Shown here: positions 1 through 46,842 of the stretch, in pieces
How the letters are laid out: the number at the start of each line of letters is the position of its first letter
Position numbering within the stretch: the stretch's first letter is position 1
Source of the DNA: Nitrospirota bacterium
Lineage (GTDB): Bacteria > Nitrospirota > Thermodesulfovibrionia > Thermodesulfovibrionales > Dissulfurispiraceae
Assembly: GCA_023476565.1 (NCBI GenBank)
Contig: JAMCVZ010000042.1
Location: 1-46,842, forward strand
Direction: 5' to 3'
DNA length: 46,842 bases
Program-made: the position numbers and the translations under genes
Notes under the pieces: generated by a model
What the model saw: the letters and a program-made list of their open reading frames with translations, nothing else
Told to the model about the DNA's origin: nothing
Databases searched by the model: none

Positions 1-256
1 CAAGCAGCGAATCCATTTCCTCGTACGTCCTTCTGTGTACCATCTGGACAGGCTGCTTTATTTGCTCCCCGATGTAATCGATAATCTCCTGATAGTACGT
101 CACAGCGTCAACAGGCGTAATCATGGAGGCAACACCGATTTTTATCGTATTATTCTGCGGTTTATTTTGCTGTGAAGAGGAGACTTGCGTCAAAAAGAGG
201 ATAAGGACAGGGATAGCCAGTGAAAGCAAGAATATATAAAATCGCCTTTTTATCAT
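1..256 (-). CDS. PhnD-type phosphate/phosphonate ABC transporter substrate-binding protein (5' part only)
   Basis: The gene runs leftward off the window, so only about 85 N-terminal codons are visible. Translation from the ATG at 256 gives a basic start (MIKRRFYIFLLS), a hydrophobic export signal to about residue 27, then IKIGVASMITPVDAVTYYQE and IDYIGEQIKQPVQMVHRRTY. The order 'KIGV(A)..TP......Y......YI.......V' is typical of the start of periplasmic binding proteins of the PhnD/phosphite-phosphonate family, which deliver oxyanions to an ABC permease or act as sensor domains. The start is the first ATG of the frame, with only a weak ribosome site. It is divergent from the arsenic operon across a 226-bp gap. 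The substrate, and whether a kinase or cyclase domain follows, cannot be seen. Confidence 0.6.
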   Translation of the reverse strand, partial: MIKRRFYIFLLSLAIPVLILFLTQVSSSQQNKPQNNTIKIGVASMITPVDAVTYYQEIIDYIGEQIKQPVQMVHRRTYEEMDSLL

Positions 257-421
257 CAACTGCTCGAATCACTCAGATTGTAGTGCTGTCAAGGAACTCA
301 TTTGTTCGGTTAACCTATCATACCTGTATTTCCTGCGCCATATCAAGTTGTTATATTTGCGTGGTTGGCGTACAGCAGGTGACAGGGGAACCCTGCTTAT
401 GCATTCAAATCACCAAAGGCC

Positions 422-464
422 TTGACAAATGTTTCACATCGTGGTTATATAAAAATATATTTAT
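422..464 (+). promoter_or_regulatory. Sigma-70 promoter and possible ArsR operator of the arsenic operon
   Basis: A near-consensus promoter is visible: TTGACA at 422-427, a 17-bp spacer and TTATAT at 445-450. An AT-rich imperfect palindrome (ATAAA at 449-453 facing TTTAT at 460-464) overlaps the expected transcription start, where an ArsR/SmtB repressor would block RNA polymerase. The promoter call is direct reading. The operator assignment is inference from the arsR gene in the same operon. Confidence 0.6.
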
Positions 465-482
465 GTATTGCGGAGGATCGAG

Positions 483-1433
483 ATGCTGAAAGAGTTCGCG
501 CAGCACCTAACGTACGACGTTATCAAACTGGGGCACGGTTCCCGGCCCGCTGATGCTTTGGAGTTCTTCATCTATGATACTTTGAAGATATTCCTGCTCC
601 TTTCAGTCATCATATTCGTTGTATCGGTAATCAGGAGCCATTTCCCTCCGGAAAAGACGAAGAAGATATTGTCTCATAAAAAAGAATTTATAGGAAATAT
701 CTTTGCAGCTCTGCTCGGCATTGTTACCCCCTTTTGCTCGTGCTCAGCGGTGCCTCTCTTTATAGGTTTTATAGAGGCGGGGGTACCGCTCGGCGTAACA
801 TTTTCTTTCCTTATCTCATCACCCATGGTCAATGAAGTAGCAGTAGTGCTCCTCTGGGGGCTTTTCGGATGGAAGATAGCAGCTATTTACATGGGCACAG
901 GACTGCTTGTGGCTGTTATAGCCGGGCTTGTCATCGGCAAGCTGAAACTCGAAAAGTGGGTCGAGGAGTACGTCTACAAGATCAATACCGGCCAGGGACA
1001 GGAGATAGTAAAGCAGAGCTTCAGGGATCGGCTGCGGTACGCACAGTGGAATACCGCCGATATTTTAAAAAGAGTATGGCTCTATATCATTGTGGCCATC
1101 GGCATTGGCGGTTTCATCCACGGCTATGTGCCGCAGGACTTTCTTGTCCGCTATGCCGGACCGCAGAACCCCTTTGCCGTCCCTGTGGCGGTTGCATTAG
1201 GCGTGCCCCTTTACTCCAATGCAGCAGGCGTAATACCGATTGTCTATGCCCTTATGGAAAAAGGATTGAGCACCGGCACCGTGCTTGCTTTTATGATGGC
1301 GGTTACTGCGCTGTCGCTCCCGGAGATGATAATTCTGAGAAAGGTATTGAAAGTTCAGTTGCTCGGTGTTTTTGTAGGAATAATGACTGTAACCATTATA
1401 GCGGTGGGCTATCTGTTCAATGCAATTCTATAG
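483..1433 (+). CDS. COG0701/ArsP-type permease (DUF318 family)
   Basis: A polytopic inner-membrane protein of 316 residues. The signature GIVTPFCSCSAVPLFIGF near residue 80 (Cys-Ser-Cys after Pro-Phe) and SSPMVNEVA near residue 112 are characteristic of the ArsP/COG0701 permease family, whose characterised members export trivalent organoarsenicals. Other members sit in metal or arsenic operons with unproven substrates. About eight hydrophobic segments are visible, with a basic cytoplasmic stretch around residues 165-200. The ATG at 483 is chosen over the TTG at 468 because GGAGG lies at 472-476, six bases before it. It is the first gene of the arsenic operon and is followed after 11 bp by the selenoprotein gene. 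The two may work as a pair, the redox protein handling a thiol- or selenol-bound metalloid, but that is inference. Confidence 0.85.
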   Translation: MLKEFAQHLTYDVIKLGHGSRPADALEFFIYDTLKIFLLLSVIIFVVSVIRSHFPPEKTKKILSHKKEFIGNIFAALLGIVTPFCSCSAVPLFIGFIEAGVPLGVTFSFLISSPMVNEVAVVLLWGLFGWKIAAIYMGTGLLVAVIAGLVIGKLKLEKWVEEYVYKINTGQGQEIVKQSFRDRLRYAQWNTADILKRVWLYIIVAIGIGGFIHGYVPQDFLVRYAGPQNPFAVPVAVALGVPLYSNAAGVIPIVYALMEKGLSTGTVLAFMMAVTALSLPEMIILRKVLKVQLLGVFVGIMTVTIIAVGYLFNAIL

Positions 1434-1444
1434 GAGATAAATAC

Positions 1445-1768
1445 ATGCAAATTGATTGCTACATATCAGTGCGGTGCGGCTCGGAAGAGGCGCTTAAAAA
1501 GAATATTTACTCGGCGCTGGAACTGGAGAGCGTTCATGCCACGGTCAATTTCCATCGCATTGATGACGAAGAAGCAGCCCGATTAGGGCTGAAGGGTTCG
1601 CCCTCCGTATTCGTCAATGGGCAGGAGATACAGCCGCTGGAAGCAGGTGGCTTTTCCTGAAGGATGTTCCGGGATGAGTCCGGGAGACTCGCAAACACAC
1701 CTTCAATAATAACTTTGAGGGAGCTTATCAGGAAAACAAAAAATGAAGATTACACTGAGGAGGGTTAA
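1445..1768 (+). CDS. Selenocysteine-containing thioredoxin-fold protein (UGA at codon 72)
   Basis: Starting at the ATG at 1445 (AGGAGA at 1434-1439), the frame reads 71 codons to a TGA at 1658-1660. It then continues for another 35 sense codons to TAA at 1766, two bases before the next ATG. The complete product is 107 residues with Sec72. Visible features are Cys5 and Cys11 near the N-terminus, the cis-Pro loop KGSPSVFVNG of thioredoxin folds, then GGFS-U-RMFRDESGRLANTPS. Related small thioredoxin-like proteins of arsenic/mercury loci carry a conserved Cys in a GxxCRxY-type motif at this point, so UGA replaces that Cys. The part after UGA ends in an amphipathic helix (ITLRELIRKTKNEDY), as a real C-terminus would. 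Without recoding the product would be a 71-residue fragment. The motif comparison is from memory of the family. Sec incorporation itself is inferred, as no selA/B/C/D lies in the window. Confidence 0.85.
1675..1691 (+). promoter_or_regulatory. Candidate bacterial SECIS hairpin
   Basis: Fourteen bases after the UGA, GAGTC (1676-1680) pairs perfectly with GACTC (1686-1690) around the five-base loop CGGGA; a U-G pair (1675/1691) extends the stem to six. The 17-nt upper hairpin, G residues in the apical loop and the short distance from UGA fit the known layout of bacterial SECIS elements read by SelB. The pairing is seen; the function is inferred. Confidence 0.65.
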
Positions 1769-1770
1769 TT

Positions 1771-2031
1771 ATGGAGATTAAGGTATTGGGTCCGGGTTGC
1801 GCCAACTGCCACAAGATGGAGGAGCTGGCAAAAACAGCGGTCAAAGAGCTCGGCATTGATGCAACAATTGAAAAGATATCGGATATTCGGGAAATCATGA
1901 AGTATACCATGTCAACTCCCGGACTCGTGGTCAACGGGAAGCTCAAGCATTCAGGGAAACCGTTGCCCGGCCCGGAAAAGGTTAAAGAGTTGATAAAGAG
2001 CGAGGTCCAATCTCAATGCAGGAATTGCTAA
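1771..2031 (+). CDS. Small thioredoxin-like redox-active disulfide protein
   Basis: An 86-residue protein of the TIGR00412-like 'redox-active disulfide protein' type. MEIKVLGPGCANCHKMEELA shows the CxxC pair (Cys10, Cys13), and STPGLVVNGKLKHSGKPLPG shows the cis-Pro loop and following beta strand. Such proteins are common beside COG0701 permeases and ArsR regulators, where they probably move electrons or thiol-bound metalloid. A C-terminal extension ending QCRNC adds two more cysteines; it exists because the reading frame runs 16 bp into arsR, so translation of the two is coupled. The ribosome site GAGGAGGG lies within the end of the preceding selenoprotein gene. A specific substrate cannot be assigned. 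Confidence 0.85.
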   Translation: MEIKVLGPGCANCHKMEELAKTAVKELGIDATIEKISDIREIMKYTMSTPGLVVNGKLKHSGKPLPGPEKVKELIKSEVQSQCRNC

Positions 2032-2396
2032 ACACCTTCAAGGCACTTTCTGATGAAACGAGGCTCAGGATACTGAAACTCCTCGAAAGGGGAGAACTGT
2101 GCGTATGCGATATTGTTGCCGCCCTTGATATGATCCAGCCAAAGGTTTCCTTTCATCTGAGGATATTGAAAGAGGCCGGACTGATCAAGGACAGGAAACA
2201 GGGGAAGTGGATCCACTACACGATAGACGATTCCGATATGTTCACCCGTTTCCTGATCCTTTCGGTGCTGGAGAAAAGCTCTACTGACGGCGTAAGAGAA
2301 GATAAGAAACGACTCGATGCATTTCTGAAAAACAAAAAGACAAAAACAGGGGTCGCCGCGGTAAAAAGAAAAGCCGTTTATTGCGGGGAGGGGTAG
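2016..2396 (+). CDS. arsR: ArsR/SmtB-family arsenite-responsive repressor
   Basis: A 126-residue winged-helix regulator. The N-terminal helix LLNTFKALSDETRLRILKLL, the metal-binding loop ELCVCDI (Cys29, Cys31) and the recognition helix region QPKVSFHLRILKEAGLI followed by a beta wing (DRKQGKWIHYTI) are all present. The CxC in the alpha-3 helix is the classic As(III)/Sb(III) sensor, whose occupation releases the repressor from DNA. The lysine-rich tail after about residue 95 is longer than usual. It overlaps the upstream thioredoxin-like gene and lies inside the operon, so it very likely autoregulates through the palindrome near 449-464. Confidence 0.92.
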   Translation: MQELLNTFKALSDETRLRILKLLERGELCVCDIVAALDMIQPKVSFHLRILKEAGLIKDRKQGKWIHYTIDDSDMFTRFLILSVLEKSSTDGVREDKKRLDAFLKNKKTKTGVAAVKRKAVYCGEG

Positions 2397-2416
2397 AAAA
2401 TACGGAGGAAGAGATA

Positions 2417-2500
2417 ATGAACGGGTTCAGGCAGGCAAGAGACGAAATAAAAGAAAAAGCGCTTAAGCCGGTAAATAATCTTAAAACGAAGGGGGCATAG
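2417..2500 (+). CDS. 27-residue small ORF between arsR and acr3
   Basis: An ATG at 2417 is preceded by a strong ribosome site (GGAGGAAGAG, 2404-2413) and opens a 28-codon frame ending one base before the acr3 ATG. The peptide starts [20 protein letters not shown] and is highly charged, with a helix-like first half. The spacing (20 bp after arsR, TAG then ATG for acr3) suggests it is translated, at least to couple ribosomes into acr3. I recognise no family. It could instead be only a translational coupler. Confidence 0.45.
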
Positions 2501-2501
2501 C

Positions 2502-3581
2502 ATGGAGAGGGGGACAGGCAAAAAACTTTCTTTTATCGACCGGTATCTCACTATCTGGATATTCGCTGCAATGGCCTTCGGGGTGGGCCTCGGGTACTTC
2601 ATACCCGGAACCGAGAGCTTCATTAATGAATTCCAGGTCGGCACTACCAATATCCCTATTGCTATCGGCCTTATATTGATGATGTATCCACCTCTGGCTA
2701 AAGTTAAATATGAAGAGCTCGGCGAGGTCTTCAGGAATAAGAAGGTGCTCGGCCTCTCTCTCATTCAAAACTGGATAATCGGTCCCATGCTGATGTTCGG
2801 CCTTGCGATCATCTTTCTCCATAACTATCCGGAATACATGATCGGCCTTATCATGATCGGACTTGCCCGCTGCATTGCCATGGTTATCGTATGGAACGAT
2901 CTTGCCTGTGGTGACCCTGAGTACGCTGCAGGACTGGTCGCCTTTAATTCCATATTCCAGGTACTCTTCTATTCTGTGTACGCCTATATCTTCATTACTA
3001 TCCTCCCTGCCTTGTTCGGGCTCAAAGGAGCTGTTGTAGAAGTAACCATAGGACAGATTGCCGAAAGTGTTTTTATATACCTGGGGATTCCTTTTCTCGC
3101 CGGGATAGTTACCCGTTTCAGTCTGGTTAAAATAAAAGGCCGCCAATGGTATGACCGGATTTTTATTCCCGGGATAAGCCCGATAACCCTTATCTCGTTG
3201 CTCTTCACCATCATCGTCATGTTCTCTCTCAAAGGGAATTATATTGTCAAACTCCCGCTTGACGTAGTCCGTATTGCCATACCGCTGCTCATTTACTTCG
3301 TTTTTATGTTTCTTATCTCTTTCTATATGGGGTACAAGCTCAGGACGGATTACGAAAAGACCACAACGCTCTCGTTTACTGCAGCAAGCAATAATTTTGA
3401 ACTGGCCATTGCGGTTGCAGTAGCAGTATTTGGAATCAATTCAGGCGCAGCCTTCGCGGCGGTCATAGGACCTCTCGTGGAAGTGCCGGTGCTGATCGGG
3501 CTTGTTAATGTCGCCCGGTATTTCCAGAGGACCTATTTCACGGTTGAGTATTGCCGGATCAAGGAGACAAAACCCTTATAA
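2502..3581 (+). CDS. acr3: ACR3-family arsenite efflux permease
   Basis: A 359-residue inner-membrane protein with about ten hydrophobic segments. The ACR3 hallmark [21 protein letters not shown] near residues 125-145 contains the conserved Cys and the VWN motif needed for As(III) export. A second conserved block, [21 protein letters not shown], lies near residues 290-310, followed by [13 protein letters not shown]. Length and motif order match prokaryotic ACR3 (arsB of the ACR3 class), which expels arsenite using the proton gradient. It is the last gene of the operon and lies just after the small ORF. No arsC is present, so the operon suits cells that already meet arsenic as As(III), as expected for an anaerobe. 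Confidence 0.95.
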
Positions 3582-3633
3582 TTACTCGGAAGGTTTAGCC
3601 GCCCGCCGGGATGTGAATCTCATTGGGCGCGGG

Positions 3634-6600
3634 TTATCCCACCGCCTTATGGTATTCATGAATTGATTTAATGCTCATTTCTTTCTTCTGAAGCATCTCG
3701 ATCGCCATTACCACCGCCCGCGCCCCTGTGATGGTAGTCGTGTAGGGGACTTTGAATTGCAGGGCGCTTCTTCGTATGGAAAGGGAATCCCGCTGCGCCT
3801 GGGCGCCGGTCACCGTATTTATGATAAAGTTCACCTCTCTGTTTTTTATCAGGTCTACGATGTGCGGCCTTCCTTCAGCTACCTTATTGACGACCTCCAC
3901 GCTTATGCCTTTATCGGCAAGGTACTGCGCGGTTCCTTTCGTCGCAATAATCTTAAAGCCCATCCCGGTCAATTTCCTGGAAATTTCTACTGTATGGGGC
4001 TTGTCCTTGTCTTTGACACTTAAAATTATTTTCCCCGATGTCGGTATCCTGTTGCTGCTTGCAGCCTGCGCCTTTGCATAGGCAAGGCCGAAGTCCTCGT
4101 CTATTCCCATAACCTCACCCGTAGATTTCATTTCAGGGCCGAGTATGGTGTCCACCCCGGGGAACCTGTCAAACGGGAAGACCGCTTCTTTAACCGCCAC
4201 ATGCTTTATTTCTATCTCCCGGGTAAGCCCGAGTCCTTTCAAGGTATGCCCGACCATAACCTTTGCTGCGAGCTTTGCAAGGGGAACTCCCGTAGCTTTG
4301 CTCACATAAGGTATTGTCCTGGAGCCCCGCGGATTGACTTCAAGAATAAATATCTCGTTTTCCTTGACCGCGAACTGGATGTTCATCAATCCCTTGACCT
4401 TAAGCTCCTTTGCAAGCGCCTTCGTCTGGCGCTTAATTTCATCAACAATGCCCGCCGGCAATGAGTAGGGCGGAATTGAGCATGCCGAATCCCCGGAATG
4501 TATCCCGGCTTCCTCAATGTGCTCCATTACTCCACCGACGATAACATCGATACCGTCCGATATGGCATCGACATCCACCTCAATGGCATCCTCAAGATAT
4601 TTATCTACAAGGATCGGGTGCTCGGGAGACGCCTTGACCGCCCGCACCATATAATCAGTTAAAGATTTCTCATCATACACGATCTCCATGGCCCTGCCGC
4701 CGAGGACATACGAGGGCCTTACCATCACCGGATAGCCTATCTTGCCGGCGGCGGCAGCGGCCTCCTCAATAGACATTGCTGTATCGCTCTCAGCCTGTTT
4801 AAGGTCAAGCTTATGGAGCAGCTCTTTGAATCTCTTTCTGTCCTCGGCCCTGTCAATGGAGTCAGGCGAGGTGCCGAGTATCTTCACCCCCTCGCTTTCA
4901 AGGGGAACCGCGAGTTTCAGTGGGGTCTGTCCGCCGAACTGCACTATTACGCCTTCAGGCTTTTCCAGCTCGACAATACTCAGGACATCCTCTATGGTCA
5001 GGGGTTCGAAATAGAGCCTGTCGGCGGTATCGTAATCCGTACTGACCGTCTCGGGATTGCAATTGATCATTATGGTTTCGTAGCCGAGTTCCCTCAGGGC
5101 GAAGACAGCGTGGACACAGCAGTAATCGAACTCAATGCCCTGCCCTATCCTGTTGGGCCCCGATCCCAGGATAACCACTTTCTTCTTATCAGTAGGATTC
5201 GCCTCGCACTCAACAAATCCCCCCTTGCCACCCTTTAGTAAAGGGGGAGTGGGAGAATTAAGAGTATAGAAAGGTTTTTCATATGTCGAATACAGGTACG
5301 GGGTATATGCTTCGAACTCCGCGGCGCAGGTATCGACAAGCTTGTAAACAGGCTTCAACCCGAGCTGCTTCCTTAAGTCCCTTATTTCTTTTTCTGTTTT
5401 TCCTATAAGGGCAGCAATACGTTTATCGGAAAAACCATACTCTTTAGCCTCCCTCAGCATAGATCGGAAGGCCGGAAGATCGGAAGCTTCGATATTGAAT
5501 GTTTTTCCTTCTGCACTAATCGTTGCTTCCATTTCTATAATCTGCCTCATGTTGTGCAGGAACCAGGGATCTATCCAGGTCAGGGCATGTATTTCATCGA
5601 TGCCCGTTCCCTGGCGCAGCGCCTGGGCTATGTACCAGATCCTTTCGGCGTTCGGCGTTCTGAGCTTTGCTTTTATCCCGTCAAGATCCGAATCTCCCTG
5701 CGATAATACCGGTTCCAGTCCGGCAGAGCCGATCTCGAGGCTCCTCAATGCCTTCTGCAGAGCTTCCTTGAAAGTCCGCCCGATTGACATAACCTCTCCT
5801 ACCGACTTCATCTGGGTTGTAAGGGTAGCGTCGGCATCGGGGAACTTCTCAAAAGTGAACCTCGGGATTTTTGTAACAACATAGTCTATGGCCGGCTCGA
5901 ATGAAGCGGGCGTCTCCCGTGTTATGTCGTTCTTTATTTCATCAAGCGTATAGCCGACAGCAAGTTTTGCCGCTATCTTTGCTATGGGGAAGCCTGTCGC
6001 CTTGCTGGCAAGGGCAGAGCTCCTCGATACTCTCGGGTTCATTTCTATGACAACCATTCTGCCGTTTTCCGGATTCAATGCGAACTGGATGTTGGACCCT
6101 CCGGTATCCACTCCGATTTCCCTTATAATGGCAATCGCTGCATCGCGCATCCGCTGATACTCCTTATCTGTGAGGGTCTGCGCAGGGGCAACGGTAATGG
6201 AATCGCCGGTATGAATCCCCATGGGATCGAAATTCTCTATCGAGCATATGATAACGACGTTATCCTTGCCGTCGCGCATCACTTCCAGCTCAAATTCCTT
6301 CCACCCGAGGGCGGATTCCTCGACCAGCACCTGGTTAACCGGACTCAGCTTCAGTCCTTTTTCAAGCAGTTCCTTGTACTCTTCGATATTGTAGGCGATG
6401 CCTCCTCCGGTGCCTCCAAGTGTAAAGGCCGGCCTGAGGACGGCAGGAAATCCCAGATGCTCGATAATATCAAGACCGTCTTTCATGTTGGTTATGGCGG
6501 CGCTCTTAGGCACCTCAAGGCCAACCTTCCTCATAGCCTCTTTGAAGAGCTCCCTATCCTCGGCCTTCTTGATCGCATGCAATTTTGCGCCTATCAGCTC

Positions 6601-6939
6601 TACCCCGTATTTATCGAGAACGCCTGCCTCGGCAAGCTCAACCGCGAGATTCAGTGCGGTCTGCCCACCCATGGTCGGGAGCAGCGCATCGGGTTTTTCC
6701 TTTTTAATGATGAGCTCCAGTATTTCCGCTGACAGGGGTTCGATATAGATCGCATCCGCTGTTTCAGGGTCGGTCATAATGGTTGCAGGATTGGAATTCA
6801 CCAGTACGACGGTGTAGCCCTCCTCCCGCAGGGCCTTGCAGGCCTGTGTTCCCGAATAATCGAACTCGCACGCCTGGCCGATCACTATAGGGCCTGACCC
6901 TATGAGCAGTATCTTTTTAATATCAGTCCTCTTTGGCAT
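3634..6939 (-). CDS. carB: Carbamoyl-phosphate synthase large chain
   Basis: Makes carbamoyl phosphate from bicarbonate, two ATP and glutamine-derived ammonia, together with CarA. Both ATP-grasp halves are present: the first begins [20 protein letters not shown] and the second [20 protein letters not shown] near residue 590. They are followed by the C-terminal MGS-like allosteric domain ([17 protein letters not shown]), the usual site of UMP/ornithine control. At 1101 residues it is about 20-30 longer than usual. The extra sequence sits in the linker before the second half (about residues 560-578, [19 protein letters not shown]) and is the in-frame translation of a palindromic repeat at 5218-5256. 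It starts two bases after the preceding hypothetical gene and is the last gene of the pyr operon. Confidence 0.97.
5218..5256. repeat. Palindromic repeat inserted in frame in carB
   Basis: A hairpin with the perfect core CCCTTTAGTAAAGGG (5231-5245) is flanked by C-rich and G-rich arms (5219-5224 and 5242-5254). On the carB strand it reads [13 protein letters not shown]. Sequences of this PPLLKGG type are dispersed palindromic repeats in many bacterial genomes (from memory). Here the element sits in the loop between the two CarB halves and keeps the frame. Confidence 0.7.
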
Positions 6940-6941
6940 CT

Positions 6942-7547
6942 CTACCTCTCTTCGGAATCTATAAAATTTTTTAACTTTTCAGCTATAGCATCAGCTTTTG
7001 CAGGCTCCCTGGATGAGAATATCAGCAACCGTTTCCCGCTTTTAAACCCAAGCTCCACGGTGTAAAATTCCACTGTCTTCCCGAAACCGGGAATAACAGT
7101 GCCATGCTGGAGCGCGATCTTCTCAACTACTTTTACCCCGTCAGGGTTTTCCGGGGACAGGGCGACATGATCCTGCCTGACGGCATCCAGTTCACCGAGC
7201 GAAAATGATACTTTGTTTTCAGCAAAGATATTTTTCATCGAGATCGCCATATTTCCTGTTTCCTTATCAATTGCAAGCCGGAGAACGCTATCGCGGAAAA
7301 CATATGTCCTGAAGGCAAGGAATAACAGTACAAAGAGGACTAAAGCCGCAAAAAAGTAACCGGCGCTGATTTTAATCCTGCCGGCAAAAAAAAATCCCGC
7401 CAGCGTGATACATGCCCCTGCTGCGAGACTCGCTGCGAGTTCGCGGTTATAAATCCCGCTGTGGAGAATACTGCCCCTCTCTGCCCTGAAAGAGGATGTC
7501 TCAAATACAAGCGTATTATCTTTTATATCCACCCTGTAATTGCTCAT
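6942..7547 (-). CDS. Hypothetical two-helix membrane protein in the pyr operon
   Basis: A 201-residue protein not assigned to a named family. Two adjacent hydrophobic segments (about residues 36-55 and 60-80) are flanked by soluble parts. The C-terminal part (about 85-200) alternates short beta-like strands ([34 protein letters not shown]) and ends in a helix, reminiscent of bacterial PH-like or DUF-type membrane-anchored domains. It lies between carA (28 bp upstream) and carB (2 bp downstream), so it is co-transcribed with pyrimidine genes. Nothing in the sequence links it to carbamoyl phosphate synthesis. Confidence 0.65.
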
Positions 7548-7575
7548 TGACCCGTCACGTGTTGCTCTTTACTCG

Positions 7576-8865
7576 TTATGGTAAATATCTGAAGCCGGTC
7601 CCTTTAACATTTTTGCCTTTTATCATCTCCCTGAACCTTTTAAACAGGTGCGCCGAGTCGTTGGGCCCCGGCCCTGCTTCGGGATGGTGCTGAACCGAGA
7701 AGACAGGCAACTCGACATGCTGCATACCCTCTTCAGTCCCGTCGTACAGATTTTTATGGGTGAGCTTCACTTTTCCGCCGAGGCTTTTTATATTGACACA
7801 GTAGTTGTGGTTCTGCGACGTAATCTCAACCCTGCCGGTGAGCAAATCCTTTACAGGGTGGTTTCCACCGTGGTGGCCGAATTTCAGCTTGTATGTCGCG
7901 CCCCCCATCGCAAGCCCGAGTACCTGATGGCCGAGGCAAATCCCGAATACAGGTTTCTTGCCGATAAGTTTTTTTGCTGCCTCGATCGCATACGTTACCG
8001 TCTGGGGGTCTCCTGGACCGTTGCTCAGGACTATTCCATCGGGGTTCATTTCGAGCACCGCTTCCGCAGGAGTTTTGGCAGGTATTACAGTTACGTTAAA
8101 CCCCGCTTCAACAAGGTTTCTCAGTATATTGGATTTGATACCGAAGTCGAAAACAACAACTCGTGATGCGTGATGCGTGATGCGTGATGCGTCGCCGGGG
8201 ACAGTCCCCATTCTATGACTCCGCTCCGCTTCGTCCGTGGTAAACCACCTACTGTTGGTAAATAGGGACAGTCCCCTCTCGTTGTCTTTATCCTTTAACT
8301 CATTACTCATCACTGATAACTCATTACGGTCTTTTTGCCACTTCCAGCACGCCTCATTCCATGTATATGCCTCTTTAGTGGTAACATCCTTGACATAATC
8401 AAATGCGGATATCCCCGGATGCGATCTCACTTTTTCAAGCAGGTTTGCCGGATCCGTATCGGCAGTTGATATCATTCCCATCTGGGCCCCGTGGTTTCTC
8501 AAATGCCTTGTCAGCGCCCTTGTATCGACATCTTCGATGCCGACTATGCCGCTGTCCCTGAGATAACTCCCGAGGGGGCCTTCGGAACGCCAGTTGCTCG
8601 CGAATTCGATATGTTCTTTAACGATAAACCCTTCTGCCTTAGGCCCTCCCGCGGATTCAATGTCCTCTCTATTCACGCCGTAATTGCCCATCTGGGGATA
8701 GGTCATGGTGACTATCTGGCCTTTGTATGACGAATCGGTCAGTATCTCCTGATACCCGGTCATGGAGGTATTGAATACTACCTCACCGATGGTTTCGCCC
8801 TCTGCGCCGAATCCCTTTCCCTCAAAAACAGTGCCATCGTACAATACGAGCAACGCCTTACTCAT
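7576..8865 (-). CDS. carA: Carbamoyl-phosphate synthase small chain (glutaminase), with a repeat-derived insertion
   Basis: Hydrolyses glutamine and channels ammonia to CarB. The N-terminal CPSase domain begins MSKALLVLYDGTVFEGKGFG after GGAGG. The class I amidotransferase domain has the nucleophile loop KPVFGICLGHQVLGLA and the His-Glu pair in FSVQHHPEAGPGP. At 429 residues it is about 50-60 longer than usual. The excess (about residues 180-235) lies in the linker between the two domains, just before RVVVFDFGIKSNIL. That stretch is encoded by an 80-bp dispersed element, a 7-bp tandem repeat and a simple ACTCATTACTCAT sequence, all read in frame. Catalytic residues are untouched, so the enzyme is probably active. 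The C-terminus GTGFRYLP is also slightly extended. Confidence 0.96.
   Translation of the reverse strand: MSKALLVLYDGTVFEGKGFGAEGETIGEVVFNTSMTGYQEILTDSSYKGQIVTMTYPQMGNYGVNREDIESAGGPKAEGFIVKEHIEFASNWRSEGPLGSYLRDSGIVGIEDVDTRALTRHLRNHGAQMGMISTADTDPANLLEKVRSHPGISAFDYVKDVTTKEAYTWNEACWKWQKDRNELSVMSNELKDKDNERGLSLFTNSRWFTTDEAERSHRMGTVPGDASRITHHASRVVVFDFGIKSNILRNLVEAGFNVTVIPAKTPAEAVLEMNPDGIVLSNGPGDPQTVTYAIEAAKKLIGKKPVFGICLGHQVLGLAMGGATYKLKFGHHGGNHPVKDLLTGRVEITSQNHNYCVNIKSLGGKVKLTHKNLYDGTEEGMQHVELPVFSVQHHPEAGPGPNDSAHLFKRFREMIKGKNVKGTGFRYLP
8163..8192. repeat. GTGATGC tandem repeat (about 4.3 copies) inside carA
   Basis: Four perfect head-to-tail copies of the 7-mer GTGATGC start at 8163, 8170, 8177 and 8184, followed by a partial copy. 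A 7-base unit keeps frame only in multiples of three copies, so copy-number slippage would shift carA out of frame. On the gene strand it encodes the residues just before the glutaminase domain (ASRITHHASR). Confidence 0.9.
8197..8276. repeat. 80-bp dispersed element, copy 1 (inside carA)
   Basis: The element is bounded by GGGGACAGTCCC (8197-8208) and GGGACAGTCCCC (8265-8276), which act as near-palindromic terminal inverted repeats, and it has a central hairpin GTGGTAAACCAC. It matches the reverse complement of 34594-34674 with 3 differences over 80 positions by eye. It is read through in carA as GLSLFTNSRWFTTDEAERSH and RMGTVPGD. REP/REPIN or MITE-like mobility is inferred. Confidence 0.9.
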
Positions 8866-8927
8866 CTATCCTCCATAAATACAGTAACGAGTTAAAAGAT
8901 AAAGAAGACACCGAAACCCGTCACTTG

Positions 8928-10283
8928 TTACCTGTTACCGGTTTCACCGTCCTCAACAATCTCATGAATCTTCCCTCTGCAGATCGTCATCACAGGCATG
9001 CCTTTTAAAGTCCACCCCTCAAACGGTGTGTTCCTGCCGAGGGAAGCGAATTTTTTAGCCTCCACTTTGAGCTCTTTGTTTACATCAACAAGAACGATAT
9101 CGGCATCTGCGCCTGTTTTTAATGTGCCTTTATTTATATTCAAGATACTTGCCGGGTTCACCGCCATTTTCTCGATCAGTTGGCTCATCGACAGAGTCCC
9201 CTCTTCAACCAGCTTCAGGCTCAGGCTCAGGGCCGTTTCAAGACCGGATATGCCTGATGGCGCCCTGTCGAATTCCTGCAGTTTCTCATCGAGGTGATGC
9301 GGCGCGTGGTCTGTGGCTATAACTTCGATAGTCCCATCCCTGAGCCCCTCTTTAATGGCCTTAACGTCCCGTTCCGTCCTCAACGGAGGATTCACCTTTG
9401 CATTGGTATCATATCCCCTCACCGCGGCCTCGGTAATACTGAAATAGTGGGGACATGTTTCCGCCGTTACCTGAATCCCCCTCTCCTTTGCCTGCCTTAC
9501 AAGCCGAACAGAGCCCTCTGTCGAAACATGGGCGATATGCAGCCTGCCCCCCGTCAGTTCAGACAGGATGATATCCCGTGCAACCATGACCTCTTCGGCA
9601 GCGGACGGCAGGCCCCTCAGCCCGAGAGTTGTTGAAAGGCGGCCTTCGTTCATTACTCCGCCATCGGTAAGCGTAAGGTCTTCGGTATGAGAGATGATGG
9701 GCACACTGAATATTTTTGAATATTCCAGGGCCCTTCTCATTATGATACTGCTCATGACAGGTCTCCCGTCATCGGAAAACGCGATGCATCCCGCCTCAAA
9801 CATAAGCCCCATCTCTGCGAGCTCTTCACCTTTTTGCCCCTTTGTTATAGCGCCGACAGGGTAGACATGACAGAACCCCTCATCTATGGACCTTTTGATA
9901 ATAAAGGCCGTGACGGTCGGGTTATCGTTCACCGGATTGGTGTTGGGCATAGGGCATACAGAGGTGAAACCGCCATGCAGCGCCGCCAGGGTCCCTGTCT
10001 TTATTGTCTCTTTGTGCTCAAAGCCGGGCTCCCTCAGATGGGTGTGCATGTCCACAAGCCCGGGAAATACGAGCATTCCTTTTGCATCTATTTCCTGTAT
10101 TTCTTCCTCGCTTCCATTCTTCCGCGCTTCAGCTTTCCTGCCCTTTCGCTCTTCCGTATGCCCGTTCTTCCGCTCTATCTTTGCTACCTTTCCATCCTCA
10201 ACCAGTAGATCCCCGACATAATCAATTCCCTGAGAGGGATCTATGATACGTCCGTTTTTGACAAGTATGCTTGTGCCCATCAT
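8928..10283 (-). CDS. pyrC: Dihydroorotase (class I, PyrC type)
   Basis: Closes carbamoyl aspartate to dihydroorotate. The zinc-binding start [18 protein letters not shown] (HxH at residues 80 and 82), the conserved PNTNP block, two histidines in HTEDL and HIAHVS, and IATDHAPHH with the catalytic Asp identify an amidohydrolase of dihydroorotase class I. The ATG at 10283 overlaps the pyrB stop (ATGA). At 451 residues it is 20-25 longer than usual: residues 38-64 are a charged, low-complexity stretch ([20 protein letters not shown]) encoded by GAAG/CTTCC-rich sequence, inserted just before the first core strand. The C-terminal GETGNR also comes from a repeat-like intergenic hairpin. Confidence 0.95.
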
Positions 10284-11191
10284 CTTTTCTCCCCGGTCAG
10301 CAGGTACATTACCGCCATTCTCACGGCTATCCCGTTCGTGACCTGCTCAAGGATAACCGACTGAGGGCTGTCGGCAACTTCGGAGGATATCTCGATGCCC
10401 CGGTTCATAGGACCGGGGTGCATCACGATCGCGTCTTTGTGCGCAAGCCCGAGCCTCTTCATATCCAGTCCCCAGTATTTGAAATATTCCCGGGTAGACG
10501 GGAAAAAGCTCTTTCCCTGCCGCTCTATCTGGATCCTGAGCATCATTACCACATCGACATCCTTAATCCCTTTATCCATATCGTAAAAGACTTCAACCCC
10601 GTAATCCTCCATGGAAGGGATCAGCGTCGGGGGGCCCATGAGCCTTACGTTTGCACCGAATTTCGAAAGAAGATATATATTGGATTTCGCTACCCTGCTG
10701 TGGTAGATATCGCCGATTATCGCTATTCTGAGCCCGTCGAGAGCGCCTTTTTTTTCGATGATGCTGAAAGCGTCGAGCAGCGCCTGGGTCGGATGCTCGT
10801 TTATGCCGTCCCCGGCATTTATGACTGATGCGCCGACATTCCGTGCGATAAAATGAGGCACCCCGCTCGATGAATGCCTTATGACAATGTAATCGACACC
10901 GTATGCTTCAATAGTTTTTATGGTATCGAAAAGACTTTCTCCCTTGACAACGCTGCTCGTCGGTACGGAAAAGTTCAGCACATCAGTGCTCAGTCTCTTT
11001 TCGGCAAGCTCGAATGATGTCTTTGTCCTCGTAGACGGCTCGAAGAAAAGGTTTACCACAGTCTTGCCCCTCAGGGCAGGGACCTTCTTAATGTCTCTCT
11101 TCAGGACGTCCTTGAATGACAAGGCCGTACCGAGTATCAGCTCAATATCTTCCTTTGCAAGCTCTTTTATGCCGACCAGATCCTTGGGCAT
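10280..11191 (-). CDS. pyrB: Aspartate carbamoyltransferase catalytic subunit
   Basis: Joins carbamoyl phosphate and aspartate. The carbamoyl-phosphate site [19 protein letters not shown] (about residues 49-67), the [10 protein letters not shown] block (about 132-141) and the Asp-site signature [10 protein letters not shown] near residue 258 are intact. Length (303 residues) is typical. Its ATG shares one base with the pyrR stop (TAATG), and its own stop overlaps the pyrC start, so pyrR-pyrB-pyrC are translationally coupled. No pyrI is present; control is likely by PyrR attenuation instead. Confidence 0.97.
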
Positions 11192-11736
11192 TATTTTCCT
11201 GACGCTTGTATTAAAACCTTGTCTTCCAGGCCGTCTTCCTCAAACTGCACATCAATATTTTCGTCCCCTGACGTGGGTATGTTCTTGCCCACATAATCCG
11301 CCCTTATCGGCAGCTCCCGGTGTCCCCTGTCGATAAGGACCGCAAGTTGTATATGGGCCGGCCTTCCGAAATCCATAAGCGCGTCCATTGCAGCCCTTAT
11401 GGACCTGCCGGTAAATATCACGTCATCGACAAGGACTATTCTTTTATCCGAAATGTCGCACGGGATATCGGTCTTCCTGACTACGGGATGCTCCTTTCTC
11501 ATGCCGAGGTCGTCACGGTACAATGAGATATCAAGTGAGCCCACCGGAATCTCCGCATGCTCTATAGCCTTTATCTTCATGGACAGCCTCCGGGCAATGT
11601 GCACACCGCCCCGTTGGACGCCGATAAGGCAGAGGTCTTCCGTGCCCTTGTTTTTCTCGATGATCTCATGGGCGATCCTTGAGAGGATTCTTTCAATATC
11701 TTTCTTGTTGAGAAGCTCTTTCCCCATTTCAGACAT
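11191..11736 (-). CDS. pyrR: PyrR: pyr operon RNA-binding attenuator / uracil phosphoribosyltransferase
   Basis: Binds pyr mRNA leader in the presence of UMP and promotes termination; it may also have weak UPRTase activity. The PRPP loop [20 protein letters not shown] near residue 95, [16 protein letters not shown] and the C-terminal [20 protein letters not shown] match PyrR of about 180 residues. I place the start at the ATG at 11736 ([18 protein letters not shown]) rather than 11757, because the earlier ATG lies inside the terminator hairpin that precedes the gene. The gene's GGGGAAGG ribosome site is in the 3' arm of that hairpin. Confidence 0.93.
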
Positions 11737-11769
11737 AAAAAAAGCCTTCCCCTGCATGCAGAGGAAGGC
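11737..11769 (-). terminator. Intrinsic terminator / attenuator of the pyr operon
   Basis: On the minus strand a near-perfect palindrome (11744-11769; arms GCCTTCC/GGAAGGC, centre TGCATGCA, one mismatched pair) is followed directly by seven T residues (11743-11737) and then the pyrR ATG. It has the shape of a rho-independent terminator at the leader end. Its 3' arm contains the pyrR Shine-Dalgarno, so folding would also block translation. Confidence 0.85.
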
Positions 11770-11809
11770 ATACTTTATTTAAAGTTTGTTTCACCCGAGC
11801 TCTCCTTTT

Positions 11810-11823
11810 AGCCTCACAGGGCT
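11810..11823 (-). promoter_or_regulatory. PyrR-binding loop (anti-antiterminator) in the pyr leader
   Basis: The minus strand reads AGCCCTGTGAGGCT, which fits the PyrR recognition consensus ARUCCNGNGAGGYU at all but the third position and folds as AGCC/GGCT around CTGTGA. It lies about 40 nt upstream of the terminator and downstream of the promoter, as in known PyrR-regulated leaders. Confidence 0.8.
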
Positions 11824-11841
11824 ATCATTAAAGGCTCTTTT

Positions 11842-11871
11842 ATTAAAGCACAAGTAAAGCTGTATTGTCAA
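11842..11871 (-). promoter_or_regulatory. Promoter of the pyr operon
   Basis: TTGACA (11871-11866) and TTTAAT (11847-11842) are separated by 18 bp on the minus strand. Transcription would start near 11835, leaving a leader of about 100 nt that holds the PyrR loop and the terminator. Confidence 0.65.
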
Positions 11872-12024
11872 AAACATATGCAACAATCGAAAATGGAGGG
11901 TATGTATGAGGCAGGAAGTCCGTGGGGAGCCGTCTAATGCTCCTGCTGTGGAAAAGTTGTGGGAAAGTATGCTATTTTAATTACTTATAACCTTAATACA
12001 GGTTAAAACCCAAGGAGTAAAACT

Positions 12025-13758
12025 ATGAAAATTTCAGGTGCAGAGATAGTATTGGAGTCTCTCAAGAGGGAGGGGGTAAAGCATATATTCGGATATCCCG
12101 GTGGGGTTATCCTGAATATCTTTGACCTCCTTCATGATGATAAGGACTTAAAACTGATCCTCACGAGGCATGAGCAGGGGGCCGTCCATGCAGCGGACGG
12201 ATATGCACGGGCAACCGGAAAACCGGGGGTCGTGCTCGTCACCTCCGGGCCGGGCGCCACAAACACCGTCACCGGGATAGCAACGGCCTCCATGGATTCC
12301 ATTCCGATGGTTGTTTTGACCGGCCAGGTGCCCACCGTTCTCATAGGCAACGACGCCTTTCAGGAGGCTGATATTGTAGGCATAACGAGGCCGTGTACGA
12401 AATACAACATACTCGTGAAGGATGTAAAGGATGTGGCGTCCCAGATAAAAGAGGCTTTCCATATAGCTATGACGGGAAGGCCCGGTCCCGTATTGATCGA
12501 TCTGCCCAAGGACGTAACCTCAGGGAAGGCGGAATTCTCATGGCCCGACACAATAAATCTCAGGAGCTACAACCCTACGTACGAAGGCAACAAATGGATG
12601 ATCGAAAAGGCCGCCCATGAGATTGCGAAGGCCAGGAAACCTGTCATCATCGCAGGCGGCGGCTGTATTCTCTCAGAAGCGTCACATGAGCTCAAAGAGC
12701 TTGCAGAGCTTGCAAATGTGCCGGTTACCATGACCCTCATGGGGCTCGGCAGCTTCCCCGGTACGCATCCTCTGTCACTCGGGATGCTCGGGATGCACGG
12801 GACATATTACGCGAATAAAAGCATACAGGATTCGGACCTGCTGATCGCCATCGGCATGAGATTCGACGACAGGGTTACAGGAAGGATCGACGGGTTTGCC
12901 CCCCACGCAAAGATAATACATATAGATATTGACCCGACATCCATAAGAAAGAACGTCAGGGTTGATATCCCGATTGTCGGAGATGTGAAAAACGTTCTGA
13001 AAGTCCTTAACAAGGCCCTGAAGAAAGATATAAAAGAAACATGGGGCGAGATCAGCAAGGCATGGCTGAAACAGGTGGATGAATGGAAAAGGGAAAGGCC
13101 CATGACCTACAATCTTTCAGCGGATACGATCAAACCGCAATTTGTGGTCGAGAAAATACATGAGTTCACCAAAGGAGATGCCATTATCACTACGGAGGTC
13201 GGGCAGAACCAGATGTGGACGGCACAATTCTACAAGTTCGATAAACCGAGGAGGCTGCTGACCTCCGGAGGTCTCGGCACCATGGGGTACGGGTTCCCTG
13301 CCGCAATAGGCGCCCAGCTCGCCTTTCCGGACAAGCTCGTTATCGATATTGCCGGAGACGGCAGCATCCAGATGAATATACAGGAGCTTGCGACAGCGGT
13401 TATCTACAAATTGCCGGTAAAGGTCGCAATCCTGAACAACCGCTTTTTGGGTATGGTAAGGCAGTGGCAGGAGCTCTTCTTCCAGGAAAGGTATTCGCAT
13501 ACGAGCCTCGATGTCACCCCCGATTTTGTCGAGCTTGCACATGCATACGGGGCGGTGGGCCTGAGGGCGACGAAACCCAGCGAGGTGGAGCCTGTACTGA
13601 AAGAGGCGTTCAGGACAAAAAAGCCTATCTTCATGGATTTCGTCATCGACTGGAAGGAGAAAGTGTTCCCGATGGTCCCTGCCGGCGCAACACTGGACAC
13701 CATGCTTTTTGAGGAGAAGGAAAAGAAGGCTGAAAAGAAACTCAAGGCAGTCAAATAA
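12025..13758 (+). CDS. ilvB: Acetolactate synthase large subunit
   Basis: Thiamine-diphosphate and FAD-dependent condensation of pyruvate with pyruvate or 2-oxobutyrate, the first common step to valine, leucine and isoleucine. The TPP-activating Glu is in [30 protein letters not shown] (residues 20-60). A central FAD-binding domain follows, and the TPP/Mg2+ motif [15 protein letters not shown]...[13 protein letters not shown] is near residues 440-480. Length (577) is typical. AAGGAG precedes the ATG. It is first in an ilvB-ilvN cluster. The lysine-rich tail ([15 protein letters not shown]) is somewhat long. Confidence 0.96.
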
Positions 13759-13766
13759 AATGAATC

Positions 13767-13829
13767 GTGTTAGTGTCAGTGAACAGTGTCAGTAAAAGGT
13801 CTTAAAACCGACACTGACCACTGATACTT
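13767..13829. repeat. Hairpin repeat in the ilvB-ilvN gap
   Basis: TTAGTGTCAGTG near 13770 faces CACTGACCACTGATAC near 13811-13826, with an internal second copy of AGTGTCAGT. The same words (CACTGACACT) recur at 40514-40543. It separates two genes that are otherwise normally adjacent. Confidence 0.55.
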
Positions 13830-13852
13830 CTCACTAAATTCGGAGGTTACGG

Positions 13853-14344
13853 ATGAGACATACCATTTCTATACTTGTTGAGAATAAATTCGGTGTCCTG
13901 TCGAGGATTTCAGGCCTCTTCAGCGGCAGGGGGTATAACATAGAAAGCCTTTCCGTCGGCGAGACCATCGATCCCCAGATATCGGTAATGACCATTGTCA
14001 CAACCGGGGATGACTGGATCATTGAGCAGATCACGAAGCAGCTTAATAAGCTGATCGACGTTATCAAGGTTACCGATCTCACAGAGCTCGATCACGTGGA
14101 AAGGGAAATGGTGCTGGTAAAAATAGCTCCCCGGCAGGAGAACAAGGCGGAAGTATTAAGGATAGCCGAAATATTCAGGGGAAGGGTCGTTGATTCAAGC
14201 CCGAACACCTATACCATCGAGATTACAGGGGACGAGAAAAAGATAGATGCCTTTATAGAGCTGATGAAGCCCATGGGTATCAAAGAGTTTGTAAGAACGG
14301 GTAAAGTCGCCATAGCCCGGGAGATCACGAAGCGTAAAGCATAA
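13853..14344 (+). CDS. ilvN: Acetolactate synthase small (regulatory) subunit
   Basis: An ACT-domain regulatory subunit that activates IlvB and confers valine feedback. [20 protein letters not shown] starts the ACT fold, with the Asn-Lys-Phe-Gly-Val-Leu loop for effector binding. The second half ([20 protein letters not shown]) is the ACT-like C-domain that contacts the catalytic subunit. 163 residues is the normal length. GGAGG sits 8 bases before the ATG. The gene follows ilvB after 94 bp of hairpin repeat, and probably shares its transcript. Confidence 0.95.
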
Positions 14345-14417
14345 AACGTTACAGCGTTTATCGCGTTACGGCGTTGAGCGTAAACTGCAATAACTCTATA
14401 ACGCACAAAAGGGAAAT

Positions 14418-15656
14418 ATGAGTAATAACACAGTTTATCTGATTGACGTTACCAATAGAGATGGTGTCCAGACATCACGAATTCTGCTGCCGAAGCTGTC
14501 GAAGACCATGATGAATCTCTATCTTGACGAGATGGGTATTTACCAGAGCGAAGTCGGCTTCCCTACCCTGAAGCACGAGGTCAATTATATTAATGCAAAT
14601 CTCGATCTCGCCAGGCAGGGCGCGATCAAGAGGCTCCATCTCGAAGGCTGGTGCAGGGCAGTACCCGGGGATGTAAGACTTACCTTTACGAACTGCCCCG
14701 GGTTGAAACATCTCAATGTCTCGATGTCCACCTCCGATATCATGCTCCAGGGGAAATTCCAGGGGAAGAAGAACTGGAAGGACATAATCAAGACCGTTTC
14801 CGAGGCCGTGAAAATCGCAAAAGAGCTCGGCGCGGAAACAGTCGGCGTTAACGCCGAAGATGCCTCGAGAACAGGGCTCGACAAGCTCATCGAATTTGCG
14901 CTTGCCGGCAAAGAGGCGGGGGCCGACAGATTCAGGTATTGCGACACGCTCGGCGCCGATGATCCCATTACCATCTACGAAAGGATCAAGGCGCTCTCAT
15001 TTGCGACAAAATTCCCTGTTGAAATGCACTGCCATAATGATCTCGGTATGGGAGAGGCTGTTTCCCTGACAGGCGCCCGGGGGGCAATTGAGGCCGGGGT
15101 GGATGCGTACATCAACACCACGGTAAACGGCTATGGCGAAAGGGCCGGCAACTGTGACCTCGTATCCACCATTCTTGCCTTGAAATACTCGCACGGCATT
15201 AAGGATAAGCTCCCGCTCGACAGGCACATTGATTTGAAGAAGACTTGGAAAATCGCCCGTTATGCCTCGTATGCCTTCAACCTGCCGATACCCATCAACC
15301 AGCCCGGCGTCGGCGCAAACGCCTTTGCCCATGAATCTGGCATTCATGCGGACGGGGCCTTGAAGGACAGAAGAAATTATGAACTGTACGATCCGGAAGA
15401 CGTGGGAAGAGGAGAACCCGACCTCCTGGAAACAGGACGCATTATTACAACAGGCGCTTACGGGGGAATAAAAGGCTTCAGGTACGTTTACAGCAAGCTG
15501 GGGATAGAGTTTCACAATGATAATGAGGCCAGAAACATACTGGAAATCGTCCAGTACGCAAACCTCCATACACAGAAACCGCTGACAGATGATGAATTAA
15601 GGTTTATCGCGAAATACCCCGAAATCGTAAGAGCCGTACTTACCGTTAATCCATAA
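14418..15656 (+). CDS. DRE-TIM acyltransferase: homocitrate synthase / Re-citrate synthase / 2-isopropylmalate synthase family
   Basis: A 412-residue TIM-barrel acetyl-CoA acyltransferase. The metal-binding start is DVTNRDGVQT (residues 10-19) where most relatives have DTTLRDGEQ. Later motifs are HCHNDLGMG near 203, NTTVNGYGERAGN near 235 and ANAFAHESGIHADG near 305. It lacks the C-terminal LeuA leucine-binding domain, so it is closer to NifV/homocitrate or Re-citrate synthases than to classic LeuA. Homologues annotated as homocitrate synthase occur in Geobacter-like and Nitrospirota genomes (from memory). Placement after ilvBN would suit a branched-chain role, but Re-citrate synthesis is equally plausible in an anaerobe. 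The substrate is not decidable from sequence alone. Confidence 0.8.
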   Translation: MSNNTVYLIDVTNRDGVQTSRILLPKLSKTMMNLYLDEMGIYQSEVGFPTLKHEVNYINANLDLARQGAIKRLHLEGWCRAVPGDVRLTFTNCPGLKHLNVSMSTSDIMLQGKFQGKKNWKDIIKTVSEAVKIAKELGAETVGVNAEDASRTGLDKLIEFALAGKEAGADRFRYCDTLGADDPITIYERIKALSFATKFPVEMHCHNDLGMGEAVSLTGARGAIEAGVDAYINTTVNGYGERAGNCDLVSTILALKYSHGIKDKLPLDRHIDLKKTWKIARYASYAFNLPIPINQPGVGANAFAHESGIHADGALKDRRNYELYDPEDVGRGEPDLLETGRIITTGAYGGIKGFRYVYSKLGIEFHNDNEARNILEIVQYANLHTQKPLTDDELRFIAKYPEIVRAVLTVNP

Positions 15657-16257
15657 AATTCAGGCAACGTGCAAGCCCACCCTTATACACAATCAAAAAT
15701 GGCTGACGTTGGCTTTAATTATCCTCGTGCGATCTTTGCAAGCGCATTTTTGATAGCCGCCAACAGAGCCCCTTCAGGGAGATTCATCTTAAAGACCGGA
15801 GTTGGATGTCATCCACTATTGAACAATCTCTCCTTTGTTGAAAACAGTTGCTTTGCCTTCAATTATTATTGCTACAGAATCGCCAATCAAACTGCCTGCC
15901 ATAAACCTGCCAAGGCGCTATTACTATTAATAAAAAACAAAAAAATGATATAATTGGCTTATATGGATCCAAACCCATCTCAGCAGGGATCATATAAATA
16001 CAAACTGTACAGACCTTTCCAATCGCCTTTGTACCGGGCGGAGCGATTGTTAGAGAGAGCCCTTAAGCCGGGAACTCTAATCACTTATAAGAGCCGATTG
16101 ATTCAAACTCTGAAGTTAAGAACATTTAAGCCGGGGACTTTGAACCCCATCAGCATTGTGCGCACAGGGTTGAGATTTCTCCCAAATACAAGCTTGCTTC
16201 GCTCGCAACTCTCGACGGCATGCAAACAACAACGTTACAATTGATTTCCGGATAACT
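15657..16257. other. 600-bp gap with no convincing gene
   Basis: No recognisable gene. It holds a separated inverted repeat (ATCAAAAATG at 15692-15701 facing CATTTTTGAT at 15745-15754). A near-duplicate phrase, TTAAGCCGGGAACTCTAA near 16060 and TTTAAGCCGGGGACTTTGAA near 16126, is also present. A TATAAT at 15949-15954 lies 8 bases before an ATG at 15963 that opens a 93-codon basic frame with no family resemblance. It may be decayed sequence or repeats; the 93-codon frame cannot be excluded as a gene. Confidence 0.6.
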
Positions 16258-17550
16258 ATGTGGCTTGATATTTTTTTAATAGCATTATCTATTCTCATAA
16301 ACGGCTTCTTTGCAGCTTCAGAAATTGCGGTAGTTACCAATAGAAGGACACGCATAAAGCAGCTTATGGATGAAGGCAACAGAAACGCCGGAATCCTTCA
16401 CAACCTCAGGGAGCAGCCCGATAGATTCCTTGCAACGATCCAGATAGGCGTCACCTTGTCCGCCTCACTCGCATCCGCCATCGGCGGCGCCGTTGCCATT
16501 ACACTTGTGAAACCTCTTTTGCAATCCGTTCCCATTCCGTTCATAGCGGCATCCAGCAATGCAATAGCGATAGGAATAGCGGTGGCTGTCATAACGTTTT
16601 TCTCCCTCGTATTCGGAGAGCTCATCCCAAAATCACTGGCACTCTCCAATCCCGAGGTCATCGGCCTCTGGTCGGCCCCTATCATCGAGAGATTTTCCAA
16701 ACTTGCCACTGTACTCGTCCGGGCACTTACGACAAGCACTAATATAATATTGAGGCCCTTTAACAAAAAGGCCTTCACCCAAAGGGAATACGTTTCCGAG
16801 GAGGAAGTTAAACTGCTCATCGAGGAAGGCGGCGAGCAGGGCGTGTTTGAGCCTGAAGAGAAAGAGCTTATCCACAGCGTTTTTGAATTTACGGATACAT
16901 CGGTCAAAGAAGTGATGATCCCCGCGCCCCAGATGGTTATCATAGGAATCAACATGGCCGTTGATGAAATAAAGGCGATCATTTCCGAGGAAAAATTTTC
17001 ACGCTATCCGGTTATCGGGCGGGATATAAACGATATAAGGGGTATCTTCTATGCCAAGGATTTCTATAATGTACTTTCAAAGACCGGCGGTGTCGATATC
17101 CACAGGATAATAAAACCCCCGATCTTCATTCCCGAAACAATGAAGATCAGCATCCTCCTCAGGGAAATGCAGAAAAAACGTGTCCATATGGCAATAGTTA
17201 TAGACGAACACGGCGCTGTCTCAGGACTCGTTACGCTGGAAGACCTCCTGGAGGAGATCGTCGGGGAGATCAGGGACGAGTATGACACCGAGAGCCCGGT
17301 TATCCCCCTCAGCGACGGATCGATGATAATAGACGCATCAATAAGCGTCAGGGATCTCAATGAGGATTACAATATAGAGATTCCCGAGTCGACGGATTAT
17401 GAAACACTCGGGGGCTTCGTCGTAACACATCTGCAAAGAATACCGAAAACCGGCGATACGATCGACCTGGATCACAAGCGGCTGAAGGTGGTCGAGATGG
17501 TCGCCCAGAGGGTAGCGAAAGTAAAATTGGAGAAAATTGACAGTGAATAA
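16258..17550 (+). CDS. CorC/HlyC-family membrane protein (DUF21-CBS-CorC_HlyC)
   Basis: A 430-residue inner-membrane protein. The N-terminal DUF21 (CNNM) domain has about four hydrophobic segments up to residue 160, starting LDIFLIALSILINGFFAASE. Two CBS domains follow (about 205-325, e.g. SRYPVIGRDINDIRGIFYAKD and MAIVIDEHGAVSGLVTLEDLLEEIVGEI). The C-terminal transporter-associated CorC_HlyC domain covers about 345-425. Family members are linked to Mg2+/Co2+ export or resistance; older 'hemolysin' labels are misleading. The ATG at 16258 follows only a weak ribosome site. Its substrate is inferred from the family. Confidence 0.92.
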   Translation: MWLDIFLIALSILINGFFAASEIAVVTNRRTRIKQLMDEGNRNAGILHNLREQPDRFLATIQIGVTLSASLASAIGGAVAITLVKPLLQSVPIPFIAASSNAIAIGIAVAVITFFSLVFGELIPKSLALSNPEVIGLWSAPIIERFSKLATVLVRALTTSTNIILRPFNKKAFTQREYVSEEEVKLLIEEGGEQGVFEPEEKELIHSVFEFTDTSVKEVMIPAPQMVIIGINMAVDEIKAIISEEKFSRYPVIGRDINDIRGIFYAKDFYNVLSKTGGVDIHRIIKPPIFIPETMKISILLREMQKKRVHMAIVIDEHGAVSGLVTLEDLLEEIVGEIRDEYDTESPVIPLSDGSMIIDASISVRDLNEDYNIEIPESTDYETLGGFVVTHLQRIPKTGDTIDLDHKRLKVVEMVAQRVAKVKLEKIDSE

Positions 17551-17607
17551 GTTTTATTATACCATTAGCTGAAAGATTGTAGAACATATCCTTACCTGGA
17601 GGAATTT

Positions 17608-17769
17608 ATGGAGAAGTGGAAATGTACGGTTTGCGGTTATGTATACGACCCGGAAGCAGGGGATCCGGATTCGGGAATTGCCCCGGGCACTCCCTTTGAT
17701 AAATTGCCGGATGATTGGGTATGCCCTGTTTGCGGCGCCTCAAAGGACATGTTCGAGAAGGTTGCATAA
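17608..17769 (+). CDS. Rubredoxin
   Basis: A 53-residue electron carrier with one Fe bound by four cysteines: Cys6 and Cys9 in [19 protein letters not shown], and Cys39 and Cys42 in [14 protein letters not shown]. All hallmark residues of rubredoxins are present. It starts at the ATG after TGGAGGAA and lies 12 bp before the rubrerythrin gene, so it is the likely electron donor in peroxide reduction by that protein. It is typical of anaerobes. Confidence 0.97.
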
Positions 17770-17781
17770 GAGGGAGGCAAC

Positions 17782-18282
17782 ATGAATACTGTTGAAATAG
17801 CCGTCAAGATGGAAACGGATGCCGTAACATTTTACAAAGAGGCTTCGGATAAAACACGGAACGCTGTGGGCAAGAAGATGTTCCTTTCCATTGCAGAGGA
17901 TGAAAAGAGGCATCTCGAGATGCTTTCAGAGCTGCTCAAAGGGCTTGACCTCACGATGAGGGAAACGAATCCCCTTAAAAATATGGCGACGATCTTCGAG
18001 GAAATGAAAGCGGTCATGATGCAGAGAGCAGAAGTCACTGCAGATGAGCTTGAGGCATTCAAGATAGCCATGGAGATGGAAAAAGAGGGCAAGGAGTTTT
18101 ACGAAAAGGCCGCTCAGTCGGCGCCTACTGAAAAAGAGAGGAAGCTCTTCGAGAAACTCGTCATCGAGGAGGAGCAGCACTACGCTGTCTTCTCAAATAC
18201 TTATAACTTCATGAAGGATACCGGAAACTGGTTCATGTGGGAGGAACACGGCATAGTCGACGGCGGTACTCCCTGGGCATAA
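17782..18282 (+). CDS. Rubrerythrin-family ferritin-like diiron protein
   Basis: A 166-residue four-helix-bundle protein. Helix 1 has ExxxFYKEA, followed by AEDEKRHLEML (ExxH), a second-half helix with KEGKEFYEKAA, and VIEEEQHYAVF (ExxH). Together these form a duplicated diiron carboxylate site. It lacks the C-terminal rubredoxin domain of classic rubrerythrin, which is instead supplied by the separate rubredoxin gene 12 bp upstream. The likely role is peroxide detoxification in the cytoplasm. The end WFMWEEHGIVDGGTPWA is typical of this subfamily. Confidence 0.93.
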   Translation: MNTVEIAVKMETDAVTFYKEASDKTRNAVGKKMFLSIAEDEKRHLEMLSELLKGLDLTMRETNPLKNMATIFEEMKAVMMQRAEVTADELEAFKIAMEMEKEGKEFYEKAAQSAPTEKERKLFEKLVIEEEQHYAVFSNTYNFMKDTGNWFMWEEHGIVDGGTPWA

Positions 18283-18290
18283 TCAAGGCA

Positions 18291-18357
18291 CAAGGCAATG
18301 GACTATAGGCGAGAGATGAAAAGGTCTTTTCCTCTGGCCTATAGTCTCGTGTCCCTT
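18291..18357. repeat. Long hairpin between convergent rubrerythrin and dapB genes
   Basis: CAAGGCAATGGACTATAGGC (18291-18310) pairs imperfectly with GGCCTATAGTCTCGTGTCCC (18336-18355). The loop region ATGAAAAGGTCTTTTCCTCT resembles the loop of the hairpin inserted in ribF (34271-34300). It may serve as a bidirectional terminator, but the similarity to the ribF insert suggests a dispersed element. Confidence 0.6.
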
Positions 18358-18366
18358 GCCCGAGGC

Positions 18367-19170
18367 CTACTTCAATCCTAATACGTCCTGCATATCATAA
18401 AGGCCCGGGGCCCTGCCGGCAACCCATAATGCCGCCTTGAGCGCGCCCCGCGCAAAAGTGTCCCTGCTTGATGCCTTATGGGTGATCTCTATCCTTTCTC
18501 CAAGGCCCCCGAACAATACGGTATGCTCGCCGACTATGTCCCCTGCCCTGACAGTCTGAATACCTATCTCTTTTTTTGTCCTCTCTCCGGTCATTCCCTT
18601 CCTCGCATAAACGGCAACCTCGTCAAGGTTTCTGTTCACCGCATCTGCGATTACCTGTGCCATTTTCAGGGCTGTCCCGCTCGGGGCATCCTTTTTCAGC
18701 CTGTGGTGGGCCTCCACTATCTCGATATCGTAATCATCCCCGAGGACCCTTGCCACGTCCTGCAAAATCTTAAGAAGGAGATTGACACCTACGCTCATAT
18801 TCGGGGCAAGCACGACCGGCATCCCCTTGCACATATCCCTTACAGATTGGATTTCCTCTTTGGAAAAACCCGTAGTCCCTATAACCATTGCTTTCCCGTG
18901 CTCTGCAGCAATCTTCAAGTGCTGCAATGTCGCGCTTGTCGAGGTGAAGTCAATCAAAACATCGCCCCCGTCTATAATGTCTTCGAGTTTATCCGTGAGC
19001 CTTACGTTTGACTCACCGGCCCCGATGAGCTGTCCGATATCCTTGCCCACGGCCTCATGCCCTTTTCTCTCAAGTGCGCCGACAAGTTTTATATCCTGAT
19101 AATCCTTTGAAAGCGCAGCAATCCTGCTTCCCATCCTACCGGTCGCGCCGGTAACGACAATTTTTACCAT
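18367..19170 (-). CDS. dapB: 4-hydroxy-tetrahydrodipicolinate reductase
   Basis: NAD(P)H-dependent reductase of the lysine/meso-diaminopimelate pathway. KIVVTGATGRMGSRIAALSK is the Rossmann nucleotide loop. DVLIDFTSTSATLQHL and the catalytic block VEAHHRLKKDAPSGTALKMA (His-His...Lys) are intact. GLGERIEITHKASSRDTFARG closes the substrate domain. 267 residues is normal. AAGGAGG precedes the ATG. It follows yacG after 50 bp on the same strand; the pairing looks incidental. Confidence 0.97.
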   Translation of the reverse strand: MVKIVVTGATGRMGSRIAALSKDYQDIKLVGALERKGHEAVGKDIGQLIGAGESNVRLTDKLEDIIDGGDVLIDFTSTSATLQHLKIAAEHGKAMVIGTTGFSKEEIQSVRDMCKGMPVVLAPNMSVGVNLLLKILQDVARVLGDDYDIEIVEAHHRLKKDAPSGTALKMAQVIADAVNRNLDEVAVYARKGMTGERTKKEIGIQTVRAGDIVGEHTVLFGGLGERIEITHKASSRDTFARGALKAALWVAGRAPGLYDMQDVLGLK

Positions 19171-19220
19171 CGAAGCCTCCTTAAATTAAAAAAAACTTAA
19201 CCGCTGAGGTAAAGTACATC

Positions 19221-19397
19221 TTAATTCTTGTCCTCTGATTTCTCTTTTCCGGCCTCATCGTTCTCTTCCGGAACCTTGTATTCCTCTGATGCCCACTTGC
19301 CGAGGTCGATGAGCTTGCATCTCTCTGAACAGAACGGCCTGTGCGGATTCTCTTCCCATGTGGTCTTCCTTTTACAAACAGGACACTTTATCTGCAT
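19221..19397 (-). CDS. yacG: YacG-type zinc-binding protein (DNA gyrase inhibitor family)
   Basis: A 58-residue protein with four zinc cysteines, Cys5 and Cys8 in [20 protein letters not shown] and Cys23 and Cys27 in [20 protein letters not shown]. The block [17 protein letters not shown] is diagnostic of YacG, which in E. coli binds GyrB and inhibits gyrase. The tail is acidic and low complexity, as in relatives. It lies upstream of dapB on the same strand. Confidence 0.92.
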
Positions 19398-19664
19398 TGA
19401 TACATTATCCCTTTTATTTTTAACATGTTTATTTTAAATTATAAACGAACAGGTCAATTTTTTTCAGCTTGGACTTTCTGCTCTGAAAGGCGGCAAGGAG
19501 GACTATCGGATAGGTAAAATCAAATTGCAGGAGATTTTATTATGGCGGGATTGAACAGTTCCGGGTACATATGAAACATACCTCATAAGCATTATAACCT
19601 TTCGGGTTCGGCGCGCGTTTGGATATCAACAGATCAATAACCCGTAAAAAAGTAACGCATTCCT

Positions 19665-19850
19665 TAGTGCTTCAGTTCATAAATACGGTGTCGCACCGAG
19701 AGCGTTGATGCGCCGTGCCGGCGAGGCGCGCGACTGAGGCGTACCGTTGCGTACGGTGAAGGAGCGCAACAAAGCCGGGGCGTATGCAGCGGCGCTCGAA
19801 TGCAACCGTATTTATGAATTGAAGCACTTGAAGCACTTAGTAAGGAATAA
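19665..19850. repeat. About 180-bp structured inverted-repeat element
   Basis: Long outer arms, CAGTTCATAAATACGGT (near 19673-19689) and ACCGTATTTATGAATTG (near 19806-19822), are extended by GTGCTT/AAGCAC. They enclose a GC-rich core with its own hairpins, for example ACCGTTGCGTACGGT and GAGAGCG facing CGCTCG. The right end repeats GAAGCACTT twice. The remainder of the 507-bp gap 19398-19904 shows no gene. The cruciform layout suggests a MITE-like or structured-RNA repeat; I see only one copy here. Confidence 0.7.
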
Positions 19851-19904
19851 AGGCTGGGTGGGCCTTTTTATTATAATTGTGCTCTTTCCATTCACAGCTA
19901 TGCC

Positions 19905-20510
19905 TTAATAGCTCTTTCCCCTCTGAGGAGCTCCCGATGACGGTGTTTCCTCCCAATAGGGGGTCACGCCATAGTACCGGTGAACCTCCGAGCCCCACTG
20001 CTGGTTCGCAAAATCGGGCCAATTGTTCTTGGCGAATCCCGGTGCATTCTTAAGTTTTTCTTTATCAACATTGAGGACAAGGTTATCACCGCTTGCGCTC
20101 GTTGACAGGGCCTTCCAGGGAATAGCGAAGTACTTTTCGCCTATCCCGAGTATGCCGCCTGCACCGAGGACTGCGTAAGCTATACGGCCTGTGTTTTCAT
20201 CAATTGCTATATCTTTTATGTCCCCGAGGCTCTCTCCCTGGGGATTCTTTACATCCATGCCTATGATTTTGCTGGCCCTGTCCATCTTGCGCGTTGATGG
20301 TGCTGTTGACGTCGGCGCAGTGCCCCTGGTCGATGTATCACTCTGCATGTCGGTGCCCCCCCTGGCGTCTCCGCCGCCGCTCTGCATATCGGCTCCGCCG
20401 GTCGACATATCCCCTCTCGTTCCTGACCGGTCATAACCGGCAGCAAAGACACTGAAGGCCAGAAGCAAACTAAAAGTAAATACCACCGCAACAATACCTC
20501 TTTTTCTCAT
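19905..20510 (-). CDS. Exported PRC-barrel domain protein
   Basis: A 201-residue protein with a signal peptide (MRKRGIVAVVFTFSLLLAFS, cleavage near AFA/AGY, about residue 24). A Gly/Ser/Thr/Asp-rich linker runs to about residue 75. A PRC-barrel domain follows (SKIIGMDVKNPQGESLGDIK and IDENTGRIAYAVLGAGGILG, then YFAIPWKAL). PRC-barrels mediate protein or RNA contacts, and exported versions are common in stress-responsive surface proteins. GGAGG precedes the ATG. It stands alone with its own promoter. The exact role is unknown. Confidence 0.85.
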   Translation of the reverse strand: MRKRGIVAVVFTFSLLLAFSVFAAGYDRSGTRGDMSTGGADMQSGGGDARGGTDMQSDTSTRGTAPTSTAPSTRKMDRASKIIGMDVKNPQGESLGDIKDIAIDENTGRIAYAVLGAGGILGIGEKYFAIPWKALSTSASGDNLVLNVDKEKLKNAPGFAKNNWPDFANQQWGSEVHRYYGVTPYWEETPSSGAPQRGKSY

Positions 20511-20641
20511 CTTTTCCTCCGTTTTTTGTTTTTTATGCCCACCCAGAACATATCGAATTTGATGTAAAGGCGTTAGATTCTCCCCACTGCGTTAAGGCAG
20601 GGCCCAAATGTATGATGTTCGGTCTGCTTGCTGATAGTTAA

Positions 20642-20670
20642 AAGGTAGCAGAAAATTTATCGTATGTCAA
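20642..20670 (-). promoter_or_regulatory. Candidate promoter of the PRC-barrel gene
   Basis: TTGACA (20670-20665), a 17-bp spacer and TACCTT (20647-20642) lie on the minus strand about 130 bp before the ATG. The -35 box is perfect and the -10 weak. The rest of the 305-bp gap 20511-20815 shows no gene. Confidence 0.4.
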
Positions 20671-20815
20671 TTTTTTGGCAAACCAAAGAGACGATATTGT
20701 AACTACTTGTTTTAACGCCAAAAATATAGATAGAATGACAAATCCAATGTTCGATAATGAGTACGGGGAGAAAGGTTGACAGTACAAATAAAGCAAAAAA
20801 CGATACCAGACCGGT

Positions 20816-21859
20816 TCAGCGCATCAACGGGAAGGATGCAATAGGTGACTGCCCGCGGGACTGCTCTATGACTTTATCCAGCCTGGTCTTTATCAAAATA
20901 TCCTGATTATCAGCCAGTGTCTTTGGGATGATCACAGTAATGCCGAAATGCTCTTTAAGAAGGTTCAACTCCGCATTATAATCTTCGTTGCCGGATGGAT
21001 TGATCAAAGGGGCGTTTATCGTTATTTTATTTTCTTTCAGGTATTTGATTATTTCATGTATATGGTTCAATCCTATAGTCAACAATGCCTTTTTGCGCTT
21101 TATGTTACCCTGCCTGAATTCATCCTCTATAACCTCAGGAATTCTCTGGAGCATAGCCGCTGTTCTCCTCTGCTGCAGGTATTCCATTTCAGCTTTCAGG
21201 GCATTGTATTCGGCCAAATCATCATTGGAACTCTCAACCCTGTAAATACCGTCAACGACCGCATCGTACAATTTCCGGTCCTCTATTTGCTGCAGTTTCA
21301 GAAAGTAATTCTCCTTCAGCAGGATCTCCGCATTTATAAAAATGCTGTCATCGGAGAGCTTCTTTTCGACCTCTTTGATATCCAGCAACTCTGCAATCCT
21401 GCCCTTTTCATATCCGATCTTGACAACACCCCCTTTCTCGAGCTTTTTCGCTTTCTTGAAAAAACCCTCAGGCAGAAGGAGCTCCAGCATTTCGTTCTTA
21501 ACCAGCCATTCCCCTATCTTATAGGCTTCGGCCTGTGCCCGCGCGGTGGTGCTTCCGTTAGAACGGCTTAGGGTATCCCTGTGGCTCATACCGATGATAT
21601 AAAGGTGGTTTGGGCTCTCTTGATTGCAGCGGTATACGACTTCCCCATACGCTTCCGGGAGTGTAAGATTTACAGGTGGCCGGCCTGATTCGGCCCACGA
21701 GAAGGAACTATACACAAAAAGCATGAGGATAATTGCCTGGAATAGCAGCACTTTCCGGATGCCCGGCAGATAGGCTTTCCCGGGGAAATACCCGGACGCC
21801 GGACGGCAACCGTTTATACAGGCGATACTCCGGGAAGATGAAGCTCCGTTAAGGCCCAC
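20816..21859 (-). CDS. Exported protein of unknown function under c-di-GMP riboswitch control (TraB/GumN-like features)
   Basis: A frame of 347 codons from GTG at 21859, with AAGGAG 10 bases upstream. A hydrophobic export or anchor segment follows the first 35 residues (KVLLFQAIILMLFVYSSFSWAE); the extended N-terminus means a start further in is possible. The mature part begins with HLYIIGMSHRDTLSRS and later has KALLTIGLNHIHEIIKYLKE. Two G-x-x-H-type blocks, one near each end, with an ELLLPEG strand after the first, recall the TraB/GumN/TIKI superfamily of metal-dependent peptidase-like proteins. The resemblance is weak and from memory. The middle is helical and charged. Because its mRNA carries a GEMM-I aptamer, its output should follow the motile/sessile signal c-di-GMP. 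Function not known. Confidence 0.6.
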   Translation of the reverse strand: MGLNGASSSRSIACINGCRPASGYFPGKAYLPGIRKVLLFQAIILMLFVYSSFSWAESGRPPVNLTLPEAYGEVVYRCNQESPNHLYIIGMSHRDTLSRSNGSTTARAQAEAYKIGEWLVKNEMLELLLPEGFFKKAKKLEKGGVVKIGYEKGRIAELLDIKEVEKKLSDDSIFINAEILLKENYFLKLQQIEDRKLYDAVVDGIYRVESSNDDLAEYNALKAEMEYLQQRRTAAMLQRIPEVIEDEFRQGNIKRKKALLTIGLNHIHEIIKYLKENKITINAPLINPSGNEDYNAELNLLKEHFGITVIIPKTLADNQDILIKTRLDKVIEQSRGQSPIASFPLMR

Positions 21860-21861
21860 TG

Positions 21862-21919
21862 CTGCACTACTCCTTCACAAACCGGACGTGCTCTTATTTA
21901 TTAACCGGAGGAGTTGCAG
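21862..21919 (-). promoter_or_regulatory. Expression platform hairpin masking the Shine-Dalgarno
   Basis: On the minus strand, CTGCAACTCCT (21919-21909) can pair with AGGAGTAGTGCAG (21874-21862), which holds the AAGGAG ribosome site of the downstream gene; CCGG words inside can extend the stem. It lies directly after the aptamer, so a translational on/off switch is likely. Confidence 0.7.
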
Positions 21920-21936
21920 TCACTGATGATGCATCT

Positions 21937-22012
21937 GGCAATCCCGCTATCGTAGAGACAGAGCTCGTTCAGACCGGTGATTTTGCGCCTCCACCTTTCG
22001 ATGGATTTGCCT
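21937..22012 (-). ncRNA. Cyclic di-GMP-I (GEMM-I) riboswitch aptamer
   Basis: The minus strand shows the GEMM-I core in order. GGCAAATCC (P1/P2 start, 22011-22003) is followed by a GAAA tetraloop hairpin (CCATCGAAAGGTGG), then GGCGCAAA, then ACCGGTCT...P3 stem and CTACGATAGCGGG (tetraloop receptor side). GGGATTGCC closes P1 against GGCAAATCC. Every conserved block of the family is present with correct spacing. It would bind c-di-GMP and control the gene at 20816-21859. Confidence 0.93.
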
Positions 22013-22038
22013 TTTTTCAGATTTAAATTTCAGTGTGA

Positions 22039-22067
22039 GTATAACGGAAAGCCGGCAGCCCAGTCAA
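22039..22067 (-). promoter_or_regulatory. Promoter of the riboswitch transcript
   Basis: TTGACT (22067-22062), a 17-bp spacer and TTATAC (22044-22039) on the minus strand put the start near 22032, about 20 nt before the aptamer. Confidence 0.7.
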
Positions 22068-22150
22068 TGCGCTTATCACAATACTGCGTGCCGGAATTAG
22101 GGGATTAGATCTTCACATGCATTGTTGCATATAACGTAACGGGGACCAGC

Positions 22151-23713
22151 TCAGGCCATTGTCTGCGGGTCTCTCGCCCGTGCCTCCTGGACCTTGATCC
22201 TCTTGCCCTTCATCATCATATCGTCAACAGAGCGTATCACCCTTTCCGCGAGATCTGCGGGGACCTCTACAAACGTGAATTTGTCGAGGACATCTATATT
22301 CCCTATCTTGCTGTAGGGGATATTGGCTTCCGAGGCTATAGACTTTACAATATCGGCAACCTTTATCTTGTCCTTTCTGCCGATTGTCATGAACAGGCGG
22401 ACCATTCCGGACTTCTCATGATAGTCGGCAGGCTGCTCCCTGGCCTCGCCGTATGCGGCAAAGAGCGCCGCTGCTGCAATATCACCGGAACTGAACTCCT
22501 CAGCAAGTCCTTTTACCATCTGGAGGTAATCGCTGTGCTTTTTATTTCCTATTATTTCCGATATGTCTTTTAATATGCCTTTTTCTCTGGCCTTGATAAC
22601 ATCTTCCGTCGAAGGCAATTTTTTTCTTCCGATGGTCGTCTGTGCAGTCTTTTCTATCAGTTTCAAATGCCTGTATTCCCTGGGAGTAACGAGCGTTATT
22701 GCCATTCCCGCCTTTCCGGCCCTCCCCGTTCTCCCGATCCTGTGAATGTAATTCTCCGGATTTTGGGGAATATTGTAGTTGATGACATGGGTGACGTTCT
22801 GGATATCCAGTCCCCGTGCAGCCACATCGGTCGCGACAAGGACATCGAGCAAGCCGTTCTTGAACTTATGCATGACCTCGTCCCTCCGCGCCTGGGTGAA
22901 GTCTCCATGGAGGGCATTTGCATTGTAGCCCATCTGCTGCAATTTCATCGCGACCTCGTCAACTTCCCGCTTTGTATGGCAGAACACAATGGCAAGCTGC
23001 GGGTCTTCGACATCGAGGAGCCTCGAAAGCGCATCTATCTTATCTCCCTCCTTCACCTCGTAAAAGGCCTGCTTTATCTTCGGGACGATGACACCCTTGG
23101 CGCTTGTCCGTACTTTTTCAGGGGTCTTCATGTACCTTTTGGCAATATTCATGATAGGCTGGGGCATGGTAGCCGAAAACAGAAGCGTCTGCCTTGCTGC
23201 CGGAGTAGCTTTCAATATTATCTCTATGTCGTCGATAAACCCCATATTCAGCATTTCATCCGCCTCATCGAGGACGACAACCGCTATATCGGAAAGGGAT
23301 AAAGTATTCCTGTTCATATGATCTATGATACGTCCCGGTGTCCCTACAACGACATCCACTCCCCTCTTCAGCGCTTTTATCTGGTTTTCAATGGATTTTC
23401 CCCCATAAACCGGCAAAACGGTAACCTTTCTATATTTGCCTATCCTGTTAATCTCCTGGGCGACCTGGACCGCAAGCTCCCTTGTCGGCTCAAGTATTAT
23501 GGCGAAGGGATGCCTGCCTTTCCTGCATTTTTCAACAATAGGGATGCCGAATGCAGCGGTTTTGCCTGTGCCTGTCTGTGCCTGGCCTATGATATCCGAG
23601 CCGCTGAGCACCAAGGGGATTGCCGAGGCCTGGATCGGGGTCGGTTCCTCAAATCCGATTTCCGATATGGACTTCATAGTCTCTTTCGTTAAAGAAAAAT
23701 CTTCAAAATTCAT
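22151..23713 (-). CDS. deaD: DEAD-box ATP-dependent RNA helicase (DeaD/CsdA type)
   Basis: A 520-residue RNA helicase. The Q motif FEEPTPIQ, Walker A AQTGTGKT (residues 45-52), VLDEADEMLNMGF near 150, SAT in LLFSATMP and HRIGRTGRAG near 325 form the two RecA-like domains. After a helical linker, a C-terminal DbpA-like RNA-binding domain (VRLFMTIGRKDKIKVADIVK to about residue 505) places it with CsdA/DbpA proteins acting in ribosome assembly and cold adaptation. GAGAGG precedes the ATG. The leader holds small palindromes (AATCCCTCATGGGATT at 23786-23771 and ACCCCTGGGGT next to a T-rich run), possibly a cold-sensitive control. Confidence 0.93.
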   Translation of the reverse strand: MNFEDFSLTKETMKSISEIGFEEPTPIQASAIPLVLSGSDIIGQAQTGTGKTAAFGIPIVEKCRKGRHPFAIILEPTRELAVQVAQEINRIGKYRKVTVLPVYGGKSIENQIKALKRGVDVVVGTPGRIIDHMNRNTLSLSDIAVVVLDEADEMLNMGFIDDIEIILKATPAARQTLLFSATMPQPIMNIAKRYMKTPEKVRTSAKGVIVPKIKQAFYEVKEGDKIDALSRLLDVEDPQLAIVFCHTKREVDEVAMKLQQMGYNANALHGDFTQARRDEVMHKFKNGLLDVLVATDVAARGLDIQNVTHVINYNIPQNPENYIHRIGRTGRAGKAGMAITLVTPREYRHLKLIEKTAQTTIGRKKLPSTEDVIKAREKGILKDISEIIGNKKHSDYLQMVKGLAEEFSSGDIAAAALFAAYGEAREQPADYHEKSGMVRLFMTIGRKDKIKVADIVKSIASEANIPYSKIGNIDVLDKFTFVEVPADLAERVIRSVDDMMMKGKRIKVQEARARDPQTMA

Positions 23714-23924
23714 TGCCCGGCACCTCTCTTCACTGCATGTTAAAAATAAAAACCCCAGGGGTCTCTTGTAAATCCCATGAGGGATTCATTATTATCGTAT
23801 TGAATCTAATAGTATAAGTCCATTCACACGTCCATGTCAATGAGGCATTCCTTCATCAAGTAGAGATGAGTCCACATCGTTCATCGCTGTTTTATTTGCC
23901 GCAGGCTTTTTGAAATGCCGCTAT

Positions 23925-23953
23925 TTGACAAAGGACCTTTTTTTCGGATAACA
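23925..23953 (+). promoter_or_regulatory. Promoter of glyQ-glyS
   Basis: A perfect TTGACA (23925-23930) is followed by a 17-bp spacer and ATAACA (23948-23953), about 50 bp before the glyQ ATG. No T-box-like or other structured leader is visible. The rest of the 290-bp gap shows nothing else beyond the deaD leader. Confidence 0.55.
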
Positions 23954-24003
23954 TGAACATTCATTTCTTTTTTATGTCTAAATTCCCTGGGTAAAGAGGA
24001 CTC

Positions 24004-24888
24004 ATGTATTTTCAGGACTTGATACTGAAATTGAATGATTTCTGGTCAAAAAAGGGGTGTATACTTCTCCAGCCCTATGATACGGAAGTAGGCGCAGGGA
24101 CATTCCATCCGGCAACTTTTTTCAGGGTGCTGGGGCCCGAGCCGTGGAAAACAGCCTATGTAGAGCCCTGTAGAAGGCCCACTGACGGCAGATACGGCGA
24201 AAATCCGAACAGGCTGCAGCACTATTACCAGTACCAGGTTATTTTAAAGCCGTCTCCCCTCGAGAGCCAGGAACTCTATCTCGAAAGCCTCTCATATATC
24301 GGGATAGACCCGATAAAGCACGATATCCGCTTCGTAGAAGACGACTGGGAATCCCCTACGCTCGGGGCGTGGGGCCTGGGCTGGGAAATATGGCTTGACG
24401 GGATGGAGATAACACAGTTCACTTATTTCCAGCAGGTCGGAGGAATAGACCTCAACCCTGTTTCCGTGGAACTGACCTACGGCCTGGAGAGGATCGCCAT
24501 GTACCTGCAGGAGATAGACAATCTCTACGAGATAGAATGGTGCAAGGGAATTAAATACGGAGAGATACACAAGCAGAGCGAGATAGAGGGCTCTAAATTC
24601 AATTTCGACTTTGCCAATACCGAACTGCTCATCAGGCAATTCGACTCCTATGAAAAAGAATCGAAAAGAATGAACGAGCTGGGGCTGGTACTGCCGTCTT
24701 ACGAATACTGCCTGAAATGCTCACATGCATTTAACCTGCTCGACGCGCGCGGAGTCCTTTCAGTTACGGAAAGAACCGGATATATTGCACGGGTACGGAT
24801 ACTGGCCAAACTCTGTGCCGAAGCGTTTCTGAAACAAAGAGAGGAAATGGGCTTCCCCCTTTTAAAGGCAGTAACGAATAACAAGTGA
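24004..24888 (+). CDS. glyQ: Glycyl-tRNA synthetase alpha subunit
   Basis: Catalytic subunit of the bacterial alpha2beta2 GlyRS, which charges tRNA-Gly. The class II core starts [20 protein letters not shown]. Characteristic blocks are [40 protein letters not shown] and [20 protein letters not shown] (motif 2/3 region), with [15 protein letters not shown]. 294 residues is the usual length. AGAGGA precedes the ATG. glyS follows after 24 bp. Confidence 0.97.
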
Positions 24889-24912
24889 AAAGCAACAGGA
24901 TAGTAAAAAATC

Positions 24913-27051
24913 ATGAGTGAAAAGACGATAAAAGGCAGCAGAAGCTCGAAAGCACTGAGTAGCAGTGATGATTCAAAAGACTCGTCACTCATTACTCATA
25001 ACTCTTTACTGCTTCTCGAGGTCGGAACTGAAGAAATTCCCGCACGTTTTCTTCCAGATGCCATGGGCAAGCTCAAAGATATTTCCGAGAGAATTTTTTC
25101 CGAATACAGATTATCCGCCAGGGCCGTAAAGACGTACGCCACCCCGAGGAGATTATCCCTGGTCGCTGAGGTTGATGCTGTGCAGGAGGCCGCAGAGAAA
25201 GAGATTTGGGGTCCCCCTGTAAATACAGCGTTCGACAGGGACGGCAGACCCACAAAGGCTGCGGAGGCCTTCGCAAAAACAAACGGGATAGGCATAAAAG
25301 ACCTCATGAAAAAAGAAAAGGGGAAGGGCGCCTATGTGGTGGCTGTAATCAGGGAGAAAGCAAACCGGACGGCAGATATTCTGCCCGGGATACTGCCTAA
25401 AATTATTCTCTCCCTGAATTTTCCGAAATCCATGCGCTGGGGCGCCGGCACTTTAAGATTTGCCAGGCCGATACACTGGATACTCGCGACGTACAGCAAT
25501 AAAAAAGTTGTATTCGAGATCGACGGGATAAAAAGCATCGCCATGACGCGCGGGCACAGATTCCTGGCGCCGGCAGCATTCGAGATAAAAGACAGTAAAA
25601 CATATATGGCCCTCCTGAAAAATAATTACGTTATACTCGATCCCGAGGAGCGGAAGAAAATAATCACCGAAGGGGCGGAAAAACTCGCCTCATCGGCCGG
25701 CACAGTGCCGGTAAAGGATGATGAGCTCCTCCAGCATGTAGCCTTCCTCGTTGAGTACCCTGTCCCTGTACTCGGGACTTTCCCCGCGGATTATCTGTCC
25801 CTGCCGAAGGAGCTGCTTGTAACCGTCATGAAGAGCCACCAGAAATACTTCGCGCTCGAAGACAAGAAAGGGAAGCTTGCAAATTACTTTGTAGTTATAA
25901 GCAATACCAGAAAAGATAATGCGGGAACAGTAAAAAAAGGCGCGGAGAAGGTAATAAAAGCACGCTTTGAAGATGCGCGTTTTTATTATGATGAGGACAA
26001 GAGAACTTCTCTTAAAGAGCGGTTGGAAGGCTTAAAAAAGGTTATTTATCACGACAGGCTCGGGACCGTTTATGACAAAAGCATACGTATCGCTTCGATA
26101 GCTGATTTCATAGCAGGCCGGCGCCCTCCCTCTGAAAAGGAGGCTGTAAACACAGCCGCCCTCCTGTCCAAGACAGATCTCATTTCAGGCGTTGTGCGTG
26201 AATTCCCCGAGCTGCAGGGGATAATGGGCGGTTACTATGCATCGCATGAGGGATACAGTGAAGAGGTTTCAAAAGCCCTGGCAGAGCAGTACCTGCCCGG
26301 CCATGCAGGGGACAGGCTCCCCGAAACCGATACCGGTTCGATCTTGAGCCTTTCCGATAAGTTTGACAATATCGCATCCTTTTTCATGCTGGGACTCACC
26401 CCTACCGGAACAGAAGATCCCTTTGCCTTGAGGAGACAGGCCATCGGTATTATTTCCATACTGGGGAATAAGCATTATATGTTGAACATTACCGAACTCC
26501 TCGATAAAGCGCTGCAGCCGTTTAAACCAGAAAATAAAGAGGCTGTTATGAGCGATCTCATAAGGTTCTTCGAACAGAGAATCGAACCCCTCTTCATATC
26601 ATTCGGCTATACTCCTGACGCCATATCGGCTATTATGAGCTTCGTAAAAGACAGGCCCCTCTACACCATTAAGGAACGGCTTGACGCCATCCGGAAAATT
26701 AAAGAGGATGCGGATTACAACCCGTTCCTCCTTGCTATAAAAAGGATCAATAACATAGCTCCGAAAGACGAGACCCCCCCGGTGAAAAAGGAACTGCTTT
26801 CCGAAGAGGAAGAAATCGGCCTTTTAAAAGCGATCGAGTCGGTCGCGCCGGAAGTTCATTCTCTTGCGGGTGAAAATAATTATCTTGCCGCCGTCAGAAC
26901 TCTCATGTCCCTTAAAGGGCCTATTAACAGTTTCTTCGATAAGGTGCTGGTAATGGATAGAAATGAGGAGATAAAACAGAACCGCCTCGCCTTGATCAAA
27001 AGCGTCAAGATGCTTGCACAGGAGATTGCAGACTTCTCCAGATTAAGTTAG
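24913..27051 (+). CDS. glyS: Glycyl-tRNA synthetase beta subunit, with repeat-derived N-terminal extension
   Basis: 712 residues: the HD-like and B-domain body begins LLLEVGTEEIPARFLPDAMG, includes TPRRLSLVAEVDAVQEAAEK, MKSHQKYFALEDKKGKLANY and GLTPTGTEDPFALRRQAIGI, and ends with the anticodon-binding DALR-like domain (VLVMDRNEEIKQNRLALIKS). Normal GlyS starts almost directly at LLLEVGTEEIP. Here about 35 residues precede it (Ser/Lys-rich, with DDSKDSSLITHNSL), encoded by CTCATTACTCATAACTC-type sequence also found in the carA insert. No start codon lies nearer the conserved core, so the extension appears to be translated. Confidence 0.96.
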   Translation: MSEKTIKGSRSSKALSSSDDSKDSSLITHNSLLLLEVGTEEIPARFLPDAMGKLKDISERIFSEYRLSARAVKTYATPRRLSLVAEVDAVQEAAEKEIWGPPVNTAFDRDGRPTKAAEAFAKTNGIGIKDLMKKEKGKGAYVVAVIREKANRTADILPGILPKIILSLNFPKSMRWGAGTLRFARPIHWILATYSNKKVVFEIDGIKSIAMTRGHRFLAPAAFEIKDSKTYMALLKNNYVILDPEERKKIITEGAEKLASSAGTVPVKDDELLQHVAFLVEYPVPVLGTFPADYLSLPKELLVTVMKSHQKYFALEDKKGKLANYFVVISNTRKDNAGTVKKGAEKVIKARFEDARFYYDEDKRTSLKERLEGLKKVIYHDRLGTVYDKSIRIASIADFIAGRRPPSEKEAVNTAALLSKTDLISGVVREFPELQGIMGGYYASHEGYSEEVSKALAEQYLPGHAGDRLPETDTGSILSLSDKFDNIASFFMLGLTPTGTEDPFALRRQAIGIISILGNKHYMLNITELLDKALQPFKPENKEAVMSDLIRFFEQRIEPLFISFGYTPDAISAIMSFVKDRPLYTIKERLDAIRKIKEDADYNPFLLAIKRINNIAPKDETPPVKKELLSEEEEIGLLKAIESVAPEVHSLAGENNYLAAVRTLMSLKGPINSFFDKVLVMDRNEEIKQNRLALIKSVKMLAQEIADFSRLS

Positions 27052-27092
27052 AAATTCAATAAGAGGGGCGCCGGTTCCGAGCAGGGCCGGGA

Positions 27093-28193
27093 TCAGACGA
27101 GCAGTACCAGGTTGTCGCGGTGTATTACTTCGTCGGAATATTTATAGCCGAGGACTTTCTCTATTTCCGCGGTGCGTTTCCCCTTTATTCTGTCGGTGTC
27201 CTGGGATGAATAATTCACAATGCCTTTCGCAATGCGGGTTCCCCGGGAATCGACGCAGTAAACCGCATCTCCGGTGTCGAATGACCCTTCCACCCTTACA
27301 ATGCCTGAAGGCAGGAGACTTTTCCCCGATTTCATAATCGCACCTGCAGCCCCGTCATCCATCACAAGGCTCCCCTTCGGCTTTATCGCATATGCAATCC
27401 AGCCTTTTCTTGAGGATATCCTCTTCTCCTTCGGTCTGAACTCGGTGCCGTGATGCGAGCCGTTTAAAAGAGCCACGATCAGCCCCTTCTTCCTGCCGCT
27501 CACAATATTAACCTTTATCCCATAAGACAAGGCTTTTTTTGCAGCAAGTATTTTAGAATACATTCCGCCTGTGCTTACTTTACTTCCTGCGCCCCCGGCC
27601 ATAGCCTCGAGCGCTGGAGTAATCTCATCTACATAAGGAATTTTTATTGCACCGGGGTTTTCTTTAGGGTCACAGGGATAAAAGCCCTCGACATCCGAAA
27701 GGATTATAAGCCTCTCCGCATCTATTGCGCCCGAAACAAGCGCTGCGAGCTGGTCGTTATCCCCGAATTTAATCTCATCGGTTGCGACAGTATCGTTCTC
27801 ATTAATGACCGGAATTATCCCGTATGAGAGGAGAGTAATAAGCGTGTTCTTCGAATTCAGATATCTTACTCTCCCGGAGAAATCCTCTCTCGTCAGGAGC
27901 ACCTGTGCGACTTTCTTTTGAAAATCCTCAAAGCTTTTCTCATAGGCCCACATCAGCGAGGATTGGCCGACCGCGGCCGCGGCCTGTTTGAGCCTTATAT
28001 CCCTGGGTTTCTCCTTTAATCCGAGCTTCTTCATGCCGGCGGCCACTGCTCCGGATGAGACGATCACTACCTCGTGCCCTGCACTACATACCTCGGATAC
28101 ATCCCTGGCAATGGAATAGATCCTCTTGTGATTTAGCATGCCAGACGCATCGGTCAGTATGTTGCTTCCGATCTTTACGACTATCCTGCTCAT
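27093..28193 (-). CDS. proB: Glutamate 5-kinase with PUA domain
   Basis: Phosphorylates glutamate at the first step of proline synthesis. The amino-acid-kinase fold starts MSRIVVKIGSNILTDASGML. IPVINENDTVATDEIKFGDN and GTGGMYSKI-type (VSTGGMYSKILAAKKAL) blocks give the catalytic and proline-feedback site. The C-terminal PUA domain spans about residues 275-355. The ATG at 28193 (GGGGG just before) is preferred over the one at 28229, since the family begins at this point. It lies 44 bp after obg on the same strand, an arrangement common in bacteria (rplU-rpmA-obg-proB). Confidence 0.95.
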   Translation of the reverse strand: MSRIVVKIGSNILTDASGMLNHKRIYSIARDVSEVCSAGHEVVIVSSGAVAAGMKKLGLKEKPRDIRLKQAAAAVGQSSLMWAYEKSFEDFQKKVAQVLLTREDFSGRVRYLNSKNTLITLLSYGIIPVINENDTVATDEIKFGDNDQLAALVSGAIDAERLIILSDVEGFYPCDPKENPGAIKIPYVDEITPALEAMAGGAGSKVSTGGMYSKILAAKKALSYGIKVNIVSGRKKGLIVALLNGSHHGTEFRPKEKRISSRKGWIAYAIKPKGSLVMDDGAAGAIMKSGKSLLPSGIVRVEGSFDTGDAVYCVDSRGTRIAKGIVNYSSQDTDRIKGKRTAEIEKVLGYKYSDEVIHRDNLVLLV

Positions 28194-28237
28194 CCCCCTA
28201 TCCCATCCAAAACCTGATAAATTCAGCAATACGCCAA

Positions 28238-29242
28238 TTATCTACTCTCTTCAACCTTTTTTACCAGATATCTTACAAGCTCTTTAATTCCTTTCCCCGT
28301 TGCAGCAGAAACGGCGAAGAAATCCAGCCCCTTGCTTTCGCAGTAATCACGGAGCCTGTTCAGCCGTGGTTTATCGTGGGCCATATCCAGTTTTGTGCCT
28401 GCCACCGCCAACGGCTTTTCCATCAGCTCCGGGCTGTATAATACTAACTCTCTGTTTATCTTTTCAAATTCCTCAACGGGATCGGTCTCCGGAACATCGG
28501 AAATATCCACCAGATGAAGCAGGATCGATGTTCTCTCGACATGGCGGAGGAACTGGAACCCGAGGCCCGCGCCCCTGTGGGCGCCCTCTATAAGCCCGGG
28601 GATGTCCGCAACAACAAAACTTCTGAAGTCTTCAAGTTTAACGACGCCCAGGTTGGGCACAAGCGTTGTAAAAGGGTAATCAGCTATCTTTGGTTTCGCA
28701 GCCGATATAACGGAGATAAGTGTCGATTTCCCTGCGTTGGGAAGACCGATCAATCCGACATCCGCAAGGAGCTTCAGTTCGAGCACAAGCCACCTTTCAG
28801 CACCGGGTTCTCCGGGCTGCGCGAATTTAGGCGCCTGGCGCGTGGCCGTGGCAAAGTGGGAATTGCCCATGCCTCCCCTCCCCCCGTGCACGGCGATTAT
28901 TTCCGCCCCGTCGTGATCAAGGTCGGCGACGATTTCTCCGGTCTCCGCATCTTTTATTGTCGTCCCTACGGGTACCGGGATTATCCAATCCTCGCCGTCC
29001 TTGCCGTGCTTGTTGCTTCCCTTACCGTGTTCGCCCTTTTGGGCCTTGTACTCCCTTTGATATCTCAAATCAAGGAGCGTGTTAAGCTCTTTCTGAGCCC
29101 TGAAAATAATATGTCCGCCCCTCCCGCCGTCACCGCCGTCGGGACCTCCCCGCGGGATAAATTTCTCCCTGCGGAAGCTGACGCACCCTCTTCCGCCGTC
29201 TCCGGCCTTAACGAATATTTTTACGTAATCAATAAATTTCAT
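28238..29242 (-). CDS. obgE: Obg/CgtA GTPase
   Basis: An essential GTPase of 50S assembly and stress response. The glycine-rich Obg fold (about 1-158) begins MKFIDYVKIFVKAGDGGRGC. The G domain has G1 GLPNAGKST near 165, the switch TTLVPNLGVV, G3 DIPGLIEGA, TKLD and SAATGKG. At 334 residues it has no OCT C-terminal domain, which is normal for many phyla. An AAAGG site lies about 12 bases before the ATG. A hairpin terminator separates it from rpmA. Confidence 0.97.
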   Translation of the reverse strand: MKFIDYVKIFVKAGDGGRGCVSFRREKFIPRGGPDGGDGGRGGHIIFRAQKELNTLLDLRYQREYKAQKGEHGKGSNKHGKDGEDWIIPVPVGTTIKDAETGEIVADLDHDGAEIIAVHGGRGGMGNSHFATATRQAPKFAQPGEPGAERWLVLELKLLADVGLIGLPNAGKSTLISVISAAKPKIADYPFTTLVPNLGVVKLEDFRSFVVADIPGLIEGAHRGAGLGFQFLRHVERTSILLHLVDISDVPETDPVEEFEKINRELVLYSPELMEKPLAVAGTKLDMAHDKPRLNRLRDYCESKGLDFFAVSAATGKGIKELVRYLVKKVEESR

Positions 29243-29285
29243 AAATATAAAAAACCTTTAACCATAGGGGCCTTTTGAAATCCAC

Positions 29286-29318
29286 AATAAAAAAGGCAGG
29301 TCGCTTTGACCCGCCTTT
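29286..29318 (-). terminator. Rho-independent terminator after rplU-rpmA
   Basis: On the minus strand AAGGCGGGTC, loop AAAGC and GACCTGCCTT form a strong stem (29317-29293, one mismatch) followed by TTTTTTATT. It ends the ribosomal protein transcript, perhaps partially, before obg. Confidence 0.85.
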
Positions 29319-29342
29319 ATAACGTTCAAGATTTATTTTCAG

Positions 29343-29624
29343 TTATACACTGACTGTTGTCAGGGCTTCAGGGAGAGGATATACGCTGATCTTCATTCTC
29401 GTCTTATCCTTCCTCTCGAATTTTACGACTCCGTCCACTAATGCAAAAAGCGTATCATCGGTGCCCCTGCCGACGTTAAAGCCCTGGTGAAACTTCGTTC
29501 CGCGCTGCCTGACGAGTATATTGCCGGCACGGACGAACTGTCCCCCGTATCTCTTTACTCCCAGTCTTTTGGACTCGCTGTCACGGCCGTTTCTTGAACT
29601 TCCGACTCCTTTTTTATGTGCCAT
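29343..29624 (-). CDS. rpmA: 50S ribosomal protein L27
   Basis: 93 residues starting [20 protein letters not shown], the standard unprocessed L27 N-terminus whose tail reaches the peptidyl-transferase centre. The conserved [20 protein letters not shown] block follows. The C-terminus is a few residues longer than usual ([15 protein letters not shown]). It lies two bases after rplU, with its ribosome site inside the gap region TAGGAGGAT. Confidence 0.97.
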
Positions 29625-29626
29625 AA

Positions 29627-29941
29627 CTATCCTCCTATTATTTCCTTGATCTTCAGTGTCGTATAATGCTGCTTGTGGCCCCTTGTTTTATTATGCGCCT
29701 TTTTCGGTGTCGTCTTCAAGACAAGGATCTTGGCGCCCCTTGTTGCGCCGACTATTTCGGCCTTTATGCTTGCACCTTTGACATAGGGGTTCCCCCAGAC
29801 CGTCTTACCTTCATCGGAAATCATAAGGACTTTATCCATCACTATTTCAGTATTGATATCGCCGCTCATTTTATCGACACTCACCGTGTCTCCTGCCGAA
29901 ACCCTTATCTGGCTTCCTCCTGCTTCAACTACAGCGTACAT
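29627..29941 (-). CDS. rplU: 50S ribosomal protein L21
   Basis: 104 residues starting [20 protein letters not shown], which matches the L21 family start. The ATG at 29941 is chosen over 29950 because GGGGG is eight bases before it. The C-terminal [20 protein letters not shown] is the rRNA-binding tail typical of L21. It heads the rplU-rpmA-obg-proB cluster. Confidence 0.97.
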
Positions 29942-30051
29942 ATCATTCACCCCCGAATTAATTTCGAATTGATATTCAAACAGAAAATATACTATAAAGT
30001 CAATCTTTGAAGGCCCGGCCCGTACCGGGGTGTTTCATATATTTGCGCTGT

Positions 30052-30069
30052 CTGTAGTATAATCTACAG
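30052..30069 (+). promoter_or_regulatory. Candidate mutS promoter -10 inside an inverted repeat
   Basis: The perfect inverted repeat CTGTAG-TATAAT-CTACAG has a consensus -10 box as its spacer. A weak -35 (TTCATA) lies 18 bp upstream. It resembles an operator straddling a promoter. The CTG/CAG spacing is two bases longer than the enterobacterial LexA box. Confidence 0.4.
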
Positions 30070-30186
30070 ATAAGTAAAGGCCGTAACGCGTGCTCAGTAA
30101 CGCATGACGGTAAACTGCAATCAATTAAAATTATACTCATAACGCAATTACCCTTGCGCATCACGAGGAGATGAGAGGTCCCGACA

Positions 30187-32766
30187 GTGTCTGAGCTGAC
30201 TCCTTTAATGAGACAGTATTTCAGTATCAAAGAAAAATACAGCGATGCCGTCGTACTCTTCCGGCTGGGCGACTTCTACGAGATGTTCGGTGAAGACGCA
30301 AAGACGGCATCAAGGATTCTGCAGATCGCCCTTACCACCAGGGACAGGAGCAAGGATGACCCTATGCCCATGTGCGGGGTCCCCTATTTTTCCGTGGACG
30401 CATACATTTCAAAACTCATCAAGGCAGGACACAAGGTTGCGATCTGCGAGCAGGTGGAAGACCCGAAGCTGGCAAAGGGTATTGTTCAGCGGGAGGTTGT
30501 AAAGGTAATAACTCCCGGCACCCATGTTCCGGAGCAGCCGAAGGAAAACTCGTATATCATGAGCATTTTCCCGTACCAGGACATATGCGGCATAACGGTG
30601 GCCGACCTTTCAACGGGCGAATTCGTGGTGTACGAAACCGACAAGCCTGTCGAGGATGAAATAGGCCGTTACGAGCCGAGGGAAGTCCTCTGCCCCGAAA
30701 GCTTGAAAGATAATTTCCATTACCGTGAGCTACTCAAGGGGCTCTTTGTTTCCTACTACGACGACTGGTATTTCGATTACACGGAATCATACAAAACCCT
30801 CCTCAGGCATTTCAGGGTTTCCTCGCTCGACGGGTACGGGTGCGGCGGCATGAATACCGGCATTGCGGCGGCCGGGGCGCTTATCAGCTATCTTGAGGCT
30901 GCGCAGGAGACCCTGACGTTTAAAAAAATCTCGGTCTTGAACCAGTCCGCGCATATGTTCCTCGATTTGGTAACCAAGAGGAACCTCGAGTTGATCCACA
31001 ATCTCAAGAGCGATGCCGGCGGCAATTCGGTTGAAGGCTCATTGCTCTGGGTGCTGGATGAAACACTCACGCCCATGGGGGGCCGGTTTCTGAGGAATGC
31101 AATTACCAAACCGCTCCTTTCATCATCGGAGATAATAAAGAGACAGGGGGCTGTCGAGACCATTGTCGAGGATTACGAATTGCTGGAGGAATTAAGGACG
31201 GTCCTCAGGAAGATACAGGATATGGACAGGCTTACCTCACGGGTTATCGCCAAATCCGCGGGTCCGAGGGATGTCATTGCGCTCAGGAATTCGATAGAGC
31301 ATTTGCCGCAGATAAAGAAACACCTGGGGGCTTCGGCCCATGCTTACATAAAGGAGATAGGCAAGGGCATTTCAGATTTCACCGAACTGAAGGATCTGAT
31401 AGACTTCAGCATCGTCGGCAATCCCCCGCTCAGCCCGAGGGACAGCGGGATAATCAAAAAGGGATTCAGCAAAGAAGTGGACGAACTGAGGAACATCTCG
31501 GTAAGCGGAAAGGATTTTATAGCGCGGCTTGAGGCGGATGAAAAACAGAGGTCGGGCATCCCGTCATTGAAAGTAGGCTTCAACAAGGTATTCGGGTATT
31601 ACATTGAAATCACAAAACCCAATCTGCATCTCGTACCTGACGATTATATCAGGAAGCAGACCCTCGCGAATTGCGAAAGATTTATAACCCCGGACCTGAA
31701 AGAATACGAAACAAAAGTGCTGGGCGCGGAGGACAGGCTGAAAGAGCTCGAATACGGCATCTTCCAGGATATCCTCGAAAAAATGCTCAAGTACGCAAGC
31801 CAGCTCATGAATACCTCGGCGCAGATAGCGGTAATCGACTTCCTGCTGTCCCTGGCGACCGTAGCAAAAAGATATGATTACAGCAAGCCCGAAATCACCG
31901 ATGAATGTATTTTGGAGGTTACCGAGGGAAGGCACCCCGTGGTGGAAAGGCTCATTAACACCCGCAGCGTTTCCGCTATGGATGAGAAATTCATACCGAA
32001 CAACGTCTGTATGGACTGCGCTGATAACAGGCTGCTCATCATCACGGGCCCCAATATGGCGGGCAAGTCCACCTATATGCGGCAGGTAGCGCTTATCGTT
32101 CTCATGGCGCAGATAGGCTCGTTTATCCCCGCCGCCCGCGCGAGGATCGGTATTGTAGACAGGATATCCACCCGCATAGGCGCCTCGGATAACATAGCCA
32201 GAGGCCAGAGCACGTTCATGGTCGAGATGATAGAGACTTCCAATATACTGAACAACGCCACCGGAAGGAGCCTTATACTTCTGGACGAGGTCGGCAGGGG
32301 GACAAGCACGTTCGACGGCATCAGCATCGCCTGGGCTGTGGCGGAGCACCTTGCAAACACCGTCAAAGCCCGCACCCTGTTTGCAACGCATTATAATGAG
32401 CTGACGGACCTCGCATTGATCATGGACGGCATCAAGAACTATAACGTGGTTGTCAGGGAATGGGGAGATGAGGTAATCTTTCTGAGGAAGATCGAACCCG
32501 GGCCCGCTGACAAGAGTTACGGGATCCAGGTCGCACGCCTTGCGGGTCTGCCGGAAGGGGTTATAGAACGGGCAAAGGTCGTGCTGGACAAGCTCGAAAA
32601 GAAAGAGTCCAAAGCCCTGGTCCCCCGCGCCTCCCAGATGGACCTCTTCTTTACCGGGGACCCCATAACCTCAGAGCTGCTCAACCTCGATCTCGAAAGC
32701 CTTACTCCTCAAAAGGCCCTCAAAAAACTCGCTGAATTGAAGAAAAAGGCGGAAGGGATAGAATGA
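30187..32766 (+). CDS. mutS: DNA mismatch repair protein MutS
   Basis: 859 residues. The mismatch-recognition wedge LFRLGDFYEMFGEDA (Phe-x-Glu at residues 30-32) opens the MutS-I domain. Connector, core and clamp domains follow. The ATPase has Walker A TGPNMAGKSTYMRQ near 620, LILLDEVGRGTSTFDGISIA near 695 and FATHYNELT near 738. The C-terminal helix-turn-helix (GLPEGVIERAKVVLDKLE) mediates dimer contacts. The start is GTG with AGAGG upstream; an in-frame ATG six codons later is an alternative. It leads a mutS-coaE-ribF cluster. No mutL is seen in the window. Confidence 0.97.
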   Translation: MSELTPLMRQYFSIKEKYSDAVVLFRLGDFYEMFGEDAKTASRILQIALTTRDRSKDDPMPMCGVPYFSVDAYISKLIKAGHKVAICEQVEDPKLAKGIVQREVVKVITPGTHVPEQPKENSYIMSIFPYQDICGITVADLSTGEFVVYETDKPVEDEIGRYEPREVLCPESLKDNFHYRELLKGLFVSYYDDWYFDYTESYKTLLRHFRVSSLDGYGCGGMNTGIAAAGALISYLEAAQETLTFKKISVLNQSAHMFLDLVTKRNLELIHNLKSDAGGNSVEGSLLWVLDETLTPMGGRFLRNAITKPLLSSSEIIKRQGAVETIVEDYELLEELRTVLRKIQDMDRLTSRVIAKSAGPRDVIALRNSIEHLPQIKKHLGASAHAYIKEIGKGISDFTELKDLIDFSIVGNPPLSPRDSGIIKKGFSKEVDELRNISVSGKDFIARLEADEKQRSGIPSLKVGFNKVFGYYIEITKPNLHLVPDDYIRKQTLANCERFITPDLKEYETKVLGAEDRLKELEYGIFQDILEKMLKYASQLMNTSAQIAVIDFLLSLATVAKRYDYSKPEITDECILEVTEGRHPVVERLINTRSVSAMDEKFIPNNVCMDCADNRLLIITGPNMAGKSTYMRQVALIVLMAQIGSFIPAARARIGIVDRISTRIGASDNIARGQSTFMVEMIETSNILNNATGRSLILLDEVGRGTSTFDGISIAWAVAEHLANTVKARTLFATHYNELTDLALIMDGIKNYNVVVREWGDEVIFLRKIEPGPADKSYGIQVARLAGLPEGVIERAKVVLDKLEKKESKALVPRASQMDLFFTGDPITSELLNLDLESLTPQKALKKLAELKKKAEGIE

Positions 32767-32824
32767 CAATCTTACTATCAGATAAAATAACAGGCAGATA
32801 TGTTATCCGGTGCAGGCAGATTTT

Positions 32825-33433
32825 ATGATGGTCGTCGGCCTTACAGGGAATTACGGTATGGGCAAGAGCACTGCGGCCCGTATGTTCAGGGAGCTCGGGG
32901 CTATCACCATCGATACGGATGATATCGTAGGAAAGCTCCTTCAGGATTCGCCGGTAATTTATGAAGTAAAAAAGATGTTCGGGGACGATATTGCAGAAGA
33001 CAGTTCCATAAACAGGCAGAAGCTTGCCGCTGTCGTTTTCCAAAATCCCCACCTCAGGATAGCTCTGGAGAACATACTGCATCCGAAGGTCTTTAAAAAG
33101 ATCGATGAGGAGCTTGACAAGATATCCCGCAGTTCCCCGGCAATCATTATTGTAGAGGCCCCCATACTGTTCGAGAGGGGATATCAGAACAGATTTGATA
33201 AAATAATAACCGTGTTCACGCCGGAAGAGGTCGCGTTAGCCCGTCTCAAGGAGAAAGGGGTCCCTGAAGATAAAGCGCTCGAGAGACTGAAAAGCCAGTT
33301 CCCGAGCGAAATGAAGGCCGGCAAATCGGATTTCACAATAGATAATACAAAAGATGCCGAAAACACCAGAAAGCAGGTGGAAGAGATATACCGGGCACTC
33401 TTATCCATAGAAGGGGGGCAGAGGAACAATTAA
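32825..33433 (+). CDS. coaE: Dephospho-CoA kinase
   Basis: Last step of coenzyme A synthesis. The P-loop GLTGNYGMGKSTAARMF is at residues 5-21, followed by DTDDIVGKLLQ, the LID region (PKVFKKIDEEL) and IIIVEAPILFERGYQNRFDK. Length (about 202) is typical. ATG 32825 or 32828 is preferred over the GTG at 32810, because the family begins at the strand before the P-loop. It follows mutS after 58 bp. Confidence 0.93.
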   Translation: MMVVGLTGNYGMGKSTAARMFRELGAITIDTDDIVGKLLQDSPVIYEVKKMFGDDIAEDSSINRQKLAAVVFQNPHLRIALENILHPKVFKKIDEELDKISRSSPAIIIVEAPILFERGYQNRFDKIITVFTPEEVALARLKEKGVPEDKALERLKSQFPSEMKAGKSDFTIDNTKDAENTRKQVEEIYRALLSIEGGQRNN

Positions 33434-33528
33434 ATTCTAAATCCGAAACCCTGAATTCTAAACACAGAAAAGTCAGGGCAAAATAATTTTGAATATCCGG
33501 ACTTGTTCAGGATTCGGTATTTAGAATT
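33433..33528. repeat. AATTCTAAAT inverted repeat between coaE and ribF
   Basis: AATTCTAAATCCGAA (33433-33447) faces TTCGGTATTTAGAATT (33513-33528), matching except for one extra base. An internal second GAATTCTAAAC copy lies near 33453. Such intergenic palindromes are part of the repeat-rich character of this genome. Confidence 0.7.
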
Positions 33529-33544
33529 GAGCGCTTTTATTTTT

Positions 33545-34576
33545 ATGGAAATCATCAAAGACTTGACTGCACCGTTGAGGTTTAAGAATCCTGTCGTAAC
33601 CATCGGCAACTTTGATGGCGTCCATATCGGCCACCAGAAGATATTCAAGCAGGTTGTCGATAAAGCCGGAGAAATGAACGGCACTCCCATAGCGATAACG
33701 TTCAATCCCCATCCGGTGCGCGTCCTGGCGCCTGAGCGGGGGTTGAAAATGCTCAATGCCATCGGCGATAAGAGAGAGCTCATCGCCCGTATGGGCATCA
33801 AAGTGCTTATCTGCATCAGCTTTGACAGGGAATTCGCCCATACCGGGCCCGATGATTTCATCAGGAAAATCCTTGTCGAAAAGCTCGGCGCACAATGGGT
33901 CATTGTAGGCCACAGCTATTCCTTCGGCAAGGGGAAAAAAGGCACTACCGCCATGCTCAGGGCACGGGGAAGAAAATACGGGTTCAAAGTAAATGTCGTG
34001 CGGTATGCAACGGTCGATGACGATGTCGTAAGCAGCAGCAGGATCAGAAGCCTCGTTTTGAGGGGAAGGGTCTGCGAGGCGTCACGGATGCTGGGGAGGG
34101 CCTATCATATCGAGGGAACGGTCATCAAAGGCGCAGGGAGAGGCGGTCCGCTGCTCCATACCCCTACGGCCAACATCAGCACCCCGAATGAGCTGATCCC
34201 GAAAGAGGGCGTTTATGCGGTACGAATCTCTTTCGGTGAGAGGCTGGAGGCTATGGGCTATGGGCAAAGGACAGGATATGAAAAAGGCATTTCACCTCTT
34301 GCCTATTGCCCATCGCCTCCAGCCTGCGGCGTTTACGACGGTGTGGCGAACATAGGGAAGAATCCCACTTTTGAAAATAACAGGATGAGCTATGAAGTGC
34401 ATATCTTCGATTTCAGCAGGAACATTGTGGGAGAAAGGCTGAGGCTGCATTTTATCGACAGGATACGGGATGAAAAAAAATTTTCCGGGATAAAAGAGCT
34501 TGAAGAATCTATTCACCGCGATATAGAAAAAGCAAAAGATATCCTGTCCAAGAGAAGGGACCCGCTCTTCCTGTAA
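33545..34576 (+). CDS. ribF: Bifunctional riboflavin kinase / FAD synthetase with hairpin-derived insertion
   Basis: Converts riboflavin to FMN and FAD. The FMN-adenylyltransferase half has VVTIGNFDGVHIGHQKIF and VGHSYSFGKGKKGT. SSSRIRSLVLRGRV leads into the flavokinase half (GRGGPLLHTPTANIS, GVANIGKNPTFENN, YEVHIFDF). The start at ATG 33545 is chosen because the upstream frame lies in an intergenic repeat. At 343 residues it carries about 27 extra residues (234-260, including GYGQRTGYEKGISPLAYCPS) in the flavokinase beta-barrel, encoded by a long imperfect palindrome. The insertion is in a surface loop between two strands (GVYAVRISF and CGVYDGVAN), so activity may survive. Confidence 0.95.
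   Translation: MEIIKDLTAPLRFKNPVVTIGNFDGVHIGHQKIFKQVVDKAGEMNGTPIAITFNPHPVRVLAPERGLKMLNAIGDKRELIARMGIKVLICISFDREFAHTGPDDFIRKILVEKLGAQWVIVGHSYSFGKGKKGTTAMLRARGRKYGFKVNVVRYATVDDDVVSSSRIRSLVLRGRVCEASRMLGRAYHIEGTVIKGAGRGGPLLHTPTANISTPNELIPKEGVYAVRISFGERLEAMGYGQRTGYEKGISPLAYCPSPPACGVYDGVANIGKNPTFENNRMSYEVHIFDFSRNIVGERLRLHFIDRIRDEKKFSGIKELEESIHRDIEKAKDILSKRRDPLFL
34242..34324. repeat. Long palindrome inserted in frame in ribF
   Basis: Left arm 34242-34270 starts GGCTGGAGGCTATGGGC. Right arm 34295-34324 ends TTGCCCATCGCCTCCAGCC. The ends (GGCTGGAGGC/GCCTCCAGCC with one mismatch) pair well and the inner part imperfectly. The loop (34271-34294) resembles that of the hairpin at 18291-18357. Confidence 0.8.
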
Positions 34577-34593
34577 GGGCCCGCACCTGCGCT

Positions 34594-34674
34594 GGGGACT
34601 GTCCCTATTTACCAACAGTAGGTGGTTTACCACGGACGAAGCGAAGCGGAGTCGTAGAATAGGGACTGTCCCCC
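34594..34674. repeat. 80-bp dispersed element, copy 2 (between ribF and priA)
   Basis: In reverse orientation this matches 8197-8276 with only 3 differences over 80 positions. It has the same GGGGACTGTCCC ends and central hairpin GTGGTTTACCAC. It lies between the convergent ribF and priA genes. Confidence 0.9.
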
Positions 34675-34692
34675 TACTCCAGAGGTGGGGGC

Positions 34693-36696
34693 TTATATTT
34701 TTAACGGGTCGACATCTACGTGTACCTTGAGCCCTCCGGTTTTTTCAAGTTTATTTGAAATGCCTTTCACCGTAGCATTGGCTGCCTTGCTGTTTTTTGA
34801 TTTTATAAGCACCTGTATGCAGTATTTATGAGATTTAGAGGCGGAAGGGATCTCCACAGGTCCCAATACCTCTGCCCCTTCTTCTCTGCTTTCCGCAACC
34901 GCTGTTTGAATTTCGCTCAAAAGTCCGGCGGCTAATTTCTTCGCAAAAATATTTACAAGTATGAGCCTGGAAAAAGGCGGGAAATCGAGCGCCTTCCGCT
35001 GGGACAGCTCATAGTTGTAAAATCCCTCGAAATCATAATTCCTGATGAGCCTTAACACCCTGTCTCCCGGATTGCGCGTTTGCAGGAAAACAGTGCCTCC
35101 GGGCCTGACCATCTGCGAGATATGCATAATCTCCTGAAATGCCCGCTCATAGGCCCTGAAATCAGGCTGTGCCAGGAGCACGTCGATGTTCAGGAAAGCT
35201 GCTGCGCTGAACTCCCCTCCCCTTATTCTTCTTGCGGCATAAGCGGTGCCGATTATGAGGGGGGAGAGATCGGGCGACAGTTCGGAAGATATTTTGGGTG
35301 AGCCTTTGATTTTCTCTATCAGAAGGGGCTCTGTCTTAAGCATCTCTTCCACCTCTTCCTTTATCCTTTCCGTTCCGGCGCCGAACGCCTTTATCCGCGT
35401 CCCCTTGCACTCCCCGCATATATCGGTAATGCCCTCTTCATATCCGCAATAATGGCACCTGGCCCTCCCCTCGCCCTTATGGAAGACAAGGGACATCATG
35501 CACTTTTTGCATTGTGCAATGTGCCCGCAATCCTCACATCTGATTAATGAATACCCTTTCCTGTTTATAAGAAATAAAAGGCCCTCATTTTTCGAGAGGA
35601 TCTTTTTTGCCTCTTTCAAGAGCTCTTCTGTTATGAATAAGTCCTTGTGCTTACCCCCCTGCTGGTTGATGATCCTGATCTTCGGACGCCCGTGTCCGGT
35701 CATGTGACTGGCTTCAGGGCCCGGTGTCCGGGAGGGCATTATACGATTGCCGGCGATCTGCGTATACTTGCTTATGGTTGCATTATATACCGATTCCGTC
35801 GAGGGGCAGACAGAAGATAAAAGAACACATCCTTTCTCAATAAACCCTTTCATCACCGCTACATCCCGTGCGTTATATCTGAGCCCCTCCTCTCCTTTAT
35901 ACGATGGGCTGTGCTCTCCCAGGACCGCAATAAAAGAGACCCCCCTCAGGGGAGCAAGCACCGCGGATCTTGTGCCCAATACCACATCGGACTCTCCGGT
36001 TATGAGTCTCCTGACGGCTTCTGTTCTTTTCCCTTTTCCGAGTTTGCTGTGGAGAACGCACAGCCTCTGCTCAAACATCCGCCCGAGCGGCAGTTCAAGG
36101 CTTTCGATCTGCCTGATTTCCGGGACAAGAATAATTATGCCGCGGGCAGCAGCGCCCGTATTGCCGAGAATCTCCAGCAGCAACGAATGCTCAAGGGGCG
36201 CAGTCGGCGCATGGAGAAGGAACGTCCTGTAATCCCTGTCTCTGATGCTTCCGCACACGTGCGACAATCCCTTTTCACCTGCCGCCTCTCCCGGATAATC
36301 GTCCGGCGGCCGCCCGGCAATCCTGCTGTCCGGCACATCGGAGTACCGGACCGGATTCAGGGCTGCGATTTCATACTTCTTCAAAGCTGCCACGATCTCT
36401 TCAAAAAAGCAGCTCTTTAAAGCGATACCCATAGGTGTGGTATAATAATGAGAAAGCCATTTCAGGAATTGAAGGTCTGTCCCTGATGCACACTGCTGAT
36501 GTACGCTCTGAATCTCTTTCATCCCCTTTTTAAAAGGTCCGTCCGCTTTATTGAATACGTCAACGATCAGGCCATATGAGCTTCTCCCCATGAGCGGCGC
36601 TTTCACTATCCTGCCTTTTAAATCACGGGGCATATCAGCGGGTATCCTGTAGGTAAGGGGCGGGATTTTTAAAGGGAACACAACATCAACATACAT
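34693..36696 (-). CDS. priA: PriA-like primosomal protein lacking helicase motifs
   Basis: 667 residues from ATG 36696 (MYVDVVFPLKIPPLTYRIPA, the PriA 3'-DNA-binding domain). Upstream codons to 36891 do not look like PriA. The scaffold is clear: IILVPEIRQIE, VVLGTRSAVLAPL, a zinc-binding region with four CxxC pairs (about residues 400-450: RCEDCGHIAQCKKC, ARCHYCG, DICGEC), then QPDFRAYERAFQ and YELSQRKALDFPPFSRLILV. However, Walker A reads HAPTAPLEHS instead of GVTGSGKTEV, the DEEH box is LGEH, SATPS is SVCPS, and the motif VI arginine stretch (AGRAGR) is HISQMVRP. So ATP-driven unwinding is probably lost while fork binding and DnaB-loader docking may remain, as proposed for actinobacterial PriA. 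Confidence 0.9.
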   Translation of the reverse strand: MYVDVVFPLKIPPLTYRIPADMPRDLKGRIVKAPLMGRSSYGLIVDVFNKADGPFKKGMKEIQSVHQQCASGTDLQFLKWLSHYYTTPMGIALKSCFFEEIVAALKKYEIAALNPVRYSDVPDSRIAGRPPDDYPGEAAGEKGLSHVCGSIRDRDYRTFLLHAPTAPLEHSLLLEILGNTGAAARGIIILVPEIRQIESLELPLGRMFEQRLCVLHSKLGKGKRTEAVRRLITGESDVVLGTRSAVLAPLRGVSFIAVLGEHSPSYKGEEGLRYNARDVAVMKGFIEKGCVLLSSVCPSTESVYNATISKYTQIAGNRIMPSRTPGPEASHMTGHGRPKIRIINQQGGKHKDLFITEELLKEAKKILSKNEGLLFLINRKGYSLIRCEDCGHIAQCKKCMMSLVFHKGEGRARCHYCGYEEGITDICGECKGTRIKAFGAGTERIKEEVEEMLKTEPLLIEKIKGSPKISSELSPDLSPLIIGTAYAARRIRGGEFSAAAFLNIDVLLAQPDFRAYERAFQEIMHISQMVRPGGTVFLQTRNPGDRVLRLIRNYDFEGFYNYELSQRKALDFPPFSRLILVNIFAKKLAAGLLSEIQTAVAESREEGAEVLGPVEIPSASKSHKYCIQVLIKSKNSKAANATVKGISNKLEKTGGLKVHVDVDPLKI

Positions 36697-36750
36697 GCTA
36701 TAAGGATAAAGTATAAATAACTTTAAAAACAAGACAAACAGTGGATTTGG

Positions 36751-36780
36751 TTGACAATATTTGTCCAAACCAAGTAATAT
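36751..36780 (+). promoter_or_regulatory. Promoter of clpC with an imperfect inverted repeat
   Basis: TTGACA (36751-36756), an 18-bp spacer and TAATAT (36775-36780). An imperfect inverted repeat, TTGGTTGACA facing TGTCCAAACCAA (36747-36773), covers the -35 box and spacer and may be a repressor operator. It does not match the CtsR or CIRCE consensus. Confidence 0.65.
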
Positions 36781-36817
36781 TTTTTTAGAGGCTAATAGCT
36801 TTTTGAGGTGAAAAAAG

Positions 36818-39268
36818 ATGTTTGAAAAGTTTACAGAAAGAGGGCGAAAGATAATAATATACGCTAAAGAGGAAGCAGAGAGGAGGAGCAATGACTACCT
36901 GGGCACCGAGCACCTTATTTTAGCTGTATTAAGGGAAGAGGACAGCATTCCCATCACCATACTCAAAAAAATGGGATTGAATATAGACGAAATAAAGTTC
37001 GAGGTTGAGAAAAATCTTCCCATAGGCGGCAACCTTTTAACGTTCGGTGATATACCTTTTACCCCGCGTGCGAAGAAAGTTCTTGAGCTTGCAATAGAGG
37101 AAGCCAGGCTTTTAGGCCACAACTATATAGGAAGCGAACATCTCCTTCTCGGTCTTGTCAGGGAGGACGAAGGCATTGCGGGCAAGATATTGAGAAATCT
37201 CGGGGCAAACCTGCTTGCCGCGCGCCAGTTGACCATCAACCTTGCCATCAAACCGCAGTTCCAGCAGACGCACCAGAAAGAGCGGAGGAAAACAAATACC
37301 CCTGCGCTCGACGAGTTCGGAAGGGATCTGACGCTGATGGCAATCGAGGGGAAACTCGATCCGGTAATAGGCCGGGAGGACGAGATTGAGCGTGTGCTCC
37401 AGATTCTCGGCAGGCGGATAAAGAACAATCCTGCCATAATCGGCGAGCCCGGCGTGGGCAAAACAGCCATCGTTGAGGGGCTTGCGCAGAAGATAGTAGT
37501 CGGAGACGTGCCGGACACCCTTGTGGGCAAAAGGATAATTTCCCTCGACCTCGGCGCCCTGATTGCGGGGACCAAATACAGGGGCCAGTTTGAAGAGAGG
37601 CTGAAAGCCGTGATGCGGGAAATACTCCAGTCCGAGAATGTAATTCTCTTTATCGATGAATTCCATACCCTTATCGGCGCCGGAGCGGCAGAGGGTTCCG
37701 TCGATGCCTCCAACATGCTGAAGCCGGCCCTTTCGAGAGGAGAACTGCAGTGCATCGGTGCGACTACACCCGATGAATACAGGAAATACATAGAAAAAGA
37801 CGGCGCTCTCGAAAGGAGATTCCAGGCAATCTACATACAGCCGCCGACCGTTGATACGACCATTGATATATTAAAAGGCATACGGCCGAGATATGAGAGC
37901 CACCATAAGGTAAAGATAAACGATGAGGCGGTTGTAGCCTCGGTAAAGCTTTCTGACAGGTATGTAACGGACAAGTACCTGCCTGACAAGGCAATCGATA
38001 TAATTGACGAGACGGGATCGAGGATCAAGCTCAAGAGGTCCACAATGCCCCAGGAACTGAGGGACATGGAAACAGAGTTGATCCAGCTTTCAAAGGAGAA
38101 AAGCCTCTATGTGAGGCTGCATGATATAGAGAAAGCACAGGGTGTCAGGACCCAGGAAGACAAACTGAAAAAGACCTATGAACATCAGTACAAGAAATGG
38201 AGGGACTCCCTGAACAAGGAAATCCCTGTTGTCGGCGAGGAGGACATTGCCTATACCGTTTCGAAAATAACGGGTATCCCGCTGCATAAGCTGGAGGAGA
38301 CCGAATCCGAAAAACTCCTGCACATGGAAGAGCTCCTGCACAGGAGAATAATCGGACAGGACGAAGGAATAAGGGCCGTAGCGAGGGCCATACGGAGGTC
38401 CCGTGCAGGGTTGAAGAGCAAGAACAGGCCGATAGGGTCGTTCTTCTTCCTCGGACCTACGGGCGTCGGGAAAACAGAGCTTGCAAAGGCGCTGGCCGAA
38501 TTCATGTTCAATGATGAAAACGCCCTGGTGAAGGTCGATATGTCCGAGTACATGGAACGGTTCAACATATCGCGTCTGACAGGCGCGCCTCCCGGCTATG
38601 TAGGTTATGAGGAGGGGGGACAGTTGACCGAGAAAGTCCGGAAAAGGCCTTATTCCGTGATCCTCTTCGACGAGATAGAGAAAGCCCATCACGATGTATT
38701 CAATACGTTGCTCCAGATACTCGATGAGGGGGTGCTCACCGACAGCTACGGGAGGAAAGTCGATTTCAGGAACTGCATACTCATCATGACATCCAATTTG
38801 GGAGCGCGGATTATCGAGAAGGCAACCCCGCTCGGCTTTTACCGCTCCGCGTCCAGCGACACCTATGCAAAGATAAAGGACAGTGTTCTTTCAGAGCTGA
38901 AGAAGACCTTTAACCCGGAGTTTCTCAACCGTGTTGATGAGACAGTGGTCTTCCATCCGCTCGAAAAAGAGCATCTGCTCTCCATTATCGATCTTCTGAT
39001 CGTAGAGACGAACAGGAAGCTGACCGAACATGCATTGACCATAGATGTCGCACCCGAAGTCAAGGATTGGCTGCTCAACAAGTACTACCAGCCTACATAC
39101 GGTGCTCGGCCCATGAGAAGAGCCCTCTACCGCGAGATTGAAGATGCCCTTTCAGAGGAACTCATCAAGGGCAAATTCAAGAACACGGCGGTAGTAAAGG
39201 TCGTCCTCAACGGCGATAAGCTCGCGTTCCAGGCCACTGAAGAATCGGTGCTTGTCTCTGTAAATTAA
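36818..39268 (+). CDS. clpC: ClpC-type AAA+ unfoldase of the Clp protease
   Basis: 816 residues. The N-terminal Clp repeats ([40 protein letters not shown]) extend to about 145. AAA+ domain 1 has GEPGVGKTA near 209 and [18 protein letters not shown] short middle domain follows (about 405-460, UVR-like), then AAA+ domain 2 with [20 protein letters not shown] near 545 and [16 protein letters not shown]. It ends with the D2-small domain. The short middle domain distinguishes it from ClpB. It feeds substrates to ClpP. GAGGTG lies before the ATG. No mcsA, mcsB or ctsR is present nearby. Confidence 0.95.
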
Positions 39269-39289
39269 GAGACAGGTCAACAATCCATA

Positions 39290-39352
39290 ATCAGCCTGCC
39301 AATTGTACCGGAATATCACTTCCGGCAAGGGCAGGCTGATCTTTTGTCTGTT
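39290..39352 (+). terminator. Hairpin terminator after clpC
   Basis: ATCAGCCTGCC (39290-39300) pairs perfectly with GGCAGGCTGAT (39330-39340), with an inner hairpin CCGGAA...TTCCGG, followed by a moderately T-rich stretch (CTTTTGTCTGTTT). Confidence 0.75.
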
Positions 39353-39380
39353 TACAATACCCGCCGTTTTTTACTATAAT
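39351..39380 (+). promoter_or_regulatory. Promoter of the TlpA-like gene
   Basis: TTTACA (39351-39356), an 18-bp spacer and a perfect TATAAT (39375-39380), only nine bases before the ATG. The transcript would have almost no leader, in line with the absence of a ribosome site. Confidence 0.6.
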
Positions 39381-39389
39381 TGATAGCTC

Positions 39390-39914
39390 ATGAAGAACAA
39401 AAGCATTATTCTCTTAATTGTTTTCATAATCGGCATTGCAGCGGTCGTTATCTTGACCAGGACCTCTGACCGGCCGCCTCAAAGGGCCGCGGTAGGGCTT
39501 GAGGCGCCCGTTTTCGAGCTCGAGGATACTGAAGGCAGGACATGGAAACTTGCCGACCTGAAGAACAAAGTCGTGCTGCTCAATTTCTGGGCATCCTGGT
39601 GTGATTCGTGCAAGGAAGAAAATCCGTCCCTTCAACGGCTTATCAACGCCGACACAGTGACGAACAATCTTGTGTTCATCTCAGTGCTTTATAAGGATGA
39701 TCCTGCAAAAGCCATGGCGTATATGAAAACGAACGGCTTCAGCTTTCCCGTGCTGATTGACGATAAGAATGTATCCGGCCAATACCGGCTCACCGGCGTA
39801 CCCGAAACCTTCCTCATAGACAAAAAAGGAATCGTCAGGCAAAAGGTCGTCGGCCCTATTGCATGGGATGCGCCTGAAATAAGGGCAGCGATAGCAAAAT
39901 TAGCCGGCGAGTAA
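39390..39914 (+). CDS. Membrane-anchored TlpA/ResA-type thioredoxin
   Basis: 174 residues. An N-terminal uncleaved helix (IILLIVFIIGIAAVVILTRT) anchors it outside the inner membrane. The thioredoxin domain starts at VGLEAPVFELED, has FWASWCDSCKEE with Cys71 and Cys74, and a cis-Pro loop GVPETFLIDKKG. Such proteins reduce apocytochrome or other exported disulfides. AhpC/Redoxin-like features place it in the TlpA/ResA group. No ribosome site is visible and TATAAT is nine bases upstream. DUF4416 follows after 21 bp. Confidence 0.9.
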   Translation: MKNKSIILLIVFIIGIAAVVILTRTSDRPPQRAAVGLEAPVFELEDTEGRTWKLADLKNKVVLLNFWASWCDSCKEENPSLQRLINADTVTNNLVFISVLYKDDPAKAMAYMKTNGFSFPVLIDDKNVSGQYRLTGVPETFLIDKKGIVRQKVVGPIAWDAPEIRAAIAKLAGE

Positions 39915-39935
39915 TTCATAAAAACCGTACGAACA

Positions 39936-40481
39936 ATGAGAAGAAGGATCCCGAGAGCCCCCGCCAAAGCACTCCTTTTTGTCGGCACATTATTTTCAAA
40001 TGAAGAGCATCTTGCCAAAGCCAGGCGGTCTCTCGAGGAACATTTCGGCGAGATAATCATGGAAAGTCCGGCGCTTGAATGGGACTTTTCTGACTATTAC
40101 AGGGAGGAAATGGGCGGGCCCATTTACAGGAGATTTTTATTTTTCAGGGAGTTGACAGAACAGGATAAAATCGCCTCCATCAAGCTGATTACCAATGAGA
40201 TAGAAAAGGAGTTGTCTACCGGAGATAAGCGCAACATAAATCTGGACCCCGGTTATCTTACCCTTGCCAAGCTGGTACTTGCCACCACGAAAGACTATTC
40301 ACACAGGCTCTACCTCAAGGATGGTATTTACGCTGAAGTGACTTTGATGTACCAAAAACAAAAGGGCCGATTCATTCCCAACATAAATACGTATAGAGAC
40401 TACGCCGATTCCAGATATCAGAGGATATTTCATATAGCAAGGGGTTTGCTGTGTCTCCTGTCAAAGAGTGCCGGTGTTTAG
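39936..40481 (+). CDS. DUF4416 family protein
   Basis: 181 residues. The blocks FVGTLFSNEEHLAKARRSLE, SDYYREEMGGPIYRRFLFFR and IEKELSTGDKRNINLDPGYL followed by KLVLATTKDYSHRLYL match the DUF4416 family, found mainly in anaerobes of Nitrospirota, Desulfobacterota and relatives. No biochemical function is known to me. It is probably cytoplasmic, as no signal or membrane segment is seen. It sits 21 bp after the TlpA-like gene and may share its transcript. Confidence 0.85.
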   Translation: MRRRIPRAPAKALLFVGTLFSNEEHLAKARRSLEEHFGEIIMESPALEWDFSDYYREEMGGPIYRRFLFFRELTEQDKIASIKLITNEIEKELSTGDKRNINLDPGYLTLAKLVLATTKDYSHRLYLKDGIYAEVTLMYQKQKGRFIPNINTYRDYADSRYQRIFHIARGLLCLLSKSAGV

Positions 40482-40511
40482 CGTCAGGTAAGGAATTTTT
40501 TCTCTATTACC

Positions 40512-40562
40512 AATCACTGACACTAATCATCGGCACTGACACTGTCTTTAGCACTGTCTTTA
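40512..40562. repeat. CACTGACACT direct repeats
   Basis: ATCACTGACACTAATCAT and GGCACTGACACTGTC are followed by two copies of ACTGTCTTTAG. The same CACTGACACT words occur in the ilvB-ilvN gap hairpin. Confidence 0.5.
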
Positions 40563-41159
40563 GAACATTATCAGTATGCTCATCATAGCGACCGACCAGA
40601 TGATATCCAGCGGCAGATGGAACTCGCAGGTGGAATCAAATAAGATATCGGCCCGTGCAGGGAACTCTTCATCGGCAGCCCACAGTATCAGCACAAGGGG
40701 AACCCGCGGCAACGGGTGGAACCTGAACGAGGCATCACCGTAGTCGATCGCCTCTCCACCGAAATCCCCGGCTCTCTTTATAAACCCGTCAACATCATTC
40801 CCGTACTTTAGGGCCAGCCTATCGAGAGGAAGCACATGTGTTCCCCTGAAAAAAAGCTGCCCTCCCTTGAGGCCGACAGGTTTTACGAGCTTGCCTGTCA
40901 ATGGAATGTCCTTTGCGCTTATCGCATACCAGGGGACCGAGAGCTTAAAGAAGTAACCTAATCTGTTCAATAAAACAGGGCTTTCCGGAGCATTGCCCGA
41001 TATCGTCCTGTCCCTGGGTGAAATGGAGAAGTCCATGCTGAACGATCTCATGATATACAGCCCTGATGATTCATCAAATAACAGTCCGGACTCCCTGCAT
41101 ACAGCAGCAGGGCTGAGTCCTGACAGTATCTCCCATGCCTTTTCTTCGCCGGCGTACAT
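40560..41159 (-). CDS. DUF3786 family protein
   Basis: 199 residues, starting MYAGEEKAWEILSGLSPAAV. The pattern of a central LNRLGYFFKLSVPWYAISAK, RGTHVLPLDRLALKYGND and the C-terminal LPRVPLVLILWAADEEFPAR followed by ILFDST matches DUF3786, a family of unknown function common in anaerobes with corrinoid or acetyl-CoA pathways. A TATAAT box (41170-41165) lies five bases before the ATG with no ribosome site, so the mRNA may be leaderless. It is convergent with DUF4416 across a repeat-like gap. Confidence 0.8.
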   Translation of the reverse strand: MYAGEEKAWEILSGLSPAAVCRESGLLFDESSGLYIMRSFSMDFSISPRDRTISGNAPESPVLLNRLGYFFKLSVPWYAISAKDIPLTGKLVKPVGLKGGQLFFRGTHVLPLDRLALKYGNDVDGFIKRAGDFGGEAIDYGDASFRFHPLPRVPLVLILWAADEEFPARADILFDSTCEFHLPLDIIWSVAMMSILIMF

Positions 41160-41359
41160 ATTTAATTATACCTGTTGGAAGCAATAAAAAGGGTATCTGC
41201 CGGGGCATCGAACCATTCACTTTGAAAATATCGGCATTAAAAGGTGATCAAAACATAGCTCAAGCACAACCTGACTTTTATGTTATCATTAGGGAAATCA
41301 GGGAACCAAAGGGTTTGAGCGGACCGCACAACCGCCTGCAAACCGCCTGCGGGGCTATT

Positions 41360-42043
41360 ATGGGAAAGAGCAAAAGACTTTTATACGATATGGTCATAAA
41401 GGGGATACCTTTTTTCGCGTGCCTCTCGGAAGAGGAGATCGCGGAACTTAAGCACATCCTTGTTGAAAAGCACTTCTCCAGAAACAAGATAATCTTTCTG
41501 GAAGAGGATACCCAGAATTACATGTACATTATACTTTCAGGCAAGGTAAAAGTCGTGCACTTAAGCCCGGACGGTAAGGAGCATATTCTTGCAGTACACA
41601 AGACAGGTGATTTCTTCGGTGAGATGGCCCTGCTTGACGGAAAGACCTCGCCCGCTACCGTCATAGCGATGGAAGATACGCATATCATGATAATGTCAAA
41701 AAAGGACTTCGAGGAATATCTGCTCAAAAGCAATAAAGTGCTGAGGCAGATCATCTCCATACTCTGCTCAAGACTCAGGGAATCGTGGATGGTACTTAAG
41801 GTCCTGAGCATGCCCCGCGCTGAAGACAGGATCAAAACAGTGCTCAAGCTTATGGGCATGCAATACGGCGTAAAGGACAAGAGGGGAACCGTTATAACAA
41901 TAAAGCTCACGCACCAGGATATAGCAGATTACTCGTCGGTATCCCGCGAAACGGTGACCCGGTTTCTGAACAAGCTGGTCAGGGATGGGGAAATCGAAGT
42001 CCTTGACGACAGGAACCTCCTCCTTAAGTCCTCCTTTTCATAA
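41360..42043 (+). CDS. Crp/Fnr-family transcription regulator
   Basis: 227 residues from ATG 41360 (MGKSKRLLYDMVIKGIPFFA); codons further upstream do not resemble the family. The cyclic-nucleotide-binding beta roll spans about 15-130 (IILSGKVKVVHLSPDGKEHI, GDFFGEMALLDGKTSPATVI). The dimer helix follows, then the HTH TVITIKLTHQDIADYSSVSR and ETVTRFLNKL. The recognition helix SRETVTRFL keeps the Arg-Glu...Arg arrangement that reads TGTGA in E. coli CRP. No Fe-S cysteines or haem motif are evident, so the signal is unknown. A perfect TGTGA-N6-TCACA site lies just downstream of the gene. Confidence 0.92.
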   Translation: MGKSKRLLYDMVIKGIPFFACLSEEEIAELKHILVEKHFSRNKIIFLEEDTQNYMYIILSGKVKVVHLSPDGKEHILAVHKTGDFFGEMALLDGKTSPATVIAMEDTHIMIMSKKDFEEYLLKSNKVLRQIISILCSRLRESWMVLKVLSMPRAEDRIKTVLKLMGMQYGVKDKRGTVITIKLTHQDIADYSSVSRETVTRFLNKLVRDGEIEVLDDRNLLLKSSFS

Positions 42044-42055
42044 AAAGCACTGTTT

Positions 42056-42098
42056 TGTGATGCCCGTCACACCCGTTCCGGCCTTTTCCAGGTAGAAT
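42056..42098 (+). promoter_or_regulatory. CRP-type operator and class II promoter
   Basis: TGTGATGCCCGTCACA (42056-42071) is a perfect TGTGA-N6-TCACA site. A -10 box TAGAAT lies at 42093-42098 with no good -35. With transcription starting at A42105 the site centre falls at -41.5, the classic class II activation position. It drives the 78-residue membrane protein. Confidence 0.75.
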
Positions 42099-42130
42099 GA
42101 TATCAACAAGAAAGCAGGGGAGGAAGGATC

Positions 42131-42367
42131 ATGCCTAAATTCATTAAAAGAATTCTCATCGTGTGGCTTGTGTTTGTAATTCTCGCGGTTGTGGGCGGCG
42201 GCAGCCAATTCAGGATCGTTAACGATAAGGCGGGATGGTTAACAAAGGCAGTATTCGATGCGCTCGCATCAAAGGCCGACGATTTGAAAGAAGATGCGGA
42301 TTTCTTAATAGGCATTATAAAAGACCTGGCAGGCAAAAAGAAGGAGCTGGCGAAAAACACGCTCTGA
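42131..42367 (+). CDS. Small single-pass membrane protein
   Basis: 78 residues: a basic start (MPKFIKRI), one transmembrane helix (about 8-24, ILIVWLVFVILAVVGGG), then a charged helical domain (WLTKAVFDALASKADDLKED and IIKDLAGKKKELAKN). GGGGAGGAAGG precedes the ATG. No family is recognised. The class II CRP-type site upstream makes it a probable direct target of the neighbouring regulator. Its size and lone helix would suit a modulator of a larger membrane complex; that is speculation. Confidence 0.7.
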   Translation: MPKFIKRILIVWLVFVILAVVGGGSQFRIVNDKAGWLTKAVFDALASKADDLKEDADFLIGIIKDLAGKKKELAKNTL

Positions 42368-42370
42368 AAT

Positions 42371-43081
42371 TCACAAGCCCTTGTTCAGAAATCCTTTCAT
42401 GAGCGCCGTTGTGAATTGCTCCTCCATATCACTGCCGGATCCGAAAAGGTGCTGGTTCTCCTTAAGCGCACCGCTTACCCCGTGCACATCGAGCATGCAA
42501 CCTGGAAGCGCCGCCGATGGGTTGGCGCTTACGATAAAAAAGCCTTCCTGATTGGCCCATACGCGCCAGTAATAGTCACTTTTATCCTCGACGGCAAAGA
42601 TCATATGCGCATTGCAGAGTTCTTTTAAAATATAGCCATATGCCTTCAGGAACTCAGCCTGCGCAATATGCCGGGATTCAAAAAAACGTTTCCACCGGGG
42701 ATTGCTGAACACAACCTCCCTCATCTCTGTCGCCGGGAAAGGGCCTGCACGCGGCCCGTCATGCTGAAACTGTATCAAATCCAAGTGTGCCTTATGCATC
42801 CGGCCCGCAGGGCAATGCTCAAGCCAGACGATCTTTTCGACAGGAATGGCCGCCAGAAAACGGGCATAAAGCTGTGTGGCGATACGGTCACAGGCATTCG
42901 TGACGGATATTCCCTGGTTTTTTTTATGCTCCGCCATCATTACACAATGCGCTCCGTTATCGTATCTGACGATATCGACGGCACACAGGCATGTACGGCC
43001 ATGGGGATTTACAGAGGTCAGTGTATACTGGAAATCCCCGCTGTACAAAATCTCCAAATTTATTTCAGGCATTTCCCTCAT
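42371..43081 (-). CDS. Hypothetical protein
   Basis: About 236 residues from ATG 43081 (MREMPEINLEILYSGDFQYT); the frame extends to 43177 but the first 32 codons look non-conserved. Visible features are a histidine- and cysteine-containing N-terminal half (HGRTCLCAVDIVRYDNGAHC, VWLEHCPAGRMHKAHLD), an aromatic-rich middle (NPRWKRFFESRHIAQAEFLK) and a C-terminus with VWANQEGFFIVSANPSAALP. There is no signal or membrane segment. I recognise no family. It is convergent with the small membrane protein gene, only 3 bp apart. Confidence 0.6.
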   Translation of the reverse strand: MREMPEINLEILYSGDFQYTLTSVNPHGRTCLCAVDIVRYDNGAHCVMMAEHKKNQGISVTNACDRIATQLYARFLAAIPVEKIVWLEHCPAGRMHKAHLDLIQFQHDGPRAGPFPATEMREVVFSNPRWKRFFESRHIAQAEFLKAYGYILKELCNAHMIFAVEDKSDYYWRVWANQEGFFIVSANPSAALPGCMLDVHGVSGALKENQHLFGSGSDMEEQFTTALMKGFLNKGL

Positions 43082-43422
43082 TAAACTGCACCGCTTCGTA
43101 TAATATCCTGCTATTATATCAGTTTTATGCCCCAACTCTACAATGAGACCGCCCGCAGAACGTGCCTTTTCAGGCAATTCCCTGCCTGTCGCTGTATTCC
43201 TCCCATTTCTTACGCTTGCATCAAAACTCTTCGAGGTACCGGATGACCCCTGGGCCTACGCTTTCTTGACAAACGCAGAGTTGGCCTTTTAACATAAAAG
43301 ACGAGGATCAGCAGATATGTGTTCTGCTCTGCATATCGGGACTGTTTTACTTTCCCTCCTCTCATGAATGATTTCTGTAAGGTTAAGATTGGAATAGCGA
43401 TTAGTCTAAAAACACGCACATT
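43082..43422. other. 341-bp gap: LOG gene promoter, otherwise no gene seen
   Basis: TTGACA at 43266-43271 with TAACAT at 43290-43295 (18-bp spacer) points at the LOG-family gene about 130 bp downstream. A hairpin (AGCAGATATG facing CTGCATATC) lies near 43311-43340. Nothing else is recognisable. Confidence 0.4.
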
Positions 43423-44454
43423 ATGAACCTTCACTTTACACGAACCAACGGCCCGGCAGATGAGGCGATAGACCAGTTAATGGAGCTTGCCGGTCATATC
43501 CGCCGCCCTGAACTTGTCCGCGAGATGATCCTGGCTGCTCTCAAGGCAGGACAGGAAGACGATACCAGGGCAGATCTTAAACTGATGAATACTACCTTAA
43601 AGGAAATGAGGTTTACGTCAAAGGTTTTCGGCGCCTACCGGCAGGTTCGGAAAGTCACTGTCTTCGGTTCGGCAAGGACACGGCCTGATGAGCCGGTTTA
43701 TGAGATGGCGTATCTTTTCGGCAAGAAGCTCGCCGAAGCTGGCTACATGGTCATTACAGGCGGAGGCGCCGGGATCATGCAGGCGGTCAACGAGGGCGCC
43801 GGCCCTGAGAACTCTTTCGGCGTCAATATCCGGCTCCCTTTCGAACAAAGGCCGAATCCTACACTCGAAGGGAACCCGCGCCTTATCACCTATAAATACT
43901 TTTTCAATAGAAAAGTTGCATTTCTCAAGGAGGCCAGCGCCATAGCGCTTTTTCCGGGGGGGTTCGGCACTCTTGATGAGGCTATGGAGACGCTTACCCT
44001 TATCCAGACCGGCAAACGCAATCCCATGCCGCTCGTCCTTGTCGATGAACCCGGCGGCACCTACTGGTTGCGGTGCATACGCTTCTTTGAGGATGAGCTG
44101 CTTGCCCGGGGGTACATAGGCCCCTCTGATTTCTCTCTGTTCGAACTGGTCTATTCGGCCGATGCCGCTGTCGAGAAGGTCAGCCGCTTCTACCACCGCT
44201 ACCACAGCCAGAGATATGTCGATAAAAAGCTGGTAATCCGCCTGACATCGGATATCGCTCCCCAGGCAGTTCAGGAACTCAGTAAACAATTCTCGGATAT
44301 TCTCATGCCGGGCGGCGACATATGCCTGTCATGCCCCCTGCCCGCAGAGGCTGACGAAATCGAAACAGCGGAGCTTCCCCGGCTTGTAGTCGATTTCAAC
44401 CGCAAGGATTTCGGAAGATTGCGGACCCTTATCGATGCAATAAACAGTTACTGA
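43423..44454 (+). CDS. LOG-family Rossmann protein (nucleotide 5'-monophosphate nucleosidase-like)
   Basis: 343 residues. After a helical N-terminal region (1-80), the LOG domain has VTVFGSARTRPDEPVYEMAY, GYMVITGGGAGIMQAVNEGA and the catalytic signature ALFPGGFGTLDEAMETLTLI (PGGxGTxxE near residues 178-187). Such enzymes cleave nucleoside monophosphates at the N-glycosidic bond; plant relatives activate cytokinins and the E. coli relative PpnN is a stress factor. The C-terminal 100 residues are an extra regulatory-looking domain. No ribosome site precedes the ATG. Its stop is followed at once by a transposase remnant. Confidence 0.9.
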   Translation: MNLHFTRTNGPADEAIDQLMELAGHIRRPELVREMILAALKAGQEDDTRADLKLMNTTLKEMRFTSKVFGAYRQVRKVTVFGSARTRPDEPVYEMAYLFGKKLAEAGYMVITGGGAGIMQAVNEGAGPENSFGVNIRLPFEQRPNPTLEGNPRLITYKYFFNRKVAFLKEASAIALFPGGFGTLDEAMETLTLIQTGKRNPMPLVLVDEPGGTYWLRCIRFFEDELLARGYIGPSDFSLFELVYSADAAVEKVSRFYHRYHSQRYVDKKLVIRLTSDIAPQAVQELSKQFSDILMPGGDICLSCPLPAEADEIETAELPRLVVDFNRKDFGRLRTLIDAINSY

Positions 44455-44456
44455 TC

Positions 44457-44657
44457 TCCGCCGCTTACCTGAGGAACGACCACGCGGTAGCGCATGATAA
44501 AAAGCTCTATCAGGTGGAGGATGCGGTAAAGGAGGTGCGGAGAGTGCGGGGCCAAAAAGCAAATGTCCCTTCTTCTGATCACCCCTGGAGAAAGACAACT
44601 AATCAAATGTTCGAGAGGCAACAACTGAGGAATCGGCTACGAAAGGCAGCAGCGTAA
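44457..44657 (+). pseudogene. C-terminal remnant of an integrase-core (IS481-like) transposase
   Basis: An open frame without start, directly after the LOG gene, reads SAAYLRNDHAVAHDKKLYQV and ends with SSDHPWRKTTNQMFERQQLR. The xDHPWRK tail is typical of the C-terminus of DDE transposases of IS481/ISNCY type. The rest of the gene is gone. Confidence 0.5.
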
Positions 44658-44662
44658 AAACC

Positions 44663-44700
44663 GGACATTTCTATCTTGGTAAAAATAGGACATTTCTAAA
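44663..44700. repeat. Insertion-sequence end with GGACATTTCTA direct repeat
   Basis: Two copies of GGACATTTCTA, at 44663-44673 and 44688-44698, 25 bp apart, follow the transposase remnant. This is the layout of the terminal region of such insertion sequences. The other end is missing. Confidence 0.55.
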
Positions 44701-44765
44701 TTGGCTTGACAATTCCTGACAGCGAATTGCATTTTGGAGACACTTGGATTAAACTATAATTTCAT

Positions 44766-44999
44766 ATGCATCCTTTATTGATAATACTGCTGCTTGCCTT
44801 TACCGTTAACCTCCCGTTCGGGTATTTCAGGAACCGCGTGAAGAAATATTCGCTCAAATGGTTCATGTATATCCATATTCCGATACCGTTCGTTGTCGTG
44901 GCGCGGCTCATGTCCCATCTGGACTTCAGGTTTATACCCCTTTTCATACTGGCCTCGATTGCCGGCCAGCTCTGCGGCGGCAGAATAGGATTTAACTGA
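44766..44999 (+). CDS. Small membrane protein of unknown function
   Basis: 77 residues with two hydrophobic stretches (MHPLLIILLLAFTVNLPFGY and, after a basic loop RNRVKKYSLKWFMY, IPFVVVARLM and FIPLFILASIAGQLCGG). I do not recognise a named family. A TATAAT at 44755-44760 lies only five bases before the ATG and no ribosome site is visible. Its stop overlaps the start of the dehydrogenase gene (TGATG), so the two are co-translated. Confidence 0.75.
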   Translation: MHPLLIILLLAFTVNLPFGYFRNRVKKYSLKWFMYIHIPIPFVVVARLMSHLDFRFIPLFILASIAGQLCGGRIGFN

Positions 45000-46012
45000 T
45001 GCTTGCAAGTTATCTGATAAAACCCGGGATGGTCGAGCTGAGAGAAGTGGCTGCGCCCGAGCCCTCCCGAGAGGAGGTGCTTGTAAAGATCAAGGCGGCC
45101 CTCACCTGCGGCACCGACCTGAAAGCGTTCCTCAGGGGGCATCCCATGATACCGATGCCCGGTGTGTTCGGGCACGAATTTTCGGGAATAGTTGCGGACA
45201 CCGGCAGAGGTGTCAAAAAATTCAAGGCAGGGGACAGCGTAATGGCGGTCCACAGCGCCCCGTGTCTTAAATGCAGGTATTGCAAAAAAAAGCTCTTCAA
45301 CCTCTGCGAAAACATCATGAGCACGAAAGTGTTGGGAGCCTTTGCCGAATATATCCTGCTGCCCGCCCATATCGTGAAACAGAACCTTTTCCGGAAACCT
45401 GAACATCTCGGGTTTGAAGAGGCTGCGCTGCTCGAACCCCTTTCATGCGTTGTGCACGGCATGCACGGCCTGAATATAAAGCAGGGGGATAAGGTATCGA
45501 TAATAGGCACAGGTCCTATCGGGCTTCTGCACCTTCTGCTCGCCAAGCTGAAAGGCGCGGAAACAATGATAACAGGCTTGGAACTGGAAAGATTGAATCT
45601 TGCAAAAAAGCTCGGCGCCGATATGATTGTACATGCGTCCGAGCTGGCCACTGCCGTCGGAGAATTTACCAACGGACTCGGCGTCGATTTCGTCTTCGAG
45701 TGTACAGGACAGCTTGACGTATGGGAAACCGCGGTCAATTATGTGCGGAGGGGCGGCGCCGTCATCCTGTTCGGCGGGGTCAGGAAGGATACGATAGTAA
45801 CCTACGATACCTACAGGCTCCATTACGATGAGCTGACCTTAAAAGGGGTCTTCCATTTTGCTCCTCAGGATGTTAAAACCGCCTACGGGCTTTTAAACGG
45901 CCCTTTAAACCTCTCTCCCCTGATAAGCGGCGGTTATCCTCTGAAAGAACTGCCCGTTGCCCTTGAGCGGTTGTCAAAGGGCGAGGGAATAAAATACGCT
46001 ATTATTCCTTAG
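44999..46012 (+). CDS. Zinc-dependent medium-chain dehydrogenase
   Basis: 337 residues. The catalytic zinc ligands are Cys37 (LTCGTD) and His59-Glu60 (FGHE). The structural zinc ligands are Cys89, 92, 95 and 103. The Rossmann loop is VSIIGTGPIGLLHLLLAKLK near 158-177. The layout matches sorbitol/threonine-dehydrogenase-like MDR enzymes oxidising a polyol or amino-alcohol with NAD(P). The substrate cannot be told from sequence. It starts by overlapping the stop of the small membrane protein. Confidence 0.92.
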   Translation: MLASYLIKPGMVELREVAAPEPSREEVLVKIKAALTCGTDLKAFLRGHPMIPMPGVFGHEFSGIVADTGRGVKKFKAGDSVMAVHSAPCLKCRYCKKKLFNLCENIMSTKVLGAFAEYILLPAHIVKQNLFRKPEHLGFEEAALLEPLSCVVHGMHGLNIKQGDKVSIIGTGPIGLLHLLLAKLKGAETMITGLELERLNLAKKLGADMIVHASELATAVGEFTNGLGVDFVFECTGQLDVWETAVNYVRRGGAVILFGGVRKDTIVTYDTYRLHYDELTLKGVFHFAPQDVKTAYGLLNGPLNLSPLISGGYPLKELPVALERLSKGEGIKYAIIP

Positions 46013-46403
46013 CATTCTTTCTGTATTTCTCATTTCTCAAGAAAAGCTCTTATCTCTTAACGGCCGAGCCGAGTAGCGGCGGCTTTTGCGTTGATGCGTC
46101 TGTTATGCTGTTTTTTGTAAAAGTTCACGAATTGCATTACCCAATCGCCCAATTCCAATATGTATGGCGACTTCATCCTATTTTTATTATGGCTCATCGT
46201 GAAAGAGTGTGGGTAGAAAATAGCAGTGAATCTTTGCGAAACGGCTTGTAGTAAGGGATTGCGGCTTTTCAAGAGGGTGAGAAATTGGGCATGATTATGG
46301 GATGGGAAAAAAGAGGCGTTTACTGGATGCATATCGATTCCCCGGATGTCGTCCAATGGCCGGAATTAAGGGGATAATAGACCTACTACAAGAAGGAGAG
46401 AGA
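46013..46403. other. 391-bp gap with no convincing gene
   Basis: No family-like reading frame is visible; a 99-codon minus-strand frame (46057-46356) has no recognisable motif. The segment leads into the transposase remnant and may include its lost left end. Confidence 0.5.
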
Positions 46404-46704
46404 ATGGAAATCAGAGACGAGCTGTTAGACGAGCTACTAAAGAATTATCGGCAGCCCTGAAGAAATACTTGGAGAGAAAGGGCTTTTAAAGCAGTTGACC
46501 AAGGCAGTCCTGGAGCGCTGTATGCAGGGAGAGATGACACATCATCTTGGCTATGCCAAGCACGAAATAAAGGGCAGGCACAGCGGCAACAGTCGAAACG
46601 GAAGCTCAAAGAAGACAATAACGGGAGAGCAGGGAGAAATCCCGGTCAAAGTGCCCCGGGATCGGAAAGGAACCTTTGAGCCGCAGATACTGCCAAATAA
46701 ATAA
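46404..46704 (+). pseudogene. IS256-family (Mutator-type) transposase, frameshifted and truncated
   Basis: MEIRDELLDELLKNYRQP in one frame (from ATG 46404) runs into TGA at 46458. One base over, EEILGEKGLLKQLTKAVLER continues to HLGYAKHEIKGRHSGNSRNG and GEIPVKVPRDRKGTFEPQIL, the typical IS256 transposase N-terminus. A single extra base therefore breaks the gene. It then stops at 46702 after only about 100 of roughly 400 residues, and what follows does not resume the transposase. It is a decayed copy. Confidence 0.85.
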
Positions 46705-46842
46705 ATGGGACGGTTCCAACACTGTTCGGCATAGCACTTGCTTGTCTTGTACGAAATTAACAAAAGGTCTCTACGTGTGCAGGAAAAAGGAATACCCCGG
46801 AAAAGATGAAATGAGCGATAAGAGGAAGAGACGAAAAATGGG

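What the first reader, a model, noticed from the sequence alone, without database searches (positions are those of the whole stretch)
21862..22067. Complete c-di-GMP-I riboswitch with promoter and SD-masking hairpin
Promoter, GEMM-I aptamer and a hairpin burying AAGGAG can all be read. This gives a full translational switch model for a gene of unknown function.
Basis: partly seen in the sequence, partly recalled or inferred. Interest (0 to 1): 0.7.

Follow-up and report, generated by a model that had tools for sequence, protein, structure and literature searches.

The report
c-di-GMP-I riboswitch before exported-protein gene
A well-formed RNA sensor for the bacterial signal c-di-GMP sits in front of a gene for an exported protein of unknown function in a Nitrospirota-related genome; it is a new example of a known kind of switch, and the way it controls the gene is plausible but not shown.

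Summary
On the minus strand there is a sigma-70-like promoter (22067-22038), a textbook c-di-GMP-I (GEMM-I, RF01051) aptamer (22021-21934, 71.9 bits, E 2.9e-12) and a hairpin that pairs AGGAGU of the ribosome-binding site with ACUCCU, 10 nt before a GTG start (21859). The position that selects c-di-GMP over cGAMP is G. Aptamer and gene belong together: homologues in two other genomes outside the family also carry GEMM-I in front, and these three aptamers group together among 26. In the only congener held, the leader is a GEMM relic (20.6 bits) without its pocket, yet the masking hairpin is kept. The 'full translational switch model' is only partly supported. Aptamer and hairpin can coexist, and the site is masked in both computed states. 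The hairpin is no stabler overall than shuffles, and its pairing is moderately unusual (119 of 5000 shuffles). A competing apo fold suggests c-di-GMP turns translation OFF, but that is inference. The gene has no Pfam or NCBIfam family. Its predicted fold is nearest, weakly, to ChaN, HopBA1 and erythromycin esterase (Tiki superfamily). New member of a known kind; modest interest.

The parts
22038..22067 (-). sigma-70-like promoter: -35 TTGACT 22067-22062, 18-nt spacer, -10 TATACT 22043-22038
   Evidence: -35/-10 conserved in G022, G027, G028 leaders, readable in G024
21934..22021 (-). c-di-GMP-I (GEMM-I) riboswitch aptamer; G20-equivalent at 22011, A47-equivalent at 21984, GAAA tetraloop at 21999-21996
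   Evidence: (71.9 bits, E 2.9e-12); positions by alignment to the Rfam consensus
21933..22022 (-). P1 closing helix AUCUG (22022-22018) / CAGAU (21937-21933); pairing kept in L045 (AUCUG/CGGAU) and L072 (UUCUG/CAGAA, one double change)
   Evidence: sequence
21905..21919 (-). anti-SD arm CUGCAACUCCUCCGG of the masking hairpin
   Evidence: its first 12 nt identical in G022
21862..21885 (-). SD arm of the masking hairpin: CCGG 21885-21882, AGGAGU 21874-21869, UGCAG 21866-21862; SD AAGGAG 21875-21870
21876..21894 (-). candidate anti-sequestor strand (AGAGC, CGU, CCGGU, UUGUG) that could pair with the aptamer (21987-21960) in the ligand-free RNA
   Evidence: not significant against shuffles nor by exact-strand conservation
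20816..21859 (-). controlled gene, GTG start, 347 aa, predicted hydrophobic signal segment (residues ~32-55) and a tentative ChaN/EreA/Tiki-like domain (residues ~64-335)
19905..20510 (-). downstream PRC-barrel gene, about 300 bp away with a promoter-like sequence of its own; neighbour of the gene in G028 and G746 too; probably not under the riboswitch

Best explanation
This is a genuine c-di-GMP-I riboswitch that controls translation of one downstream gene, an exported protein of an unnamed family. Transcription starts about 7 nt after the -10 box (inferred). The aptamer folds and binds c-di-GMP (inferred from sequence; binding not tested). The ribosome-binding site lies in a hairpin with an upstream anti-SD. 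Most likely direction: without c-di-GMP the nascent RNA can fold so that the 5' strand of P3 and the A47 region of the aptamer pair with 21894-21876, which breaks the pocket and delays the masking hairpin, so translation is possible. With c-di-GMP the aptamer is held together, the hairpin closes, and translation is OFF. Shown: aptamer, its conserved pocket, promoter conservation, hairpin and its retention in the congener, and recurrence of similar aptamers before homologous genes. Inferred: ligand binding, the translational level, the OFF direction.
For: Aptamer at 71.9 bits; G at the ligand-selecting position. The genome has 15 GGDEF matches and a second GEMM-I. GEMM-I also precedes the homologous gene in L045/G402 (78.0 bits) and L072/G746 (77.6 bits). 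The three aptamers form one group among 26 (local support 0.99; 72% identity of the window aptamer to each, next best 64%), while other GEMM-I of the window's genome (L002) and of G402 (L060, L063) fall elsewhere. SD/anti-SD duplex p~0.024 and its conservation in G022. Opening the SD costs 5.3-6.5 kcal/mol in the free RNA and 6.9-8.2 with the aptamer enforced. Before the SD is transcribed the competing apo fold is -36.7 kcal/mol against -26.6 for the enforced aptamer. Vc2 is called a translational OFF switch in PMC9262584, and c-di-GMP-dependent trapping of an RBS is reported for Bc1 (PMC11218506).
Against: The whole leader is no more stable than shuffles. The SD is computed as masked with and without the aptamer. 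The energy bias toward OFF shrinks to 0.3 kcal/mol when more of the coding region is included. The apo helix is not unusual in energy (1415 of 5000 shuffles), and its exact strands are not preferentially conserved. Only one congener was available. Most homologous genes lack a GEMM-I at Rfam's threshold.
Confidence: 0.6

Rival explanations
1. ON switch: c-di-GMP binding stabilises the aptamer and indirectly opens the SD hairpin, so translation rises with c-di-GMP, as expression does for Vc1/gbpA in Vibrio cholerae.
For: Vc1 promotes expression with c-di-GMP and lacks an obvious anti-SD or terminator (PMC4744006); in one free fold the 5' P1/J1-2 strand AAGGC pairs with GCCUU just after the start codon, and the aptamer would compete with that.
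Against: The masking hairpin does not overlap the aptamer and stays closed when the aptamer is enforced; the AAGGC/GCCUU pairing is lost in longer folds and its downstream strand is absent in G022.
Confidence: 0.2
2. The aptamer works through transcription (Rho or mRNA stability) and the SD hairpin is incidental.
For: The hairpin is only moderately unusual; Bc1 shows that GEMM-I can act at two levels (PMC11218506).
Against: No intrinsic terminator-like site lies between aptamer and start codon; anti-SD and SD arms are preferentially conserved in a congener whose aptamer has decayed.
Confidence: 0.17
3. The ligand is 3',3'-cGAMP or another cyclic dinucleotide (GEMM-Ib).
For: GEMM-I members that bind cGAMP exist in Geobacter (PMC8835794), and position 20 is a selectivity factor, not a hard filter (PMC9262584).
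Against: The G20-equivalent is G; the cGAMP-bound form studied on the GEMM-I scaffold is G20A (PMC6274999).
Confidence: 0.06
4. A decaying relic with no function left in this genome.
For: The congener's leader is such a relic (20.6 bits), and most homologues lack the element.
Against: Full-length 71.9-bit match with pocket, tetraloop and P1 intact; close to intact copies in two distant genomes.
Confidence: 0.04

Closest known systems
c-di-GMP-I (GEMM-I) riboswitch, Rfam RF01051; Vc2 and Vc1 of Vibrio cholerae
   Same: Aptamer sequence and fold, G at position 20, A at 47, GNRA tetraloop, P1/P2/P3, 5' leader of a gene for an exported protein (Vc1 precedes gbpA, a secreted protein; PMC4744006)
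   Different: Readable anti-SD/SD hairpin (Vc1 has no apparent one, PMC4744006); different gene family; ligand binding and direction unmeasured here
cGAMP-selective GEMM-Ib riboswitches (Geobacter)
   Same: Same clan and overall fold
   Different: G, not A, at the ligand-selecting position
Tiki/ChaN/EreA superfamily proteins (ChaN 2g5g, EreC 6xcq, HopBA1 5t09, BcR135 3b55)
   Same: Top structural rows at Z 7-9 (BcR135 about 6); two GxxH histidines, one Glu and an Arg, invariant in the family
   Different: Z is near the typical background maximum; the second catalytic Glu (two residues before the first His) is absent; no Pfam, NCBIfam or TraB profile match

Membership tests
c-di-GMP-I riboswitch (RF01051) | Covariance-model score above Rfam gathering (35 bits) over the full model | tested here: met
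   71.9 bits, positions 1-87, E 2.9e-12
c-di-GMP-I riboswitch (RF01051) | Ligand-contact bases G20 and A47 of Vc2 (named in PMC4744006) | tested here: met
   G at 22011 and A at 21984 by alignment to the Rfam consensus. The C92-equivalent appears to be C at 21938, less certain because the Vc2 numbering was recalled from memory
c-di-GMP-I riboswitch (RF01051) | GNRA tetraloop in P2 and a P1 helix | tested here: met
   GAAA loop; AUCUG/CAGAU P1, with pairing kept in L045 and L072
c-di-GMP-I riboswitch (RF01051) | 5' leader position, same strand, upstream of a gene | tested here: met
   74 nt upstream of the GTG at 21859
c-di-GMP-I riboswitch (RF01051) | Binds c-di-GMP and changes structure | not testable with these tools
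   needs in-line probing or ITC
cGAMP GEMM-Ib riboswitch | A at position 20 | tested here: not met
   G at the equivalent position
Translational SD-masking riboswitch | SD paired in one ligand state and free in the other | tested here: inconclusive
   SD computed as paired in both; an alternative fold exists without statistical support
Tiki/ChaN/EreA superfamily (protein product) | Common parallel beta-sheet core | tested here: inconclusive
   VIA-align Z 8.7 to ChaN, 8.0 HopBA1, 7.3 EreC, 6.2 BcR135 with a pLDDT 84 model; Foldseek no match at E <= 0.001
Tiki/ChaN/EreA superfamily (protein product) | 2His/2Glu plus Arg active-site set (PMC6254334) | tested here: inconclusive
   H93, H266, E131 and R232 invariant in 12 members and 16 members, but the Glu two residues before the first His is absent
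TraB/PrgY/GumN (PF01963) | Profile match above cut-off | tested here: not met
   no match for any of 12 members, none in the whole genome; hhalign to family TraB proteins probability 2%

The most novel reading that the evidence does not exclude
An unnamed family of exported Tiki/ChaN-like proteins is an old c-di-GMP riboswitch target whose aptamer travelled with the gene across phyla and was lost repeatedly. In the congener G022 the leader kept its SD-masking platform after the sensor died or changed ligand, giving a ligand-blind or re-tuned leader.
Probability: 0.15. Interest if true: 0.5.

Novelty: new member of a known kind. Interest (0 to 1): 0.3.

Why it matters
It adds a previously unnamed exported protein family to the likely targets of c-di-GMP riboswitches. 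Its aptamer is shared with distant homologues and has decayed in a close relative, so the same leader can be compared with and without a working sensor. The switch itself is of a well-known class, so the general interest is modest.

Tried and rejected
Whole-leader fold stability as evidence for the hairpin: rejected, z ~0.1. Anti-sequestor helix by duplex energy: not significant. A hand-picked set of conserved blocks (64/67 identical) looked striking, but it was chosen after seeing the alignment; with the exact predicted strands the anti-sequestor is 26/36 (p 0.51), so I do not rely on it. I suspected GEMM relics in G027/G028 by eye; neither Rfam nor a family model with filters off finds one. 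Pfam, NCBIfam and PDB sequence searches for the protein gave nothing meaningful, and profile comparison with TraB nothing. Foldseek alone ranked unrelated P-loop ATPases first, none better than E 0.1. A first covariance model (R1) had P2 out of register and was replaced by R2. Literature searches for the Tiki superfamily and for GEMM in Nitrospira were mostly noise.

Full report
What is there. The features are on the minus strand. Rfam's c-di-GMP-I model (RF01051) matches 22021-21934 over its full length at 71.9 bits, E 2.9e-12; nothing else in the 46.8 kb window reaches a gathering score. The match has the GAAA tetraloop, G at the position equivalent to Vc2 G20 (22011), A at the A47-equivalent (21984) and a 5-bp P1 (AUCUG/CAGAU). 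Upstream is TTGACT-18-TATACT (22067-22038). A single such site is near chance in a scan, but the same -35 and -10 boxes recur in front of the homologous gene in three other genomes of the family and can be read in a fourth. Downstream, AAGGAG (21875-21870) lies 10 nt before a GTG (21859) that opens a 347-codon ORF. AAGGAG followed by a weak start codon (GTG or TTG) recurs in G022, G027 and G028, which supports this start.

The masking hairpin. CUGCAACUCCUCCGG (21919-21905) pairs with CCGG, AGGAGU and UGCAG (21885-21862). The last four bases of the SD are unpaired with probability near zero. The leader as a whole is not more stable than shuffles (z 0.12 and 0.14). The SD/anti-SD duplex is reached by 119 of 5000 shuffles of the platform. 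Its strands are 26/30 identical in the congener G022, against 98/145 elsewhere in the leader (Fisher 0.026, 8 of 174 shifted masks). So the hairpin is moderately, not strongly, supported.

Does it switch? With the Rfam aptamer structure enforced, and without it, the SD is computed as masked, so hairpin plus aptamer is not yet a switch. Opening the SD costs 5.3-6.5 kcal/mol in the free RNA and 6.9-8.2 with the aptamer; the difference favours OFF with ligand but falls to 0.3 kcal/mol in the longest RNA. For transcripts that end before the SD, the best fold pairs ACCGG, ACG and GCUCU of the aptamer with 21894-21881, and CGCAA with UUGUG is added as the SD emerges (aptamer 21987-21960 with 21894-21876). 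This destroys the pocket: -36.7 kcal/mol against -26.6 for the enforced aptamer. It is a reasonable anti-sequestor and predicts translational OFF. However, the best aptamer-platform duplex energy is matched by 1415 of 5000 shuffles, and the exact strands are not preferentially conserved (26/36, p 0.51). I treat OFF as the most likely direction by inference only. No terminator-like site lies between aptamer and start codon.

Ligand and context. G at position 20 predicts c-di-GMP and not cGAMP (the cGAMP-bound GEMM-I scaffold studied is G20A, PMC6274999; position 20 is a selectivity factor, not a hard filter, PMC9262584). The genome has 15 GGDEF matches and one other GEMM-I, upstream of an HU-like gene. 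In the family of 31 genomes, 12 have GEMM-I, many upstream of genes whose products begin with a signal-like sequence (judged by eye). That is how GEMM elements are usually placed (own knowledge).

The gene and its relatives. The product has no Pfam or NCBIfam match. Homologues are rare: 5 of 31 genomes of the family, 9 of 396 of the phylum, 5 of 395 of the phylum of G402, one of these only a marginal match. GEMM-I stands in front of the homologue in L045 (G402, a MAG labelled Deltaproteobacteria) and L072 (G746), not in the others at Rfam's threshold. If one gene in 1000 follows a GEMM-I, two further hits in 17 loci have probability about 1e-4 (a rough figure that treats loci as independent). 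Among 26 GEMM-I sequences, the window, L045 and L072 aptamers group together with local support 0.99, while other GEMM-I of the window's genome (L002) and of G402 (L060, L063) fall elsewhere. So the aptamer and the gene probably share history, by descent or joint transfer. The protein tree cannot separate these (long branches, weak forks).

Decay in the congener. In G022 the homologous leader scores 20.6 bits, E 7.9e-5, with the family model and 16.9 bits with RF03167. J1/2 GGCAAA became GGGCAGG, J2/3 CGCAAA became CGCCCUG, the tetraloop became GGGA and the base of P3 is broken. The pocket is therefore gone, while promoter, anti-SD arm, SD arm and start are kept. The G022 contig is from a low-coverage MAG (record title gives 1.9x), so single differences may be errors, but hardly the whole pattern.

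Fold of the product. A model of the domain (pLDDT 84) aligns best with ChaN (Z 8.7), HopBA1 (8.0), EreC (7.3) and, lower and among unrelated rows, PMT and BcR135 (same set). ChaN, HopBA1, PMT and BcR135 are listed as Tiki-superfamily structures in PMC6254334, which also places the Ere family with them. Two GxxH histidines (93, 266), E131 and R232 are invariant. The second Glu of that paper's 2His/2Glu set is missing, Z values are near the usual background maximum, and Foldseek found nothing significant. I call this a tentative assignment. The downstream PRC-barrel gene is a neighbour in G028 and G746 too but is about 300 bp away behind a promoter-like sequence.

Verdict. The interpretation as a c-di-GMP-I riboswitch with an SD-masking hairpin is supported; the full switch model is not shown. 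This is a new member of a known kind, with a modestly interesting evolutionary setting.

Noticed in passing
L002:1501-1589 (-), own genome contig C57: Second GEMM-I (68.2 bits), about 190 nt upstream of an HU-like DNA-binding protein gene; an unusual-looking target.
   Followed up: partly
L004:1613-1718 (-) (G022): GEMM-I relic in the homologous leader with the ligand pocket lost but the SD hairpin kept.
   Followed up: yes
L046:1668-1749 (-): Weak GEMM-like match (21.3 bits, E 1.5e-4) divergent to a truncated copy of the same gene family.
   Followed up: no
G018:C95 3807-3884 and 3991-4070 (L028, L013): Two GEMM-I aptamers in tandem on the same strand.
   Followed up: no
family genomes: The five genomes with this gene have no PF01963 TraB protein, while 15 of the other 26 do (Fisher about 0.026, computed by hand; relatedness not corrected); possibly alternative proteins for one role.
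   Followed up: no
L006, L007 leaders (G028, G027): Leaders of similar length share ACCGG and UCCGGU-AAGGAGU blocks with the window leader although no GEMM is detectable.
   Followed up: partly
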